Shown here: positions 1-64,000 of the stretch, in pieces
Numbering within the stretch: the first letter of the stretch is position 1
How the letters are laid out: every line of letters starts with the position of its first letter
NCBI RefSeq assembly: GCF_002216065.1
Contig: NZ_CP022282.1
Coordinates: 3,782,001 to 3,846,000 of the forward strand
Direction: 5' to 3'
From: Chryseobacterium sp. T16E-39
GTDB taxonomy: Bacteria > Bacteroidota > Bacteroidia > Flavobacteriales > Weeksellaceae
DNA: 64,000 nt
Made by a program: the position numbers and the translations under genes
The notes under the pieces: model-generated
Databases searched by the model: none
The model's input: the letters and a program-made list of their open reading frames with translations, nothing else
Told to the model about the DNA's origin: nothing

Positions 1-1818
1 GCTCTTTTTCGATTGGATATTTCTTTCGTTTTCAGAAATTTCTGTTCTCATATCAGAGGACTCGTGAATATTTCCTGTAGCAGTTTGAAGTAAATCTCTC
101 CCCGCTGTATCCACCATATTAACGCCGGCATTGGAAACGATATTTACATTCGCTGTTGAAAAGATGTTGCTGCCGGCTATGGAAGTGATATCATTTCCTG
201 CTGACATCCTTATGTTATTTCCTGCAGTAAAAGTCATATCTTTTGGAGCATTAACGATGATACTCCCTTTTCCATCCATAAAATAGGTGTTTCCACTTGG
301 ATCTTCAATATAGATACTTCCTTCAGCATCATTAAAGATTACTTTATTACCACTTCGTGTTTGTATTGATTTAATATGATTATTGACACCACCGCCTAAA
401 CCTACAGCTCCATGGAACATTCCTCCCATAGCAAAAGGAAAATCGGGATGATGGTATTCGAAACCGACCATTACCTGATCACCTACTTCCGGAACGGCTA
501 CAAACCCCCTGTTTTGAGTGATCATATCTGTTCCTCCTGCATCGGGGCTCATCATTCTGATAAAGTGAGTGGTATCATTGAGTTGCCAGTCGAACTGTAC
601 CTGTATACGGCCCTGATTTAACGGGTCGGTGTTGGAAATTACTGTTGCAATCTGAGGTTCAGCACTGGGAGTAATAAATTCAGATTTAGGAATAAACCCT
701 GTTCCTTCCGCAATAGCTTCAAATGAACCTGTATAAACGCCTCTCGTATTGACCTCATGAGAAACATCGGTGATCATGAGTTTGGTGAAATAAGTAGTCT
801 GGTTAGTATCCGGCTTTCTCATTTCTATGTCTGCAACGCAACCTGGGTGTAGAAAAGGAACCGATGTTGTACCTGAAACGGTAAAGACCTCTACTGCAGC
901 ACTTCCTGCAGCACTTTTTTGAGAGTCATCCACATTTAACGACATATTAGCGTTAATAGGTGAGGAGTTCAATGAACGGGTCTTATAAATATCGTTATTA
1001 AGTTCATAAGCTTTTGAGGCAAGCTGTCCAAGATGTTTGATACTTGCTGAAGTACTCATTAATTTGGTGTGATTACTGCTGTTGTATCCGAAGAATTCAG
1101 GTTTTATGTGAACTGCTTTCAATTCTACAGAGATATCACTTACATTACTTCCATAAGTAAGACGTATAGGCTGTTCTTTTGGTGGAAGTTTCCCAAAATA
1201 GAGGGTTTCCCCGTCATAGTAAAACTGTTCTCCATAGGTTTCTGCGAGTCTTGCAAGGTAGTTGTAGTGGCTCTCTTTATACTGAGCACTATAATTGATA
1301 TAGCTTTTATTCTGTGCATCAATTTTATAGTCGAACTTACCGGAATTTAAAGTCTCTTTAAGAACTCTATCTGCAATAATTGAAGTGTTCACAGGCTTAT
1401 CCCCTCCAAAACTTTGAGTATGTGGTGCCGAGTCCATTAAAATTGTTGGGCTGTATCCCTTTAATACGACATTACCCAGACTCATTTTTTCCTGACTAAA
1501 AGCTACTTTGGTAATAATACCCACGAAAGTTCTTTCAGGGCTTTCACTTTCTGCATCTTTATATTTAAAAACGACAGTTAAGCGTTTTCCAAGAAATTGT
1601 TGGGCTTGATCCAGTTCATGATTTTGTAAGGATCCTAAAGAATCGTGAGCCAATGTAAGCTCAAAACTATGATGTTTTCGTGTGCTTTGCTGTAAGCGGA
1701 AATGTTTGAAGTGCTTAATAATCTTACCTTCAATCACAACATCCAGTTTTACCACGCGCTGAACTCCTGCAATATGATTTTCAGCAATTTTATCTGCATT
1801 GGTTATTTTGTTTTTCAT
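1..1818 (-). CDS. vgrG: Type VI secretion VgrG spike protein (3' end outside window)
   Basis: The minus-strand frame opens with ATG at 1816-1818 and stays open for 606 codons to the window edge, so the C-terminus is missing. The first ~370 residues resemble the gp27/gp44-like base of VgrG. A gp5-like OB fold follows near residue 390 (motif NTDPLNQGRIQVQFDW). From about residue 485 come short beta-helix repeats of the type SGNKVIFNDAEGSIYIEDPS and AGNDITSIAGSNIF. VgrG trimers tip the Hcp tube and carry effectors. The gene lies downstream of tssD on the same strand with a 260-bp gap. Type T6SS-iii (Bacteroidota) is inferred from the TssD partner. Any fused effector domain would lie outside the window. 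Confidence 0.9.
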   Translation of the reverse strand, partial: MKNKITNADKIAENHIAGVQRVVKLDVVIEGKIIKHFKHFRLQQSTRKHHSFELTLAHDSLGSLQNHELDQAQQFLGKRLTVVFKYKDAESESPERTFVGIITKVAFSQEKMSLGNVVLKGYSPTILMDSAPHTQSFGGDKPVNTSIIADRVLKETLNSGKFDYKIDAQNKSYINYSAQYKESHYNYLARLAETYGEQFYYDGETLYFGKLPPKEQPIRLTYGSNVSDISVELKAVHIKPEFFGYNSSNHTKLMSTSASIKHLGQLASKAYELNNDIYKTRSLNSSPINANMSLNVDDSQKSAAGSAAVEVFTVSGTTSVPFLHPGCVADIEMRKPDTNQTTYFTKLMITDVSHEVNTRGVYTGSFEAIAEGTGFIPKSEFITPSAEPQIATVISNTDPLNQGRIQVQFDWQLNDTTHFIRMMSPDAGGTDMITQNRGFVAVPEVGDQVMVGFEYHHPDFPFAMGGMFHGAVGLGGGVNNHIKSIQTRSGNKVIFNDAEGSIYIEDPSGNTYFMDGKGSIIVNAPKDMTFTAGNNIRMSAGNDITSIAGSNIFSTANVNIVSNAGVNMVDTAGRDLLQTATGNIHESSDMRTEISENERNIQSKKS

Positions 1819-2029
1819 GCCTTATGTTTTGGTGTTGTCTCTCTAAAATTAGAAATGTTTTCTATTCCGAGTTGATGAAAATTGTTAAATTTTAAAAACT
1901 GTAGTAGAATTACGACTTTTATAGATGAAAATACCTGCCATAAAATAAGGATATTATATTTTATAACAGAGTTGAGCAGTTCATAAAGAAAAAGGGAATA
2001 ATGATTTTTAATATTCTCCTAGAGAGATA

Positions 2030-2056
2030 AAAAGATCACCCTTAAGGATGATCTTT
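2030..2056 (-). terminator. Hairpin downstream of tssD
   Basis: Inverted repeat with 13-bp arms (2031-2043 and 2044-2056) and one mismatch lies about 25 bp past the tssD stop. It probably ends or attenuates the tssD transcript before vgrG, which would raise tube protein relative to spike. This is inference from structure only. Confidence 0.5.
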
Positions 2057-2079
2057 CTATAATTGTCAATATGCATAAA

Positions 2080-2484
2080 TTATGCACCAGGCCATATACC
2101 TTCGTAAGCAGAATTACCATAATTGATTTTTTCTGCACTTACGATAAAGCTGATCAACATACTGTTTTCGTCAACAGCGTCGAAGTCAACTTCATGCTGA
2201 ATTACATATCCATTCTCCCAAGTTAAAGTGATCAATGTTCCTTCTTCGTGAGATTTGTTGAATGTAATTTCTCCGGTTGTAGGCTTGTATTTTCCGTTTA
2301 ATAAGCTTTCAAGGATTTCAGATTTCTCTGTAGCTTCAATTGTTAATTTGATAATAGCGTTTGATGGATCAGATGCTACACGTCCTGAAACGTCTGTAGA
2401 TCTTGATACGCTGTAATTAAGCTTTAATAATTTCTGTCCTTCGCTTCCGTTGAATTTTAAGATTCCTCTTGAATTTGCTGCCAT
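2080..2484 (-). CDS. tssD: Type VI secretion tube protein TssD (Hcp-like)
   Basis: This 134-residue protein matches the TssD family that replaces Hcp in the Bacteroidota T6SS-iii. It starts MAANSRGILKFNG and has no signal peptide. The central part is beta-rich, with residues such as ITLTWENGYVIQHEVDFDA. TssD hexamers stack into the tube expelled by the contractile sheath. ATG at 2482-2484 is preceded by a well-formed promoter (2535-2563) and, further upstream, three 21-bp repeats. It is followed by a hairpin and then vgrG, consistent with a tube-plus-spike unit. The other T6SS genes are not in this window. Confidence 0.9.
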   Translation of the reverse strand: MAANSRGILKFNGSEGQKLLKLNYSVSRSTDVSGRVASDPSNAIIKLTIEATEKSEILESLLNGKYKPTTGEITFNKSHEEGTLITLTWENGYVIQHEVDFDAVDENSMLISFIVSAEKINYGNSAYEGIWPGA

Positions 2485-2534
2485 AGTTGTAAATTTTAAT
2501 CGTTATTAAATTATATAAGTCAGTGATTATGTAG

Positions 2535-2563
2535 CAAATGTATAGTACTTATATGATATCCAA
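2535..2563 (-). promoter_or_regulatory. Bacteroidota-type promoter of tssD
   Basis: On the minus strand the sequence reads TTG (2561-2563), an 18-nt spacer, then TACATTTG (2535-2542), an exact match to TAnnTTTG. The start site would fall near 2528, giving a leader of about 45 nt before the tssD ATG. Confidence 0.6.
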
Positions 2564-2590
2564 AAACTTTTGAATAGAAGTTTTGATTTT

Positions 2591-2653
2591 TGTAGTGTTT
2601 CTACGATTTCGTGTAGTAGTTCTACGATATTTTGTAGTAGTTCTACGATCCGG
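2591..2653. repeat. Three 21-bp tandem repeats upstream of tssD
   Basis: Units at 2591-2611, 2612-2632 and 2633-2653 all begin TGTAGT and share TTCTACGAT. Each contains the short inverted pair GTAG...CTAC. The 21-bp period equals two helical turns, so the sites face the same side of DNA. They lie roughly 60 to 125 bp upstream of the predicted tssD start site, a position typical of activator sites. They are too few and lack spacers, so they are not CRISPR. Confidence 0.7.
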
Positions 2654-2694
2654 GTATTTTTAAAAGGGGCAAAAAGTCTTTATTAGTCGATGTT

Positions 2695-5600
2695 TTACAG
2701 ATAAATCAGCTGTGTTTTTATTACATTCCGTCCAAGGCTTTCCAATACCTTTTTATAGGTTTCTATCTGTTTATCATTCTTTTCAGAAATTTCTCCCGTT
2801 TTGAAGTCTACAATGATGTACTCTTTATCATTTTTTAAAATTCTATCCGGTCTGTAGATTCTGCTTTGTCCTTTTTCAGAGATCATAATATCCTTTTCAT
2901 TGATCACTTCCCATTTTTCATCAAAAAACTCAGAATAAGTAGTTACGATCTGTTGAAGGGTTTCCTGAATTTCATTTTTTTCAGAGAGCGTGATCTGTCC
3001 TTCTAAAACATAGCTTTCCAATACTTTTTGAATATCTTTTTCAGAATTGATCTTCGAAAGCAGTTCATGAACAAAAAGACCGATTCTTACTTTTTCATTA
3101 CGAACCTGATAGTTTTTGGAAGGTGTGGCAATCTTTACCGAAGTGCTTTTTTCGTTGATGTTTTTCAGATTCCTGATATCCTTTGTTTTGAAAGATGAGG
3201 TTTTATCCTTTGAATGTTTTTTTAGCATCTCAGGATGTACTTCATAAAGATCAAATTCATCCGATTGTTCAGTATTTTTACTTTGAATAAATTCTAAGAT
3301 CTCAAGATTGTTCGATGTCTTATTCTGTTTCTGAAGATAGAAAAAAAGTTGTTCTACAGGACGTGTAGTCGCTACATACTGCAGACATAACCGATCTATC
3401 AGATTTTTATATGAATTCTTTTTGTTGAATTTTTCAATTTCTTCATCATATACTTCTAAGCTTTTATTAAACTGATTGATATTAACGGATTTTAACGCCT
3501 CATTACTGTTGGTCTCAAACCAGTTGGAAAATTCAGCATCACGATTTTTATTCATCATAGGAATGAAAACAATAGGAAATTCCAGACCTTTTGCTTTATG
3601 GATGGTCATGATCTGAATTGCGTCAATATTTTCAGAAGCCTGAATGGTATAGGTAGAAGCTTCTTCATCCCAATATTTTAAAAATTCTTTTGTGCTTGCT
3701 CCTGCATTTTGAGTGAAATTAAAAAGCATTTCCAAAAAGTTAAGGAGGAAGTCAGTTTCTTTATTGTCAAAAGAAAATTCGTTAATATAATATTCGATAA
3801 AGTTATATAAATTGAAGCGAGGGAAATGATCTTGCTTTAGCTGTAAAGAGTACGTATTTTGAATGAACTGCAGGATTTCATCATGGGATTCAAGTTCCAG
3901 GATTTCTTTCATGCCTAATGTAAAATCAGGCATGCTGACTTTTCCTAATTTATTCAGATAATACATCATCATGATTAAATTAGTTTTGTTTTTAGGATTG
4001 GATTCCCATTTTAAAAACTCAATGACAGCCTGTATTGTATTGGATAGTTCTAAAGTCAATCCTTTATCTGAAATGGTTTTAATATTCGTTTCTTCAGCTT
4101 TATATCGTACTTTTAGATTTCCCAGTTTTTGAGAATAGCTGAAAATATCAAAATTACCACGACACAGAATTGTGATATCAGCAAACCGGAATCCATTATC
4201 CAGGCAGTTTTGAATATCTTTTTGCATCCTTTCAGAAGTGTCATTATAAAAGTCTTCATTGGTGAGATTCTCAATAAGATTCACTTTTACCCTTCCTTCA
4301 ATCCCTGATTTTGGATTTTGTTCAGCATCTGTCCCAAAAATATTTCGGTGCTCTTCTTCCAAATTTACAGAGTGGTACTGGTAAAGCTCGTTATTGAACT
4401 TTACAATATTTTTGGCACTTCGCCAGTTGTCTCTTAATACGAGAAGTTCTGCCTCTTTTGGGGATATTTCCTTTTTAGTAATGATGTCAAGCATCAGCTT
4501 ACTTTCTCCACCTCGGAACCTGTAGATACTCTGCTTAGGATCTCCTACCAAAGTAAATGTCGTATTCTCTGTGGAAACACTGTGGTCTCTTAATGGAACA
4601 AAGTTCTGCCACTGCAGTTCAGAAGTATCCTGGAATTCATCAAAAAAATAATGTTGAAACTGGGAACCTACCTTTTCGTATATAAAGGCTGATGGTTCAT
4701 TTTTTAGATTTTCATTGATGAGAATGTTGAATTTGGAAAGAAGAACAAGATCATTTTCTTCCTCAATTTTTTTCAACTCGTCCTGGATGTCTTTATTTAC
4801 TTTTAAAGGGAGCAATGCGGATAGAATTTTCTCCTTTTTCTGAGTCTCAATATAAAGAAGGATAAGTTGCATTCTATTTTCCAGCAGTTCTTCAAGGATT
4901 TCAAAAATTTCAGGCTCTTTGTTCTTTGCCTTTGAGGCAGCTCCTTTTCTATAATTATTGACAACCGATTCTTCTAATGTTGTGGGAAAAGGGAATCCTG
5001 GTCTATTCTGATTATAAAAATCTAAAACTTTAGTAAAAAAACCTCCAATTCCGTTCTTTCCCTGGGCAAAATCTTCGATGTCTATATTTCTTGATTTAAA
5101 AAGATCTATCGATTTTGTAGCAATTTCAACTGCCTGCTTTTTATTGAATACGATCTCCTTCCGGATTGTATTCTTGATATTCTCATAGTTGGTGTCATCA
5201 AAATTGGTGTTGTTTTTCAACTGTTCATAATGAATATCTTTTACAAATTCCTTCGCTGAATCATAAAGGTTTTTGTTAAGATTAATCCGTTCATTATTTT
5301 CCAGGCTGTAATCAACATAATCCATAAAAGAATTGGATATGGCGTCATTTTCACCAATCTGGTCAAGCATTTTATCTACAGCCTCAATAAGAAATGGTTC
5401 TGCTTCAATTTCAAGATTAAAATTTTTAGCCAATCCTAGTTCATAAGAAAAGCTCCGGACCAATCGGGAGTTAAAACGGTCGATGGTCCCAATATTTAAA
5501 GTAGAATAATTATGAAGAATATAATCCAGTAACTTTTTTGAGCGATGATGCAGTTCATCAATTGTGATTTTCAACCCTTCTTCTTCAAAGACTTTCTGGA

Positions 5601-5835
5601 TATTTTTTAAATCATTATTATCTGCGAAATTGTTTGCTGAAAAATTCCCCAACCATGATAAGATTCTTTCTTTCATCTCATTGGCAGCCTTATTAGTAAA
5701 AGTTAATGCTAAAATGTTTCTGATGGCATGCTGCTGATTGGGATATCGAAGACAGATCATCAAAAGTCTCTGAACAAGAGCGTAGGTCTTCCCCGAACCC
5801 GCAGAAGCATTGATAACTGTATAAGAATTTTGCAT
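2695..5835 (-). CDS. UvrD/AddA-like helicase with C-terminal PD-(D/E)XK nuclease
   Basis: A 1046-residue superfamily 1A helicase. Visible motifs are Walker A (ASAGSGKT, residues ~10-17), Walker B (FFDEFQDTSELQW), motif III (GDPKQSIYRFRGG), motif V (TIHKAKGLEFPIVF) and motif VI (VATTRPVEQLFFY). The C-terminal 150 residues carry a RecB-type nuclease: GLFVHELL, DRIL and IIVDFKTG. The architecture fits AddA/RecB-like double-strand-break processing in recombinational repair. The usual AddB-type partner is not adjacent; the flanking genes are tssD and secreted proteins. Start is ATG at 5833-5835, right before the conserved N-terminal strand. Confidence 0.9.
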   Translation of the reverse strand: MQNSYTVINASAGSGKTYALVQRLLMICLRYPNQQHAIRNILALTFTNKAANEMKERILSWLGNFSANNFADNNDLKNIQKVFEEEGLKITIDELHHRSKKLLDYILHNYSTLNIGTIDRFNSRLVRSFSYELGLAKNFNLEIEAEPFLIEAVDKMLDQIGENDAISNSFMDYVDYSLENNERINLNKNLYDSAKEFVKDIHYEQLKNNTNFDDTNYENIKNTIRKEIVFNKKQAVEIATKSIDLFKSRNIDIEDFAQGKNGIGGFFTKVLDFYNQNRPGFPFPTTLEESVVNNYRKGAASKAKNKEPEIFEILEELLENRMQLILLYIETQKKEKILSALLPLKVNKDIQDELKKIEEENDLVLLSKFNILINENLKNEPSAFIYEKVGSQFQHYFFDEFQDTSELQWQNFVPLRDHSVSTENTTFTLVGDPKQSIYRFRGGESKLMLDIITKKEISPKEAELLVLRDNWRSAKNIVKFNNELYQYHSVNLEEEHRNIFGTDAEQNPKSGIEGRVKVNLIENLTNEDFYNDTSERMQKDIQNCLDNGFRFADITILCRGNFDIFSYSQKLGNLKVRYKAEETNIKTISDKGLTLELSNTIQAVIEFLKWESNPKNKTNLIMMMYYLNKLGKVSMPDFTLGMKEILELESHDEILQFIQNTYSLQLKQDHFPRFNLYNFIEYYINEFSFDNKETDFLLNFLEMLFNFTQNAGASTKEFLKYWDEEASTYTIQASENIDAIQIMTIHKAKGLEFPIVFIPMMNKNRDAEFSNWFETNSNEALKSVNINQFNKSLEVYDEEIEKFNKKNSYKNLIDRLCLQYVATTRPVEQLFFYLQKQNKTSNNLEILEFIQSKNTEQSDEFDLYEVHPEMLKKHSKDKTSSFKTKDIRNLKNINEKSTSVKIATPSKNYQVRNEKVRIGLFVHELLSKINSEKDIQKVLESYVLEGQITLSEKNEIQETLQQIVTTYSEFFDEKWEVINEKDIMISEKGQSRIYRPDRILKNDKEYIIVDFKTGEISEKNDKQIETYKKVLESLGRNVIKTQLIYL

Positions 5836-6017
5836 TTTTTGAGATGAATTGAAGATGCAAGTTAGCTAAAATTTAAATGAAATTTTAACAATTACAAATA
5901 GGACTTTAACAAAATTGGAAATCAGAATCTAAAAAAATTCCTAAAACACGTTAACTGTGGTTAAACTTATGGAATACGTTAAAAATAAGTTTAGATTTGT
6001 CTGATAAAAAACTTTCC

Positions 6018-6764
6018 GTGAAATTTAAACTACTCCTTCTCTTATCATTTATTTTTATTGTTCAGATACATGCCCAGGATTATATTTTTGGGAAAATTGC
6101 TAGTGAAGAAGGTATAGAGATGCCTGAAGTTACGGTCATCAATATAAGAACAGATGAGCGTGTTGCAACCAATAGCGATGGGCATTTTATGATTTCCGGA
6201 AGAGATGGTGATGAACTTCGCTTTATAAAAAGCGGTTATGAAAGAATGGATAAGAAAGTAACAAAAGACAATCTTGGAGCTCCTTTGAATATTGTTCTCG
6301 TCCGGCAGACAGCCTTAATTGCAGAGGTAGAAGTAAAGCGCGGGCTTACCGGAGATTTAAAAATTGATTCTAAAAACCTGAACAGACCCAAAAAAGTAGA
6401 AAAGCTGACCTCTGACCTTGGTTTATATTTACATCAAAAATCTGATCCAAGAATAATGGCTGCGAAGGCAGGTGAGTTCGTACAGCCTAAAGGACAGGGA
6501 TTTTCTATAGGAAAAGCAAAGAACAAATGGGATGATGTAGATCTTATGAGCTACTTACGTGAAAGCCTTGGAGATCAGTATTTTGTTGATTTAAAAATAG
6601 AAAAAGCACTGATACAGCATTTCATTTATTATGTTTTGAAATCGGGATTTGAGCGGAAGCAAATACTGAAATTTGGGTATTGTAGTGATGCTGATCTTAT
6701 GAGGTTTCAGAGGACTGTACTTGTAAGAGTTTCGTCTTATCGTGCTCCTCAGACCCAAAGATAA
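6018..6764 (+). CDS. Secreted protein with carboxypeptidase regulatory-like domain
   Basis: The product has a signal peptide (KFKLLLLLSFIFIVQIHAQ) followed by a CarboxypepD_reg-like beta-sandwich: IFGKIASEEGIEMPEVTVIN, then ATNSDGHFMI and DELRFIKSGYERM. The C-terminal ~130 residues are not recognised. The frame can also begin at TTG 5997, but TAGATTTG at 5992-5999 looks like a promoter -7 element, which would place the transcript start near 6006. I therefore prefer GTG at 6018 (248 aa). The next gene is a paralogue 6 bp downstream. A role as a periplasmic or surface accessory protein is only inferred. Confidence 0.7.
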   Translation: MKFKLLLLLSFIFIVQIHAQDYIFGKIASEEGIEMPEVTVINIRTDERVATNSDGHFMISGRDGDELRFIKSGYERMDKKVTKDNLGAPLNIVLVRQTALIAEVEVKRGLTGDLKIDSKNLNRPKKVEKLTSDLGLYLHQKSDPRIMAAKAGEFVQPKGQGFSIGKAKNKWDDVDLMSYLRESLGDQYFVDLKIEKALIQHFIYYVLKSGFERKQILKFGYCSDADLMRFQRTVLVRVSSYRAPQTQR

Positions 6765-6770
6765 TGGCAT

Positions 6771-7556
6771 ATGAAGGATCTGCTCATGAGATATAGTATT
6801 TATCTTATTTCTTGTTTCCTTTGTGGAGTTGCCTATTCTCAGCAGATTGTTACCGGTAAAATTACTGATGATAACGACATTAATCTTGGATCGGTTACCA
6901 TTGTCAATATCTCCACTGATAAAAAAGCTTATAGTAATTCTTTAGGCGAATTTTCCATTGAAGCTTCCAGAAATGATGAGCTGAGGTTTGTAAGACCTGG
7001 ATATGAGAGGGTGTCAAAAAGGGTTTTTGCTGATGGAGTTAATTCTCAGATTTTTATAACACTCGTCAGAATCCCAGAAGAAATAGAGGAAGTGGAAGTA
7101 CCTAAAAAGCTATCCGGTGATTTATCAAAAGATTCGAGGGTAGTCGCTAAGGTAGATAAGGGAGAAATCGTTCAGCAAGCCGTTGGACTTCCGCAGCCTG
7201 TTGGTAAAATGAGAGAAAAACCTGCAGAAGTAAAAAGCGTCTTGCTTCCTATACTTTTAGGGCAGCTGAATGTTCAGGGAGTTTATGATTTAGTAAGTGG
7301 AAAAGCCAGGAAGCAAAAGCGGCAATATAGATATGATGACTTGCAGGATAATATTTTATGGATCCGGAAAAGGGTAGATGATGATTATTTTACAAATGCC
7401 GGGATTCCGGCAGAAAGGATTTCAGAGTTTATAGAATTTTCTTTTGTTGCCAAGCCTCAGGTACGGACTTACGTAAAAGCCAGAAATCTTTCAGGAGTAT
7501 TATTAAGGTTAGAAGAAACAATGCCTGCTTTTCTGGGAAGATTGAAAAAGGAGTAA
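6771..7556 (+). CDS. Secreted carboxypeptidase regulatory-like protein, paralogue of the preceding gene
   Basis: A 261-residue protein with a signal peptide ending near CGVAYSQ. Its regulatory-like domain reads IVTGKITDDNDINLGSVTIV, SNSLGEFSI, DELRFVRPGYERVSKRV. These segments match the upstream protein closely, so the two are tandem paralogues. Their C-terminal halves are much more diverged, though both keep a core like DDYFTNAGIPAERISEFIEF versus DQYFVDLKIEKALIQHFIYY. ATG 6771 follows the upstream stop by 6 bp, suggesting one transcript. A second in-frame ATG at 6786 would also leave an intact signal peptide. Function unknown. Confidence 0.75.
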   Translation: MKDLLMRYSIYLISCFLCGVAYSQQIVTGKITDDNDINLGSVTIVNISTDKKAYSNSLGEFSIEASRNDELRFVRPGYERVSKRVFADGVNSQIFITLVRIPEEIEEVEVPKKLSGDLSKDSRVVAKVDKGEIVQQAVGLPQPVGKMREKPAEVKSVLLPILLGQLNVQGVYDLVSGKARKQKRQYRYDDLQDNILWIRKRVDDDYFTNAGIPAERISEFIEFSFVAKPQVRTYVKARNLSGVLLRLEETMPAFLGRLKKE

Positions 7557-7632
7557 TTCATTTTTGTTAAAAAAATCTTAAAATTTCGGAATGGAAATTG
7601 ATGTAATACTTTCATTAAAAAAACAAATTTAA

Positions 7633-8396
7633 ATGACAGATCAATCAAATTCACAAAATTTTATGAATAAAAATATTATAATAATGGCAATTGCTGCCGT
7701 GGGCTTTATTATCGGTTTAGGGCTTTTAGGAAGTGCTATTAAAAACAGAAATAAATCTGAAAATACGATTTCAGTAACGGGTCTGGGGACCAAACAATTT
7801 ACATCGGATCTTATTACCTGGTCAGGAAGCTTTTCAAAAATAACTTTGATCTGAAGATGGCCTACGATGGATTGTTAGCAGATAAAAAAGTAATCAATGA
7901 TTATCTTATTTCAAAAGGGATAAAACAGAACGAGATCATTTATTCTTCTGTAGATATTCAAAAACAATTTCGAAATTACAATGATTCAAATGGAAATAGT
8001 GTCCAGGGTGAATTTTCCGGATATAATTTGACTCAAACAGTTTCTATAGAAAGTAAGGAAGTTACTAAAATAGAAAGTCTTTCAAGGAATATAACAGAGA
8101 TTATCAATCGCGGAATAGAATTTACATCCTCTTCACCTTCTTACTTTTACACAAAATTAACTGCTGTAAAACAAGAGATGATTGCTACAGCCACAAAAGA
8201 TGCCAGAGAGCGTGCCGAAAAAATTGCTCAAAACTCAGGAAGTAGTCTTGGGAGTCTTAAAAAAGCAACAATGGGTGTTATTCAGATTACAGCCCCTAAT
8301 TCAAATGAGGATTATTCATATGGCGGAGCTTTTAATACAACTTCAAAAGAAAAGGTAGCCAGTATTACCATAAAATTAGAATATGAAGTAAACTAA
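7633..8396 (+). pseudogene. SIMPL-domain protein interrupted by a 1-nt frameshift
   Basis: Two frames together encode one SIMPL (DUF541) protein. Frame one (7633-7854) has an N-terminal membrane anchor (IIIMAIAAVGFIIGLGLLGS) and the first strand ISVTGLGTKQFTSDLITWSG. It then hits TGA at 7852-7854. Frame two continues with AYDGLLADKKVINDYL and runs to the family's usual end (ASITIKLEYEV). Adding one A to the five-A run at 7836-7840 restores the expected SFSKNNFDLKMAYDGL. SIMPL proteins are envelope-associated and poorly understood. The break is either a real deletion in a homopolymer or a sequencing error; both halves otherwise look undamaged. Confidence 0.85.
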
Positions 8397-8443
8397 ATTG
8401 ACATCTTCTTCGGATGTCATAATTGAACCGTTTTGTAAATAAA

Positions 8444-8473
8444 AAAATAGCCAGCAAGAATGCTGGCTATTTT
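8444..8473. terminator. Bidirectional terminator between SIMPL and GNAT genes
   Basis: Perfect 13-bp arms (8444-8456, 8461-8473) with an AGAA loop and A-runs/T-runs on both sides. It sits between convergent genes. Confidence 0.85.
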
Positions 8474-8478
8474 ATATT

Positions 8479-8991
8479 TTAATGATATACTACATCGTAA
8501 ATTTCTTCTTTAACTTTTTTCAGGTCTTTGGGCGAATAATTGGCCAGTAACCAGAGATCCAGTGGTTGTTTACCTTCACCATAACTTGGCTGAACATACA
8601 TTTCCTCTATTAAAGAGAAGCCATTTTTCTGATAAAAAGAATATCGCCTTTGTGCATCTTCACCCAAGTGGGCAGGCTCAATCTCAAGGATAATTCTTGG
8701 ATGGTTTTTAAATAAATATCCCGTAATATGGGATCCAAGCTTCTGACTTCTGAATTTTTCAAAAACTTCAAAATGTTCTACGAAAATATAATCGCTCAGT
8801 TCCCAAAAGATAAGATAACCAATCGCTTCTGACTCGTGCAATACAGAAATTATTTTCACATTGGGATTAGTAAATAATTTTACAAATTGATCCCAGTCTC
8901 TCCTCTCATCCTCCGGAAAGGTTGTAGAATAGGAGTGGTAAATATCTTTTATTTTGTAATCTTCTGGCGAAGTAATAGGTAAAAATTCCAT
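8479..8991 (-). CDS. GNAT-family N-acetyltransferase
   Basis: A 170-residue protein with the GNAT layout. An N-terminal strand/helix precedes IGYLIFWELSDYIFVEHFEV, then the acetyl-CoA-binding segment EKFRSQKLGSHITGYLF, ILEIEPAHLG and RRYSFYQKNGF. Such proteins transfer an acetyl group from acetyl-CoA to an amine or peptide; the substrate is unknown. It begins 2 bp after the PspC stop on the same strand, so the two are likely co-translated. The downstream bidirectional terminator ends the unit. Confidence 0.85.
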   Translation of the reverse strand: MEFLPITSPEDYKIKDIYHSYSTTFPEDERRDWDQFVKLFTNPNVKIISVLHESEAIGYLIFWELSDYIFVEHFEVFEKFRSQKLGSHITGYLFKNHPRIILEIEPAHLGEDAQRRYSFYQKNGFSLIEEMYVQPSYGEGKQPLDLWLLANYSPKDLKKVKEEIYDVVYH

Positions 8992-8993
8992 AA

Positions 8994-9215
8994 TTATAAG
9001 TCGAAAACACTAGGCCTTCTTGTGATGAAAATATCTTTGATCCACAAGGTAAATGCTAATCCCAGGTAGATAAGAAAGAAAAAGCCAGCGGTGGCAAAGG
9101 TTGAATAAATAAAAAATACCCGAAGTTTGGAAACAGGAATTCCAAGTTTAGTACCCATTCTTGTAAGGACACCAAACCATTCTCTTTCCATTTTATGACG
9201 AATATTATCTAGCAT
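8994..9215 (-). CDS. PspC-domain membrane protein
   Basis: A 73-residue protein with the PspC fold: GVLTRMGTKLGIPVSKLRVF followed by one hydrophobic segment (STFATAGFFFLIYLGLAFTL) and a short charged tail. In other bacteria PspC-domain proteins respond to envelope stress. Short single-domain versions such as this occur in Bacteroidota with no proven role. It directly precedes the GNAT gene with a 2-bp gap. Confidence 0.85.
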   Translation of the reverse strand: MLDNIRHKMEREWFGVLTRMGTKLGIPVSKLRVFFIYSTFATAGFFFLIYLGLAFTLWIKDIFITRRPSVFDL

Positions 9216-9334
9216 TTGATGAGTTTTTTAAGGTTAAATGCAATACTGCAATTTAAGCAAATTTTTCTTCATACCATTCTTGTATTGCTAAAACTGATTT
9301 TTAAAATATCTGCTATAATTTCACCTTGAACTAA

Positions 9335-9811
9335 TTAATTAAACTCTAAGCTATACATCGCACTAATAATCTTCCATTGTCCTTCAATTTTAGCGAGTTG
9401 CCAGAATTCTTTACCCCAATTGGTTGTTTTATTGTTTGATAGAAAAAAATAATCAAAGGTTACTGAGCCGATAACATCATCGTTTTCAATACGCACATTT
9501 TTGAATATTTCCTCTTGCTTTCCCTCATCTATAAGGAACTGATAGAAATCCGTTGAGGTTTTTGTGAAGATATTTGAAGGATGCAGTGTCTTTTTTTGTA
9601 GCCTTTTTTGCTGGCTTTTGTCCTTAATTACCGCAACCCAATTAAATGAATCTTTTGTAAATAAACTTTTGAAAGTAGCTGTATCCTTAGTAATAATACA
9701 TTTTTTGAAAACGGTTATAAGGTTCTGGATTTCAGACTTTTGTTTTTTATAAGTTTGTGCGTGGTAAAAGTTCATAGCAAATACCAGAAATAAGATATTA
9801 GTTGCTTTCAT
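9335..9811 (-). CDS. Secreted NTF2-like (nuclear transport factor 2 fold) protein
   Basis: The likely start is ATG 9809-9811, giving 158 residues with a signal peptide (MKATNILFLVFAMNFYHAQ). The open frame extends 65 codons further upstream but that extension is unlike protein and overlaps the DUF2851 gene. The mature part looks like an NTF2/SnoaL-type fold: a helix (IQNLITVFKKCIITKD), DSFNWVAVI, and a terminal pair of strands GSVTFDYFFLSN and WKIISAMYSLEF. Such folds can bind small ligands or serve as enzymes; nothing here specifies which. Confidence 0.7.
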   Translation of the reverse strand: MKATNILFLVFAMNFYHAQTYKKQKSEIQNLITVFKKCIITKDTATFKSLFTKDSFNWVAVIKDKSQQKRLQKKTLHPSNIFTKTSTDFYQFLIDEGKQEEIFKNVRIENDDVIGSVTFDYFFLSNNKTTNWGKEFWQLAKIEGQWKIISAMYSLEFN

Positions 9812-9951
9812 AAATCTAATAGTTAAATATTGTTTTGGATGACAAATATTCAAGTAAATCTGCCTGGTTGGTGAAAGCAAGTGTGGATGTACACTTTTCT
9901 GATGCAGAAAGCATTGTTGTCTACCCGAATGCAAAAAGTGGTTTAGCATTT

Positions 9952-11235
9952 TTAAGAAGCTCCACGATTTGTAGGGTCTTTTAGAAGTCTTAATCCAATA
10001 CTGCACTGTAGACAGTTTTTTTCTTCACAGCAGCTTTTGAAATGATAGATAAGGCTTTGGGTTTCCATTGAATGATTCATTTTTATCCCAAGCTTTTTCC
10101 AGGAGTCAATGATAGAATTTTTTTCAGGAGATAAATTCTTGTAAAATTCAATGATCTCATCTGCGATTTCTTCATTATGATATTTATGATAGGTGTATTT
10201 TAATGGAAGGACCGTATTTAAAATAATAAGCTCAATAAAATCAGGACTTAGTGTTTTAGGTTGGTTGATCGTTGAAATCTTCCCAAAATTAAAATGATTA
10301 TTCCAGTATTCCGAAGCTTGTACATTCTTGAAAACGTTAAGCAATTCATCAGTATTTTTTATAAGAATGATTTTAGAAAATAAATTTTGATGCTGATAAT
10401 AAAGGTCAGCCAATTGAGAGAGCCTTACCGTAGGAAAATTGGGAGGCCGTAATCGCAAAAATTTAGGACGAAAATTGATATCAGATATCTGGTATTTTAC
10501 TTTTACAAAATCAAACTCTCTTTTCCAGATTTCCATTTGTTCATCCTGGGGACTATCAAGCCATCCGGAAATCCCAAATAATAATGCTTCCATCTGAAAT
10601 TTATTTTGTCGGATCTTATTGATGATGCTGTGATCAATGCTTTCGGCAATCTGTCTGAAAATAAAGGCATTTACTTTTAATCCAAATGAATACGCAAGGC
10701 TCTGAAATAATACAGCTTCAAAATTATTTTTAGATTGTTCTAAATTTTTTTCCAGTTCTTGAGATTTAGAATCCAGTTTTTTTAGAATATTTTCTTCGTG
10801 AAAGTTAATGGGAATACTGTTGATATTGAATATGCCTTCACAAGGAATGAAATGATCCTCAGTAATCAGTTTTTCATATTTCCAGAGGATATTCTCATCG
10901 ATAAAATTTTTCAGTTCGAGTGTAGGGATTTTTCTATCATTAAATTCTTCAATTTCTACATCATTTTGAAAGACGACATGCAGAATTATATTTTGATAAT
11001 TTGGATCTTTAGAGTGATTGTGAAAGATCCAGTCAGAAGACTTAACATGCAATTCTATATTTCCGCTTAAGACTAAGTTGTTGGTTTTGATTGTTGCAAA
11101 TAAAAAATCTGGTCCTGCATCAGTATTCCATTTTCCAAAATTAATCACTTCAATAGCGTTTCCTTCAATATCCTTGAAGTCAAAATTTTTGAAAACCTTA
11201 AAGTTCCAAAGATATTGAAGTAATTTTTCCGTCAT
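9952..11235 (-). CDS. DUF2851 family protein
   Basis: A 427-residue cytosolic protein of a family common in Bacteroidota. The N-terminus contains YLWNFKVFKN and the conserved segments FGKWNTDAGPDFLFATIK and GNIELHVKSSDW. These resemble a restriction-endonuclease-like (PD-(D/E)XK) core, but that assignment is inference from pattern. The C-terminus carries CCEEKNCLQCSIG, a cysteine cluster that might bind metal. Transcription would run toward the NTF2-like gene. Function unknown. Confidence 0.8.
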   Translation of the reverse strand: MTEKLLQYLWNFKVFKNFDFKDIEGNAIEVINFGKWNTDAGPDFLFATIKTNNLVLSGNIELHVKSSDWIFHNHSKDPNYQNIILHVVFQNDVEIEEFNDRKIPTLELKNFIDENILWKYEKLITEDHFIPCEGIFNINSIPINFHEENILKKLDSKSQELEKNLEQSKNNFEAVLFQSLAYSFGLKVNAFIFRQIAESIDHSIINKIRQNKFQMEALLFGISGWLDSPQDEQMEIWKREFDFVKVKYQISDINFRPKFLRLRPPNFPTVRLSQLADLYYQHQNLFSKIILIKNTDELLNVFKNVQASEYWNNHFNFGKISTINQPKTLSPDFIELIILNTVLPLKYTYHKYHNEEIADEIIEFYKNLSPEKNSIIDSWKKLGIKMNHSMETQSLIYHFKSCCEEKNCLQCSIGLRLLKDPTNRGAS

Positions 11236-11457
11236 TGTGTTGTTGGATAAATATAATTGAAATATTATATTTCTAAGCCCATTTCTTAAAATTTTTGCTT
11301 GCTTTTTTGCATTTTCAGAAATTTGAAGGATTTATGACTTTAAATTAAACTTAATACCTTTTTTTTTCTGCTGTTCTCTTCAGTTTAGTGAAAATAATGG
11401 AGGATTTGTGGAGAAGTTTTTAAGGTATATGTTGCTTTATTCTTTAGAACAAAAAAA

Positions 11458-11480
11458 GGCTCAGATCACTGATCTAAGCC
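11458..11480 (-). terminator. Terminator of the GH3-bshA unit
   Basis: An 11-bp stem with one mismatch (11458-11468 against 11470-11480), followed on the minus strand by a run of seven T. It lies 40 bp past the bshA stop. Confidence 0.75.
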
Positions 11481-11521
11481 TTAGGTTTATTTTGATATCT
11501 CCTTATCAGGATCTTTTTTGA

Positions 11522-12670
11522 CTATGCTTGAGTCAGTTCATTTTTAAAGTTAGCGATGGTTGTTGTGTACATTTCCTCATAAATAGGAAGTACATTTTTT
11601 AAATCAAATTTGATAGCCTGCTCTTTTGCATTGGCTTTCATTTTGGATAAAAGCTCATCATTGCTTAATAGCTTAATGGTGTAATTACTCATAGCTTCCA
11701 CATTTCCTATCTCTGCTAAGAAACCTGTTTCTCCCTGGATATTAACCTCTGGAATTCCTCCTGCATTAGAACTGATAACAGGCGTGTATGCTGCCATTGC
11801 TTCTAAGGCGGCTAAACCAAAACTTTCCTGCTCAGAAGGAAGTAAGAATACATCTGAAAGCTGAAGGATTCTGTACAGGTCATTCACTTTTCCAAGAAGA
11901 CGGATTTTAGAAATCAAATCTGGGTTTTCTTCCAGGAATTGATTAACTTTTTCCATATCAGGACCTTCTCCAATAATGATCAATTTAGATTTCACCTTCT
12001 TATGAACATTCTTGAAGATCTGAAGAACTTCATCTACACGTTTTACCGGACGTAAATTAGACACGTGAATCAATATTTTTTCATCAGGGTCAGCAAATTG
12101 TGTTCTCTGGCACTCATTGCATTCATCGAATTCAGAATTATCGATGAAGTTCGTGATCACCTGAATAGGTTTTTTAATGTTGAAAAACTGTAGAGTATCT
12201 TTTTTTAAACTTTCAGATACAGAAGTAATTGCATCAGATTTATTGATCGAAAATTCTACAGCATGTTTGTAACTTGGATGCTGCCCGACTAAGGTAATAT
12301 CAGTACCATGCAGAGTCGTTACCAAAGGAATATCATTATTATCTTCTTTCAGCATTTGTTTGGCCGTAAATGCTGCATAAGCATAAGGAATCGCATAATG
12401 CGCATGCAGTAGATCCAGTTTATATAGATTCACAACCCTATAGATCATGGAACTTAATGCAATATCATAGGGTTGATACTGGAAGAGCGGATACGTCTGT
12501 ACATTGACCCTATGGAAAAAAATATTAGGATTTGTGATATCTAGTCTTGCAGGAAGAGCGGAACTTATGAAGTGAACTTCATAACCTTTATTAGCAAGAG
12601 ACATTCCCAGTTCTGTTGCTACGATACCACTTCCGCCGTATGTTGGATAGCAAAGTATGCCTATTTTCAT
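11522..12670 (-). CDS. bshA: N-acetyl-alpha-D-glucosaminyl L-malate synthase BshA
   Basis: A 382-residue GT4 glycosyltransferase matching BshA. The start MKIGILCYPTYGGSGIVATE is the acceptor-side glycine-rich loop. The C-terminal domain contains HVSNLRPVKRVDEVLQIF, IIIGEGPD, LLPSEQESFGLAALEAMA and NAGGIPEV, with the E-x7-E type donor site. It joins UDP-GlcNAc and L-malate, the first step to bacillithiol, the low-molecular-weight thiol used by many Bacteroidota and Firmicutes. It begins 7 bp after the GH3 gene's stop, so the two are probably one transcript. Confidence 0.93.
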   Translation of the reverse strand: MKIGILCYPTYGGSGIVATELGMSLANKGYEVHFISSALPARLDITNPNIFFHRVNVQTYPLFQYQPYDIALSSMIYRVVNLYKLDLLHAHYAIPYAYAAFTAKQMLKEDNNDIPLVTTLHGTDITLVGQHPSYKHAVEFSINKSDAITSVSESLKKDTLQFFNIKKPIQVITNFIDNSEFDECNECQRTQFADPDEKILIHVSNLRPVKRVDEVLQIFKNVHKKVKSKLIIIGEGPDMEKVNQFLEENPDLISKIRLLGKVNDLYRILQLSDVFLLPSEQESFGLAALEAMAAYTPVISSNAGGIPEVNIQGETGFLAEIGNVEAMSNYTIKLLSNDELLSKMKANAKEQAIKFDLKNVLPIYEEMYTTTIANFKNELTQA

Positions 12671-12677
12671 TGGATTA

Positions 12678-14414
12678 TTATTGTTTTGATGTTGTAAATA
12701 TAGTTGAGTTCACTTTTGTATCAGAAGCCATCGTTGAATTTAGATCAATACCCATTCCGGCTTTTAGCTGATCGTTAATTAATACGGGAAGTCTTCCCCA
12801 TATTTTTGTTTTTCCCATTAAAGCGTTTGCAGTTGCAACCATTGAATCATCATTGTTTTCGTAAGAAACAAGGACCGTGGAAACTTTTGAAATATCAATA
12901 TCCTTCAATGCGTAGGCACTTCCAAATACATTTAGTATGACTTTTTGATTTTTGGTTAGATCAGCTAGGATCCTTTTTGATTCTGCTGAAATTTTATAAG
13001 GTTTGTAAGCTGTAGAATTATCTTTATGCAAACCAACAATTACTGTAGAATTAGAAGGTATTGAATTAATTTCTCCAGCTTTTTTAATAATGACAGTAGA
13101 ACCTAGTTGATTAGCAAATGTTTGATAGGGAGCTTCTTCCAGGGGAACATAGTAAATTTGTTTTCCTTTCAGTGGAAGTAGTTTTTGTTCATCCTTTAAT
13201 AAAGTAAGTGCATTAGAATAAAGATTTTGAACTAAAACTTTATGTGAATCATTATTCAGATCACCGTTAATATTTTCAGGATTTTTTGGACTGTACTTTT
13301 CCAGGCCTAAATAGTATTTGGTGAGGAGTATTTTTTTAACACTTTCTTCAACTCTGGATTGTGAAATTTCTCCATTGTCAATAGCTTTTTGTATTAATTT
13401 TTTTCCTTCTGATACACCTTGAGAGAAAAGCATAATATCATTTCCAGCTTTGAATGCCAATGCATCCAGCTCTCCAGGTTTATATTTATTGGCGACAGCA
13501 CCCATATTAAGAGCATCGGTAATAATAAGCCCTTTGTATCCTAATTTTTCTTTTAAAAGACCTGTGATGATATTTTTAGAAACTGAAGCGGGAATTCCTT
13601 TTCCTGACTCTAAGGTTGGAACATACAAATGGGCAACCATTACACCACCAATGCCTTTATTCATCAATGCTTTAAAAGGTGCTAATTCAACGGCATTTAG
13701 CCGGTCTAGTTGATGGGAAACCACAGGCAAATCTAAATGCGAATCCGTATTGGTATCACCATGTCCGGGAAAGTGTTTGATAGCCGCAAGTATGTTGTTA
13801 TCCTGTAGTCCATTGGAATAGGCTAATGCAGAATTGATGACATTATCCACTTCAGAGCCAAAGCTTCTGTTTCCAATAATTGGGTTGTTAGGATTAGTGT
13901 TAACATCCACAACTGGAGCAAAATCCCAGTTAATTCCCATTCTTTTGCAATCTTCAGCAATTTTGGAAGACATCTGGTAAATAAGATTTTTATCCTGAAT
14001 AGCTCCCAACGTCATTGCCCATGGAAATTTATGTGCAGCTGCGATTCTTTGAAACAACCCCCACTCGGCATCCATTCCAATCATTAAAGGAACTTTCGAT
14101 TTTTGTTGAAACTCATTAACCAATGCAATTTCCCTTGCTGCGTCATCCTGCATTAAGATCAGTCCGCCGATCTTATCATTGGTGACAATATTTCTTACCT
14201 GGCTAATATGGCCTTCATCTTTGTTGGTATAAAGGGCAACAATGAAAAGTTGTCCTAATTTTTCATCCTGAGAAAGAGAATTATAAGTCTTATCAACCCA
14301 TTGGTTGGCTTTGCTTACCTCAGACTGAGAAATGCCCTTTGGAAGATACTGGGCAGTGATTTTTGAAGTGGCAAATAAGAATATGAAGAGGGAAGTGCAA
14401 ACTATTTTGTTCAT
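12678..14414 (-). CDS. Glycoside hydrolase family 3 beta-N-acetylhexosaminidase
   Basis: A secreted GH3 enzyme of 578 residues from ATG 14412-14414 (signal peptide MNKIVCTSLFIFLFATSKITAQ); nine extra upstream codons are unlikely to be used. The N-terminal TIM barrel has the NagZ signature KHFPGHGDTNTDSHLDLPVV, whose His/Asp pair provides the general acid/base in this subgroup, and ITDALNMGAV with the nucleophile Asp. A smaller C-terminal alpha/beta domain follows. It probably releases GlcNAc from muropeptides or glycans in the periplasm. The coupling to bshA is spatial; a shared pathway is not shown. Confidence 0.9.
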   Translation of the reverse strand: MNKIVCTSLFIFLFATSKITAQYLPKGISQSEVSKANQWVDKTYNSLSQDEKLGQLFIVALYTNKDEGHISQVRNIVTNDKIGGLILMQDDAAREIALVNEFQQKSKVPLMIGMDAEWGLFQRIAAAHKFPWAMTLGAIQDKNLIYQMSSKIAEDCKRMGINWDFAPVVDVNTNPNNPIIGNRSFGSEVDNVINSALAYSNGLQDNNILAAIKHFPGHGDTNTDSHLDLPVVSHQLDRLNAVELAPFKALMNKGIGGVMVAHLYVPTLESGKGIPASVSKNIITGLLKEKLGYKGLIITDALNMGAVANKYKPGELDALAFKAGNDIMLFSQGVSEGKKLIQKAIDNGEISQSRVEESVKKILLTKYYLGLEKYSPKNPENINGDLNNDSHKVLVQNLYSNALTLLKDEQKLLPLKGKQIYYVPLEEAPYQTFANQLGSTVIIKKAGEINSIPSNSTVIVGLHKDNSTAYKPYKISAESKRILADLTKNQKVILNVFGSAYALKDIDISKVSTVLVSYENNDDSMVATANALMGKTKIWGRLPVLINDQLKAGMGIDLNSTMASDTKVNSTIFTTSKQ

Positions 14415-14529
14415 AACTTTTGAATAAGAACAAAAATACAATTAAAAAAATCATCATAATGGATGTTTTTGAGTTTTTTGGTATATGTTTTGGATGTGCT
14501 TTATAAATAATATTAAAACTTTTATAAAA

Positions 14530-15078
14530 ATGAAAAAATTTCTTCCAATCCTTCTATTAGCTTTTGTCAGCTTATTTATTTTTAGCTGTGATAAAGACGA
14601 TGATAATAATAATTTTGTAGATAATGACACGGTGGGTACCGCTTTTGATATTACACCGACTTTCACAAGAACTGATGACAATTTATATCAGTATTCTGAT
14701 GCATTTAATAGTCCTTTAGTACAATCTGATGTAGTATTGATCTATTTACAAACTGGTCTTACCAATAACAACTCCCCAATCTGGAGATTACTTCCATATA
14801 CATTCTTTACTAATAATAATGTAGCTGTGGATTATTCATTTGATTTCAGCAAATTTGATATTGGTATTAATGTAAATTCTACTTTAAATTTAACTACGAA
14901 TCCAACATACTACACAAATAAGAGATTTAGAGTTGTAATACTACCTGCCAATACTGGTAAAAATGGTGCTAAAAGTGCTAATGCAAAAAATGCAGCAACT
15001 CCTGTAGACTATAATGATTACTATAGTGTAATTAAATATTACAATATTGACGAGTCTAAAATTAAGACTAGAAATTAA
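14530..15078 (+). CDS. Putative surface lipoprotein of unknown function
   Basis: Starting at ATG 14530 the product is 182 residues with a type II signal peptide (MKKFLPILLLAFVSLFIFSC). The residues after the cysteine, KDDDNNN, resemble the lipoprotein export signal that sends Bacteroidota lipoproteins to the cell surface. The rest is Asn/Thr/Tyr-rich and probably beta-structured. No family is recognised. Fifteen upstream in-frame codons are excluded because they would bury the signal peptide. It is followed by a strong terminator and stands alone. Confidence 0.75.
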   Translation: MKKFLPILLLAFVSLFIFSCDKDDDNNNFVDNDTVGTAFDITPTFTRTDDNLYQYSDAFNSPLVQSDVVLIYLQTGLTNNNSPIWRLLPYTFFTNNNVAVDYSFDFSKFDIGINVNSTLNLTTNPTYYTNKRFRVVILPANTGKNGAKSANAKNAATPVDYNDYYSVIKYYNIDESKIKTRN

Positions 15079-15112
15079 GATATATCTTTTCAGTTTTTTT
15101 ATAATTAAAAAA

Positions 15113-15136
15113 GGCTCCGGAATTTATTCCGGAGCC
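15113..15136. terminator. Bidirectional terminator between lipoprotein and ribA
   Basis: Perfect 8-bp GC-rich arms (15113-15120, 15129-15136) with A/T runs on both sides, between convergent genes. Confidence 0.9.
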
Positions 15137-15152
15137 TTTTATTTATTTTATC

Positions 15153-15749
15153 TTAATTATCATTGTCATCGAGAAGATGCCCAAAATAATCTTTCTTTGT
15201 CTTTAAATATCCTCTGCTGATATCATTAGCCGGGATTTGTAAAGGAATCCTTGAATTAAGGTGAATATTGCTTTCTGTAACATATTTTACCTTTTCCGGA
15301 TTGTTGGTGAGAAGATTAATATCTTTTACTTCCAGTACATTTAAAATTTCAATGGCTACATTAAAATTCCTGTCGTCTGCCGGAAGTCCAAGCTGAAGAT
15401 TAGCTTCTACGGTATCGAATCCTTTTTCCTGTAAAGAATACGCTTTTAGTTTATTGATAATTCCAATGTTTCTTCCTTCCTGACGAAGGTAAACAATAAC
15501 CCCTCCATTTTCATGGATATATTTCATCGCAGCATCTAATTGCTGCCCACATTCACATTTTTTTGAATGGAAGACTTCGCCGGTAATACATTCTGAGTGG
15601 AAACGTACATTAACTGGTTTTGAAAAATCGGTATTTTCAGCAATGATTGCCATATGAGGCATCCAGTCATTTTCGTTTTCAGAGAAAGCGATCATTCGGA
15701 AAGTTCCATGTTCTGTAGGAACGTTTGCTTCCGCTTGAATTTTAATCAT
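15153..15749 (-). CDS. ribA: GTP cyclohydrolase II
   Basis: A 198-residue stand-alone RibA. It opens the GTP imidazole ring, releasing formate and pyrophosphate, as the first step of riboflavin synthesis. Zinc ligands appear as C-x10-C-x-C in ECITGEVFHSKKCECGQQLD. Further conserved pieces are LRQEGRNIGIINKLKAY, DDRNFNVA and LTNNPEKV. Stand-alone RibA is about this length. It is the last gene of the minus-strand run beginning at 19495, 23 bp after the preceding lipoprotein, and is followed by a terminator. Its link with the envelope genes upstream is positional only. Confidence 0.93.
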   Translation of the reverse strand: MIKIQAEANVPTEHGTFRMIAFSENENDWMPHMAIIAENTDFSKPVNVRFHSECITGEVFHSKKCECGQQLDAAMKYIHENGGVIVYLRQEGRNIGIINKLKAYSLQEKGFDTVEANLQLGLPADDRNFNVAIEILNVLEVKDINLLTNNPEKVKYVTESNIHLNSRIPLQIPANDISRGYLKTKKDYFGHLLDDNDN

Positions 15750-15772
15750 TAATAAGGTAGTTGAACTAGTTT

Positions 15773-16231
15773 TTAATTTCCTTTTAGAGAATCCTCAATA
15801 ATAGAAATATTGGTTTTTAATCTTACCAGATATCTGTTGAGAATCTCATCATCATCTTTTGGAAGGTTCTGCCTTAGTTTCTGAATTTTTTTATAGGATT
15901 TTTCAAAGCTTTTAATTGCTCTGTTCTTTCCTGATATATTATTTGCATCTATTGCATATAAGTAATTCTGTAAACTGTATTTAAGAGAAACTACCTCTTC
16001 ATTTACACTGATAGTTTTAAAATTAGGAAAGGTGGAAATTAAATTCGATATCTCAGAAGCATTTACATTTTCTTTGATGTTAATGTCTATGCTTTTCTTA
16101 AGTCCTCTGTCAGAATCTGAACCTTTTGCTTCACTATAAAAACTATTAGACAACGGAGAAAAATTTAATTTTTCCGTTGCACAAGAAGAAGTTAGTATAA
16201 ACAGTATTCCAAAAAAAAATAATCTTTTCAT
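15773..16231 (-). CDS. Small lipoprotein of unknown function
   Basis: A 152-residue product with a lipoprotein signal (MKRLFFFGILFILTSSC). The mature part is helical and charged, with IQKLRQNLPKDDDEILNRYL. No family is recognised. Its ATG overlaps the DUF4254 stop by 4 bp (ATGA), a sign of translational coupling. It probably works at the inner face of an envelope membrane, but nothing more can be read from it. Confidence 0.75.
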   Translation of the reverse strand: MKRLFFFGILFILTSSCATEKLNFSPLSNSFYSEAKGSDSDRGLKKSIDINIKENVNASEISNLISTFPNFKTISVNEEVVSLKYSLQNYLYAIDANNISGKNRAIKSFEKSYKKIQKLRQNLPKDDDEILNRYLVRLKTNISIIEDSLKGN

Positions 16232-16842
16232 TTTTGTTGCCCCTTTTGATAAAGGATTGGGTTAAGACTTTCATCGTTATACATTTTCATTTGTTTGTAT
16301 ACTTTCATCTTAACATCACCGTTTTCAATATCAGTAAGCAACTGATTAATAGAAGTTGATAGATCTTCTTTCTGAATAAGAAGCACATCTAATTTTGCCT
16401 GGCAATTTAATCGATGTTCTTCTGAAGCAGATGTTCTATTTGCTTCTAATGACATGTGATAAACCTTTAACGCAAGTATTGATAGTCTGTCTACAGCCCA
16501 AGCGGGTGTTTCCGTATTTATCTTTGCATCAGGTTTAGGAGTTACATTTTTAAATTTATTAAGAAACCAGCTGTCAATAAACTCCACTAAATCAGTTCTT
16601 TGCTGATTAGAAGCATCTATTGTTCTCTTTAATTGAAGAGCTTCAACCGGATTAATATTTTCATCTCTAATTATATCTTCCAAATGCCATTGAACGGTAT
16701 CAATCCAGTTCTTTGCGTACAAAATTCGTTCCAAACTGTCTTTTTCGAAAGGATTATTAATTAGATTGTTGACGTCATCAAATACGTGGTAGTCTTCAAT
16801 AGATTGATTGAAGACTTTCCATGCAGTCTCTGTGAAATTCAT
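16228..16842 (-). CDS. DUF4254 family protein
   Basis: A 204-residue all-helical protein of the DUF4254 family, which is widespread in Bacteroidota. Characteristic stretches are ILYAKNWIDTVQWHLEDIIR, RTIDASNQQRTDLVEFID and AWAVDRLSILALKVYHM. It has no signal peptide. It lies between tatA (14 bp upstream) and the small lipoprotein (4-bp overlap). The biochemical role is unknown. Confidence 0.85.
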   Translation of the reverse strand: MNFTETAWKVFNQSIEDYHVFDDVNNLINNPFEKDSLERILYAKNWIDTVQWHLEDIIRDENINPVEALQLKRTIDASNQQRTDLVEFIDSWFLNKFKNVTPKPDAKINTETPAWAVDRLSILALKVYHMSLEANRTSASEEHRLNCQAKLDVLLIQKEDLSTSINQLLTDIENGDVKMKVYKQMKMYNDESLNPILYQKGQQK

Positions 16843-16856
16843 TAATTCTGAAGAAT

Positions 16857-17066
16857 TTAGTTGCTTGAAGGGTTATTGGTCGAAGAGTTTTTGTTATCAG
16901 ATGGATTTTTATCCTCTTCTTTTACTGCATCTTTAAATTCTTTGATCCCTGATCCAACTCCTCTCATTAATTCCGGAATTTTTTTACCTCCGAATAACAA
17001 AACAAGAAGAATTGCTACGATAAGGATGTGCTGCCATGATAAGGCAAGTATTGTTAATGTTTCCAT
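16857..17066 (-). CDS. tatA: Sec-independent protein translocase TatA
   Basis: A 69-residue TatA/E protein. It has a short N-terminal membrane helix ([15 protein letters not shown]) followed by the hinge and amphipathic helix [20 protein letters not shown] and an acidic disordered tail. TatA oligomers form the pore that moves folded proteins. The FGG-K-IPE motif is intact. It is encoded 30 bp after the EnvC-like gene. tatC is not in the window. Confidence 0.9.
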
Positions 17067-17096
17067 TTCTAAATTTTTTACAAAGTTAGTCTTTTT

Positions 17097-18656
17097 TTAA
17101 TAAGAAACCCACCCTAAAGGATCAACTGGTGTAGTTCCGTTCCATACCTGGAAATCAAGAGTATAAGAGCCATCAAAATCCTGTCCTACAGTACCTACAA
17201 CAGTACCTGCTGAAACTTGCTGACCTTTGGAAACACTAACACTTCCCAAATTGGAGTAAATGGTGAAATAACTTCCATGTTTTAGCATAACGGTTTTTGT
17301 TCCATCACTGTTTGCTAACACTGAAGATACAGATCCTGGAAATACAGATTTTGCCCGGGTACCGGAAGGAACAGAAATTTTAATTCCATTATTCTCTTCA
17401 TCAATATTTTTGAAAACCGGATGCGGATGTCTTCCAAAACGATGGGTGATCTGACCCTTGTCGACAGGGAAGCCCAGCTTACCTCTGTTCTCAGCAAAAT
17501 TGTTTCCAGCAGCTGTAGACACTCCGAAGTTTGTCATTGCTTTAGATTCTGCTGCTTTTTTCTCGTCATCTTTTCTTTTCTCTAAAGCAGCTTCAGCGGC
17601 TTTCGCAGCGGCAAGTTTATTAGCCGCTTCTCTGGCTCTTGTATTCGCTTCGGAAGAGGCTTTTGCAGCTGCAATTTTTCGGGCTTCATCTCTTGCATTG
17701 GACTCTGCTCTTGCTGCTTCTTCTGTACGTTTTCTTTCTTCTTCGGCTCTTTTAGCAGCCAATTCAGCGGCTTTTTTAGCTTCAGCTTCCGCTAATTTTC
17801 GTTCTCTTTCTAATGCTTCGGCTTTTGCCCTGTTTTCGGCTTCAATTCTCGCTTTTTCTTTTTCAGCAGCAATTTTAGCCAAACGAATTTTTTCAGCTTC
17901 AGCTTTTCTTCTGGCTTCTTCTTCAGCTTTTGCAATTCTTATTTCTTCGGCTATAATGCTTCTGATCTGTCCTTCAAGAGCTTTAGACTGAACCTGTTTT
18001 TGTTTAAGTTCAGCAGTTAGTTTTGATTCGTTCTTCTTGAAATCTGCAACAAGCTGTTCTTTTTGTGCTCTTTCAACATTTATTGTTGTCAAATCCTTTT
18101 GTTGATTGACCAAAAGCTGCTGCTTGTCTGTAACTGATTTTTGTCTTTGGGCGATTGTTTTTTTGATCTGATTGGCTGCATCTGTAATTTCGTTAGCCTT
18201 TTTATCCTGATAATCCGAATATTCCTTAAGATATTGAACTCTTCGAATAGCTTCACCCAGGTTTTTAGCAGAGAGAATAAAGGTTACTTTATTTTGTACT
18301 CCTTTATTTTTATAAGCATTGACTAAAACTTCAGCGTAATTTTTTCTAAGCACCGCCAATTCTCTATTTTGCCTGTTGATTTCCAACTGACGAAGATAGA
18401 TGTCATCTTCGATGAATCTCTTTTCTTTTTGAGTATTAGCGTAAACTTTTTCTCTTAAAGTTAATTTTTTATTGATGTTATTTAGATAAGCTATAGAAAG
18501 TTTAGATTCGTTTCTAGTTTTAGCGAGATCGGAATTTATTTGAGTGATTTGTTTTTTAAGTTCAGCATTTTGCTTTTGTAATTGCTCCTTGTTTTGCTGC
18601 CCGTTGTGCAATCCGAACAATAAAATACCTATTAAAAAGCTAAATTTTTTAATCAT
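17097..18656 (-). CDS. EnvC-like murein hydrolase activator (degenerate M23)
   Basis: A 519-residue secreted protein (signal peptide MIKKFSFLIGILLFGLHNG). Residues ~20-250 form coiled coils and ~235-370 are a low-complexity helix rich in Ala, Lys and Glu. The last ~119 residues are an M23/LytM fold (VPSGTRAKSVFPGSVSSVLA, then VSAGTVVGTVG). The usual zinc ligands appear absent: the H-x3-D region reads NNGIKIS, the HLS site reads SNL, and HFEI reads LDFQV. That pattern fits EnvC-type activators of amidases rather than an active endopeptidase. ATG overlaps the DUF4292 stop by 4 bp. Confidence 0.85.
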   Translation of the reverse strand: MIKKFSFLIGILLFGLHNGQQNKEQLQKQNAELKKQITQINSDLAKTRNESKLSIAYLNNINKKLTLREKVYANTQKEKRFIEDDIYLRQLEINRQNRELAVLRKNYAEVLVNAYKNKGVQNKVTFILSAKNLGEAIRRVQYLKEYSDYQDKKANEITDAANQIKKTIAQRQKSVTDKQQLLVNQQKDLTTINVERAQKEQLVADFKKNESKLTAELKQKQVQSKALEGQIRSIIAEEIRIAKAEEEARRKAEAEKIRLAKIAAEKEKARIEAENRAKAEALERERKLAEAEAKKAAELAAKRAEEERKRTEEAARAESNARDEARKIAAAKASSEANTRAREAANKLAAAKAAEAALEKRKDDEKKAAESKAMTNFGVSTAAGNNFAENRGKLGFPVDKGQITHRFGRHPHPVFKNIDEENNGIKISVPSGTRAKSVFPGSVSSVLANSDGTKTVMLKHGSYFTIYSNLGSVSVSKGQQVSAGTVVGTVGQDFDGSYTLDFQVWNGTTPVDPLGWVSY

Positions 18657-19495
18657 TTAATTTCAATTTTCTTATAATTGGCTGGGACTGAATAGGCCAC
18701 TTCCATCTTCGAAAAATCAAATTTCGTATTTTCTAATAAAATCTGGCTGGTTTTTGAACCTTTTATAATTATTTTAACATTTTTTGGTAGACGAATTTTA
18801 TTATATTCATCCCAATTGCTGTATGAAATTTCAAGTTGATCTGGTGATAGAACATCTTTCAGTTGAACACTTAATAAATCATAGTTTTCATCGTATTGTA
18901 AAGAAATTTTATACTCTCTTGTTTTTTCTTCGGTGACGATTTTCTGATTTACAGATGATACCAACTGATAGCCCTGGGCATTTTTTGTAAGTGTAAATTG
19001 GGAATCACTGATTTTGACAAAGGTTCTACCCATTAAAATTTTTTCCAGAGATTTGTAATCTATGAAATTAACGTTCAATAAATGATTTAAATATTCAAAA
19101 TCAGAATCTATATACGATTTACTGGTCCTGTCAAATCCTTTTACTCCTTCAGGTGTTGCTAGTCCTCTTGCTGCATTGATAAACAAGACGGATAAATTCA
19201 TCCATACTTTCTTATTGTTTTCGATATAGATCGTTGCGTCAAGCGTAGGAACGAAATTTCCTGTTTCTACATTTACTTTGCTGTTAATTTTGATCTGATC
19301 AAATTGTGGTGGGATTAATACATGTTCATAAAATGTAAGTTTATCCCTTACCGGCTCACCTGCATCTTTTGGATTGTTATTGTTCTCGGTTGTGATACTG
19401 TCTTTAATACCCCCATTATTATTTTTGGAAGCATTTCGGGTTTTACAGGATGACAAAAGAAGAAGCAATAAAACGAATGGGATCCAATTTTTCAT
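18653..19495 (-). CDS. DUF4292 family lipoprotein
   Basis: From ATG 19493-19495 the product is 280 residues with a lipoprotein signal (MKNWIPFVLLLLLLSSC). Nineteen upstream in-frame codons were rejected because they would precede the signal peptide. The mature part is beta-rich, as in LolA/LolB-like folds, with FVPTLDATIYIENNKKVWMN and KTREYKISLQYDENYDLLSV. DUF4292 genes commonly stand upstream of an EnvC-like gene in Bacteroidota, as here. This is the first gene of the apparent operon ending with ribA. Confidence 0.85.
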   Translation of the reverse strand: MKNWIPFVLLLLLLSSCKTRNASKNNNGGIKDSITTENNNNPKDAGEPVRDKLTFYEHVLIPPQFDQIKINSKVNVETGNFVPTLDATIYIENNKKVWMNLSVLFINAARGLATPEGVKGFDRTSKSYIDSDFEYLNHLLNVNFIDYKSLEKILMGRTFVKISDSQFTLTKNAQGYQLVSSVNQKIVTEEKTREYKISLQYDENYDLLSVQLKDVLSPDQLEISYSNWDEYNKIRLPKNVKIIIKGSKTSQILLENTKFDFSKMEVAYSVPANYKKIEIK

Positions 19496-19539
19496 GTATT
19501 TATCTTTTTCGATTAAAATAATACTTTGCAATATTAACG

Positions 19540-19571
19540 CCAAACCACACAAAACATTTTGTGTGGTTTGG
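19540..19571. terminator. Perfect 15-bp hairpin after the nucleotidyltransferase gene
   Basis: Arms at 19540-19554 and 19557-19571 are perfectly complementary with a 2-nt loop. It lies 26 bp past the nucleotidyltransferase stop and 45 bp before the DUF4292 start. There is no clear T-run, so it could also act as an RNA stability or attenuation structure. Confidence 0.6.
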
Positions 19572-19597
19572 GTATATTTACTGTGATTTCTACTTTT

Positions 19598-20614
19598 TTA
19601 TTTAGACAAGAAATCTAAAACAGAATAATCACCTAAAGAAATTTCTCTTGCAACTCCAAAATACTGTGCAGAATTACCAATCATAGAGTTTGATAAATTT
19701 CCATGATTGATCTTTGTATTTTCCTGGATCAGGGAGTTTTCAATATTTGAATTTACGATTACTGTATTGTTGCCCAATGAAACACCTGGACCTATTTTGG
19801 AATTTGAAATTCTTACATTTTCCCCAATAAAGCAAGGCTGAATAATTAAAGAGTTTTCAATAACTGCTGAAGTAGGATAGTGAGACATTTCTTCTTTTTC
19901 ATACGCAAGAATTTTGCTGTTTGTTTCTACGGTAGCATTTTTGTTTCCACAGTCCATCCAGTCATTTACTTTTCCAAGGGTGAATTTAGCTCCCTTAGAT
20001 CTAAGGTTTTCCAATGCTGTTGTCAATTGGTATTCCCCACCATTTTTGATATTATTATCCATGATGTAATTGATTTCATTCATCAGTTTCTCAGCACTGT
20101 TGAAATAATAGATACCGATAATGGCCAGATCCGAAACAAAAGTCGTTGGTTTTTCAACAAAATCTGTAATGAAACCATAGTTGTCTAATTTAACAACACC
20201 AAATGCTGATGGATCTTCTACGCTTTTCACCCAGATCACACCATCCGAATTTTTATCTAACTGGAAATCTGCTCTGAAAAGAGTATCTGCAAATGCAATG
20301 ACCACATCTCCCTGCATGGAATCTTCTGCACATTTTATAGCGTGGGCTGTTCCAAGGGGGTCGTTTTGATAATAAATACTTCCCTTTGCTCCTAGTTTTT
20401 CAGCGATCTGGATCAGTGACTTTTCAATCTCTGCACCAAAATCTCCAATGATAAAGGCTACTTCTTCGATGTTTTCACCAGCAACTTTAGCGATATCTTC
20501 TACCAATCTTTGTACGATAGGTTTTCCTGCAATAGGAATAAGAGGTTTTGGAACAGTAAGTGTATGTGGACGTAATCTGGAACCACGTCCAGCCATTGGT
20601 ACAATAATTTTCAT
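19598..20614 (-). CDS. Sugar-phosphate nucleotidyltransferase (RfbA/RmlA-like)
   Basis: A 338-residue enzyme with the nucleotidyltransferase signature MAGRGSRLRPHTLTVPKPLI, the magnesium-site strand VVIAFADTLF and VDFVEKPTTF-type segments (here FITDFVEKPTTF). The last ~100 residues have hexapeptide-repeat character (SAVIENSLIIQPCFIGENVR), forming a left-handed beta-helix. It probably activates a hexose-1-phosphate to an NDP-sugar for surface polysaccharide. The sugar and nucleotide cannot be read from sequence. The adjacent flippase fits a glycan role. Confidence 0.88.
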   Translation of the reverse strand: MKIIVPMAGRGSRLRPHTLTVPKPLIPIAGKPIVQRLVEDIAKVAGENIEEVAFIIGDFGAEIEKSLIQIAEKLGAKGSIYYQNDPLGTAHAIKCAEDSMQGDVVIAFADTLFRADFQLDKNSDGVIWVKSVEDPSAFGVVKLDNYGFITDFVEKPTTFVSDLAIIGIYYFNSAEKLMNEINYIMDNNIKNGGEYQLTTALENLRSKGAKFTLGKVNDWMDCGNKNATVETNSKILAYEKEEMSHYPTSAVIENSLIIQPCFIGENVRISNSKIGPGVSLGNNTVIVNSNIENSLIQENTKINHGNLSNSMIGNSAQYFGVAREISLGDYSVLDFLSK

Positions 20615-20757
20615 AAATTATATTAAGGTATTTTAGTTGTTTTTGTTTTGATTTTTTATGACGAAGATAATTTAGCCAAATGATAAGAATACTTGTATTA
20701 TTTTAAATAATCGTTTAATTTTTTCAAGTTCAGTAGCATCAAATTAGAGACCAAAGT

Positions 20758-22185
20758 TTAATTTTTTCTAATTCTTGATAGTAACATATCTTTTTCTGTG
20801 TAGATTAAAATTCCAATAAAAATTAGAAATAATAAATTACTCATTAAGATATTATAATTGAGATATTTCACAATGATAAAACTAAAAACGCCAAGCAATA
20901 TCAGAAAGAAAGACATTTTTTTCATTCTGTAAGGTATTGGGTAATACTTCTGGCCTAATAAATAAGACACAATCATCATGATAACGTATGCTCCAAAAGT
21001 AGCCCATGCAGAACCAATTACACTATGGTAATATTTTAATGCTAAAAGGTTGAAAGCAATGTTTATACCGGCTCCAAGCCATGAAATAATAGTTCCAACA
21101 CTAGTTTTGTCTGTTACCTTATACCATGTGGAAAAGTTATAATATATTCCGAAACAAAGGTTGGCAAGTACGATAATCGGAATGATGTCTATTGCAATCC
21201 AATAGGATTTGTTGGGAATGAAAACATCTTTCAGCCATGCAATATTAGCAATGATTCCTAAAGCAACGGCACACGCAAAAAATGCAAAATATTCTGCTAC
21301 TTTGGCATACGTTTTTTTGGCATCGCCTTTATCCATTTGTTTAAAAAAGAAGGGTTCAATACCCATTCGATATGCTGTAACGAATAATGTCATGAGTACT
21401 GCTAATTTATAACAGCCTCCATAAGCACCCGCTTCTTCGTCTGAAATATAATTTCTTTGTACAGATTTATCAAAGTTTTCGTTCACCATAAAAGCCAATC
21501 CGGCAAGCATTAATGGAAAAGAATACTTAACCATTCGTCCGAACAGTGAAACTACAAACTGAAATCTTACTTTTAATATAATAGGGAATAATAATAAAAA
21601 ACCTAAGGCACTTCCTGCAAGATTACTGAAAAATGGATAGTCTACATTTTGGTTTAAACCAAAGCTTTTTGAAATGTTTTCGGGAATCCAAAAAAATAAT
21701 GCTGCTGTGAAAACAGCCTGAAAAACAGCCTGAATAATTCTCACTACAGAATATTTGATCGGCTTATTATGAAAACGTAACCACGCAAACGGAATCACCA
21801 ATAGATTATCAAAAAAAGCGATCATTGCAAACCATTTGATATATTCAGGATTATCATGATACCCTGCATAATCAGCTATTGGTTGGTTGAATAGATAACA
21901 TACTAAAAGGAAGAGGGTAGAGGTTGAAAACAAAAACAAAAATGAGGTATTGAAAGTCTTCTTTTCATTGTCTTTTTCAGCAGAAAATCGAAAATAAGCA
22001 GTTTCAAACCCAAAAGAAAGTATAATGTTAACAAATGAAATCCACGCATATAGCTGTGTGAAAATCGCAAAACCTTCATTAGGAATTTTATAGATCAAAA
22101 GTGGATTAAGGATAAATAAAATTATTCTTGGCGCTATGGCTCCTATTCCGTAGATGATTGTTTGCCCTAGTAGTTTCTTATACAA
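20758..22185 (-). CDS. Polysaccharide flippase (Wzx/MATE-like)
   Basis: A membrane protein of about 475 residues with 12-14 hydrophobic segments, including IIYGIGAIAPRIILFILNPLL at the start, typical of the polysaccharide biosynthesis (PST) family. These proteins flip lipid-linked glycans across the inner membrane. No in-frame ATG is present near the start. The longest frame begins with TTG at 22236, but the family N-terminus fits TTG 22183-22185 (MYKKLLGQTIIYG), which I chose. It is 142 bp upstream of the nucleotidyltransferase on the same strand and divergent from pyrC. Confidence 0.82.
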   Translation of the reverse strand: MYKKLLGQTIIYGIGAIAPRIILFILNPLLIYKIPNEGFAIFTQLYAWISFVNIILSFGFETAYFRFSAEKDNEKKTFNTSFLFLFSTSTLFLLVCYLFNQPIADYAGYHDNPEYIKWFAMIAFFDNLLVIPFAWLRFHNKPIKYSVVRIIQAVFQAVFTAALFFWIPENISKSFGLNQNVDYPFFSNLAGSALGFLLLFPIILKVRFQFVVSLFGRMVKYSFPLMLAGLAFMVNENFDKSVQRNYISDEEAGAYGGCYKLAVLMTLFVTAYRMGIEPFFFKQMDKGDAKKTYAKVAEYFAFFACAVALGIIANIAWLKDVFIPNKSYWIAIDIIPIIVLANLCFGIYYNFSTWYKVTDKTSVGTIISWLGAGINIAFNLLALKYYHSVIGSAWATFGAYVIMMIVSYLLGQKYYPIPYRMKKMSFFLILLGVFSFIIVKYLNYNILMSNLLFLIFIGILIYTEKDMLLSRIRKN

Positions 22186-22262
22186 AGTCGAAATTTTTTT
22201 ACAAATGTAAATATTTAGAAATTGATTTTTTATCAAGGATATTAAAATTCATTCATAAACCT

Positions 22263-22270
22263 TAATTTTG
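22263..22270 (+). promoter_or_regulatory. -7 element of pyrC
   Basis: TAATTTTG matches TAnnTTTG exactly, 30 bp before the pyrC ATG. No TTG is found at the usual upstream distance, so only half of the promoter is supported. Confidence 0.35.
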
Positions 22271-22299
22271 TATGGAATCTAAAGTCTAAAGAAAAGTAA

Positions 22300-23637
22300 A
22301 TGAGAACTCTTATCAAGAATGTAACAATCGTTAATGAAGGAAAGGTCTTTGAAAGCGATATCTTAATTGAAAATGATTTAATTTCTAAAATACAGTCCGG
22401 TATTTCAGACGAAGCTGATCAAATTATTGATGCTTCGGGAAAATATCTTTTGCCGGGAGTAATTGATGATCAGGTTCATTTTCGTGATCCGGGGTTAACA
22501 CACAAAGGAGATATTGAAAGTGAATCAAGGGCAGCAATTGCAGGAGGAATTACCAGCTTCATAGATCAGCCTAATACTGTACCTAATGCAGTAACCCAGG
22601 AATTACTGGCAGCTAAATATGAACTAGGTGCTGAAAAAGCTTATGCCAATTATGGGTTTATGATGGGAGGAACTAATGATAATCTTGAAGAAATTCTTAA
22701 AACTGACCCAAGAAATGTTCCGGGAGTTAAATTGTTTTTAGGTTCTTCTACAGGAAATATGTTGGTAGACAACCCTGAAACTCTGGAAAATATTTTCAGC
22801 AATACGAAAATGCTGATTGCAGTTCACTGTGAAGATGAGGCGACCATCAGAGCAAATACTCAAAAATATCTGGATGAGTATGGGGAAGACATTCCTGTAA
22901 AGTTTCACCATTTGATAAGAAGTGAAGAAGCCTGCTATAAATCTTCTTCCAAGGCGATAGAATTGGCACAGAAAACAGGAGCAAGACTTCATGTTTTTCA
23001 TCTTTCAACAGCAAAGGAAACTGCACTTTTCAGAAATGACATTCCTTTAAAGGATAAAAAAATAACGGCAGAAGTTTGTGTACATCATTTAACTTTTACA
23101 AATGAAGATTATGAAACAAGAGGAAGCCTGATCAAATGGAATCCTGCTGTAAAGACACAGGCAGATAAAGATGGACTTTGGGAGGCGCTTTTGGATGGCA
23201 GAATTGATGTCGTTGCGACGGATCATGCTCCGCATACTCTGGAAGAAAAGCAGAATGTGTATACAAAATGTCCGTCCGGAGCTCCATTGGTTCAGCATTC
23301 ACTAAATGTGATGTTGGAAAACTTTAAAAATGGTAAAATTTCTCTGGAGAAAATTGTTGAAAAAATGTCTCACAATCCGGCGATCCTTTTCAGAGTTGAG
23401 AAAAGAGGTTTTGTGAGAGAGGGATATAAAGCAGACCTGGTATTGGTAGATTTAAACGAAAACTGGACTGTTACCAGAGATAACCTCTTATACAAATGTG
23501 GATGGAGCCCATTGGAAGGAATGAACTTCAATTCTAAAGTGACTCATACCTTTGTAAATGGAAATCTGGTCTACGACAATGGAAAAATAGCTGAAGAAAA
23601 ATTCGGAGAGCGATTGCTTTTTGAGGTTCAGGAATAA
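22300..23637 (+). CDS. pyrC: Dihydroorotase
   Basis: A 445-residue class I dihydroorotase of the amidohydrolase fold, which interconverts carbamoyl-aspartate and dihydroorotate in pyrimidine synthesis. Metal ligands are visible in order: the H-x-R motif QVHFRDPG, the carbamylated-lysine region GVKLFLGSSTGN, AVHCEDE, HVFHLSTA and VATDHAPHT. The length fits the type-I/AllB-like group. It is a single-gene unit followed by a strong terminator. Confidence 0.93.
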   Translation: MRTLIKNVTIVNEGKVFESDILIENDLISKIQSGISDEADQIIDASGKYLLPGVIDDQVHFRDPGLTHKGDIESESRAAIAGGITSFIDQPNTVPNAVTQELLAAKYELGAEKAYANYGFMMGGTNDNLEEILKTDPRNVPGVKLFLGSSTGNMLVDNPETLENIFSNTKMLIAVHCEDEATIRANTQKYLDEYGEDIPVKFHHLIRSEEACYKSSSKAIELAQKTGARLHVFHLSTAKETALFRNDIPLKDKKITAEVCVHHLTFTNEDYETRGSLIKWNPAVKTQADKDGLWEALLDGRIDVVATDHAPHTLEEKQNVYTKCPSGAPLVQHSLNVMLENFKNGKISLEKIVEKMSHNPAILFRVEKRGFVREGYKADLVLVDLNENWTVTRDNLLYKCGWSPLEGMNFNSKVTHTFVNGNLVYDNGKIAEEKFGERLLFEVQE

Positions 23638-23641
23638 AAAA

Positions 23642-23670
23642 AGAGGCTGTTTCAAAGTGAAACAGCCTCT
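23642..23670. terminator. Bidirectional terminator between pyrC and GH92 genes
   Basis: Perfect 13-bp arms (23642-23654, 23658-23670) with a 3-nt loop, A-rich before and seven T after. It separates convergent genes. Confidence 0.92.
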
Positions 23671-23687
23671 TTTTTTATGTATAGAAA

Positions 23688-25985
23688 TTATTTCTTAGGT
23701 TTATTGCTCATATAGAAAGTAAGTTTTCCCCCTTTTGTAATATCAGAATGTTTTAACGTAAAGTTTTTGATCTCTGTACCATTGAGGAGAATCTTTTGAA
23801 CATATACATTTTTTGGATTCTGATTGATGGCTTCAATTTCAAAGGTCTTTCCATTTTCAAGGTTTAATACTGCGTGATCTATTGCCGGACTTCCAATTGC
23901 ATAATCTCCGGAGCCTGGTGCCACCGGATAGAATCCAAGGGAGCTTAAAATATACCATGCACTCATTTGACCAGCATCATCATTTCCTCCTAATCCATCC
24001 GGAGTCGCTTTATACTGCATTTCCAGAATATGACGGATCTGGGCCTGTGTCTTCCATGGCTGTCCGGCCCAATTGTAAAAATAGGCTACATGATGAGCAG
24101 GTTCATTACCATGAACATACCCGCCAATAATCCCTTCACGGGTAATGTCTTCAGTATCAGCAAAGAATTCATCAGACAGATGCATTGTGAATAATTCATC
24201 AAGTTTGGAAGCGAATTTTTTCTTTCCACCCATTAAAGTGATGAGCGCATCAGGATTTTGAGGGACAAAGAAGCTGTAATTCCAGGAATTTCCTTCAATA
24301 AAACCCTGTCCGTGAGTACTTAAAATATCGAAATCTTTTTTAAAACTTCCATCTTCCAGACGAGGTCGCATAAAGCCAATGCTTTTGTCAAAATTATTTT
24401 TCCAGTTTTCCGAGCGCTTAATGAATTGGTTGTAAATTTCTGTTTCTCCTAAATGTTTTGCTAATTGAGCAATGGCCCAGTCATCATAAGCATATTCCAA
24501 AGTATTGGAAACAGAAGTTCCACTTTTTTCAGAAGGAATATACCCTAAATCGATATATTGTCCGATACCTTCGTAATCTCTTTTATTGGCTGTTTCTACA
24601 CAGGCTTTCAAAGCTTCTTTCGCATCACCGGTATATATTCCTTTAATAATAGCATCTGATATTACACTTACACTGTGATAACCACTCATACACCAGTTTT
24701 CATTCGCATAATGAGACCATATGGGTAGCATTTTTAGAGAAAACTGTTCATAGTGTGCCATCATTGATTTTACAATATCATCATTTCTTTTAGGCTGAAT
24801 AATGTTGAATAGGGGATGTAAAGTACGGTAGGTGTCCCAAAGTGAAAATGTTGTATAGTTTGTAAAACCATTTGCTTTATGAACATTCTGATCTAAACCT
24901 TTGTATTCTCCATTAGCATCCATATAAGTAGTTGGATTAATGAAAGTATGATACATTGCGGTGTAGAAATTTGTCTTTTCTGTCTCAGAACCTTTAATGA
25001 TAATTTTGTTTAGCTCTTTATTCCAGCTTTCCTGTGCTTTAGCTTTTACTTGATCAAAAGATAAATTTCCAGCTTCTTTTTCCAGATTATCTATCGCGTT
25101 ATTTTGACTTACGGGTGATAAAGCAAGCTTTACTTCGATGGCTTCATTTTCATTGGTGTCAAAGTCAAAATTCATTTTCAGATTTCTTCCGGCTATTTCA
25201 GGGAAATTTTTAGTCTGATCAAATTTTCTCCAGAATCCTCCATATACCTGCTTTCCATCATAATTTTTTTGACCATATGATTTGAATGGTTTTGAGAATT
25301 GTATCGCAAAATATACTGTTCTTGTTCTCGCCCAGCCACTGGTCTGCCTGTACCCGGTAAGGGTGTGGTCATTTTCTACACGCACGTATGTCCAGACATT
25401 TTTTCCATCATAATTATAAATTCCTGCCATCAGATCCAAGATAATATGGGCCTGATCAGATTTTGGAAATGTATAACGCTGAACGCCCACTCTGGTTGTT
25501 GCAGTAAGTTCAGCTAAGATATTATGATCCTCCAGTTTTACTTTGTAATAGCCTGCTTCTGCTTTTTCGTTTTGGTGGGAAAACCGACTTCTGTATCCGT
25601 TTTCTGGATTGGAAGCCGTGCCTGGATTAAACTGTAGTTTTCCGATAGTCGGCATCATTAATAAATCTCCTAAATCAGAGTGGCCGGTTCCGCTAAAATG
25701 GGTTGAACTGAAACCAACAATAGTTTTGTCCTCGTAGCGGTAGCCTGCACAATATTTATACACTTCTCCATTATACTTTCCATTGAGCGCATACGAAATG
25801 GTATCTGTTTCGGGACTTAACTGAACGGAACCAAACGGGACGGTTGCTCCGGGATAGGTATGACCCATTTTTTCAGTTCCGATTAAAGGGTTTACATAGT
25901 GTATCAGCTTTTCAAATTGTTGACCTTTTGAATAATGGCCGAGAAGTAAAAGGAATATAACTGCAAAAGTTGCCGTATTTTTCAT
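23688..25985 (-). CDS. GH92 family alpha-mannosidase, secreted
   Basis: A 765-residue enzyme with a signal peptide (MKNTATFAVIFLLLLGHYSKG). The N-terminal beta-sandwich begins HYVNPLIGTEKMGHTYPGA. The (alpha/alpha)6 catalytic part contains FSLWDTYRTLHPL, GNEPAHHVAYFYNWAGQPW and GGNDDAGQMSAWYILSSLGF, all hallmarks of calcium-dependent exo-alpha-mannosidases of family 92. It lacks the lipoprotein cysteine, so it is likely periplasmic or secreted. It may digest host or fungal N-glycans. The OmpR-type regulator genes end 88 bp upstream on the same strand; regulation by them is not shown. Confidence 0.92.
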   Translation of the reverse strand: MKNTATFAVIFLLLLGHYSKGQQFEKLIHYVNPLIGTEKMGHTYPGATVPFGSVQLSPETDTISYALNGKYNGEVYKYCAGYRYEDKTIVGFSSTHFSGTGHSDLGDLLMMPTIGKLQFNPGTASNPENGYRSRFSHQNEKAEAGYYKVKLEDHNILAELTATTRVGVQRYTFPKSDQAHIILDLMAGIYNYDGKNVWTYVRVENDHTLTGYRQTSGWARTRTVYFAIQFSKPFKSYGQKNYDGKQVYGGFWRKFDQTKNFPEIAGRNLKMNFDFDTNENEAIEVKLALSPVSQNNAIDNLEKEAGNLSFDQVKAKAQESWNKELNKIIIKGSETEKTNFYTAMYHTFINPTTYMDANGEYKGLDQNVHKANGFTNYTTFSLWDTYRTLHPLFNIIQPKRNDDIVKSMMAHYEQFSLKMLPIWSHYANENWCMSGYHSVSVISDAIIKGIYTGDAKEALKACVETANKRDYEGIGQYIDLGYIPSEKSGTSVSNTLEYAYDDWAIAQLAKHLGETEIYNQFIKRSENWKNNFDKSIGFMRPRLEDGSFKKDFDILSTHGQGFIEGNSWNYSFFVPQNPDALITLMGGKKKFASKLDELFTMHLSDEFFADTEDITREGIIGGYVHGNEPAHHVAYFYNWAGQPWKTQAQIRHILEMQYKATPDGLGGNDDAGQMSAWYILSSLGFYPVAPGSGDYAIGSPAIDHAVLNLENGKTFEIEAINQNPKNVYVQKILLNGTEIKNFTLKHSDITKGGKLTFYMSNKPKK

Positions 25986-26072
25986 GAATTAAGATATTTT
26001 CAACAGTAAAATTAATTAAAAATCGAAGAATAATCATTTACTGCTTTATTTTAGATGGAATTCGTTCGGTAT

Positions 26073-26756
26073 TTATTTTTTTTCAGAAAAACGGAAACCT
26101 ATTCCGTGCAGGTTTTCAATCAAAATATTCTGTTCATCAATAAGTACTTTTCGTAATCTGGAAATAAATACATCAAGGCTTCGACCCATAAAATAGTCAT
26201 CATCTCCCCATATTGCTTTCAGGATATCCTGCCTTTTTACAACAATATTTTTGTGTTGAATAAAATATAAAAGCAGTTCAGATTCTCTTTGTGTAAGAGA
26301 TATTCTGTTTTCTATATCCTGGAGGGTGTAGTTCCTGGGATCAAAATCATATTTTCCGACCTTGTATTTTAACTGGGGAATATCTGTTTTCCTTGTCCGT
26401 TTCAGGAAAACTTCAATTTTCAGGATCAATTCTTCTATGCTGAATGGCTTTACCAGATAGTCATCAGCTCCTATTTTCAGTCCTTTGATCCTATCTTCTT
26501 TTAAAGCTTTTGCAGAAATGAAAATGATGGGTATTTCAGAGTTTTTACTGCGGATTTCCTGGGCTACTTCAAAGCCATTCAGTTCCGGCATCATAATATC
26601 TAAGAGACAAATGTCAAAGCTCTGACTATTGAATGCATCAAGTGCAGATTTTCCATCCGAGTAACAGCTGATATCATAATAGCTTTCCAGGCTGTCCTCT
26701 ATGAGAAAAGATATCGTTTGATCATCTTCTGCATATAAAATTTTAGATTTCTGCAT
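26073..26756 (-). CDS. OmpR/PhoB-type response regulator
   Basis: A 227-residue regulator from ATG 26754-26756 (a second ATG three codons upstream is possible). The receiver domain has the acidic pair EDD, the phosphorylation Asp in DICLLDIMMPELNG, Ser in FISAKA and Lys in YLVKPFS. The winged-helix domain ends RSLDVFISRLRKVLIDEQ and GIGFRF. It is paired with the upstream histidine kinase gene (14-bp gap). Its output is probably the repeat-rich operator at 28072-28112. It is a close paralogue of the regulator at 32956-33642. Confidence 0.93.
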   Translation of the reverse strand: MQKSKILYAEDDQTISFLIEDSLESYYDISCYSDGKSALDAFNSQSFDICLLDIMMPELNGFEVAQEIRSKNSEIPIIFISAKALKEDRIKGLKIGADDYLVKPFSIEELILKIEVFLKRTRKTDIPQLKYKVGKYDFDPRNYTLQDIENRISLTQRESELLLYFIQHKNIVVKRQDILKAIWGDDDYFMGRSLDVFISRLRKVLIDEQNILIENLHGIGFRFSEKK

Positions 26757-26770
26757 ACTACACATTATTA

Positions 26771-28024
26771 TTAAATTAAATAAGGGAAAAAGAGTGTTAT
26801 AGTAATTCCCTTATCTGCATTGTTCTCAACGGAAATTTTCCAGTTATGCTGTTTGACAACTTTTTTCACATAGAATAACCCTAATCCAAAGCCATTGATT
26901 TCCTCTGATCTTTTTGTATTTACCCTGTAAAACTTCTCGAAAATATCTGGAATATTTTTAGCAGGGATTCCCATTCCATTGTCTTTAAACTTTAAATATA
27001 AACCTTTTGAATCTTTATAGGCTGAAATTATAATCTCAGGTTTTGTTTCACAATATTTTATAGAATTATCTAAAATGTTATAGATGATATTTGTGAAATG
27101 AAATTCATCTGCCATGATGAAGAAGCTGTTTTCAATATCCACATGAATGGTGATATTTTCATTCTTTTGCTGTAGGGTATTCGCAATTTCCTGAATAAAT
27201 GGAAGTAATATGATTTTCAGGGGTTTTAATAATAGCCCGGAAGAGTCATTTTTAGCGATATTAAGTATTTTTTCAATATGATGATTCAGCTTATAACTTT
27301 GATTAATAATGATGGAGGTATAAGTTTGCAGTTTAGGGTTTTCCTGTACAATATTCTGCTTGCTGAGAGATTCCGAAGCTAAAAGTATCGAAGATAAAGG
27401 AGTTTTAAATTCGTGAGTCATATTATTGATGAAGTCACGCTGTAATTCAGAAAACTTTTTTTGTTGAATAATAGTATAGATAGAATACACATAAACCAGC
27501 AGAATGATAATAAGCGCAAAGGTAAGTACATACCAAAACCTTAATGAGCTTGTCAGATAAGTTGCTTTATTAGGAAACCGTATTGAAAAATAATAAATGA
27601 GATTTTTGTGCTTGGGAAAATTAATGACCTTATCACTGGGAGGCTCTTGATTTTTAGACATAAATTTTCCATAAATCATTTTATCACTATGGCAGTTGTA
27701 TAAGGCGTATACGTAATCTGTATTTATTTGGAAACGGGTAAATTCTGTCCTGAGGTAATGTTCCAGCACTACAGGGTGAAACTCATTGTTGGTATTAACC
27801 ACATAATAGTCATTGGCAATATTCTGTACAGGATTTTCTGTAAAAGAAGCTTTTCCTCCGGACAATTTTTCTGCTACTTCTAATAATGCGATATTTACTT
27901 TTTGATTAAATTTTTTATCTTCAAGATTGTATGCCTGCCGGGTCCATAGAAGCTGAGCTATTAAAATTCCTATAATAGCAATGAATCCCAGTGTTATAAT
28001 GATATTGAGTTTTTTGATTTTCAT
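26771..28024 (-). CDS. Sensor histidine kinase
   Basis: A 417-residue inner-membrane kinase. TM1 (IIITLGFIAIIGILIAQLLW) and TM2 (FWYVLTFALIIILLVYVYSI) flank a ~130-residue periplasmic sensor. The H-box is INNMTHEFKTPLSS, the N-box NILDNSIKY, with GMGIPAKNIPDIFEKFYRV and GFGLGLFYVKKVV completing the ATPase. The frame can start at TTG 28045, but ATG 28022-28024 fits better. The signal is unknown. The gene is divergent from the DUF1573 gene, with an inverted-repeat operator between them. Confidence 0.92.
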   Translation of the reverse strand: MKIKKLNIIITLGFIAIIGILIAQLLWTRQAYNLEDKKFNQKVNIALLEVAEKLSGGKASFTENPVQNIANDYYVVNTNNEFHPVVLEHYLRTEFTRFQINTDYVYALYNCHSDKMIYGKFMSKNQEPPSDKVINFPKHKNLIYYFSIRFPNKATYLTSSLRFWYVLTFALIIILLVYVYSIYTIIQQKKFSELQRDFINNMTHEFKTPLSSILLASESLSKQNIVQENPKLQTYTSIIINQSYKLNHHIEKILNIAKNDSSGLLLKPLKIILLPFIQEIANTLQQKNENITIHVDIENSFFIMADEFHFTNIIYNILDNSIKYCETKPEIIISAYKDSKGLYLKFKDNGMGIPAKNIPDIFEKFYRVNTKRSEEINGFGLGLFYVKKVVKQHNWKISVENNADKGITITLFFPYLI

Positions 28025-28071
28025 TTCTGAAACAATATTATCCAAAAATATCTATTAATCTTTTATCATTA

Positions 28072-28112
28072 ACAACTTGTTAACAAATGTTTGACAGCGG
28101 TTAACAAGTTGT
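28072..28112. promoter_or_regulatory. Inverted/direct repeat operator between histidine kinase and DUF1573 genes
   Basis: A perfect 13-bp inverted repeat (28072-28084 and 28100-28112) is separated by 15 bp. Inside it, GTTAAC (28079), TTTGAC (28090) and GTTAAC (28100) recur at 11 and 10 bp, the spacing used by OmpR-family dimers. It is the probable binding site for the adjacent response regulator and could control both divergent genes. Confidence 0.55.
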
Positions 28113-28194
28113 ATAGGTAATCCACTTTACATTTACTATTATAAAAGATAATAACCGACTCTTTTCCTATTTATAACTATTAAAATTTATACTC

Positions 28195-28605
28195 ATGAAA
28201 AAATTAAAAATCACTGCGCTTTTGGCTGTTTTGGCATTCGCGCCATTTTATGCAAACACTTTTGCTGTTGAAAATCCTTCATTGGTAAGAATCATTGCAG
28301 ATGCAATTAAGTGGAAATCTGAATCTATAGATGTAGGAAATATTCCTCAAGGGAAACCAAAGCTGATCAGATTCGAATTTACGAATACCTCTTCGAAACC
28401 TGTTGTTATTGAGAATGTAGCACCATCATGTGGGTGTACTACAGCGGATTATACGAAGACTCCTATAATGCCAGGAAAAAAAGGATTTGTAGAAGCAAGC
28501 TTTAATGCAGCTGCCGCAGGTCCGTTTATGAAAACTGTTAATGTTACAACGAGCGAAAGTAAAACTCCTAAAACACTTTCATTTAAAGGGGTGGTTGTAG
28601 CGTAA
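28195..28605 (+). CDS. Secreted DUF1573 (Ig-like) protein
   Basis: A 136-residue protein with a signal peptide (KKLKITALLAVLAFAPFYAN). Residues ~45-135 form a DUF1573 domain: GNIPQGKPKLIRFEFTN, then PVVIENVAPSCGCTTADY with the signature Cys-Gly-Cys, and VNVTTSESKTPKTLSFKG. The fold resembles an immunoglobulin/HYDIN-type sandwich. Its function is not established. The presumed operator upstream suggests control by the divergent two-component system. Confidence 0.85.
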   Translation: MKKLKITALLAVLAFAPFYANTFAVENPSLVRIIADAIKWKSESIDVGNIPQGKPKLIRFEFTNTSSKPVVIENVAPSCGCTTADYTKTPIMPGKKGFVEASFNAAAAGPFMKTVNVTTSESKTPKTLSFKGVVVA

Positions 28606-28637
28606 TATTTTACTGCCCAAACACATAAAAAACAAAG

Positions 28638-28663
28638 CAACCTTGTCATTCTTTACAGGGTTG
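28638..28663 (+). terminator. Terminator of the DUF1573 gene
   Basis: An 8-bp stem with one G-T pair (28638-28645, 28656-28663) is followed by seven or more T. Confidence 0.75.
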
Positions 28664-28849
28664 TTTTTTTATAACCTTTACTGATCATGATTGATCTACT
28701 CTCCTTATTGTATGGAGCTATTGTTCTTTTTTTTGTTTGACCTTTTTAAGATAACCCAGAGAATAACTATTTATAACATTATTATTTATCCCATTATTTT
28801 AAATGGCATCAATCCAATATTTAGTATTTTTAGGAAAAAATAAAATTAT

Positions 28850-29731
28850 ATGAATTTATATACACAACCCATGTTGCGTGAGGACGCACTAAAAGATAAA
28901 GTAGCTATTGTCACAGGAGGAGGAAGTGGTTTAGGAAAAGCAATGACCAAATATTTTTTACAGCTTCGTGCTAAAGTGGTTATTACTTCAAGGAATCTGG
29001 AGAAACTGCAAGGAACCGCTAAAGAGCTGGAAGAGGAAACAGGAGGTAAGGTTCTTTGTGTAGCTTGTGACGTCAGAAACTGGGAGGAAGTAGAAGCAAT
29101 GAAAGAGGCTGCTTTAAAAGAGTTTGGGAGAATTGATATTTTACTGAACAATGCAGCAGGTAATTTTATTTCTCCAACAGAGCGGTTAACGCACTCCGCT
29201 TTTGATTCTATTTTAGATATTGTTTTAAAGGGAACAAAAAACTGTACACTTTCAATAGGAAAATACTGGATAGATTCTAAAGTACCGGGAACGGTTTTAA
29301 ATATCGTAACGACCTATGCATGGACTGGTTCTGCTTACGTGGTGCCTTCCGCTTGTGCAAAAGCCGGGGTTTTGGCAATGACAAGGTCTTTAGCTGTGGA
29401 ATGGGCAAAATATGGAATCCGCTTTAATGCAATTGCTCCCGGACCATTCCCGACAAAAGGGGCGTGGGACAGATTGCTTCCTGGCGATCTGCAGGAAAAG
29501 TTTGATATGAGAAAGAAAGTTCCGTTAAGAAGAGTAGGAGAACACCAGGAGTTGGCTAATCTTGCCGCTTATCTGGTTTCTGATTATTCGGCTTATATGA
29601 ATGGAGAAGTCGTAACCATAGATGGTGGAGAGTGGCTTCAGGGAGCTGGAGAATTTAACATGCTGGAAGATATTCCACAGGAGATGTGGGATGCTTTAGA
29701 AGCTATGATCAAATCAAAAAAATCGAATTAA
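28850..29731 (+). CDS. SDR oxidoreductase, 2,4-dienoyl-CoA reductase-like
   Basis: A 293-residue short-chain dehydrogenase. The cofactor loop is TGGGSGLGKAM, with NNAAGNF after strand 4. The region usually holding the catalytic Tyr-x3-Lys reads SACAKAGVLAMTRSLAVEW, where the Tyr is replaced by Cys while Lys is kept. Peroxisomal and mitochondrial 2,4-dienoyl-CoA reductases show the same loss of Tyr, so reduction of dienoyl-CoA with NADPH during unsaturated fatty-acid breakdown is the best guess. APGPFPTKGAWDRL also fits that subgroup. Stand-alone gene. Confidence 0.85.
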   Translation: MNLYTQPMLREDALKDKVAIVTGGGSGLGKAMTKYFLQLRAKVVITSRNLEKLQGTAKELEEETGGKVLCVACDVRNWEEVEAMKEAALKEFGRIDILLNNAAGNFISPTERLTHSAFDSILDIVLKGTKNCTLSIGKYWIDSKVPGTVLNIVTTYAWTGSAYVVPSACAKAGVLAMTRSLAVEWAKYGIRFNAIAPGPFPTKGAWDRLLPGDLQEKFDMRKKVPLRRVGEHQELANLAAYLVSDYSAYMNGEVVTIDGGEWLQGAGEFNMLEDIPQEMWDALEAMIKSKKSN

Positions 29732-29746
29732 TTCTATAAGTTAAAA

Positions 29747-29775
29747 AATCCCGAAATTGTAACAATCTCGGGATT
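29747..29775 (+). terminator. Terminator of the SDR gene
   Basis: Arms 29747-29754 and 29768-29775 pair perfectly, with partial pairing inside the loop, then a run of T. Confidence 0.85.
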
Positions 29776-29812
29776 TTTTTTACCTATCTAGGAAGACTAT
29801 AAATTTATTCTA

Positions 29813-32011
29813 ATGAATTGTAAAATCCCAACCCTTGTTTCGGCTATTGCAGTATTCCTGTTTTCAGGTTCTGCATACGCTCAGGAGACTCCAAAATATG
29901 ATTATGTAGAAGCATTTAAACCTTTTTTCTATCCTCAGACAGGTACGGAGACCCGTTCTGCAAGCGGACAGCCAGGCCATGCTTACTGGCAGAACTCGGC
30001 AGACTACAATCTGAATGTCAGCCTGAATGATGCTAAAAATGAAATTACAGGGACTGCTGAAATTAAATATACGAATAACAGCCCTGATCAGCTGAGCTTT
30101 TTATGGTTACAGCTTGATCAGAATTTATTCCAGAAAGATTCTCGTGGTAATGCTTTAGTCCCGATGTCGGGAAGCCGAAATGGAGCTCATGGCGAAAAGC
30201 TAGAGGGCGGATATAAAATTAAATCTGTAAAACTCGATGGTAAAGATGTGAAATACATGGTTACCGATACGAGAATGCAGATTGATTTACCAAAGGAACT
30301 CAAGGCTAAGGGAGGTGTTGCGAAAATTACAATTGATTATTCTTTTGTATCTCCGGAATATGGCTCTGACAGAATGGGGGTTCAGGAAACTAAAAATGGT
30401 AAAGTTTTCACCATGGCACAATGGTATCCGAGGATGTGTGTGTATGATGATGTTTTAGGCTGGAATACGATGCCATATCTCGGCGCTTCGGAATTCTATT
30501 TAGAATATGGGAATCTCACGGCCAATATTACAGTTCCTAATAATCAGTACGTCGTGGCCTCAGGAGAACTTCTTAACGAAAAAGAGGTGTACAGCAAAAC
30601 TGAAACTGAAAGATGGAACCAGGCTAGGAATAGTGATAAAACAGTCATGATCCGCCCGGAATCTGAAATTACTAAAAATCCGTCCTCAGGAACTAAAACA
30701 TGGAGGTTTAAGATTGATCAGGCAAGAGATTTTGCCTGGGCATCATCTTCAGCATTTGTTCTCGATGCTGCAAGGATTAATTTGCCAAGTGGAAAGAAAT
30801 CTTTAGCCATTTCAGCTTATCCTGCGGAAAGTGGAGGGGATAAAGCATGGGGAAGATCTACAGAGTATACCAAAGCAGCTATAGAACATTACTCTCAAAA
30901 GTGGTATGAATATACTTATCCAGCGGCAACTAACGTTGCGGGTAATGAAGGCGGAATGGAATACCCGGGTATTGTATTCTGCCATATGGACTCTAAAGGA
31001 GATGACCTTTGGGGAGTTACGGATCATGAATTTGGACACAATTGGTTTCCAATGATCGTAGGGTCTAACGAAAGATTATTTGCCTGGATGGATGAAGGCT
31101 TTAATACGTTCATCAATGAGCTATCAACAGAAGCCTTCAATAAAGGTGAATATTATAAAAAAAGAAATATTGCCCAGACAGGAAGCTATCTGATGAGTGA
31201 TAATTTTGAAACAATGATGGTAGGTGCAGACAATATGAAAGAAAGAAATATTGGTGTGCTTGCTTATTTTAAACCAGGTTTAGGAATGGGAGTTCTGAGA
31301 GAATCTATTCTGGGACCAGAAAAATTTGATAAAGCTCTGAGAACATATATTGCCCGTTGGGCCTTTAAACATCCTACGCCCTGGGATTTTTTCCATACCA
31401 TGGAGAATGTTTCAGGAGAGGAGCTGAATTGGTTCTGGAGAGGTTGGTTCTTCAATAAATGGAAAATCGACCAAGCTGTTAAAGGAGTTAAATACGAGGA
31501 TGGTGATTATAAAAAAGGAGCTCTGATCAGTATTGAGAATATTGGACAGCTTCCTATGCCGACCACTGTTCAGGTGAAGTTTAAAGATGGAACGACACAA
31601 ACTATAAAACTTCCTATTGAGCTTTGGAAACGTAATAATGAATGGACTTTTAAAATAGATTCTGCGAAAGAAATTGACGAAGTAAAACTGGATCCAACTT
31701 CACAAATCCCAGATATAAATCCTAAAAATAACACCTGGACCTCTGCCAGCGCAAAACCTGCCGAAAAGATTGACCTGAAAGGATTTAACGGGACATATGG
31801 TAGTAAAGAAGTTCCCATTAAAATAACCTTTACTGAGAAGAATGGACAGCTTTTTGGACAGGGAACAGGACAGCCAGAATTTCCTTTAAGCTACGCTGGG
31901 GATAATAAATTTACTTTTGATGAAGCCGACTTGACGGTTACCTTTAGTAAAGACAAAAAAGTAATCACTTTTTCACAGGGCTCAAAGGAATTTAAATTCA
32001 ACAGGGAATAA
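29813..32011 (+). CDS. M1 family metallopeptidase, secreted
   Basis: A 732-residue protein with a signal peptide ending FSGSAYAQ. The zinc site HEFGH lies at residues 405-409 and the third ligand in [10 protein letters not shown] follows after the usual 18-residue spacing. The exopeptidase motif appears as NEGGMEYPG. The C-terminal ~85 residues form a separate domain ([20 protein letters not shown]) that may be lipocalin-like. It is an aminopeptidase-type enzyme of the periplasm or outside the cell. A second M1 enzyme lies at 37560 and shares the N-terminal PG-x2-YWQN motif. Confidence 0.92.
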
Positions 32012-32058
32012 TTTCTTTTCGTGAACTGCTGAATATTTAACAATATAGTCATCATTTT

Positions 32059-32085
32059 AAAGCTTCTCTCTTGTGGAGAAGCTTT
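32059..32085 (+). terminator. Terminator of the first M1 peptidase gene
   Basis: Perfect 10-bp arms (32059-32068, 32076-32085) followed by a T-rich tract. Confidence 0.8.
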
Positions 32086-32113
32086 ATTTTTGTTGAATTA
32101 TTATTTAAAATAG

Positions 32114-32947
32114 ATGATTATGAATTTTAGGCTTTCAATTTTACTGGTGATGTTTTTTACCATTGGTTTTTCGCAGGATCTTAAAGTGATGAGTTTTAAT
32201 ATCAGGCTTCAGGTGGAATCTGATAAGGAAAATGCTTGGACGGAAAGGAAACAGGATGTAGAGGATTTATTAACGTACTATCACCCGGATTATTTTGGAG
32301 TCCAGGAAGCGCTTCCGGAACAAATGAGAGATCTTAAAAATGGACTGAAAAATTATGACTACATAGGAGTAGGAAGAGACGATGGGAAAGAAGAGGGTGA
32401 ATTTTCAGCTATTTTTTATGATAAGGAAAGATTACAAGTGGTGAAATCCGGAACTTTCTGGCTTTCGGAGACACCTGAAAAAGTTTCAAGAGGATGGGAT
32501 GCGGCCTGTAACAGAGTATGTACCTATGCCATCTTTAAGGATAAAAGATCTAAAAAAGAATTTCTGGCAATGAATCTTCATTTTGATCATGTAGGAAATG
32601 TTGCAAGAACAAAATCTGCAGAATTAATTCTAAAAAAAATAAAAGAACTGAATCCTAAAAATCTACCAATGACTTTAAGTGGAGATTTTAATTTAACAGA
32701 TACAAGTGAGCCGATTAAGATTATTTCTCAGGATTTAAAAGATAGTTTTTATCATTCTGAAACAAAGCATTACGGTCCTGTAGGTACTTTCACTGCATTT
32801 AACGTCAATGAAATTCCAAAAGACAGAATCGACTATATTTTTGTAAAGGGAATGAAGGTGAAGTCTCATAGACATATCAACGACAGACGAAATAATCTGC
32901 TATATCCCTCAGACCATTTTCCGGTTATGGTAGATCTGTCTCTATAA
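32114..32947 (+). CDS. Secreted endonuclease/exonuclease/phosphatase family protein
   Basis: A 277-residue protein with a signal peptide (FRLSILLVMFFTIGFSQ). The EEP fold is complete: MSFNIRL (Asn), FGVQEALPEQ (metal-binding Glu), NLHFDHVG, LSGDFNL (Asp/Asn), DRIDYIFV and a final SDHFPV with the catalytic Asp-His. Relatives cleave phosphodiesters in nucleic acids, phospholipids or inositol phosphates. The secreted location suggests scavenging. ATG 32120 is an equally good start. It converges with the response regulator gene, 8 bp between stops, with no clear terminator. Confidence 0.88.
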   Translation: MIMNFRLSILLVMFFTIGFSQDLKVMSFNIRLQVESDKENAWTERKQDVEDLLTYYHPDYFGVQEALPEQMRDLKNGLKNYDYIGVGRDDGKEEGEFSAIFYDKERLQVVKSGTFWLSETPEKVSRGWDAACNRVCTYAIFKDKRSKKEFLAMNLHFDHVGNVARTKSAELILKKIKELNPKNLPMTLSGDFNLTDTSEPIKIISQDLKDSFYHSETKHYGPVGTFTAFNVNEIPKDRIDYIFVKGMKVKSHRHINDRRNNLLYPSDHFPVMVDLSL

Positions 32948-32955
32948 GAACCATA

Positions 32956-33642
32956 TTACTTTTTTGGAAAATCAATTTCGAATCCAATGCCTCTAAGGGA
33001 TTGGATTTTTATTTGAGGGTCATCACTGAAATATTTTCGGAGTCTGCTGATAAATACATCAAGACTTCTTCCTGTAAAATAATCATTAGCCTCCCATAAA
33101 TTATTAAGAATATCATCCCGCTTTATGGTTTGATGATTATGTTTAAGGAGGTAAAGTAAAAGATCCTTTTCGCGAATAGTGAGGCGCACATTTCCTTTGG
33201 GATGTGATAGTAAAAGCTTTTCTGAATCTAGAAAATAATCACCTATTTTGAGCTGTGTTTCTATAGCCGGAGGGGTGCTTCTTTTTAAGATATTCCTGAT
33301 TCTAAGAATCAGTTCTTCAGGATCACAGGGTTTGGCGATATAATCATCAGCGCCCATTTTTAAACCGGTTAACCGATCTATTTTCTGATTTTTGGCAGTA
33401 AGAAAGAGCAAGGGAAATTCTGGTTTTTCTTTTAGAATTATTTTGGCTAAAGAAAAGCCGTCGATATTTGGCATCATAATATCAAGAATGCCAATATGAA
33501 AGGAGAAATCAGAATTTAATAAAGGCAATACTTCTTCAGGATTTTGAAACCAGGTTACCTCAAACTCATCCAGTTCCAGATATTGTTTAAGGATCATTCC
33601 AAAGTCTGGATCATCTTCTGCTAAAAGGATTTTAGTTTTCAT
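32956..33642 (-). CDS. OmpR/PhoB-type response regulator, second copy
   Basis: A 228-residue regulator. The receiver domain shows AEDDPDF, the phosphorylation Asp in IGILDIMMPNIDG and Lys in YIAKPCD. The winged helix ends RSLDVFISRLRKYFSDD and RGIGFEI. It is closely similar in sequence and length to the regulator at 26073-26756. The start overlaps the end of the kinase gene by 11 bp, a strong sign of coupled expression. Its likely site is the triple ATTAAC array upstream of the kinase. Confidence 0.93.
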   Translation of the reverse strand: MKTKILLAEDDPDFGMILKQYLELDEFEVTWFQNPEEVLPLLNSDFSFHIGILDIMMPNIDGFSLAKIILKEKPEFPLLFLTAKNQKIDRLTGLKMGADDYIAKPCDPEELILRIRNILKRSTPPAIETQLKIGDYFLDSEKLLLSHPKGNVRLTIREKDLLLYLLKHNHQTIKRDDILNNLWEANDYFTGRSLDVFISRLRKYFSDDPQIKIQSLRGIGFEIDFPKK

Positions 33643-34948
33643 AAGGCATCCGTATTTTAAAAGTTGTTCCTTCTTTTAGCTGGCTCATTACTTCTATCTT
33701 TCCATTATATTTTTCAATAATTTTTTGAATAAAATACAAGCCTAAGCCTAACCCTTTTGTATTGTGGATATTGTTTGATTGTATCCTGTAGAATTTTTCA
33801 AAAATATTTTTTAATTCCTTTTTTTCCATTCCTTGTCCATCATCGGATACTTTTATTTCCAAATGCTGTGACAGATGGGAAATACTGACCTGGATGGAAG
33901 ATGCTCCATACTTTACAGAGTTTTCGCAAAGGTTTTTGATGATCGTTTCCATCATGCTTTTCTTAAAAGACAATTCCTGCGTGGCTTCATTTTTTAAAAT
34001 AAACTGTATGTCTGGATAGGTGAATACCAGATCCTGAATGAAAAAGTCCCAGTCTTCAGGTTTTATGGTACTATCTCCTTCCCCTTCATCACTATGGAGC
34101 TGTGACATCAGATTTTCAAGCCGCATAATCTGTCTGTCTATAAGGGGGAGGGTTTCCGGGTCTAAATTCTTTTTTAAAGCCTTTGATGCTATTTTTAAGG
34201 TAGCAATTGGGGTTTTAAATTCATGTGAAATATTATCTACTACAGTATGTAAGACTTCAACCTGCTTCTGTTGCCTTATCAGATTGTTGAAAGTGAATAA
34301 ATATAATAATAAAACACTTGATAAAAGGGCAACACAGCATAAGATCAGTAAGGTCATTTCTCTGAAGATAATGCTTTTAATATTCAGGATCTCAAAACCT
34401 GTTTCGCTGCTGGTTACAAATACATTCTTTCGGTCATAGTTTTGATTACTGTCCGATCTTGATGTAGAGGAAGTTTGCCACCTTCCTGTTTTTGAAATAC
34501 CAGCTTTTATAAGTTTATTATCCGTTTCAAAAAGGGTAATAGGTTTATCAATAAGGTTGGTATTGGTAGGAAGAAAAACAATGGATAGATATTCAATTTT
34601 TACAGCGACTTTGTATCCCTCTTTTTCAAATTGTTTGTCTACGTAAAGACTGAATTGCTTTTTTGTTCTTTTTCTGGCTTCTTCAAAGAGATTTAAAAAT
34701 ACCTTTTTGCTGATCTTTTTTTGATGATACAAAATAAACGTGTGCTGCAGCGAATCATCTGATACCTTTCTGAGCCCGCTGTTGTCTTCCAGATCATCTG
34801 TATATATCGTTAATTTGTTATACACATTTTTGTAAACATCTCTCTTGGTTACCTGATATGTTTTATACATAAAATACCCCTGAATTCCTAATAGAAGTAA
34901 GAATACAGTCGTAAAAAGGCTAATAAGATTTTTACTTTTAGAAATCAT
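33632..34948 (-). CDS. Sensor histidine kinase, second copy
   Basis: A 438-residue kinase from ATG 34946-34948. TM1 is LFTTVFLLLLGIQGYFMYKT and TM2 MTLLILCCVALLSSVLLLYL, with a ~160-residue periplasmic region between them. Motifs are DNISHEFKTPIATLK (H-box), NLCENSVKYG (N-box), FEKFYRIQ and GLGLGLYFIQKII. It is paralogous to the kinase at 26771. The gene is divergent from the TonB-receptor gene at 35083, which is its most likely target. The layout recalls RprXY-type systems of Bacteroidota, but that is inference. Confidence 0.92.
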   Translation of the reverse strand: MISKSKNLISLFTTVFLLLLGIQGYFMYKTYQVTKRDVYKNVYNKLTIYTDDLEDNSGLRKVSDDSLQHTFILYHQKKISKKVFLNLFEEARKRTKKQFSLYVDKQFEKEGYKVAVKIEYLSIVFLPTNTNLIDKPITLFETDNKLIKAGISKTGRWQTSSTSRSDSNQNYDRKNVFVTSSETGFEILNIKSIIFREMTLLILCCVALLSSVLLLYLFTFNNLIRQQKQVEVLHTVVDNISHEFKTPIATLKIASKALKKNLDPETLPLIDRQIMRLENLMSQLHSDEGEGDSTIKPEDWDFFIQDLVFTYPDIQFILKNEATQELSFKKSMMETIIKNLCENSVKYGASSIQVSISHLSQHLEIKVSDDGQGMEKKELKNIFEKFYRIQSNNIHNTKGLGLGLYFIQKIIEKYNGKIEVMSQLKEGTTFKIRMPYEN

Positions 34949-34986
34949 CAGAACAAATATAAAACTTTCCCTTTCTCCCAATGGGC

Positions 34987-35014
34987 ATTAACTCATCATT
35001 AACCTTCTATTAAC
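34987..35014. promoter_or_regulatory. Triple ATTAAC repeat, 11-bp period
   Basis: ATTAAC occurs at 34987-34992, 34998-35003 and 35009-35014, exactly 11 bp apart. One-turn spacing is the usual arrangement for tandem OmpR-type regulators. It sits between the kinase gene and the divergent receptor gene. Confidence 0.6.
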
Positions 35015-35082
35015 CGAAATTATCCCTGATAATATACACTTTTGTACCAGGAGATTTTTCTTCACCTAAAATTAAAAAAATC

Positions 35083-37455
35083 ATGTATAAGTTTCTACTT
35101 TTCTTATGTCTGCCTGTTCTTTTGTTTTCTCAGAAACAAAAAATAGAAGGGACCGTTCAAAATAGCCAGGGTGAAAAACTACCGTTGGTATCTGTTGCTG
35201 TTTTAAATACTAAAAATGAATTGCTAAAAACTTTAACGACCAATGAAGCGGGTGGTTTTACGATAGAAGGAGTATCTGAAAATTCAGTAAAGCTGGTTAT
35301 TAAAGATCTTGAATATGCATCGTTTGAAAAGAATCTCGATCTGGGAAATCAAAATGGGGTTTTAACTATTATCCTGAAAAAAGATGTTCAGGATATTCAG
35401 GAAGTGGTAATGACGAAACAAAAGCCTTTGGTTAAAAGAAAAATAGACCGCTTAGAGTTTAATGTGGAAAATAGCAATATTGCATCTCTGAATGCGTGGG
35501 AGATCCTAAAAAAAACACCAGGTGTTACAGCAACTAATGATGTTCTGGGAATAAAAGGAAGTCAGGCGATTTTAGTTACCATTAATGATAAAAAAGTAAT
35601 GCTGACAGGAGATGAGTTGAAGAATTTACTTGAAAATACACAGGGAGATGAGGTGAAATCCGTTGAGGTCATCACGAATCCACCGGCAAAATATGAAGCC
35701 TCAGGAAGTGCTGTTTTGAATATTGTGATGAAAAAAAATAAAATAGAAGGGTATCGCGGTGTTGCTTCTTCTAAATACATACAGACAGAATATGCAAAAG
35801 GAGTGGCCGGGATTTCCCAATATTACAAAAAAAATAAGCTATCCCTTATGGGAAGCTATTACTTTGGGACCGGAACTTATTATCGGGAAGGTGTAGATTA
35901 TGTAAATTATATTGAAGACCAAAAACGATGGATAAGTACCATGAATAGGAAAGATAAAAATAAAAGCCAAAATACTTTAAATTTTAATCTGGAATATGAA
36001 ATTGATAGCTTGACGAACGTCAGCCTTAATTATTCAGGATATTTCAGTCCGAAATCTTTTGGAACCTACGATGTGCCGACTTTAATATATAATAGTCAGG
36101 ATGTTGTGGAATCCAATTACAGAACAATAAATGATCATTATTCAAGAGGGATCAATAATGCATTAAGTTTCCAGATGGATCGAAAATTGAACAAAAAAAG
36201 TCAATTGACATGGACGAATTATTTTGCAGGAAATAATGCCAGAAAGTTTCAGGATGTTCTTACTTATCTTGACTTTGTGAACCAGGCTCCACACGAGAAT
36301 AATTTTATCACAGAAAATAAAAGTAATGTACAATTATATTCTACGCAGGCAGATTATCAATGGAAAGCCGATCACTGGGAGATCGAATCTGGTGCAAAAT
36401 ATAGTTTTGTAAAAACGGATAGTCAGCTTGATTTTTCTGATAATGAAAACGGCCAATTGCAGTACAGGGCAGATAAAAGTAATATTTTCAATTATAAAGA
36501 GCATAACTTTGCTCTCTATTCTTCACTGGCTTATAATCCAGGTAAATGGAACTTCAAGGCGGGGCTACGGGCAGAAAAGACTGATTTAGAAGGAATAGTC
36601 TCTGAACCTTATGAAGTGAACAAAAACAATTACTGGAAGTTGTTTCCAACCCTTTATGCGCAGTACACGACAGAAAGCAATCATCAGTTTGGTCTCTCAT
36701 ATGGGAAAAGAATATCCAGGCCCTCTTATTCCTGGCTGAACCCCGCAAAATCCTATTATAATTTGTTTTCATATTTTCAGGGAGATCCTAAATTAAAGGC
36801 GACTATCATTCATAATCTTAATTTTAATTACACGTGGAAGGAATGGAATCTCGAGCTGTATTACAGAAAAGAAATTGATCCATCTATGGAGATCTCCTAT
36901 CAGGATCCAGGTAACAACAACTTAATTTATCATTATACCAATATTGAAAAAGCTCAGGCGTATGGATTGAGCTTCTATAAAAGCTTTCAGCTAAAGCCAT
37001 GGTGGAGCTTAAGTTTATCCGAAAATGTAGAACATAATGAGAATTATTTCATCGGAGTTGATCATAATTTGTATAAAAATAAAGTCTGGAATTGGGTTTC
37101 TGATGTTTCAACAAGTTTTACTTTGGATAAGGCGAGTGAATGGAAAATAGAAGTGGGACACCGATATAATTCTCCTTCTATACAAGGGACTTTTAGAATT
37201 TCAAGTTCTTCGGTTAGTTATTTGGTGATGAACAAAAAGTTTTTCAACAAAAAACTGGAGGCAAGTCTTTTATTTAATGATATTTTCAGAACTTCCGGAG
37301 AGAAAATCAGTACCAGATATGCGAATCAGGATAATTACTATAAGGATTATCGTGATACGCGAAGCTTTTCAATTTCTTTAAAATATAATTTTGGAAATCA
37401 GTCCGTAAAAAATGCAAAAACGATCAAAAAGACAGATGAGCAGGGGCGGATGTAA
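35083..37455 (+). CDS. TonB-dependent receptor-like outer-membrane beta-barrel protein
   Basis: A 790-residue outer-membrane protein with a signal peptide (MYKFLLFLCLPVLLFSQ). A CarboxypepD_reg-like domain comes first (KIEGTVQNSQGEKLPLVSVA). A plug domain follows (residues ~120-215: LNAWEILKKTPGVTA, VEVITNPPAKYEASGSAVLN). The rest is a barrel of the OMP_b-brl_3 type ending in alternating aromatic strands (TRSFSISLKYNFG). It lacks a SusD partner, so a role in peptide, metal or stress-related uptake is as likely as glycan import. Regulation by the divergent two-component system is inferred. Confidence 0.9.
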   Translation: MYKFLLFLCLPVLLFSQKQKIEGTVQNSQGEKLPLVSVAVLNTKNELLKTLTTNEAGGFTIEGVSENSVKLVIKDLEYASFEKNLDLGNQNGVLTIILKKDVQDIQEVVMTKQKPLVKRKIDRLEFNVENSNIASLNAWEILKKTPGVTATNDVLGIKGSQAILVTINDKKVMLTGDELKNLLENTQGDEVKSVEVITNPPAKYEASGSAVLNIVMKKNKIEGYRGVASSKYIQTEYAKGVAGISQYYKKNKLSLMGSYYFGTGTYYREGVDYVNYIEDQKRWISTMNRKDKNKSQNTLNFNLEYEIDSLTNVSLNYSGYFSPKSFGTYDVPTLIYNSQDVVESNYRTINDHYSRGINNALSFQMDRKLNKKSQLTWTNYFAGNNARKFQDVLTYLDFVNQAPHENNFITENKSNVQLYSTQADYQWKADHWEIESGAKYSFVKTDSQLDFSDNENGQLQYRADKSNIFNYKEHNFALYSSLAYNPGKWNFKAGLRAEKTDLEGIVSEPYEVNKNNYWKLFPTLYAQYTTESNHQFGLSYGKRISRPSYSWLNPAKSYYNLFSYFQGDPKLKATIIHNLNFNYTWKEWNLELYYRKEIDPSMEISYQDPGNNNLIYHYTNIEKAQAYGLSFYKSFQLKPWWSLSLSENVEHNENYFIGVDHNLYKNKVWNWVSDVSTSFTLDKASEWKIEVGHRYNSPSIQGTFRISSSSVSYLVMNKKFFNKKLEASLLFNDIFRTSGEKISTRYANQDNYYKDYRDTRSFSISLKYNFGNQSVKNAKTIKKTDEQGRM

Positions 37456-37503
37456 AAAACATACGTTAAATTTTACTAAAATAAGGTTGTACTTCATGAT
37501 TAA

Positions 37504-37536
37504 TTGCAGTTCTCTGTTACATTTTCTCTAATTTTG
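37504..37536 (+). promoter_or_regulatory. Promoter of the second M1 peptidase gene
   Basis: TTG (37504-37506), 22 nt, then TAATTTTG (37529-37536), an exact TAnnTTTG match, 23 bp before the ATG. Confidence 0.5.
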
Positions 37537-37559
37537 AGACTTATTTTTAAAAATTAAAT

Positions 37560-39425
37560 ATGAAGAGACTGCTTTTTGGATGGTTAATGGTGGCTTCAAT
37601 GCACTATTTTTCAGGACAAGAACTATACATGCCGAGAAATATAAAAAAAGCATATGAGAATGGGACGCGTGATATTTCCGGAGCTCCGGGAAAAAATTAC
37701 TGGCAGAACAAAGGAGTATATAATGTTGAGGTAAAAGTAGATGCAGGGACAAAAATTGTTTCTGGAAAAGAAACAATTTCTTACACGAATAATAGTCCAA
37801 ATGATTTACATTCATTAGCCATAAGATTCGTCAATAATCTTCATAAACCACAGGCTCCAAGATCTGGTTTTGTCTCAAAAGATTTCTTATCATCAGGTTT
37901 ACATATCAAATCTTTTGTCGTGAACGGGCAAAAGTATAATATAAACAGTGATGATTGGGGAACGGTAGAGAGCGTTAAATTACAAACTGCTTTAAAGTCC
38001 AAATCAAAGTCTGAAATTAAAATAGAATGGGAATACCCCTTATCTGTACAGAGTGGAAGAGAAGGACAGATAGATCCTGAAACATTCTATGTTGCTTATT
38101 CATTCCCAAGAATCTCTGTATATGATGATTATAATGGGTGGGATATGCTGCCACATTCGGACAGACAGGAGTTTTATAATGATTTTAATGATTATAATTT
38201 TGCCATCACTGCTCCTAAAAATTATGTAGTTTGGGCAACCGGGGATTTTCTAAATCCTGAAGCAGTTTTGCAGCCTAATTATCTAAAAAGATATAAGTCT
38301 TCTTTAAAAAGTGATCAGCTGATTCATATTGCAACTCTTGATGACATGAAATCAGGAAAAGTCACTAAACAGAATAAATGGAATACCTGGAAATTTAAAG
38401 CAGGTAATATCACTGATTTTTGTTTCGCTCTTAGTAATCATTATGTCTGGGATGGAGCAAGTGTTCAGCTTAAAACAAAAAGAGCGAGTGTACAGGCAGC
38501 CTATAAGGATGGTGCTAAAGATTTTGAACATTATGTAGATTGGATGCGTTATAATTTAGACTGGTATTCTAAAAACTGGCCGGGGGTAGAATATCCATAT
38601 CCTGTAATGACTGCTGTTCAGGGATATGCTGATATGGAATATCCAATGATGATCAATGATACAAGTATCCCTGATGATTTTCAGGATGCGAGATTGACAG
38701 CAGATCATGAAATCGCACATACCTATTTCCCTTTTTATATGGGGATTAATGAAACCCGATATGCTTTTATGGATGAAGGCTGGGCAACGACATTGGAATA
38801 TCTCATTGGGATTGACGAAAATGGTGAAGCCAAAGCAAAAGAATTTTATCAGAATTTCCGAGTTAAAAAATGGATCAACGATCCTTCAGCAGAACAGGAT
38901 CAGCCTATCATAAGCATGAGCACACAGGTAAGTGGTGCAGGATATGGAAACAATTCATATGTTAAGGCATCATTATCTTATTTAGCTTTAAAAGACTATT
39001 TGGGGGACGATTTATTTAAAAAAGCATTACATCATTATATGAACAACTGGAATGGAAAACATCCTGTTCCATGGGATTATTTTAATTCAATGAATACTGG
39101 TTCGGGAAAAGATCTTAATTGGTTCTGGAATAACTGGTTTTATACCAATAATTACATAGACCTAAAGGTTACAAAAGCGGTTCAGGAAAATGATCTGCTT
39201 ACTGTAAATGTTGATAATGTTGGAGGATTTGCAATCCCTTTTGATGCAATAATCACTTATGATGACGGTGGAATGGAGAACCTTCATTTTACACCTTCTC
39301 TATGGGAGAAAAATCAGAAACAAACTACACTTACAGTTCCAATAAAGAAAAAGGTGAAATCGGTAAAACTGGACGGAGGTCTTTTTATGGATTATACTCC
39401 GGAAAATAATTCAAAAAATTTATAA
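37560..39425 (+). CDS. M1 family metallopeptidase, secreted (second copy)
   Basis: A 621-residue protein with a signal peptide ending MHYFSGQ. The zinc site HEIAH is at residues 383-387 and the third ligand in DEGWATTLEY. The conserved N-terminal motif GAPGKNYWQNKGVYNV parallels the M1 enzyme at 29813, but this one lacks the extra C-terminal domain. The exopeptidase motif reads YADMEYPM, in which the usual GxMEN is altered as in its paralogue. It probably trims peptides in the periplasm. It has its own promoter and ends at a bidirectional terminator. Confidence 0.92.
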   Translation: MKRLLFGWLMVASMHYFSGQELYMPRNIKKAYENGTRDISGAPGKNYWQNKGVYNVEVKVDAGTKIVSGKETISYTNNSPNDLHSLAIRFVNNLHKPQAPRSGFVSKDFLSSGLHIKSFVVNGQKYNINSDDWGTVESVKLQTALKSKSKSEIKIEWEYPLSVQSGREGQIDPETFYVAYSFPRISVYDDYNGWDMLPHSDRQEFYNDFNDYNFAITAPKNYVVWATGDFLNPEAVLQPNYLKRYKSSLKSDQLIHIATLDDMKSGKVTKQNKWNTWKFKAGNITDFCFALSNHYVWDGASVQLKTKRASVQAAYKDGAKDFEHYVDWMRYNLDWYSKNWPGVEYPYPVMTAVQGYADMEYPMMINDTSIPDDFQDARLTADHEIAHTYFPFYMGINETRYAFMDEGWATTLEYLIGIDENGEAKAKEFYQNFRVKKWINDPSAEQDQPIISMSTQVSGAGYGNNSYVKASLSYLALKDYLGDDLFKKALHHYMNNWNGKHPVPWDYFNSMNTGSGKDLNWFWNNWFYTNNYIDLKVTKAVQENDLLTVNVDNVGGFAIPFDAIITYDDGGMENLHFTPSLWEKNQKQTTLTVPIKKKVKSVKLDGGLFMDYTPENNSKNL

Positions 39426-39432
39426 CAAAAAA

Positions 39433-39452
39433 GCCTTCAGAACTTTGAAGGC
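39433..39452. terminator. Bidirectional terminator between M1 and PAP2 genes
   Basis: A 7-bp stem (39433-39439, 39446-39452) flanked by A6 and T6 runs that extend the pairing. Confidence 0.88.
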
Positions 39453-39463
39453 TTTTTTATTGA

Positions 39464-40846
39464 CTAGAAGTAGGCGGTGAGCCTTAAGCCTATTGTTATA
39501 TACCTGATTTTTTCTTTGGAAAAGGAAGTGTTAAAAACTTCATTCATTTCATCATCATTCGTGACAATATCACTGAAGTGATAATGTATGGTCGATTTTA
39601 TCTGATTATATTCCGCATAAGCGGTAATTCCCAATTCAGGATTGAATTTATAAGTAAGTGCACTTCCCAAATTGAATCTAAAGGCATTCGAGGGTTTATA
39701 GCTCGCTAGTTCAAGTTGATTATCCGGTGTGTCAATATGTTCGCTTTTCACAAATATTTTTCCGCTTGCCGGGGTTGAATACCCTGCGGTTGCCTTTAGT
39801 GTAACTTCCCAGTTTTCAGAAAACTCATGAGAAAAATAGGGGCCAATCCCAAAATTTAAAAATCCTAAAGACTGGGTTGTGATATCAAAGTTTTCATAGT
39901 GTTCTTCGTCGTCTAATGTTAATCTTTGGGGTTTTATCGGGAAGCTGCTAAAACTCAGGTCTCCTCCGATTCCCCATTTTTTTGAAAAGAAGTAAGCACC
40001 TTCAAGTCCCGCTTCGAAACCAACTTGCTTTCTATCGTCAAGTTCAGATTCTTTCAAAAAGTTGGTGGTAGCCAGGGACGATCCCAGTTTTATAGAAAGA
40101 AAAGAAGGATTGCCATTGCTTTCTATTCGTGAAAGCAGGCTTAAATTATCCCCTTTGTTTTTATAAATTTTATCAATAAAAAAATATCCCAATTCTGTTG
40201 AGATAATCCCTACCCCTGCACCCGCGAGGATGTCAGGCATCCAATGTCTGTTGTTTAGATTCCGGCCAAGTCCTGTAAGAGTTGCTGCTCCATAACCTCC
40301 AATACTGTATGCGGGGTTTACAAGACCATATTCTTTATGTAAAAAACTAGCATTGGTAAAAGCCATTGCTGCATGTCCTGATGGAAAAGAGTTTTTTGCA
40401 GAAGCGTCCGGACGTTCAACCTTTGAGGTGTATTTTACTGAGTTTACAATGATTGCCATAATGGCTAAACTCGTGGCATAAGATAAAGTCGCTCTTCCCA
40501 TATTATTCCGACCCTTAACTCCGGCTAATTTTAAACCATATACCGTAGCTGCAGGAGCGTACTGAAGATAATCATCAAAACTGGCCTTAAATTCGGGGAT
40601 ATAGCGATTTCTGATTTCACGGATATTTTTTCGTTCACCCCATGTGGCAGCTGATGCAGCAAATAATAAAGCAGGAGCAATCGATTTTTTCATCCATTCT
40701 TTTTTAAAGAGAGGTTCTTTTTTAGGAAGAGGAGCTGTTTCTAAAAGGGTATTCTGAAAGTTATTTTCAGGTTGAATGGTGTCTTGTGCTTTACATAAAT
40801 ATAATGTTAGCAACATGCAAGATGCTAGTGCAATTTTATTTATCAT
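39464..40846 (-). CDS. PAP2 phosphatase fused to an outer-membrane beta-barrel domain
   Basis: A 460-residue protein from ATG 40844-40846 with a signal peptide (MINKIALASCMLLTLYLCKAQ). Residues ~60-230 are a PAP2 phosphatase: KVERPDASAKNSFPSGHAAM joins motifs 1 and 2, and GRNLNNRHWMPDILAGA gives motif 3 with His and Asp. The remaining ~210 residues alternate hydrophobic and polar residues with aromatic ends (NLGSALTYKFNPELGITAYA), as in an eight-to-ten-stranded barrel ending ITIGLRLTAYF. It may dephosphorylate lipids in the outer membrane, such as lipid A or undecaprenyl pyrophosphate. This substrate is inference. Confidence 0.82.
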   Translation of the reverse strand: MINKIALASCMLLTLYLCKAQDTIQPENNFQNTLLETAPLPKKEPLFKKEWMKKSIAPALLFAASAATWGERKNIREIRNRYIPEFKASFDDYLQYAPAATVYGLKLAGVKGRNNMGRATLSYATSLAIMAIIVNSVKYTSKVERPDASAKNSFPSGHAAMAFTNASFLHKEYGLVNPAYSIGGYGAATLTGLGRNLNNRHWMPDILAGAGVGIISTELGYFFIDKIYKNKGDNLSLLSRIESNGNPSFLSIKLGSSLATTNFLKESELDDRKQVGFEAGLEGAYFFSKKWGIGGDLSFSSFPIKPQRLTLDDEEHYENFDITTQSLGFLNFGIGPYFSHEFSENWEVTLKATAGYSTPASGKIFVKSEHIDTPDNQLELASYKPSNAFRFNLGSALTYKFNPELGITAYAEYNQIKSTIHYHFSDIVTNDDEMNEVFNTSFSKEKIRYITIGLRLTAYF

Positions 40847-40898
40847 TCCGTGTTTTTTTGTGAAGTTTAATTTAAAACTTCGCCAAAAATATAAAAAA

Positions 40899-40926
40899 AA
40901 TCCTTTCACAATTTTGTGAAAGGATT
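40899..40926. terminator. Terminator after the first M43 protease gene
   Basis: Perfect 13-bp arms (40899-40911, 40914-40926) with a 2-nt loop and long A/T flanks. It serves the minus-strand protease gene. A possible PAP2 promoter (CAAAAATA at 40884-40891, i.e. TATTTTTG on the minus strand) lies beside it. Confidence 0.85.
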
Positions 40927-40945
40927 TTTTAACATATAAAAAATT

Positions 40946-41953
40946 TTATAAAACTCTTAAACCTGCTCTTGGACCAGATGAGGTGACAACAGCCTGCATT
41001 CTTGTTCTTTGTCCGGCTGAAAACATGAACATGGCAGCATCGTCTACATAATCCATATAGTTCATAAACATAATTGATCTAGATACACCACTGCATGTAT
41101 TGTACTTAGGGTAGGTTGGTTTGCCACTGCTGGCTGTAGTCTGTGTAGGGGTATCAGCTACAAGGTCATTTCCGCAATTAGCATCTCCCCAGATGTGTCT
41201 TAGATTTAAATAATGTCCCACTTCGTGAGTTGCTGTTCTTCCAAGGTTGAAGGGAGAGGAAGCGCCTGTCTTTCCAAAAAATGGAGCAGCAATAACAACG
41301 CCGTCATTCCATAACCCTGCAGATTCCGGGAAAGTAGCATATCCAAGAATTTGTCCCTGGCTGCTTGGCATACTGCCTACCACCCAGATATTTAAATAGT
41401 TGGTAGGGTTGGTTGCATTGATACCTCCTGTAGACGTTTTTTTCATCGCGTCATTAGCACTCCAGCTTGTCTTCGTTGTGGATTTTCTAACTGTATTTGA
41501 TAATTTAAATCTTACTTTTACATCACCGGATTTTACGGATTGAAACTCTGTAGGTATTTTTGTAATATCACTGTTTGAGCCTCCATAGTCAGCGTTAAGG
41601 ACTGCAATCTGTTCTGCGATTCTGGCATCAGAAACATTTTGAGCTGCAGTGTTGTATAGTACATTCACTACCACAGGTATTTCAACTGTTCCGTCCGCAA
41701 GAACTTTTCCAAGTTTAATGTCATTGGCTAATTTTTCTGTATTCGCCTCAATAGTTGCATACTTTTGTCTGAGCTCAGGGTTGCTTTGAAGCGCTTGTTT
41801 TCTGATTTCTTCTGAAGGACAGAATCTTTTGCCATTTAAATCTGAAGAAGTGGCTGATTTGTTTGCTGCATCTTCACTCTGATTGGAAACATTGTCGCTG
41901 TTACAAGCTGACATAAACCCTAGTGCAAGGATTCCGAATGCTAGTTTTTTCAT
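40946..41953 (-). CDS. M43-type zinc metalloprotease lipoprotein (copy 1)
   Basis: From ATG 41951-41953 the product is 335 residues with a lipoprotein signal (MKKLAFGILALGFMSAC). The metalloprotease core has THEVGHYLNLRHIWGD, an HExxHxxxxxH zinc site, and the Met-turn FMNYMDYVDD. Cysteines near the active site (DANCGNDLVADTPTQ, YNTCSGVSRS) fit the pappalysin/cytophagalysin (M43) family. A 60-residue N-terminal segment may be a propeptide. The enzyme probably digests external proteins while tethered to the cell. The frame can begin at TTG 41962, but ATG keeps the promoter and signal peptide better placed. It is a tandem paralogue of the next gene. Confidence 0.9.
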   Translation of the reverse strand: MKKLAFGILALGFMSACNSDNVSNQSEDAANKSATSSDLNGKRFCPSEEIRKQALQSNPELRQKYATIEANTEKLANDIKLGKVLADGTVEIPVVVNVLYNTAAQNVSDARIAEQIAVLNADYGGSNSDITKIPTEFQSVKSGDVKVRFKLSNTVRKSTTKTSWSANDAMKKTSTGGINATNPTNYLNIWVVGSMPSSQGQILGYATFPESAGLWNDGVVIAAPFFGKTGASSPFNLGRTATHEVGHYLNLRHIWGDANCGNDLVADTPTQTTASSGKPTYPKYNTCSGVSRSIMFMNYMDYVDDAAMFMFSAGQRTRMQAVVTSSGPRAGLRVL

Positions 41954-41985
41954 AGATTTCAATATTTATATAGTTTGTGGAAAAA

Positions 41986-42016
41986 CTAAATTATAGTATT
42001 TTGGGCTAGTTTGCAA
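41986..42016 (-). promoter_or_regulatory. Promoter of M43 copy 1
   Basis: On the minus strand TTG (42014-42016), a 20-nt spacer and TAATTTAG (41986-41993), one mismatch from TAnnTTTG. The same arrangement with a 20-nt spacer occurs upstream of copy 2. Confidence 0.5.
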
Positions 42017-42312
42017 GATTCGGTTTTTTGTAAATTGATAATGATTTCTGATTTTTTGTATTCATTAATTTAGATATGTGTTTCATTTTTTATCTATTTT
42101 AGCTCTATTGATGCTGTTTTTATGTGTTTTCTGTATTTCTATAATTTCCATGTTTTATTTCATGTTTTTCGAATAATTATGTAATGAAAATTGCTATTCA
42201 TTGCATACTTCGTAAATTAAAATTGTCTCATGTCGATATCATTAAATTAAATATAAGTCTGTGAAATAGTGAAATGTGTAAATATAATATGACTCTTAAT
42301 TTTTTAAAAGAA

Positions 42313-42344
42313 AAAGACCTTTCTCAAGAATGAGAAAGGTCTTT
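42313..42344. terminator. Terminator after M43 copy 2
   Basis: Perfect 14-bp arms (42313-42326, 42331-42344), A-rich before and T-rich after on the minus strand, 20 bp past the stop. Confidence 0.85.
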
Positions 42345-42363
42345 CTAATATTATAAAAAAACT

Positions 42364-43371
42364 CTAGTAAAGTCTCAGTCCTGATCTAGGTCCAGAGGCT
42401 GATACTACAGCTTGCATTCTTGTTTTTTGATTAGCTGTAAACATAAACATTGCTGCGTCATCAACGTAATCCATGTAGTTCATGAAAATTTGAGAACGGC
42501 TTACACCACCGCATACTCTGTTAAGTGGATAAGAAGGTGTCCCGAAGTTTGGACCAGGTGAAGCTGGAGTGTCGTTTGAATAATCTGTCTGACAGCCAGC
42601 ATCGGAAGAGCCCCAAAGATGCGGCAGATTAAGATAGTGACCAACTTCGTGAGTTGCAGTTCTTCCTTGATTAAATGGTGCCGAAGTTCCGGCTCCAGTT
42701 CCTATAAAAGGAGCACCTATTACAACTCCATCTAATGAAGAAGAGATTGTTCCTGGATAATACGCATAGCCCAATGTATCATCTGTCATTTTGTTCACGA
42801 TCCATATATTTAAATAGTTGTCAGGTGAAGTGGCTGCAATACCTGTGCTTGCAGATTTCATTTTATTTTCATCAGGATTCCATACGCTTGTATTGCTTTG
42901 TTTTCTAACGATTTTCTCTAATCTGAATCGTATTTTAGTGTCTCCTGCTTTTACTGGGACGAATTCTGAAGGAGTGTTGTTGACGTCCGAATTGGTTGCT
43001 CCATAATCTTTATTCAGGACATTGATCTGCGCCTGTAGTCTTGCGTCAGATACATTGTCGGCGCTGGTTTTATAAACAACATTGAATACAACAGGAATTT
43101 CTACTGTACCATCAGCAAGTACTTTGCCTACTTTGATGTCGTTGATGTGCTTTGAAGTGTATTCTTCAATCGCAGTTACCCTTGCTCTTGCTTCAGGATC
43201 TGTGCTCAGTATTTTATCCCTCATTTTGTCTGATGGGCAAACTCTCTTGCCAGTTAGATTTGATGAAGACTCGGGATTGTTTAGTTGGCCTTCATTTTGG
43301 CTGGATAGATTGTCGCTATTACAAGCGGATAGGAATCCTAAGGTAAGGACTCCAAATAGTAGTTTTTTCAT
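42364..43371 (-). CDS. M43-type zinc metalloprotease lipoprotein (copy 2)
   Basis: A 335-residue tandem paralogue of the gene at 40946, identical in length. The lipoprotein signal is MKKLLFGVLTLGFLSAC, the zinc site THEVGHYLNLPHLWGS and the Met-turn FMNYMDYVDDAAMFMF. Long blocks are identical (KVLADGTVEIPVV, GRTATHEVGHYLNL). Copy 2 has a slightly different cysteine-containing loop (DAGCQTDYSNDTPAS). Differences at the substrate-binding loops suggest altered cleavage preference. TTG 43380 is a possible but less likely start. Confidence 0.9.
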   Translation of the reverse strand: MKKLLFGVLTLGFLSACNSDNLSSQNEGQLNNPESSSNLTGKRVCPSDKMRDKILSTDPEARARVTAIEEYTSKHINDIKVGKVLADGTVEIPVVFNVVYKTSADNVSDARLQAQINVLNKDYGATNSDVNNTPSEFVPVKAGDTKIRFRLEKIVRKQSNTSVWNPDENKMKSASTGIAATSPDNYLNIWIVNKMTDDTLGYAYYPGTISSSLDGVVIGAPFIGTGAGTSAPFNQGRTATHEVGHYLNLPHLWGSSDAGCQTDYSNDTPASPGPNFGTPSYPLNRVCGGVSRSQIFMNYMDYVDDAAMFMFTANQKTRMQAVVSASGPRSGLRLY

Positions 43372-43403
43372 AAATTTCAATATTTATATATTTTGTGGAA
43401 AAA

Positions 43404-43434
43404 CGAAAATATAGTATTTTGAACTATTTCACAA
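43404..43434 (-). promoter_or_regulatory. Promoter of M43 copy 2
   Basis: TTG (43432-43434), 20 nt, TATTTTCG (43404-43411) on the minus strand, one mismatch from TAnnTTTG. Confidence 0.5.
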
Positions 43435-43780
43435 GGTGGTCATTTATGTATTGATACTTATTTTTATGTTTTTGTAATTAAATATTTAAATCTTCGTTTT
43501 GTTTTTTATGATTTTATATGTTGCCTGAGCTGTTTTTGCGTGTTTTTATTATTTATACAATTTCCATGTGTATTTAAAATACTGTATTGTAATTATGTAA
43601 TGAATTGTTATTTTTATTGAATAATTAATAAATTACATCTCTTGTTTATTATATTAATTTTAATAACGTTTATAACGAATAAAATAAATTCAATTATTTA
43701 TTTTGTAAAAATAAAACAAGCATTAAGTGTATTTTAGTGGATTTGTTTTTTACTTGAATGTAACGTGATTCATATGCTGA

Positions 43781-43812
43781 AAAATCCCTTTCTGATTTCA
43801 GAAAGGGATTTT
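43781..43812. terminator. Terminator downstream of the NarL-type regulator
   Basis: Perfect 15-bp arms (43781-43795, 43798-43812) with a 2-nt loop, about 105 bp past the regulator's stop on the minus strand. Confidence 0.85.
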
Positions 43813-43916
43813 TTTATATCATATTGAAAAAAATAGTAATCTGTTAAGTTGCCTTTGGATGCATAGAGAAGTATGTACTTTTCTGATGTTATCTATTTTG
43901 TAAAGGTTTAAGAAAC

Positions 43917-44555
43917 TTAATCGAATCCATTTTTCATTGCGAAAACGGCCAGGCCTACCCGGGTTTTTAGATCTAACTTTTCACAAAGCTGATCCCTGTA
44001 ACTTTCCACTGTTCTTGGGCTGCAGCACATCTTGTCTGCAATCTCTTTATAACTGAGTTCAGTTACAGTATATTTTAAAAACTCCTTTTCACGGTCAGAA
44101 ATCCTGACACTGTCCTTGGCTTCTTTTTCGCTATTTAAGTTAGAAAATATAATGCGGGATGCCCATTCAGGATAAAAGAAACCTTCCGTATTTAACTTTA
44201 CAAGGGCTGTTTCAAGATCTTTTGGATGCGTGTTTTTTAAAAGATAGCCTTTTGCTCCGTTTTTGATCATTTTAATTACACTTTTATCATCTCCCTGCAT
44301 GCTCAAAGCCATCACCTTAATATCAGGATGGTTTTCCTTAAGCCAAAGAACAGTTTCGAAACCATCCATAATAGGCATACTAATGTCCAATAATATAATA
44401 TCAGGAATTTTACTGTTATTTTCGAATTTCTGGATCATATCCTTTCCATTTTCACAGACGTAAATTACTTCAAAATCTTTAAAATTATCTATGATGCCCT
44501 CCAGCGCTTTTGCGATTAGGACGTGGTCGTCTACGATAACAATTGTCTTTTTCAT
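43917..44555 (-). CDS. NarL/LuxR-type response regulator
   Basis: A 212-residue regulator. The receiver domain has VDDHVLIAKALEGI, the phosphorylation Asp in PDIILLDISMPIMDG and Lys in GYLLKNTHP. The LuxR-type helix-turn-helix reads VTELSYKEIADKMCCSPRTV with ESYRDQLCEKLDLKTRVG. The start overlaps the kinase stop by 4 bp (ATGA). It is the last gene of a probable four-gene operon with the kinase, a membrane protein and the NHGNLIPPD protein. A candidate operator at 46631-46646 lies in the divergent promoter region. Confidence 0.93.
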   Translation of the reverse strand: MKKTIVIVDDHVLIAKALEGIIDNFKDFEVIYVCENGKDMIQKFENNSKIPDIILLDISMPIMDGFETVLWLKENHPDIKVMALSMQGDDKSVIKMIKNGAKGYLLKNTHPKDLETALVKLNTEGFFYPEWASRIIFSNLNSEKEAKDSVRISDREKEFLKYTVTELSYKEIADKMCCSPRTVESYRDQLCEKLDLKTRVGLAVFAMKNGFD

Positions 44556-45337
44556 GGCTGTTTTTTTAAAGTGATATTAACGGTAGTCCCTTTGTTTTTT
44601 AAACTTTCCAGGGTGAAATCTGCTCCAATGATTTCGGCTCTGTTTTTCATATTTGTTAATCCTATTCCATTCGATCTTATATTGGACCTGTCAAATCCAA
44701 TACCGTCATCTTTAATATTTAGCTCCCAAAGAACTTCATCAGATGTGTTTAGGTTGATCAGAATATTCTTGCACTTAGCATGCTTGATGCTGTTTTGAAT
44801 AAATTCCTGGGTAATCCGCAGGAGTACATTTTTATGGACAAACCCTAAATCAAGTTGATTGAAATTATAAGTGAAGCTTACATTGCATCTTTTGAAAGCA
44901 TTGGTATTGTCTACTTCTTCCTGGATTAAAGTTACAATTTCCTTTTGGTTGATATTGTCATCAGTCAGTGTTTTCGAAAGACTCCTTAAATCCTGTAAAG
45001 ACTGGTTGATAATCTGTGAAACTTGTTCTATTCGCTCGTTTACTTCAGAAACCTTATTTTCGTAAAGAAGTTGTTGAGTATAGAGACTTACCAATGTTAA
45101 TTTTTGTCCGATATTATCATGGAGCTCACGTCCAATCTGCTGCATGGTTGCCTGCTGAATTTCCAATTGTGTAGCCAGAAGTTCTTTTTGATGAATTTCA
45201 TTTTTTATTTCAATTTCAATCAAATACTCTTTTTTTCGTTGTTTATATTTTCTGATGTAAACCATTACGGCTGCTACAAACAGTACAAAGAATATATTGA
45301 ATAAAATAATGGTTATTAAGAGCTCTGTTTTCCCCAT
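44552..45337 (-). CDS. Sensor histidine kinase, HisKA_3 type
   Basis: A 261-residue kinase with one N-terminal membrane helix (LLITIILFNIFFVLFVAAVMVY) and almost no extracellular part, then a coiled coil. The HisKA_3 H-box is MQQIGRELHDNIGQKLT, followed by LRITQEFIQNSIKHAKCKNI (N-box) and IKDDGIGFDRSNIRSNGIGL. With so little sensor domain of its own, it may receive its signal from the membrane protein encoded just upstream, whose gene overlaps it by 22 bp. That dependence is inference. Confidence 0.92.
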   Translation of the reverse strand: MGKTELLITIILFNIFFVLFVAAVMVYIRKYKQRKKEYLIEIEIKNEIHQKELLATQLEIQQATMQQIGRELHDNIGQKLTLVSLYTQQLLYENKVSEVNERIEQVSQIINQSLQDLRSLSKTLTDDNINQKEIVTLIQEEVDNTNAFKRCNVSFTYNFNQLDLGFVHKNVLLRITQEFIQNSIKHAKCKNILINLNTSDEVLWELNIKDDGIGFDRSNIRSNGIGLTNMKNRAEIIGADFTLESLKNKGTTVNITLKKQP

Positions 45338-45963
45338 ATAAATGAAATTGAGAATAATAAGTACATGATAATCCCTGATATCAGGAAATAGTCAAAATAA
45401 ATATTGAAGATTCCCCGGTACTCCCTGATTAAGGTCAAAAATGTCCAAAATGGCAAAGTTCCAATATAAAATAAAGTGACACCAAGATTAATATAAAACA
45501 TCCTGTTTTTGCCAAAATCAAGAATGCTCGAAGAGTTGATCTGCTTATAATATTCCATTACCACGAGAATCATGAGTATAAGACAGCCCAGGGTATAATT
45601 TACTGAGAACATGATCTTATTGGTGGAAAAAAGAATTTCGCTTGGGATGAATGAAAGCAGATAGACTAATGATAAAACAGTGAATAGCTTCTTGTTTTCA
45701 AAAGACTTCGCTGCATACAGCCAGTAAAAGAATATAAACTGAACAGGGATGACAAAATAATTGTAAAAAGCAGCTTTATTGTATTGCATGATTTGATCAC
45801 CCCATTTTCCTATGGCTTCACAAAGAAAAATAAAGATTAAAAAATACATGAAATATTTCCAATATTGATTTTTAATTTGCTTATATGATAAAATAGATAT
45901 AAGTGCTGCAAGCCCCTCTATCCAGAACATAGATTCTTGTATCACTTTTTGGAAATCAGTCAT
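45316..45963 (-). CDS. Multi-pass membrane protein linked to the NarL-type kinase
   Basis: A 215-residue protein with about six or seven hydrophobic segments, for example YFMYFLIFIFLCEAIG, YNYFVIPVQFIFFYWLY, YTLGCLILMILVVMEY and YFLISGIIMYLLFSISFIWG. There is no recognised family domain. It overlaps the kinase gene by 22 bp and follows the NHGNLIPPD gene by 39 bp. It may be a sensor subunit for the kinase. This role is proposed only from gene order. Confidence 0.75.
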   Translation of the reverse strand: MTDFQKVIQESMFWIEGLAALISILSYKQIKNQYWKYFMYFLIFIFLCEAIGKWGDQIMQYNKAAFYNYFVIPVQFIFFYWLYAAKSFENKKLFTVLSLVYLLSFIPSEILFSTNKIMFSVNYTLGCLILMILVVMEYYKQINSSSILDFGKNRMFYINLGVTLFYIGTLPFWTFLTLIREYRGIFNIYFDYFLISGIIMYLLFSISFIWGKQSS

Positions 45964-46002
45964 CGTGCTTAGTGTTATTTAAATAAATTGTAAGAGGAAT
46001 TT

Positions 46003-46542
46003 CTAGTATGATTCTATTTTAACGCCATCCGGTGGAATTAGATTTCCGTGATTTTGAGCTAGTCCTTCTTCTTCAGTAGGTTCTGCACTACGTGATTTTA
46101 AGGCCATTGCAATAGCTTGTCCATTAGAATTCGGATTAAAATCATAGTCTAAAAAGTGGCCCTTTTCATCCTGCTTTTTCATTGTAGGAACCATTACCAG
46201 TGTATGTCTTTCTGCATATTCTTTTGGTACGGTATGGTTTTCCATGATTTCCCAGTTTTCAGCTTTTGGATAAGCTGCATAGTAGAATCTGATGCCCAGA
46301 TCATTTTCAGTTGTGGTAGGATTTACTTTTTTAGCTTCTTCTTCAAGGGTTGAAATAAACTTTTTCAATTTAGGTAGGTCAAACCAGATAGAGTGTGCAT
46401 CACTCATTTCAAGATTTGAATTAATAGCTTCTAATTGATTATTACGGTAGTTGTTAATCAGTTCCTGAATAAATGCAGTTGTCATGGTGTTTGGACTGCT
46501 TAATGTGGCAGTGTCACCTTCAAGGGTAGGTTTTGTTTCCAT
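46003..46542 (-). CDS. Unrecognised cytosolic protein with terminal NHGNLIPPD motif
   Basis: A 179-residue protein from ATG 46540-46542 (an ATG seven codons upstream is also possible). It has no signal peptide. The central part (HSIWFDLPKLKKFISTLEE, then LGIRFYYAAYPK and HTLVMVPTMKK) aligns by eye with each of two repeats in the divergent lipoprotein at 46797. The C-terminus is NHGNLIPPDGVKIESY; the nine-residue core recurs exactly in the lipoprotein. No known family is recognised. It heads the membrane protein-kinase-regulator operon, so it is probably regulated with, or connected to, that system. Confidence 0.75.
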   Translation of the reverse strand: METKPTLEGDTATLSSPNTMTTAFIQELINNYRNNQLEAINSNLEMSDAHSIWFDLPKLKKFISTLEEEAKKVNPTTTENDLGIRFYYAAYPKAENWEIMENHTVPKEYAERHTLVMVPTMKKQDEKGHFLDYDFNPNSNGQAIAMALKSRSAEPTEEEGLAQNHGNLIPPDGVKIESY

Positions 46543-46630
46543 AATGTTAGTTTTTAAACACATTGTTAGTTAGTAATGCAAATCTCGGAAAAATTTTAAT
46601 TTAATTAACAGGTGTTTTTCCTATATGTTC

Positions 46631-46646
46631 TCCGTGATTTTACGGA
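46631..46646. promoter_or_regulatory. Candidate NarL-type operator in the divergent promoter region
   Basis: TCCGT and ACGGA form an inverted repeat with a 6-bp centre. It lies between the divergent NHGNLIPPD genes, upstream of the operon that encodes a NarL-type regulator. Support is limited to symmetry and position. Confidence 0.35.
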
Positions 46647-46796
46647 TTGTATTCTTTCGATGTATAAAATGGTATTTTTACTGAAAATGTGATATTTAAA
46701 CTTTATGTTAATTATATTATTTTTTTTGTTAAAATAATGAATTATTACATTTAATTCTACAGAATTGGATATATTTACTATTCTAAAAAAATAATT

Positions 46797-47678
46797 TTGA
46801 AAACAAAAATTTTTAGCGTAGCCTTTTTAGGCCTTTTGTCGGTTTGGGTGTTATTTCAGTCATGTAATGGTGATAGTGAAAATGATTTGTCTAAAAATAA
46901 AATGATTTCTCAAAATTACAAAGATCAATTGATCAATAGTAAAACTGCGCAATCACTTGGAGACATTTATATGGCTAACAACTATCATTTATTGTCTGGC
47001 GGTAGAACAGCTAGGGGATTATCCGGAGAAGATGCAAAACAAGTAATCTATCCAATAGAAGTGTTGAGTTCCTATGTAGATTATGTGATCGGAAAAGTAG
47101 GTGAAGATGCATTAATTGGTGTCAATGTAGGACAGTATCCTCTTGATCAATTAATAGATAGTCGCCAGAGACAAGATTATGAAGGATATCAAACCATGTT
47201 CTTAATGGCATATAAAAATACAAGCGATACTATTTCAGTAAATAACGCAGTAGAAGCTCTGAATCATGGAAATCTTATTCCACCAGATGCAACATCCTAT
47301 GATAAAGAGCTGTTGGATAAGAATTTTGAAAATTATGTAATTACAGATGAGGCCGCAATGCTTTTGTATAATACCTATACTTTTAATAATGAAAAGACAT
47401 TGAATGCAGAAGGGGTTGAAGTACAACGACAATACTTTTACAGTGTCAACGTATTAAGAGATTATCTTCAGTATGTAAAAGAGCAGGCTAATTTGAAAGG
47501 AATTACCGATATAAATATTTCAATCAATATAGGACAGAACAGCTTCGGTTCAGATGTGTCGGCTAAAGGAAAGCAAAAGGCAGGAGATCAGTGTATTTAT
47601 TTCACGGCATTTCCTAGAGGGAATAATATGAAAGATATGGCAGGGAATCCTCTTAATACCCTTTCTGCACTTAAATAA
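46797..47678 (+). CDS. Unrecognised lipoprotein with two repeats and NHGNLIPPD motif
   Basis: A 293-residue lipoprotein starting at TTG (no in-frame ATG precedes the signal KTKIFSVAFLGLLSVWVLFQSC). The residues after Cys are acidic (NGDSEND), as in surface-export signals. Two internal repeats are visible, about residues 50-164 and 183-293. Each has a helix, then IYPIEVLSSYVDYV or YSVNVLRDYLQYV, then ALIGVNVGQYP or DINISINIGQNSF, then TMFLMAYKN or IYFTAFPRG. Repeat one ends with NHGNLIPPD at 156-164. It is divergent from the small paralogue and followed by a bidirectional terminator. Function unknown. Confidence 0.75.
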   Translation: MKTKIFSVAFLGLLSVWVLFQSCNGDSENDLSKNKMISQNYKDQLINSKTAQSLGDIYMANNYHLLSGGRTARGLSGEDAKQVIYPIEVLSSYVDYVIGKVGEDALIGVNVGQYPLDQLIDSRQRQDYEGYQTMFLMAYKNTSDTISVNNAVEALNHGNLIPPDATSYDKELLDKNFENYVITDEAAMLLYNTYTFNNEKTLNAEGVEVQRQYFYSVNVLRDYLQYVKEQANLKGITDINISINIGQNSFGSDVSAKGKQKAGDQCIYFTAFPRGNNMKDMAGNPLNTLSALK

Positions 47679-47698
47679 AATAAATTAAGATGAAATAA

Positions 47699-47726
47699 AA
47701 AAGGTGAGAATTTATTCTCACCTTTT
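47699..47726. terminator. Bidirectional terminator between lipoprotein and peptide genes
   Basis: Perfect 12-bp arms (47699-47710, 47715-47726) with A-rich and T-rich flanks; it separates convergent genes. Confidence 0.88.
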
Positions 47727-47731
47727 ATTTT

Positions 47732-47881
47732 TTAGACACATGGGTATCTCCTGATGTCTTTACATGTATTGTCTGCGGTACAGCATAATCCTGGTGGGCA
47801 TCCGCCTCCGAGATCACAATAAATTGGTGCAGGGCCCGCTCCCACAATTTTCTTTAAATCATTTCTTTTTAACTTTTTCAT
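47732..47881 (-). CDS. Bacteriocin-like leader peptide with six-cysteine knot-like core
   Basis: A 49-residue peptide from ATG 47879-47881. Residues 1-16 (MKKLKRNDLKKIVGAG) resemble the double-glycine-type leader of Chryseobacterium bacteriocin-like proteins. The 33-residue core has six cysteines at 22, 28, 33, 34, 40 and 48, spaced C-x5-C-x4-CC-x5-C-x7-C. This is the framework of inhibitor-cystine-knot miniproteins, with a CPPGLCC segment. It lies downstream of clpB but has a clpB terminator in between, so it likely has its own promoter. TACATTTA on the minus strand at 47921-47928 is a possible -7 element. No transporter or maturation gene is adjacent. Confidence 0.7.
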   Translation of the reverse strand: MKKLKRNDLKKIVGAGPAPIYCDLGGGCPPGLCCTADNTCKDIRRYPCV

Positions 47882-47969
47882 AATAGTCTTTGTTTTAATT
47901 ACTAAAAAATTTGGTAAGGATAAATGTATGAATAAGTATTCACATGGTGACTTATTTAGTAATAAAAAA

Positions 47970-48000
47970 TAAGTGCTATAGATTTGGTCTACAGCACTTA
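47970..48000 (-). terminator. Terminator of clpB
   Basis: A 13-bp stem with one mismatch (47970-47982, 47988-48000) followed on the minus strand by a T-rich stretch, 33 bp past the clpB stop. Confidence 0.75.
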
Positions 48001-48032
48001 CCACAAAAATAATATATATGAAAAAAACTACT

Positions 48033-50627
48033 TTATTTTTCTGCTGGTCTGAAAACCAGTCCTGTTTCATCGAAATAATCTAAAGTGATTCTATCACCAT
48101 CATTTACAGTTCCTGCCAGAATTTCTCTTGACAGTTTATTTAGAACTTCCTGTTGAATTACCCTTTTTAAAGGTCTCGCTCCAAAAGCAGGATCATATCC
48201 TTTATTCATCAGATAATCTACGGCATCCTGAGTAGCTGTCATGATAATGTTTCGTTTAGCGAGCATATCATTGAAACCTCTCAATTGATACTGAACGATT
48301 TTTCCAATTTCTTTTTTCCTCAATGGCTGGAACAATACGATCTCATCAATTCTGTTTAAGAATTCCGGACGTAAAGTTTGTTTCAATAAATCAAAAACTT
48401 CATCTTTTGTTTTATCTACGATCTGGTCCTGATTCTCTTCAGTGATATTTTCAAAATTCTCCTGAATTAAGTGTGAACCTAAATTCGAGGTCATAATGAT
48501 GATTGAATTTTTAAAATTGACAACACGTCCTTTATTATCCGTTAAACGGCCATCATCAAGAACCTGCAACAGGGTATTGAAAACGTCTGGATGTGCTTTT
48601 TCAATTTCATCCAAAAGAACAACTGAATAAGGTCTTCTTCTTACAGCTTCTGTCAGCTGTCCACCTTCATCATATCCTACATATCCCGGAGGGGCACCTA
48701 CCAATCTTGAGACAGAGTGACGTTCCTGATATTCACTCATATCAATTCTGGTCATATTATTTTCATCGTCGAATAGAAACTCAGCCAATGCTTTGGCTAA
48801 TTCCGTTTTACCTACTCCGGTTGTTCCCAGGAAAAGAAATGAACCGATTGGCTTTTTCTCGTCACTTAACCCAGCCCTGTTTCTTCTGATCGCATCTGCG
48901 ACAGCTTGTATAGCTTCGTCCTGACCAACAACTCTATGATGAAGTTCTGTTTCAAGATGTAATAATTTTTCTCTTTCAGACTGTAAAAGTTTAGTAACCG
49001 GAATTCCTGTCCATTTTCCAATGACTTCTGAGATATTTTCTGATGTTACTTCCTCTTTGATCAGCTCATTCTGATGATTTTGCATTTCCAATTCAAGTTT
49101 CTGCAAAGCATCCTCTTTCTCTTTTATTTTTCCATACTGGATTTCTGCTACTTTAGCATAATCTCCGGCTCTGGAAGCTCTTTCAGCCTCTAGCTTTAAA
49201 GATTCTATGTCTTTTTTGATCTGCGTAAGATCTTCGCTTTTTTGTTTTTCTTTCAACCATTTTGCGTTGATCTCATTTCTTTGTTCAGAAATTTTTGAGA
49301 TATCTTCTTTTAAATGGTCTATTTTAGTTTGGTTACCTTCTCTTGAAATCGCAGCCAATTCGATTTCCATCTGCATCAGCTTTCTATCCAGAACATCCAG
49401 TTCTTCCGGTTTGGAATTGATCTCCATTCTCAATTTTGCGGATGCTTCGTCAATAAGGTCGATGGCTTTATCCGGTAAAAATCGGTCTGAGATATATCTC
49501 TGAGACATTTCAACGGCAGCGATAATTGCTTCGTCTTTGATTCTTACTTTATGATGCGCTTCATATTTGTCCTTAATACCCCTGAGAATAGAAATTGCAG
49601 ATTCTGTATCTGGCTCTTCCACCATTACTTTTTGGAAACGTCTTTCAAGAGCCTTATCTTTTTCAAAATATTTTTGATACTCATTTAATGTAGTTGCTCC
49701 GATTGCTCTTAATTCTCCTCTTGCCAATGCAGGTTTAAGGATATTAGCGGCATCCATAGCGCCCTCTCCACCTCCTGCTCCTACCAAAGTATGGATCTCA
49801 TCGATGAAAAGAATGATCTGTCCGTCGGACTTAATCACCTCATTAACTACTGATTTTAAACGTTCTTCAAATTCTCCTTTATATTTTGCACCCGCGATCA
49901 GTGCTCCCATATCCAATGAATACAATGTTTTATCCATTAGGTTTTCAGGAATATCGCCGGAAATAATACGATGAGCAATTCCTTCTGCGATAGCTGTCTT
50001 ACCAACCCCCGGCTCACCTATAAGGATCGGATTATTTTTAGTTCTTCTCGAAAGGATTTGTAATACACGACGGATCTCTTCATCACGTCCGATTACCGGA
50101 TCCAATTTTCCTTCGGCTGCTAATTCATTAAAGTTTTTAGCATATTTGTTTAAGGCTTGATAAGTCTCCTCTGAACTTGCAGAGTTTGCCTTGCTTCCTT
50201 TTCTTAATTCTTTTATAGCTCCTTCCAACAGGCTTTTGGTTACACCCATATCTTTTAACATTTTAGAAACCTCCGAAGATGTATCTAAAAGAGATAACCA
50301 TAAATGCTCAATGGTCACAAATTCATCACCCATCTTTTTTGCGATATTGGGTGCATCCAATAAAACTTTATTGGCAGATTGTGATAGGTATATATTGCCC
50401 CCCTGAACTTTGGGAAGTCTTTCCAGGTTTTCCCGGTTACGTTCTCTTACTAGGGTGGCGTCTGCTTCAGACTTTTTCAGTAAAAATGGTGAAATGTTTT
50501 CATCTACCTGGAAAATACCTTCCAAAAGATGTTGTGGTTCTATGCTTTGATTGCCTAATTCCATAGCAACTTGTTGTGCTGCCTGGATGGCTTCTTGTGA
50601 TTTTACAGTATATTGATTTAAGTTCAT
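48033..50627 (-). CDS. clpB: ATP-dependent chaperone ClpB
   Basis: An 864-residue AAA+ disaggregase. Order of parts: N-domain (VKSQEAIQAAQQVAMELG), first ATPase (GEPGVGKTAIAEG, IILFIDEIHTLVGAGG), the long coiled-coil middle domain (residues ~410-530), second ATPase (GTTGVGKTELAKAL, VVLLDEIEKAHPDVFN) and C-terminal small domain. It unfolds aggregated proteins with DnaK after heat stress. The length matches the family. It is divergent from the TetR gene across 373 bp. Confidence 0.96.
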   Translation of the reverse strand: MNLNQYTVKSQEAIQAAQQVAMELGNQSIEPQHLLEGIFQVDENISPFLLKKSEADATLVRERNRENLERLPKVQGGNIYLSQSANKVLLDAPNIAKKMGDEFVTIEHLWLSLLDTSSEVSKMLKDMGVTKSLLEGAIKELRKGSKANSASSEETYQALNKYAKNFNELAAEGKLDPVIGRDEEIRRVLQILSRRTKNNPILIGEPGVGKTAIAEGIAHRIISGDIPENLMDKTLYSLDMGALIAGAKYKGEFEERLKSVVNEVIKSDGQIILFIDEIHTLVGAGGGEGAMDAANILKPALARGELRAIGATTLNEYQKYFEKDKALERRFQKVMVEEPDTESAISILRGIKDKYEAHHKVRIKDEAIIAAVEMSQRYISDRFLPDKAIDLIDEASAKLRMEINSKPEELDVLDRKLMQMEIELAAISREGNQTKIDHLKEDISKISEQRNEINAKWLKEKQKSEDLTQIKKDIESLKLEAERASRAGDYAKVAEIQYGKIKEKEDALQKLELEMQNHQNELIKEEVTSENISEVIGKWTGIPVTKLLQSEREKLLHLETELHHRVVGQDEAIQAVADAIRRNRAGLSDEKKPIGSFLFLGTTGVGKTELAKALAEFLFDDENNMTRIDMSEYQERHSVSRLVGAPPGYVGYDEGGQLTEAVRRRPYSVVLLDEIEKAHPDVFNTLLQVLDDGRLTDNKGRVVNFKNSIIIMTSNLGSHLIQENFENITEENQDQIVDKTKDEVFDLLKQTLRPEFLNRIDEIVLFQPLRKKEIGKIVQYQLRGFNDMLAKRNIIMTATQDAVDYLMNKGYDPAFGARPLKRVIQQEVLNKLSREILAGTVNDGDRITLDYFDETGLVFRPAEK

Positions 50628-51000
50628 ATTTTATATTTTTGGGTTGAGTTTTGGATTTTAGATTTCAGACATCAGATTTCAGACCATAAGACTTCGAATT
50701 AAAATAAATTTTAAAATCTTTATCTAAAGTCTGATGCCTTCATCTAATTTTAATCATTTAATTCGACTAGCATATCGCAAAAATTGTTCAATTATTGAAT
50801 TTTCAAATTTTTAGGACAAAATTTCCGAATATTGTATTTTGGGTAAGGGTTTCACTAGACAAAATTTCCATTTTTTGAAATCCAGTTGTAAATTTTGACA
50901 TCTTCAATAATTTCCAAGTAGGGTTAAAAGGAGTAAATGAAACTTTTATAACCCAAAAAACGACAGATTGGATCAAAAAAGTTACTTTTGTATTTTACTG
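50628..51000. other. clpB/TetR divergent intergenic region
   Basis: No coding frame is supported here. The part near clpB (about 50651-50750) holds an imperfect inverted repeat with the words GATTTCAGAC and CATCAGATTTCAGAC, which recurs in the paaB-paaC and paaI-paaJ gaps. No confident promoter was found for either gene. Confidence 0.55.
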
Positions 51001-51582
51001 ATGGAACTTAAAGAAAAACAAAGAAAAATTTTAGACGAGGCCGTTCAGCTTTTCAAAGAGAAAGGTTATATGGGCAGCTCTGTGAGAGACTTAGCAACCC
51101 AGTTGAATATAAAGGCAGCTTCCCTGTATGCCCACATTCGGTCAAAAGAAGAGATTCTTGAGTGGATCTGCTTTGGAATTGCACAGGATTTCTTTATAGA
51201 ACTTCAGGAAGTACAGAACACAGATATTGATCCAAAAGATAAGCTCAATTTGTTTATTGACAAACATTTATCGGTTGTTCTTAAAAATCCCGATGTTACC
51301 CATATTTATTCTAATGAATGGAAGCACCTTGAAGAAAGACTTCCTGAATTTGTGGAATTGAGAAAGAAGTATCAGCAAGAAGTTGAGCAATTAATTTCAG
51401 CCATTTATAAAGCTGAAAACTGGGAATTAAAATCATCTGTTTTTACAACGAGATTCATTCTTCATACTTTAAATAACTCTTATTTCTGGTTCAAAAGAAA
51501 TACAGAATCTACCACAGAAATTACCGACGAGATCAGAAATAAAATACTGTTCGGGCTTTTGGGTAATCAAAAAAGTAATTAA
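51001..51582 (+). CDS. TetR-family regulator, probable phenylacetate (PaaR-like) repressor
   Basis: A 193-residue regulator from ATG 51001 (a TTG 33 bp upstream is less likely). The N-terminal helix-turn-helix reads VQLFKEKGYMGSSVRDLATQ and LNIKAASLYAHIRSKEEILE. The C-terminal ligand domain is helical. It sits 112 bp upstream of paaK on the same strand, next to a palindrome overlapping the predicted paaK start site. By analogy with other TetR-type PaaR proteins, phenylacetyl-CoA is the likely inducer. Confidence 0.85.
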   Translation: MELKEKQRKILDEAVQLFKEKGYMGSSVRDLATQLNIKAASLYAHIRSKEEILEWICFGIAQDFFIELQEVQNTDIDPKDKLNLFIDKHLSVVLKNPDVTHIYSNEWKHLEERLPEFVELRKKYQQEVEQLISAIYKAENWELKSSVFTTRFILHTLNNSYFWFKRNTESTTEITDEIRNKILFGLLGNQKSN

Positions 51583-51638
51583 TTTTTACATCCTGATTAT
51601 TTAGAACTATTCAAAATATGACGAAAATCATAAAAATT

Positions 51639-51668
51639 TTGTCAGCTCCCAAAATCTTTTTAAATTTA
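51639..51668 (+). promoter_or_regulatory. paaK promoter
   Basis: TTG (51639-51641), a 19-nt spacer and TAAATTTA (51661-51668), one mismatch from TAnnTTTG. The transcript would start close to 51675, inside the adjacent operator. Confidence 0.6.
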
Positions 51669-51671
51669 CAC

Positions 51672-51685
51672 CTAACAAATGTTAG
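51672..51685. promoter_or_regulatory. TetR-type operator at the paaK start site
   Basis: CTAACAAATGTTAG has perfect CTAAC/GTTAG arms around a 4-bp centre, and a further TTAG follows. It overlaps the predicted transcription start and ends 9 bp before the paaK ATG, ideal for repression. Confidence 0.6.
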
Positions 51686-51694
51686 TTAGTTTTT

Positions 51695-53014
51695 ATGGAT
51701 TTTGAAGTTGAATATTTGAAGCTTGACCAGTTGAGACAGCTCCAGTCCGAGAGATTGGTGAATTTGGTCAATTATCTTGAGGATAAATCGGATTTTTATA
51801 AAAGGAAATTTGATGAAGTAGGAGTAAACTCTAAGGAGATAAGGTCAATTGCAGATGTCACAAAGCTACCCATTACGTACAAACAGGATTTAAGAGATAA
51901 TTATCCGTTCGGATTATTTACGGTTCCAAAGCATGAACTTCAACGAATTCATTGCTCAAGTGGAACTACTGGAAAGCCAACTGTTGTAGGATATACTAAA
52001 GAAGATGTGGATCTCTTCAGTGAAGTGGTTGCAAGATCATTGAACGCAGCAGGCGCAAAACCGGGAATGCAATTGCATAATGCTTACGGATATGGGATCT
52101 TTACAGGTGGATTAGGACTTCATTATGGAGCTGAAAAGTTAGGGATGAGTGTTCTTCCCATTTCGGGAGGGATGACAACAAGACAAGTCGATCTCATTAT
52201 GGATTTTAAACCCGAAGTGATTTGTTGTTCGCCATCTTATGCACTGACAATTGCTGATGAATTTTCTAAACGGGGGATTTCAGCAGATGAGATTAGTTTA
52301 AAATATGCCGTTCTGGGTTCTGAACCCTGGACGGAGATTATAAGACACCATATTGAAGAAAGACTAGGTGTTCATGCAACGAATATCTACGGTTTAAGTG
52401 AAATTATCGGACCGGGAGTGTCGATGGAAGATTTTGAAGAGAAAGGAGGATCTTACATTTGGGAAGACCACTTTTATCCGGAAATTTTAGATCCCGTTAC
52501 AAAAGAACCGGTTCCTTTTGGAGAGGAAGGAGTTTTAGTCATTACTACCTTAACGAAAAAAGCAATGCCTCTTTTAAGATATTGGACGAATGATATTACA
52601 AGTCTTTATTATGATGAGAATGGAAAAAGAGGAATGGTGAAAATGAGACCCCTTCTGGGAAGAGCAGATGATATGCTGATTGTAAGAGGAGTGAATGTTT
52701 ATCCAAGCCAGATCGAAGAAGCTTTTTCACACGTAGAAGGAGTAGTTCCCAACTATTATCTCACGCCCATTGAAAAAGAACAGATGTGTGTAGCCTTGGA
52801 TATTGATCTCGAAATAGATGATGATTTTGTTAAATCTCAACAACTTGAAATAAATACCGATGATTATCTTATTTTTGTCGGGAACTTTGGAAAAAATATA
52901 GAAAACGAAATAAAGAAAAGAGTAGGGATAACCACGAAGGTTAAAATTCATACTCAGGACAGCTTGCCGAAATGCGAGGGTGGAAAAATTAATAGAATAC
53001 TTAAGAAAAAATGA
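51695..53014 (+). CDS. paaK: Phenylacetate-CoA ligase
   Basis: A 439-residue adenylate-forming enzyme that joins phenylacetate to CoA using ATP. The phosphate loop is HCSSGTTGKPTVVGYT, followed by YGYGIFTGGLGLHYGAEKLG, NIYGLSEIIGPGV and the C-terminal hinge GRADDMLIVRGVNVYPSQIE, all typical of PaaK. The length matches the family. It opens the paa operon, and its TGA overlaps the paaE ATG (ATGA). Confidence 0.95.
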   Translation: MDFEVEYLKLDQLRQLQSERLVNLVNYLEDKSDFYKRKFDEVGVNSKEIRSIADVTKLPITYKQDLRDNYPFGLFTVPKHELQRIHCSSGTTGKPTVVGYTKEDVDLFSEVVARSLNAAGAKPGMQLHNAYGYGIFTGGLGLHYGAEKLGMSVLPISGGMTTRQVDLIMDFKPEVICCSPSYALTIADEFSKRGISADEISLKYAVLGSEPWTEIIRHHIEERLGVHATNIYGLSEIIGPGVSMEDFEEKGGSYIWEDHFYPEILDPVTKEPVPFGEEGVLVITTLTKKAMPLLRYWTNDITSLYYDENGKRGMVKMRPLLGRADDMLIVRGVNVYPSQIEEAFSHVEGVVPNYYLTPIEKEQMCVALDIDLEIDDDFVKSQQLEINTDDYLIFVGNFGKNIENEIKKRVGITTKVKIHTQDSLPKCEGGKINRILKKK

Positions 53015-54096
53015 ATTCATTTTATAAACTAAAAACTGTAAAAGTTCAGAAAGATACTGATGAAGCTGTAAATGTTGCAGTGGAAATTCCTGATGAGCTA
53101 AAAGATAAATTCAGGTTTAAGCAGGGACAATACCTTAACTTCCGAATGATGATCGACGGAAACGAGGAGAGACGTTCTTATTCTATCTGTAATGCTCCAA
53201 GTGAAAAAAGCAATACATTAGAAGTATTGGTAAAACTTTTAGAAGGAGGAAAAGTTTCTGGATATTTTAATGAGCATCTTCATATGGATGAACTCTTGGA
53301 GGTGATGCCACCAATGGGAGGATTCAATACAAGCTATCACCCAACGAATACCAAAACATATGTTGGTTTAGCGGCAGGAAGTGGAATAAGTCCGGTTCTT
53401 TCCAATATTAAAGAAAGCCTTTATCAGGAACCTGACAGCAAAGCTTACCTGTTCTATAGCAACAGAAGCATGAATCATGTTATGAAAAAAGGTGAAATCG
53501 ATAAACTGGTTGAGCATTTCAAAGGAAGGCTAAACGTTGTTTATCTGGTAAGCCGTGAAAAACATGAAGATCCTATTTTTGAAGGTAGAATTTCTCCTGA
53601 AAAATTAGATCATTTATTTGAAAGATATACGGACATCGATGTAAAAGAATCTACCTTTTTCATTTGTGGACCTGCCGAGATGATCAAAGGAATTTCTGAT
53701 TATCTAAAGAAGGAGAAAAAAGTACCTGCTATTCAGGTTTTATTTGAATACTTTACGGCTCCGGATGATGAAAATTCTGAGGAAATGAGCGATGAATTCA
53801 AAGCTATTGCCAATATTGAAAGTATGGTAACGGTAATTATTGATGATGATGAATATTCGTTCCACCTTAATTCTAAAAAAGAGAGTATCTTAGATAAAGC
53901 ATTGAAAGACAATCTTCCTGTACCGTTTGCTTGTAAAGGAGGAGTGTGCTGTACGTGTAAGGCAGAGGTTCTGGAAGGAGAAGTTTTCATGGAGAAAAAC
54001 TTTGCGCTTACCGAAGACGAGGTAGCAAGAGGATTTGTTCTTACTTGCCAATGTCACCCAACTACCAATGTGGTGATGCTTAATTACGACGTTTAA
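53011..54096 (+). CDS. paaE: Phenylacetyl-CoA epoxidase reductase subunit PaaE
   Basis: A 361-residue reductase that delivers electrons from NADPH to the PaaAC oxygenase. The FAD site is RRSYSICNAP, the nicotinamide-binding part GLAAGSGISPVLSNIKE and FFICGPAEMIKGI. The C-terminal plant-type ferredoxin domain has CKGGVCCTCKAEV and a later LTCQC, giving the [2Fe-2S] ligands C-x4-C-x2-C...C. It overlaps paaK by 4 bp, so translation is probably coupled. Confidence 0.95.
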   Translation: MNSFYKLKTVKVQKDTDEAVNVAVEIPDELKDKFRFKQGQYLNFRMMIDGNEERRSYSICNAPSEKSNTLEVLVKLLEGGKVSGYFNEHLHMDELLEVMPPMGGFNTSYHPTNTKTYVGLAAGSGISPVLSNIKESLYQEPDSKAYLFYSNRSMNHVMKKGEIDKLVEHFKGRLNVVYLVSREKHEDPIFEGRISPEKLDHLFERYTDIDVKESTFFICGPAEMIKGISDYLKKEKKVPAIQVLFEYFTAPDDENSEEMSDEFKAIANIESMVTVIIDDDEYSFHLNSKKESILDKALKDNLPVPFACKGGVCCTCKAEVLEGEVFMEKNFALTEDEVARGFVLTCQCHPTTNVVMLNYDV

Positions 54097-54112
54097 TTGT
54101 ATTATTGATTCA

Positions 54113-54159
54113 TTGTAAAATGTATTCATGAATACATTAATACTTTTTACATTTTACAA
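54113..54159. repeat. Nested palindrome, family B, paaE-paaA gap
   Basis: A perfect 16-bp palindrome (54121-54136, TGTATTCATGAATACA) lies within a larger inverted repeat with 11-bp arms (54113-54123, 54149-54159). Its words (TTCATG, TTTTTACAT, TGTAAAATG) recur in the paaG-paaH gap. Confidence 0.7.
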
Positions 54160-54171
54160 AAAATAAAAGAT

Positions 54172-55110
54172 ATGGACTTAGAAAAATTTGTTCAATACGT
54201 TCACGAAGAAAATAAAGTAGAACCAAAAGATGTGATGCCTGATGATTACAGAAAACTATTGGTTCGTCAGATATCACAGCATGCCCATTCTGAAATTGTG
54301 GGAATGTTACCGGAAGCTAACTGGATCTCCAGAGCTCCTTCATTGAGAAGAAAAATGGCTTTGTTGGCTAAAGTTCAGGATGAAGCAGGACATGGTTTGT
54401 ACTTGTATTCTGCTACCGAAACTTTAGGAAACGGAACGATCAGAGCTGATAGAGATGCTACATATGATGATATGCTTGAAGGGAAAGCGAAATATTCAAG
54501 TATTTTCAACTACCCTACATTAAGCTGGGCAGATATCGGAGCAATCGGCTGGTTGGTAGATGGTGCTGCTATTATGAATCAGGTAATGCTAATGGGGAAT
54601 TCCTATGGTCCTTATTCCAGAGCAATGGTGAAGATCTGTAAAGAAGAATCTTTTCACCAAAGACAAGGGTACGAAATCCTGATGGCTCTTTGCCGTGGAA
54701 CGAAACAACAGAAAGAAATGGCTCAGGCTTCGTTAAATCGTTTCTGGTGGCCAGCTCTAATGATGTTTGGACCTAATGATGACAGCTCACCCAACTCTAA
54801 AATTTCAATGAACTATAGAGTAAAGCGCGAGAGTAACGACAGTCTTCGTCAGAGATTTATTGACGTTACCGTTTCTCAGGCTGAATTCTTAGGATTAACG
54901 GTTCCGGATAAAGACTTGAAATGGAATGAAGAAAGAGGTCATTATGATTTCGGAGAGCTTCCATGGGATGAGTTCATGACCATTTTAAAAGGAAACGGGC
55001 CTTGTAATAAGAAAAGATTACAGACAAAAGTAAAAGCGCAGCAGGAAAACCTTTGGGTAAAAGAAGCGGCGGCAGCTTTTGCAGAGAAACAAGGAAAAGA
55101 AGTAATATAG
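54172..55110 (+). CDS. paaA: Phenylacetyl-CoA epoxidase catalytic subunit PaaA
   Basis: A 312-residue ferritin-like oxygenase subunit. The diiron ligands fall in conserved segments such as [19 protein letters not shown] (E-x2-H) and [19 protein letters not shown] (E-x2-H). It inserts one oxygen atom into the ring of phenylacetyl-CoA to give the 1,2-epoxide. Length matches the family. It is normally followed directly by paaB, but here an unrelated secreted-protein gene intervenes. Confidence 0.96.
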
Positions 55111-55117
55111 GAAATTA

Positions 55118-55717
55118 GTGAGAGTTTTATTTCAATTACTATTTTTCTTAAGTATTTCCTTTTTTAAAGGACAGGATCTAAACAAACTTGCAAACCTTTC
55201 TTCTAAAATAGAAAATGAAAGAGAAATAAGAATTTATGTAGATAATGGAATTACAAATAGCGGAAAAATTTTTAGAATTTATCAAGAGAATAACAATAAG
55301 TGGAATGCAGAAGTTATACAATGGTTTTTACCTGAAAAGATAAGTGAAGATGAGTTTGAAATGATTCCAGCCAAGGTAAATAAACTAAAATCCAAAGATA
55401 TACTTGAGAAAGCCTTTGTAAATATTGAAGCTATGAATATAGGCCACCTGCCAAAAGAGGAAAATTTTAATTATAAAACATCTAAATCAAAAGCTGTTTA
55501 TGATGATGAAAATGGATATGTATTATTGACGCGTGAAATTAGTATTACAGATGGGGTAGGCTTTTCAGTAAAATATAAATCGAATAAAAAAGAAAATGAA
55601 TTTCATTATTCTAATCCTAAATCTTATTTAAAAGATACTCCAGGAATTGATGAATATGAAAGCTTCATGAAAATTTTAAAATATGTTGAAAATAATTTTA
55701 ACATTCAGTTAGATTAA
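55118..55717 (+). CDS. Orphan secreted protein inserted between paaA and paaB
   Basis: A 199-residue product starting at GTG 55118 with a signal peptide (RVLFQLLFFLSISFFKGQ). The rest is rich in Lys, Asn, Glu and Tyr and has no recognised domain; fragments such as NSGKIFRIYQENNNKWNAEV suggest beta strands. It starts 7 bp after the paaA stop and ends 12 bp before paaB, so it is co-transcribed with the epoxidase. Its secreted nature and more AT-rich sequence are out of keeping with the cytosolic paa proteins, suggesting later insertion. Function unknown. Confidence 0.7.
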   Translation: MRVLFQLLFFLSISFFKGQDLNKLANLSSKIENEREIRIYVDNGITNSGKIFRIYQENNNKWNAEVIQWFLPEKISEDEFEMIPAKVNKLKSKDILEKAFVNIEAMNIGHLPKEENFNYKTSKSKAVYDDENGYVLLTREISITDGVGFSVKYKSNKKENEFHYSNPKSYLKDTPGIDEYESFMKILKYVENNFNIQLD

Positions 55718-55729
55718 AAATAAAGAAAA

Positions 55730-56011
55730 ATGAGTCAATTAGATATGTGGGAAGTGTTTATTCAGACTAAACCAGGTTTATCTCACAAACACGCCGGAAT
55801 AGTACAGGCACCAACAGCAGAAATGGCTTTGCAGAATGCAAGGGACGTTTATACAAGAAGAAAAGAAGGAACTTCAGTTTGGGTTGTTCCAAGCAAATAT
55901 ATAGTGACTTCAGAAGGGGTAGATCAGGAATCTTTCTTTGATCCTGCAGACGACAAGCTATACCGTCACCCGACTTTCTATGAGATTCCTAATGATGTAA
56001 AAAACATGTAA
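55730..56011 (+). CDS. paaB: Phenylacetyl-CoA epoxidase subunit PaaB
   Basis: A 93-residue subunit with the PaaB core MWEVFIQTKPGLSHKHAGIV and ALQNARDVYTRRKEGTSVWV. It bridges PaaAC heterodimers in the oxygenase complex. Length matches the family. Confidence 0.95.
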   Translation: MSQLDMWEVFIQTKPGLSHKHAGIVQAPTAEMALQNARDVYTRRKEGTSVWVVPSKYIVTSEGVDQESFFDPADDKLYRHPTFYEIPNDVKNM

Positions 56012-56019
56012 TTAATATA

Positions 56020-56098
56020 GATTTGAAGATATGAGATATCAGACCCCAGACTTAATGTCAACATCTGAAATCTAGTGTCTGAAATCTGAAATTTATTA
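56020..56098. repeat. Imperfect inverted repeat, family A, paaB-paaC gap
   Basis: The minus strand reads AGATTTCAGACAC followed by AGATTTCAGATG, matching the element upstream of clpB; opposite-sense words such as TCAGACCCCAGAC lie at the other end. Almost the whole gap consists of this element. Confidence 0.55.
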
Positions 56099-56102
56099 AA
56101 CA

Positions 56103-56852
56103 ATGAACCCATTATATAATTATTTATTAAAACTAGCAGACGACAGTTTCATTATGGGACAGCGTTTGTCTGCGTGGTGCGGTGAAGGTCCTTATTTGGA
56201 GGAAGATATTGCATTAACAAACATCGCATTGGATGAACTTGGACAGGCCAATAACTTTTACGTTTATGCTTCAAGAGTGATCGATAACGGTAAGAGTGAA
56301 GATGATCTGGCGTTTTTAAGATATGAACATGAATATCTGAATGCGCATCTTACAGAACTTCCCAATGAAGACTATGCACAGACAATTCTTAAAGTGTATA
56401 TTTTTTCTGTGTATCAGAAACTGATGTATGAAGCATTGTCAAACTCTACAGATGAAGAACTTTCAGCGATTGCTCAGAAATCTTTTAAAGAAGTCAGATA
56501 TCATTACACTCATGCTGCATCGTGGATGAAAATTTTTGCCCAGGGGACAGAAGAAAGTAAAACCCGATTGGTTAAAGCAATTGAAAATATCTGGGAATAT
56601 ACAAAAGGATTATTTGCGAAAACAGAAGGTGAGGATGATTTAATAGCTCTGAATATCGTTCCTGATACTGATAATCTTTACGAGCAATTTATAGCGATTA
56701 CAGAAAAGGATTTTGCTGATTTTGGATTAGACTACCCGAAAGATCATTTCATGCAGCCAAAATCAAGAACCGGATATCATACTGAATATTTTGGATTTAT
56801 TCTTTGTGAATTACAATATATGCAGAGAGCTTATCCGGGATGTACCTGGTAA
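56103..56852 (+). CDS. paaC: Phenylacetyl-CoA epoxidase structural subunit PaaC
   Basis: A 249-residue helical subunit of the same fold as PaaA but without a competent diiron site. Typical segments are LADDSFIMGQRLSAWCGEGP, DIALTNIALDELGQANNFYV and VRYHYTHAASWMKIFAQG. It pairs with PaaA and stabilises it. Length matches the family. Confidence 0.95.
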   Translation: MNPLYNYLLKLADDSFIMGQRLSAWCGEGPYLEEDIALTNIALDELGQANNFYVYASRVIDNGKSEDDLAFLRYEHEYLNAHLTELPNEDYAQTILKVYIFSVYQKLMYEALSNSTDEELSAIAQKSFKEVRYHYTHAASWMKIFAQGTEESKTRLVKAIENIWEYTKGLFAKTEGEDDLIALNIVPDTDNLYEQFIAITEKDFADFGLDYPKDHFMQPKSRTGYHTEYFGFILCELQYMQRAYPGCTW

Positions 56853-56865
56853 CAACAAATGAGTT

Positions 56866-56925
56866 AATTTGAAAATAGGCTAATTTGAAAATGGCGGACT
56901 GCCTTAATTTTCAAATTTTCAAATT
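56866..56925. repeat. Inverted repeat, family D, paaC-paaD gap
   Basis: Two copies of AATTTGAAAAT (56866-56876, 56882-56892) face two overlapping copies of ATTTTCAAATT (56907-56917, 56915-56925), able to form a long hairpin. Confidence 0.6.
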
Positions 56926-56946
56926 TTTTAATTCTCAAATTAATAA

Positions 56947-57411
56947 ATGAAAAATCCTTTAGAAATATTAGAAATGGTTCCAGATCCGGAAATTCCGGTA
57001 ATTAATATTGTGGAACTGGGTATTGTAAGAGAAGCGAAGGTTACCAGTGAGAATTCTGTTGAGGTAACAATTACGCCTACTTATTCTGCCTGCCCTGCTA
57101 TGTTTACCATTGAAGAAGATATCATGAAGATCATGAAGGAAAACGGCTGGGATGCAAAAGTAGTGACTAAAATGTTTCCGATTTGGACAACAGATTGGTT
57201 GACAGATGAAGCAAGAGAAAAACTTCGTGTTTATGGAATTACACCTCCCGAAAAAGGAGCAGATGAACATCATATTGGGAAACCTAAAAAGTGTCCACGC
57301 TGTGGTTCGATGAATTCAAAACAGATAAGCAGATTCGGATCTACATTATGTAAGGCTTCCTATCAATGCTTAGACTGTTTAGAGCCATTTGACTATTTTA
57401 AATGTCATTGA
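56947..57411 (+). CDS. paaD: Phenylacetyl-CoA epoxidase maturation subunit PaaD
   Basis: A 154-residue protein. The N-terminal DUF59/MIP18 domain contains EILEMVPDPEIPVINIVELG and TPTYSACPAM. The C-terminal zinc ribbon has CPRCGSMN and CLDCLEPFDYFKCH. PaaD is thought to help assemble iron centres of the epoxidase. Length matches the family. The four-cysteine ribbon is intact. Confidence 0.93.
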   Translation: MKNPLEILEMVPDPEIPVINIVELGIVREAKVTSENSVEVTITPTYSACPAMFTIEEDIMKIMKENGWDAKVVTKMFPIWTTDWLTDEAREKLRVYGITPPEKGADEHHIGKPKKCPRCGSMNSKQISRFGSTLCKASYQCLDCLEPFDYFKCH

Positions 57412-57459
57412 TTTGACCTGTAAATACGTGCCTGTAGGATTGAATTGGCTATTTTATTT

Positions 57460-57545
57460 GCTGCATTGTAAAACTGCTTAATTGTTACATTATTCTACAT
57501 TGCTACATTGTTTTATATTGTTAAATTAGAGCATTGTTAAATAAT
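57460..57545. repeat. Repetitive TTGTTACATTG element, family C, paaD-paaG gap
   Basis: The gap repeats short forms of CATTGTTA, TTGTTACAT and TACATTGCTACATTG. The same words occur in the paaJ-paaY gap on the opposite strand, and both gaps end TATTGTTAAATTA before the next gene. Confidence 0.5.
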
Positions 57546-57558
57546 AAATTAAAAAACT

Positions 57559-58359
57559 ATGTATACACAACTTGATATTGAAACACATTTTGACGGAAAA
57601 CTCAAAATCGCTTACCTGAATCAACCAGAAACGATGAATGCTCTTACAAAGCCATCTTTATCAGATTTAAAAGATTTTATTAGTGATTGTAATAATGATG
57701 ATACGGTAAGATGTGTGGCAATTTCCGGAAGAGGAAGAGCATTCTGCTCAGGTCAGAATTTAGATGATGCTTTCGTACAGGGTAACGAACATCATGATAA
57801 CGATATCATAAGAAAAATTGTCGTAGACTATTACAATCCTTTGGTTACAGAAGTGACACATTGCAGAAAACCTGTTATTGCACTGGTAAATGGCCCTGCA
57901 GTGGGAGCTGGTGCTATGTTAGCACTTATTTGTGACTTTGTTTTAGCTGTTGATAAATCTTATTTTGCTCAGGCATTTTCAAATATAGGATTGATTCCAG
58001 ATACTGGAGGAACTTACTTCTTACCTAAATTATTAGGAAGACAGCTGGCTAATTACCTGGCATTTACAGGGAAAAGATTATCCGCGGAAGAATCAAAAGC
58101 CCATGGTTTGGTAGCAGAAGTTTTCACAGAAGAAGAGTTTGTTCCAAAATCTATGGAAATATTAGAAAAGATGGCCAATATGCCAACTGCTGCCCTAAAA
58201 CTAACTAAAAAAGCTTTCGCTCAATCATATACCAACACACTAAAAGAACAACTTGAGCTAGAAGGTGATCTACAACAGGAAGCTGCTGAAACAGAAGACT
58301 TCATCGAAGGAGTAAATGCCTTTTTACAAAAAAGAAAACCTGATTATAAAGGAAGATAA
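57559..58359 (+). CDS. paaG: Ring epoxide isomerase PaaG (crotonase family)
   Basis: A 266-residue crotonase-fold protein. Oxyanion-hole segments are AISGRGRAFCSGQNLDD and VNGPAVGAGAMLALICDF; GLIPDTGGTYFLPKLLGR carries the acidic residue. PaaG converts the epoxide to the oxepin and also isomerises later unsaturated intermediates. It follows paaD after a 147-bp gap filled with repeats. Confidence 0.93.
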   Translation: MYTQLDIETHFDGKLKIAYLNQPETMNALTKPSLSDLKDFISDCNNDDTVRCVAISGRGRAFCSGQNLDDAFVQGNEHHDNDIIRKIVVDYYNPLVTEVTHCRKPVIALVNGPAVGAGAMLALICDFVLAVDKSYFAQAFSNIGLIPDTGGTYFLPKLLGRQLANYLAFTGKRLSAEESKAHGLVAEVFTEEEFVPKSMEILEKMANMPTAALKLTKKAFAQSYTNTLKEQLELEGDLQQEAAETEDFIEGVNAFLQKRKPDYKGR

Positions 58360-58370
58360 ACTTCGTATTA

Positions 58371-58456
58371 AAGTATTCATGTAAAATGTCTTGATGATTC
58401 TATGGGAGCTCTTAATAAGAACAAATTAGAATTTCACATCTTTTACATGAATACTT
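58371..58456. repeat. Long inverted repeat, family B, paaG-paaH gap
   Basis: Perfect 16-bp arms AAGTATTCATGTAAAA (58371-58386) and TTTTACATGAATACTT (58441-58456) are separated by 54 nt. The arms share words with the paaE-paaA palindrome. Confidence 0.75.
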
Positions 58457-58483
58457 TTTACATAAATACATTGTACAAGAAAA

Positions 58484-59617
58484 ATGAATGTAGGAATTAT
58501 CGGTGCCGGAACTATGGGAATAGGCATCGCACAAGTAGCTGCAACGAATGGATGCAAAGTTTGGGTATATGATGCCAATCCAAAACAGGTAGAAATGGCT
58601 ACTGTAGGTTTGGAAAAAACATTAACCAAATTGGTGGATAAACAGAAAATTTCGGCAGAGAAAATGACTGAAATTTTAGCTAATATTTCCATTGCTACAG
58701 AATTAAAGGATTTTAAAGACTGTGAACTAGTCATTGAAGCGATTATAGAAAACAAAGAAATCAAAACCAAAGTTTTCACAGAGCTGGAAAGTCATGTTTC
58801 AGAAAATTGTGTCATAGGTTCTAATACATCATCCATTTCTATCACCTCTCTTGGTGCAGAATTACAAAAACCTGAGCGTTTTATTGGAATTCACTTTTTC
58901 AACCCTGCGCCATTAATGCCTTTAGTGGAAATTATACCTTCTTTACTAACCGAGAAATCTTTAGCGGAGAAAATGTATAACCTCATGAAAGACTGGGGAA
59001 AAGTTCCTGTAATTGCTAAAGATATCCCAGGATTTATCGTTAACAGAATTGCACGCCCTTTCTATGGGGAAGGCTTAAGGATTGTTGAAGAGAATTTAGC
59101 AACACCGGAACAGGTAGATGATGCAATGAGAACATTAGGAAACTTTAAAATGGGTCCTTTTGAATTGATGGATCTTATTGGGGTTGATGTAAACTTCTCT
59201 GTAACCACTACTGTTTATAAGGATTATTTTAATGATCCGAAATACAAACCTTCTCTATTACAACAACGTATGTCTGAAGCTAAGCTTCATGGCAGAAAAA
59301 CAGGGAAGGGTTTCTTCGACTATAGTGAAGGAGCTGAAAAACCTGTTGCTCAAAAGGATGATACTTTATATCAGGAGATCTTCCTAAGAATTATTTCAAT
59401 GTTGATCAATGAAGCAGTAGAAGCTAAAAGATTAGGGGTTGCTAATGATGAGGATATTGAATTGGCAATGCAGAAAGGAGTGAACTATCCGAAAGGATTG
59501 TTAAGTTGGGGAAAAGAAATCGGCTATTCCAAAATATCTGAAACCTTACAAGGCCTTTACGAAGAATATCAGGAAGAAAGATACAGGCAAAGCCCTTTGT
59601 TGAAAAAGCTTGTATAG
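58484..59617 (+). CDS. paaH: 3-hydroxyacyl-CoA dehydrogenase PaaH
   Basis: A 377-residue enzyme. The NAD-binding loop is IIGAGTMGIGIAQVAATNGC; catalytic motifs include IGSNTSSISITSL, FIGIHFFNPAPLMPLVEII and KDIPGFIVNRIARPFYGE. The C-terminus carries an additional helical domain (LRIISMLINEAVEAKRLGV). It oxidises 3-hydroxyadipyl-CoA to 3-oxoadipyl-CoA. It is shorter than the ~475-residue E. coli protein but has all catalytic parts. Confidence 0.92.
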   Translation: MNVGIIGAGTMGIGIAQVAATNGCKVWVYDANPKQVEMATVGLEKTLTKLVDKQKISAEKMTEILANISIATELKDFKDCELVIEAIIENKEIKTKVFTELESHVSENCVIGSNTSSISITSLGAELQKPERFIGIHFFNPAPLMPLVEIIPSLLTEKSLAEKMYNLMKDWGKVPVIAKDIPGFIVNRIARPFYGEGLRIVEENLATPEQVDDAMRTLGNFKMGPFELMDLIGVDVNFSVTTTVYKDYFNDPKYKPSLLQQRMSEAKLHGRKTGKGFFDYSEGAEKPVAQKDDTLYQEIFLRIISMLINEAVEAKRLGVANDEDIELAMQKGVNYPKGLLSWGKEIGYSKISETLQGLYEEYQEERYRQSPLLKKLV

Positions 59618-59636
59618 TTTGAGTACTACTGATACA

Positions 59637-59933
59637 ATGGATTTAGACCTGTTCAGGTCTGAACTGGAGCAAAGGCTTTTGATGGCAAAAGAATATTTAA
59701 TTCAGGAGCTTTCCTCGATTGATGATGATCAGGAAAGACTTGAATTATTAGGGAAATTCAATGACCAATATAAAGAGCTTACAAAAAGGATAGCCAATGA
59801 AAATAGGATTGATCTCAATGCTCAGTATCAATCCGGAGATTTTTCATATGAAAAAATAATTCTTGGTAAAACAATGGATATTTATGATAAGTTGGCCGAT
59901 GAATTATATGAAGAAATAACAAGCGCAAATTAA
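59637..59933 (+). CDS. Small helical protein in the paa operon, unknown function
   Basis: About 98 residues from ATG 59637; TTG codons at 59610 and 59619 are alternative starts, the first overlapping paaH. The protein is acidic, helical and coiled-coil-like (SELEQRLLMAKEYLIQELSS, LGKFNDQYKELTKRIANEN). It lies between paaH and paaI with 2 bp to paaI, so it is surely co-transcribed. No family is recognised. A regulatory or scaffolding role is possible but not shown. Confidence 0.7.
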   Translation: MDLDLFRSELEQRLLMAKEYLIQELSSIDDDQERLELLGKFNDQYKELTKRIANENRIDLNAQYQSGDFSYEKIILGKTMDIYDKLADELYEEITSAN

Positions 59934-59935
59934 AA

Positions 59936-60349
59936 ATGAATCCAAGACAAGTTGCAGATTATATGCTCAATCAGGATTATTTTTCCCAATGGATGAATAT
60001 CAGAATGATTGAGGTCAAAGAGAATTATTGTTTAATAGAAATGCCCATCAGGAAAGAGATGATCAATGGGCTTAAAACCGTTCACGGGGGAGTTACATTT
60101 GCTTTTGCAGACTCTGCACTTGCATTTTCGTCCAATAATTCCGGGGATGCAGCGGTAGCTTTAAACTGTATCATCAATTTTACCAAAGCGGGAAAAGAAG
60201 GTGATATTTTCAGAGCAGAAAGTAAATTGGTAAATGATACCAGAAAGACAGCCGTCTATGACATCCAGATTACCAATCAAAATGAAGAACTGATTGCAAA
60301 ATTTGTAGGAACCGTTTATAAAATTGGAAAAAAAGTAACAGAATTATAA
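59936..60349 (+). CDS. paaI: Hydroxyphenylacetyl-CoA thioesterase PaaI
   Basis: A 137-residue hotdog thioesterase with the PaaI signature KTVHGGVTFAFADSALAFSS, in which the Asp near AFAD supports catalysis, and NCIINFTKAGKEGDIFRAES. It releases CoA from dead-end intermediates, protecting the CoA pool. It starts 2 bp after the small helical gene. Confidence 0.93.
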   Translation: MNPRQVADYMLNQDYFSQWMNIRMIEVKENYCLIEMPIRKEMINGLKTVHGGVTFAFADSALAFSSNNSGDAAVALNCIINFTKAGKEGDIFRAESKLVNDTRKTAVYDIQITNQNEELIAKFVGTVYKIGKKVTEL

Positions 60350-60363
60350 AAAGATAACAGACG

Positions 60364-60410
60364 TCAGATACCAGATATTAGATTAAAAATGTCTGACATC
60401 TGGTATCTGA
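60364..60410. repeat. Inverted repeat, family A, paaI-paaJ gap
   Basis: Perfect 13-bp arms TCAGATACCAGAT (60364-60376) and ATCTGGTATCTGA (60398-60410). It shares the CAGA and TGAAATCT words with the elements upstream of clpB and between paaB and paaC. Confidence 0.72.
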
Positions 60411-60432
60411 AATCTCAAAATCTAAAATAAAA

Positions 60433-61638
60433 ATGAAAAACGTATACATCATAGATTATATCAGAACTCCTATTTCAAAATTACAGGGAGGTTTGTCAGA
60501 AGTTAGGGCGGATGATCTGGCTGCTGTAGTCATTAAAGAAATTGTTGCCAGAAACCCTGAAGTTCCTGTAGAAGAAATTGAGGATGTTATTTTTGGTTGT
60601 GCTAATCAGGCGGGAGAAGATAACCGTAACGTAGCCAGGATGGCTCTTTTATTAGCTGGATTGCCGTACAAAATTGGAGGTGAAACTGTAAACAGGTTGT
60701 GTGCTTCAGGAATGTCAGCTGTAGCTAATGCATTCAGATCAATTGCTGCCGGTGAAGGAGAAATCTATATTGCTGGGGGAGTAGAACATATGACACGCTC
60801 ACCTTATGTAATGTCAAAACCAGGCGCCGCTTTTGGAAGAGACAGTCAGATGTTTGACACCACATTTGGATGGCGTTTTGTCAACCCTAAAATGAAAGAG
60901 TTGTATGGGGTTGACGGGATGGGAGATACTGCTGAAAATTTAGCAGATATGCACCAGATCAATAGAGAAGATCAGGATCGGTTTGCTTTATGGTCCCAGA
61001 TGAAGGCTACAAAAGCTCAGGAAAGTGGAAGGCTGGCAGAAGAAATTGTGAAAGTAGAAATTCCACAGAAAAAAGGAGAACCTAAAATTTTCGATAAAGA
61101 TGAATTCATAAAACCTACATCTTCTATAGAAGGGTTGGGGAAACTTCGTCCGGCTTTCAGAAAAGAAGGAACCGTAACAGCAGGAAATGCTTCAGGAATG
61201 AACGATGGTGCAGCAGCACTTATTCTGGCAAGCGAAGAAGCAGTTAAAAAATATGGATTAAAGCCAAAAGCTAAGATCTTAGGATCTGCCGTAGCTGGGG
61301 TTGAACCAAGAATTATGGGAATTGGTCCTGTAGAAGCTACTCAAAAATTACTGAAAAGATTAGATCTTTCTTTAGAAGATATGGATGTTATTGAACTAAA
61401 CGAGGCGTTTGCTGCACAAGCTTTAGCAGTAACAAGAAGTTTGGGATTAAAAGATGATGACTCAAGAGTGAATCCAAACGGAGGAGCTATTGCAATCGGA
61501 CATCCGCTTGGAGTTTCAGGGGCAAGAATTATTGGTTCTGCGGCTATGGAACTTCATAAGCAAGATAAAAAATATGCTTTGTGTACCCTTTGTATTGGTG
61601 TAGGACAAGGTTATGCAATGGTAATTGAAAAAATGTAA
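60433..61638 (+). CDS. paaJ: 3-oxoadipyl-CoA/acyl-CoA thiolase PaaJ
   Basis: A 401-residue thiolase. The nucleophile Cys lies in [15 protein letters not shown], the catalytic His in [15 protein letters not shown] and the second Cys in [14 protein letters not shown]. It cleaves 3-oxoadipyl-CoA to succinyl-CoA and acetyl-CoA. Length matches the PcaF/PaaJ group. Confidence 0.94.
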
Positions 61639-61639
61639 C

Positions 61640-61735
61640 AATCTAAAAATGTAGCAATGTAACAATCCATTATCATGCTGAGCGTAGTCGAAGCACCCAA
61701 TTGGTATACTGTTACATTGATATATTGTTAAATTA
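61640..61735. repeat. Composite repeat, family C with TCGA-type element, paaJ-paaY gap
   Basis: Arms CAATGTAACA (61655-61664) and TGTTACATTG (61710-61719) flank ATGCTGAGCGTAGTCGAAGC (61675-61694). That core resembles the CTGAGCGGAGTCGAAG repeat common in Bacteroidota genomes. Confidence 0.65.
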
Positions 61736-61741
61736 AAAACT

Positions 61742-62335
61742 ATGAACATCTACTCATATCATGGAATTCGTCCGGTTATAAAACCATCTGCCTATATTCA
61801 TCCGCAAGCGGTGATTATTGGAAATGTGGAGATCGGCGAAGAAGTTTATATCGGTCCCAATGCTGTAATCCGGGGGGATTGGGGTAAAATAATTATTAAA
61901 GACGGTGCTAATGTTCAGGAAAATTGTACCCTACATGTATTTCCAAATATTGAAACCATTTTAGAAGAATCGGCACATATTGGTCATGGAGCAATTATTC
62001 ATTCCGGACATATTGGGAAGAACTGTCTTGTTGGGATGAATGCCGTTGTAATGGACAAAGCGGTAATCGGAGAAGAATGTATTATTGGTGCATTAGCTTT
62101 TGTTCCTGCGAATTTTATATCTGAACCCAGAAAGCTGATCGTAGGAAGTCCCGCAAAGATTATCCGTGATGTTTCCGATGATATGATACGCTGGAAGACG
62201 GAAGGAACAAAATTGTATCAGGAATTAGCGAGAGAAGGAAAAGAGGCTATTTTACCTTGTGAACCTTTCTCTGAATTTGTAGAACAAACACCCACCAAAA
62301 TTGTTGATTACAGCATTTGGGCGGACATTAAATAA
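61742..62335 (+). CDS. paaY: Gamma-carbonic-anhydrase-like protein PaaY
   Basis: A 197-residue left-handed beta-helix protein with hexapeptide repeats (HPQAVIIGNVEIGEEVYIGP, VIRGDWGKIIIKDGANVQEN) and metal-site histidines (CTLHVFP, HIGHGAIIH). PaaY proteins have been described as thioesterases or carbonic-anhydrase relatives assisting the pathway. It ends the paa run, 15 bp before an esterase gene. Confidence 0.9.
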   Translation: MNIYSYHGIRPVIKPSAYIHPQAVIIGNVEIGEEVYIGPNAVIRGDWGKIIIKDGANVQENCTLHVFPNIETILEESAHIGHGAIIHSGHIGKNCLVGMNAVVMDKAVIGEECIIGALAFVPANFISEPRKLIVGSPAKIIRDVSDDMIRWKTEGTKLYQELAREGKEAILPCEPFSEFVEQTPTKIVDYSIWADIK

Positions 62336-62350
62336 TTAGGAAGGTAGATT

Positions 62351-63178
62351 ATGATAAAGAAAATTTTTATAGTATGCGGTATTTTACTGACCTTTAAGTT
62401 TGTAAGTATAGCGCAAACTACAACTGTAAAACCTCTTACCATTGGAGAAATAAGAACTTTAAAATCCAATGTTTTAAAGGAAGATAGAACCTTAAATATT
62501 TATCTTCCTAATGGTTATGATAAGACAAAAGCTTATCCCGTAATTTATCTTTTAGATGGAAGCATCAATGAGGATTTTATACATGTGAGTGGATTAGTAC
62601 AATTTTTTAATCAAATGTATGCGATGCCACAGACTATTGTTGTAGGTATAGCTAATATCGACAGAAAAAGAGATTTTACTTTTCATACTGATTTAAAGGA
62701 TTTACAGAAAGACTATCCTACAACAGGGCATTCCGATAGATTTATTAATTTTCTTGAAAAGGAATTAAAACCATATGTGGAAAGCCAATTTAAAACCACA
62801 GATAAATATTTGTTTGGCCAATCTCTTGGAGGACTTTTAGCAACAGAAATTCTTCTAAAAAAACCAGAGATGTTTGATAATTATTTTATCATTAGCCCAA
62901 GTTTGTGGTGGGATGATGAGAGTTTGTTAAAGCAGGCACCACAGCTCCTTGCAAAATCTGCAGATGCTAAAAAATTCGTTTATGTTTCGGTAGGAAAAGA
63001 GGAGCACCCTGTCATGGTAAAAGATGCAGCATCTCTATATGATGTTCTCAAACAGGCAGGAAAGAAAAACTGGACGGTTGAATACAAGGTAATGGAAACT
63101 GATAATCACGCTACGATACTTCATAGAAGCCTTTATGATGGACTGGTAAAACTCTTTCCTTACAAAGAACAAAAATAA
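62351..63178 (+). CDS. Secreted alpha/beta-hydrolase esterase (Fes/IroE-like)
   Basis: A 275-residue protein with a signal peptide (IKKIFIVCGILLTFKFVSIAQ). The fold starts RTLNIYLPNGYDKTKAYPVI with YLLDGS (oxyanion region). The nucleophile is Ser in FGQSLGGLLA and the catalytic His is in ETDNHATI. These features place it among the enterobactin-esterase-like putative esterases. It lies 15 bp after paaY, so read-through is possible, but its secreted location does not fit the paa pathway. Confidence 0.87.
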   Translation: MIKKIFIVCGILLTFKFVSIAQTTTVKPLTIGEIRTLKSNVLKEDRTLNIYLPNGYDKTKAYPVIYLLDGSINEDFIHVSGLVQFFNQMYAMPQTIVVGIANIDRKRDFTFHTDLKDLQKDYPTTGHSDRFINFLEKELKPYVESQFKTTDKYLFGQSLGGLLATEILLKKPEMFDNYFIISPSLWWDDESLLKQAPQLLAKSADAKKFVYVSVGKEEHPVMVKDAASLYDVLKQAGKKNWTVEYKVMETDNHATILHRSLYDGLVKLFPYKEQK

Positions 63179-63291
63179 TTTAGAAGAAAATAATTAATCT
63201 CTTTTAAGTTTCAGGAAGATGAAGTCGCTTCTGTAATATTACAAAGCATTTTGTTGTATCATAGATAATAATTTTATACAAGTATTTTATC

Positions 63292-64000
63292 ATGAAAAAA
63301 CTATTGTTAATTTTAAGTATATTCTTAAGCTTTATCGTATACGCTCAAAATTCTATACCCTTTACCCTTAATGAATATGGGCATATTATGATTAAAGTAA
63401 AGGTGGATAATGTAGAAGGAAACTTTATTTTTGATACCGGAGCCGGGCTTAATGTGTACTTTGATAAATTTGCCAAAAAGCTTTCTAAAAAGGAATCGTA
63501 TAATTTTTTTGTTGGACATAGAGCCACCGGAGAAGCGATAGATTGTCCTCTTTATCATTCTGAAAGTTTGGTAATAGGTAAAAGTGAGTTTAAGAATCAG
63601 ACATACAGTACCTTTGATGTCGATTTTCCTGGTATTGATGGGTTAATTTCTCTTCAGATGTTTCAAAATATACCCGTAACCATTGATTATGAAAAGAGTA
63701 AATTGGTATTTGGGGAACTGAAGAATAGCGATAAAAAGAAATCTATTGATATTCAGGTTGCTGATCAGGCAGGAAAAGCAATTGATATTTTTACGAATGT
63801 CAAGCTAAATGATAAAATTACGATTCAGGTTTCTCTTGATTCAGGATCTGGAAAAGGAGCATTTAGTTTTAGTTCCCGGTTTTTAGATGTTTTGAAATTG
63901 AATAAAGCTGATTTTAAAATTACAGAAGCAAAGAGTGATTTTAATGATGCAAAATCCAATAAAGTGTACAGCGGCAGTATTGCTCAGATTTCTACAGCGA
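63292..64000 (+). CDS. Retropepsin-like aspartic protease (3' end outside window)
   Basis: The frame opens with ATG 63292 and runs past the window edge, with 236 codons visible. A signal peptide (KKLLLILSIFLSFIVYAQ) precedes an aspartyl-protease fold. The first active-site motif is FIFDTGAGLNVYF. A second, related motif VSLDSGSGKGAF appears at about residue 180, so the chain seems to contain both lobes. The gap before the gene (63179-63291) shows no strong regulatory feature. Substrate unknown. Confidence 0.8.
   Translation, partial: MKKLLLILSIFLSFIVYAQNSIPFTLNEYGHIMIKVKVDNVEGNFIFDTGAGLNVYFDKFAKKLSKKESYNFFVGHRATGEAIDCPLYHSESLVIGKSEFKNQTYSTFDVDFPGIDGLISLQMFQNIPVTIDYEKSKLVFGELKNSDKKKSIDIQVADQAGKAIDIFTNVKLNDKITIQVSLDSGSGKGAFSFSSRFLDVLKLNKADFKITEAKSDFNDAKSNKVYSGSIAQISTA

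Follow-up and report, generated by a model that had tools for sequence, protein, structure and literature searches.

A cassette of four genes, encoding a small protein (SP), a membrane protein (MP), a histidine kinase and a NarL-type regulator, recurs in this order widely in Bacteroidota. This recurrence suggests an undescribed signalling system. The window (the whole 64-kb stretch of DNA analysed) carries one such cassette together with a divergent gene for a putative lipoprotein (LP). No published account of the cassette was found in the literature searched, which was mostly outside subscription journals and at abstract level.

Gene order and distribution of the cassette

SP (46003..46542, minus strand) and LP (46797..47678, plus strand, with a TTG start) were confirmed as open reading frames where the original prediction had placed two divergent genes without an assignable family. 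SP, LP and MP had no match above cut-off in Pfam or NCBIfam (for the MP of the window no row at E <= 1) and matched no solved structure by sequence. PADLOC anti-phage models gave no row at E <= 0.1 for SP, LP, MP and two relatives. An alternative upstream ATG would make SP 186 aa long. The SP gene is followed after 39 bp by that of MP (215 aa; 45316..45963, minus strand), which overlaps the kinase gene (44552..45337, minus strand) by 22 bp, and this in turn overlaps the regulator gene (43917..44555, minus strand) by 4 bp; the spacing and overlaps first described thus agree with the coordinates. A cysteine-rich leader peptide lies close by, at 47732-47881. The kinase matches HisKA_3 and HATPase_c above the Pfam cut-offs, and the NarL/FixJ-type regulator matches Response_reg (3e-24) and GerE (9.2e-13). 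The kinase had been described as sensor-poor, and a Pfam search found no sensor domain in it; a single N-terminal hydrophobic stretch can be read from its sequence.

The order SP-MP-kinase-regulator was found in all 80 loci kept from the MP search (the best 80 of 146 candidates), and in each of them a HisKA_3/HATPase_c kinase adjoins a Response_reg/GerE regulator. A second set (L074-L110, L141-L174 and L285-L292), restricted to domain ORFs < 265 aa with two-unit LPs left out, overlaps the first in some genomes (e.g. L141, L235). Here MP was found downstream of 83 of the 84 domain ORFs, together with a kinase in 78 and a regulator in 72; 81 of these MPs were assigned by rule (5 of them after a second domain gene) and those of L085 and L091 by BLAST. 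The original prediction depended on homologues standing beside the kinase operon, and both sets bear this out. What holds of the signalling module it proposed is an undescribed family tied to the MP-kinase-regulator operon, whereas we still infer the envelope-to-cytosol direction and the ligand role.

Of 173 congeneric genomes, 162 have both SP and MP and the other 11 have neither. A domain gene with MP but without a recognised kinase or regulator occurs at L155, L157, L167, L307 and L322, while a domain gene with a kinase and without MP was found at no locus examined; the link between the partner (SP, LP and their relatives) and MP is therefore the tightest in the cassette. Two marginal domain matches lack the cassette (L292, E 4.8e-4; L291, E 4.8e-5, with no domain ORF found). 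SP has 354 homologues in all, from Chryseobacterium wherever the organism was named among the 120 matches listed. In a family-wide draw the SP profile A1 matched 13 of 120 genomes, 12 of them Chryseobacterium and one a weak match in another genus. The MP profile matched 64 of 395 genomes drawn across Bacteroidota, with up to five matches per genome, and MP stands alone in its reading frame, the listed frames reaching 290 aa and 301 aa in two sets of matches.

The partner domain and its C-terminal tail

The exact nonapeptide NHGNLIPPD is common to SP and LP, as had been noticed. Its degenerate back-translation matches exactly twice in the window, at 46027-46053 (minus strand) and 47262-47288 (plus strand), with 0 matches expected from 100 shuffles of the window. 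In SP it opens the C-terminal tail (46003..46053, minus strand), followed by 7 residues ending in Y and the stop codon. In LP it is internal, not C-terminal, and lies between two units (47262..47288, plus strand). Plain BLASTP of SP against LP gave a significant alignment of only 11 residues around the motif, so profiles were needed for the wider relation. The SP domain profile A8, built with SP included and LP left out, matches LP twice on the plus strand, at 46809..47300 (unit 1, E 1.8e-14, with NHGNLIPPD at its end) and at 47328..47609 (unit 2, E 6.4e-5, without it), in agreement with the two internal repeats proposed earlier. Profile-profile comparison of the SP domain with the LP family gave a probability of 99.0, covering the first LP unit. 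The N-terminus of LP is hydrophobic and is followed at residues 20-23 by FQSC, which is lipobox-like in sequence although F and Q are not classical lipobox residues; S22-C23-N24 is invariant in 9/9 homologues. Full-length LP was found in 7 of 173 Chryseobacterium genomes, adjoining SP in all 7, compared with 162 of 173 for the SP-MP pair. The pairing of the lipoprotein with the cytosolic protein is thus not the core of the system, contrary to the original prediction.

N-x-G-x-L-x-P-P is present in all 120 SPs compared, with N, G, L, P and P invariant, and F or Y is found within the last 3 residues in 119 of them, giving the family motif N-x-G-x-L-x-P-P ... [FY]. Exceptions in other SP loci are rare (HP in L083, I for L in L078 and T for L in L141). 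Far relatives carry the tail in CPPxC or YP forms, and 11 of these, picked by eye, align with the SP domain profile including the tail (hhalign probability 96.1, E 2.9e-9). Judged from these alignments, NHGNLIPPD is the Chryseobacterium form of a family-wide C-terminal tail, and the exact nonapeptide, initially taken as the defining unit, is one form only of that motif. The ten-residue block before the motif is the most variable block in the 120 SPs, a hypervariable linker. A short invariant tail on a variable linker suggests that the tail may have a binding partner.

The motif was fixed before a held-out test, in which a motif-bearing ORF was found upstream of 28 of 36 MPs compared with 6 of 140 control ORFs (Fisher p 1.2e-19). 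The held-out set comprised 40 regions with the best 41 of 56 MP matches in new genomes, one region having a tandem pair. The count covered 36 MPs, with one tandem copy skipped and L335, L336, L341 and L345 lost to the ORF overlap rule. Three of the eight MPs without the motif had no upstream ORF within the limits and five had upstream ORFs lacking it.

The monomer model of SP is of modest quality (mean pLDDT 64.6, pTM 0.53) and displays an alpha/beta core with a disordered tail, residues 1-16 and 138-179 having pLDDT < 50. SP is without a signal peptide, and none was recognisable in most partner proteins (the genus SP set and two MP-led sets). Signal-less forms, membrane-anchored forms such as one in Pedobacter, and putative lipoproteins all occur in the partner family.

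The membrane protein and known systems

MP is predicted to have seven long helices, with the N-terminus outside and the C-terminus inside, and its model is heptahelical. Among solved structures the model comes closest to GPCRs and rhodopsins, a weak match at the level of fold, and 20 diverse MPs gave no Pfam family at E <= 0.01. A lysine anywhere in TM7 was found in only 9 of 35 MPs, unlike the retinal-binding lysine expected there in a microbial rhodopsin. In the Chryseobacterium and LP1 types of MP, conservation is highest in TM5 and TM6 among the helices and in loop 5 among the loops. In the Pedobacter set the two halves of MP are similarly conserved (0.68 and 0.63), and loop 5 does not rank first among the loops. 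The MPs of the lipoprotein type have no conservation switch to the outer face (inner 0.72 bits, outer 0.98 bits).

The UhpC-UhpB-UhpA system for sugar-phosphate sensing combines a separate multi-pass membrane sensor with a HisKA_3-type kinase and a NarL/FixJ-type regulator, and the cassette has the same three kinds of protein. UhpB is the best NCBIfam row for the kinase of the window (1.6e-25, 90 bits against a cut-off of 408). However, UhpC is a 12-TM transporter homologue whereas MP has seven predicted long helices and no Pfam (major-facilitator) match, and we know of no tail partner protein in the Uhp system. A membrane protein gene also accompanies a HisKA_3 kinase and a NarL-type regulator in LiaF-LiaS-LiaR and VraT-VraS-VraR, but MP has no LiaF-type match in Pfam or NCBIfam and the cassette adds a conserved partner protein. 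The MP of the window thus matched no family model that would make it a homologue of LiaF/VraT or of UhpC. The cassette most likely works like UhpC-UhpB-UhpA or LiaF-LiaS-LiaR, although its sensor and partner belong to new families.

7TMR-DISM and LytS-type proteins carry receptor and output on a single polypeptide, whereas MP is encoded by an ORF of its own (215 aa). MP has neither the output fusion nor the 7TM Pfam match of a 7TMR-DISM receptor. The likeness lies in the number of helices, since passages of PMC6107284 and PMC10653868 describe 7TMR-DISM and LytS-type (BtsS) proteins as seven-helix bacterial receptors.

Proposed mechanism and rival explanations

The best explanation, with a probability of about 0.5 as a whole, is that a 7TM sensor with a tail partner acts on a sensor-less HisKA_3 kinase and through it on a NarL-type regulator. 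It builds on homology, gene order, the motif, the absence of a detected sensor domain and the predicted heptahelical model. The locus would be one member of a widespread Bacteroidota cassette of partner, 7TM protein, histidine kinase and NarL-type regulator. Because the kinase has no detected sensor domain, its input would come from the stand-alone 7TM protein, probably by way of TM5, TM6 and the inner loop between them, a well conserved region. The partner would display its C-terminal motif (N-x-G-x-L-x-P-P, CPPxC or YP) on a flexible linker, and docking of the motif on the 7TM protein might set the state of the latter. The alpha/beta core might tune the docking by sensing a cytosolic condition in signal-less and membrane-anchored partners or an envelope condition in lipoproteins. 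The kinase would then phosphorylate the regulator and transcription would change. We infer tail docking, the direction of control, the signal and the targets. The disorder of the SP tail in a monomer model of modest quality may argue against docking, and one docking site is hard to fit to both faces, since the partner is both signal-less and a putative lipoprotein. Other points against this reading are the missing conservation switch in MPs of the lipoprotein type, the pattern in the Pedobacter MPs, the internal position of the motif in LP, the two marginal domain matches that lack the cassette and the 8 of 36 held-out MPs for which no motif-bearing ORF was found upstream. It is unlikely that the cassette represents a new class in which a GPCR-like 7TM receptor has its own protein ligand, with the tail as agonist, a sensor-less kinase and the ligand inside or outside depending on the lineage.

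Conserved operons can arise through autoregulation without contact, and the regulator might have the partner as its main target, autoregulation being the reason for the partner's place in the operon, while the partner acts elsewhere, for example in the envelope or as a cytosolic stress protein. The partner is the first gene of the operon, its mixed localisation is easy to accommodate without a fixed contact with MP, and LP is divergent from SP with an intergenic region common to both. Nevertheless, autoregulation does not predict partner-MP pairs without a recognised kinase or regulator (L155, L157, L167), and together with the binding partner suggested by the tail and linker this makes a mere output gene improbable. 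A negative regulator is very doubtful. The partner or MP would silence the kinase until stress sets in, in the way that LiaF restrains LiaS, and the three-gene logic is that of LiaFSR; the kinase matches NCBIfam LiaS at E 2.5e-21 (76 bits, far under the cut-off of 450) and a ClpB disaggregase gene adjoins the cassette in all 66 Chryseobacterium loci. However, MP matches nothing at all in Pfam or NCBIfam, and the ClpB neighbour is absent from the 14 Pedobacter loci.

In quorum sensing with a peptide pheromone, the partner would be a precursor whose tail is cut, exported and read outside by the 7TM protein, similar to ComX-ComP. ComX is likewise a signal-less precursor, and the kinase and regulator types of comQXPA resemble those of the cassette. 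The gene order is also alike, since a passage of PMC4008528 describes a small-protein gene that precedes the sensor kinase and regulator in ComQ-ComX-ComP-ComA. In most members the tail lies at the C-terminus, and it often has paired cysteines (CPPxC), which would suit a pheromone. Unlike ComQXPA, the cassette has sensor and kinase as separate proteins, no isoprenyl transferase gene and a partner made up of a folded domain and a conserved tail. The motif is conserved rather than hypervariable, several core blocks of the 120 SPs are better conserved than the tail block, and a released peptide is hard to square with the internal motif of LP and with partners that are lipoproteins or anchored in the membrane. 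There is no exporter or peptidase among the four cassette genes, and a pheromone seems quite unlikely.

The 7TM sensor with a tail partner is thus the preferred reading. SP and MP represent two families, unnamed in Pfam and NCBIfam, that are repeatedly found together in many Bacteroidota. Should this pairing be functional, those kinases of the operons that lack a sensor domain would acquire a definable input, and the tail motif would be a direct handle for asking how a kinase is driven by a separate 7TM protein together with a small partner.

The locus and its domain family

The 64 kb window lies in a single-contig genome of 4.87 Mb. Four genes on the minus strand form a cassette: a small protein (SP, 46003-46542, 179 aa), a predicted seven-helix (7TM) membrane protein (MP, 45316-45963, 215 aa) that starts 39 bp after SP, a HisKA_3/HATPase_c kinase (44552-45337) overlapping MP by 22 bp, and a NarL-type regulator (43917-44555) that overlaps the kinase by 4 bp and is the last of the four. 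A putative lipoprotein (LP, 46797-47678, plus strand, 293 aa, TTG start) is divergent from SP. The ORF coordinates agree with the spacing and overlaps of the original prediction, and the nonapeptide NHGNLIPPD that it placed in both divergent proteins is exact in SP and LP, with no third site in the window when searched as a DNA pattern. SP, LP and MP have no above-cut-off match in Pfam or NCBIfam.

LP had been described as having two internal repeats and SP one matching unit. This was confirmed with a profile of the SP domain (A8) built from 34 diverse members, with SP in and LP out: it matches LP at two places, so LP contains the SP domain in two units. Alignment of the LP family with the A8 profile reaches a probability of 99.0. 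At E <= 1e-3, 354 homologues of SP were found; LP has nine, itself counted. Every organism-naming row among the 120 SP matches listed is Chryseobacterium, and the named relatives of the window SP and MP are mostly from this genus. Of 173 Chryseobacterium genomes, 75 contain a match to the LP profile: seven have full-length copies, each adjoining SP, and the other 68 (and genome G154 again) match elsewhere in open frames of 182-223 aa, with an 86-aa fragment in genome G238 as the lone exception. Fifteen of these matches elsewhere were read (L094-L105, L108-L110); each is a single-unit chain, here called LP1, in most cases with a lipoprotein-like start, and has its own MP, kinase and regulator alongside.

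In an AlphaFold2 model of SP from 67 sequences (mean pLDDT 64.6, pTM 0.53), two long helices and three strands are predicted, most blocks averaging 71-87, and the tail is disordered. No known fold was found for SP.

The C-terminal tail and its far relatives

Across the 120 listed SP homologues, which were compared with one another, N, G, L, P and P of the motif never vary, and F or Y lies within the last three residues in 119 of them. Residues 151-160 of SP, preceding the motif, are the most variable block (entropy 2.76 bits). Beyond these 120, exceptions were seen at the SP loci L083 (HP), L078 (I) and L141 (T). A regular expression detects the tail motif at 85 of 86 Chryseobacterium SP loci.

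The MP profile reaches 64 of 395 genomes drawn across the phylum. Forty regions (L293-L332), a subset of those with an MP match but no listed domain match, were read, and in many the ORF directly upstream of MP ends NHGQIYP, YYDMGSLYP, CPPICSS..., IYDFSQPCPPQ or similar. Because the tail motif was noticed after the fact, a regular expression and rule were set down before further search. A search of 169 genomes around another centre gave a match in 45 of them, some already seen, and 40 regions from new genomes formed the held-out set. There, the upstream ORF carried the motif within its final 40 residues at 28 of 36 MPs, against 6 of 140 for the remaining ORFs of these regions (Fisher p 1.2e-19); a kinase accompanied 34 and a regulator 31 of the 36. 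The same rule gave 28 of 40 MPs versus 5 of 172 controls in the discovery set. Eleven far relatives, chosen by eye from that set, were made into a profile, which aligns with the SP family through the tail (probability 96.1, E 2.9e-9). By the held-out motif and this alignment, the nonapeptide, shared exactly by SP and LP as first claimed, is the Chryseobacterium form of a superfamily hallmark.

Conservation and variation of the cassette

SP and MP are present in the same 162 and absent from the same 11 of 173 Chryseobacterium genomes. When named genomes were searched with an MP alignment, 146 candidates emerged; the best 80 were kept (66 Chryseobacterium, 14 Pedobacter), and all of these have the order SP-MP-kinase-regulator. 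Across the phylum, the SP domain profiles A3 and A8 matched 37 and 43 of the 395 genomes. The domain matches come from family f1, to which the window belongs, from f2, which shares its order, and from f3, f4 and f8, which share its class; we guess that f2 corresponds to Flavobacteriaceae and f4 to Chitinophagaceae.

Neighbourhoods were read for all listed matches outside the genus (L141-L174, L285-L292) and for another 37 loci (L074-L110), of which 36 are from Chryseobacterium and one, L107, is from another genus of the same family. MP was downstream by rule for 81 of 84 domain ORFs shorter than 265 aa, five times after a second domain gene, and BLAST added L085 and L091. L292 (match E 4.8e-4) was the sole case with no MP downstream, and no domain ORF was found in region L291 (match E 4.8e-5). 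A kinase was present at 78 and a regulator at 72 of the 84; at L155, L157 and L167, where domain and MP are present, neither a kinase nor a regulator was recognised. The kinase operon adjoins most of these homologues.

Two domain proteins per cassette were seen at L082, L091, L142, L143, L150, L151 and L158. At L142 one of the two has a lipobox-like start and the other a membrane helix with positive charges after it, so that they resemble the pair of LP and SP. At least two MP copies, side by side or around SP, occur in one cassette at L092, L093, L300 and L357. Behind the LP1-type cassettes, the second kind in the genus, two genes with products of about 281-314 and 335 aa lie at L094-L103, L105, L108 and L109, as recognised from length and order alone. 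The MPs of Pedobacter (L209, L214, L218, L220-L222, L225, L229, L233-L235, L240, L244, L246) are 61-66% identical to the window MP, as close as many Chryseobacterium MPs even though Pedobacter is of another order, and horizontal transfer is possible.

Two metalloprotease genes with lipoprotein-like starts (40946-41962 and 42364-43380, minus strand) are similar to metzin_BF0631, under cut-off; relatives adjoin the cassette at 56 of 66 Chryseobacterium and none of 14 Pedobacter loci. A cysteine-rich peptide of 49 aa is encoded between ClpB and LP (47732-47881, minus strand); it has a leader of the double-glycine type and a weak match, under cut-off, to NCBIfam leader_Chryseo. Its CDLGGGCPPGLCC is similar to the tails of SP, LP and their relatives. 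By pattern, 28 of the 66 Chryseobacterium loci of L175-L254 have a similar peptide on the SP strand, 178-1459 bp upstream of that gene; such peptides were also found at 2 of 20 loci in L074-L093, 0 of 17 in L094-L110 and 0 of 14 in Pedobacter. The peptide is possibly a secreted ligand.

Location of the partner and proposed working

The location of the partner (SP, LP and relatives) was classed by a simple rule for partners matching profile or motif. An N-terminal membrane signal is absent from 84 of 86 Chryseobacterium SPs; of the partners in L293-L332, 24 of 31 lack one, as do 23 of 32 in L333-L372. Lipoprotein-like partners make up 20 of 41 in the set from outside the genus and 11 of 17 in L094-L110. 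Pedobacter SPs have a membrane helix and then positive charges, and the domain should therefore be cytosolic. Judging by these sequences, the partner family seems to occur on both sides of the membrane, and this is what any single mechanism finds hardest to accommodate. Less likely rivals to the proposal below are a pheromone precursor, a feedback target and a LiaF-like inhibitor.

Accessory membrane proteins that pass a signal to a HisKA_3 kinase and a NarL-type regulator are of a known kind, and it is unlikely that the system is a new class. No description of the receptor family, the partner family or the four-gene form was found in the family libraries and literature searched.

No sensor domain was found in the kinase, and its input would most obviously come from the neighbouring 7TM protein, in the way that UhpC serves UhpB. 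The partner is assigned to MP rather than to the kinase because partner-MP pairs persist alone, and docking is proposed because a short, invariant tail carried by a variable linker looks like a docking peptide. We infer the docking, the signal, the sign and the targets: the 7TM protein would feed the kinase, the partner tail would dock on MP, and the core domain of the partner may modulate this docking.
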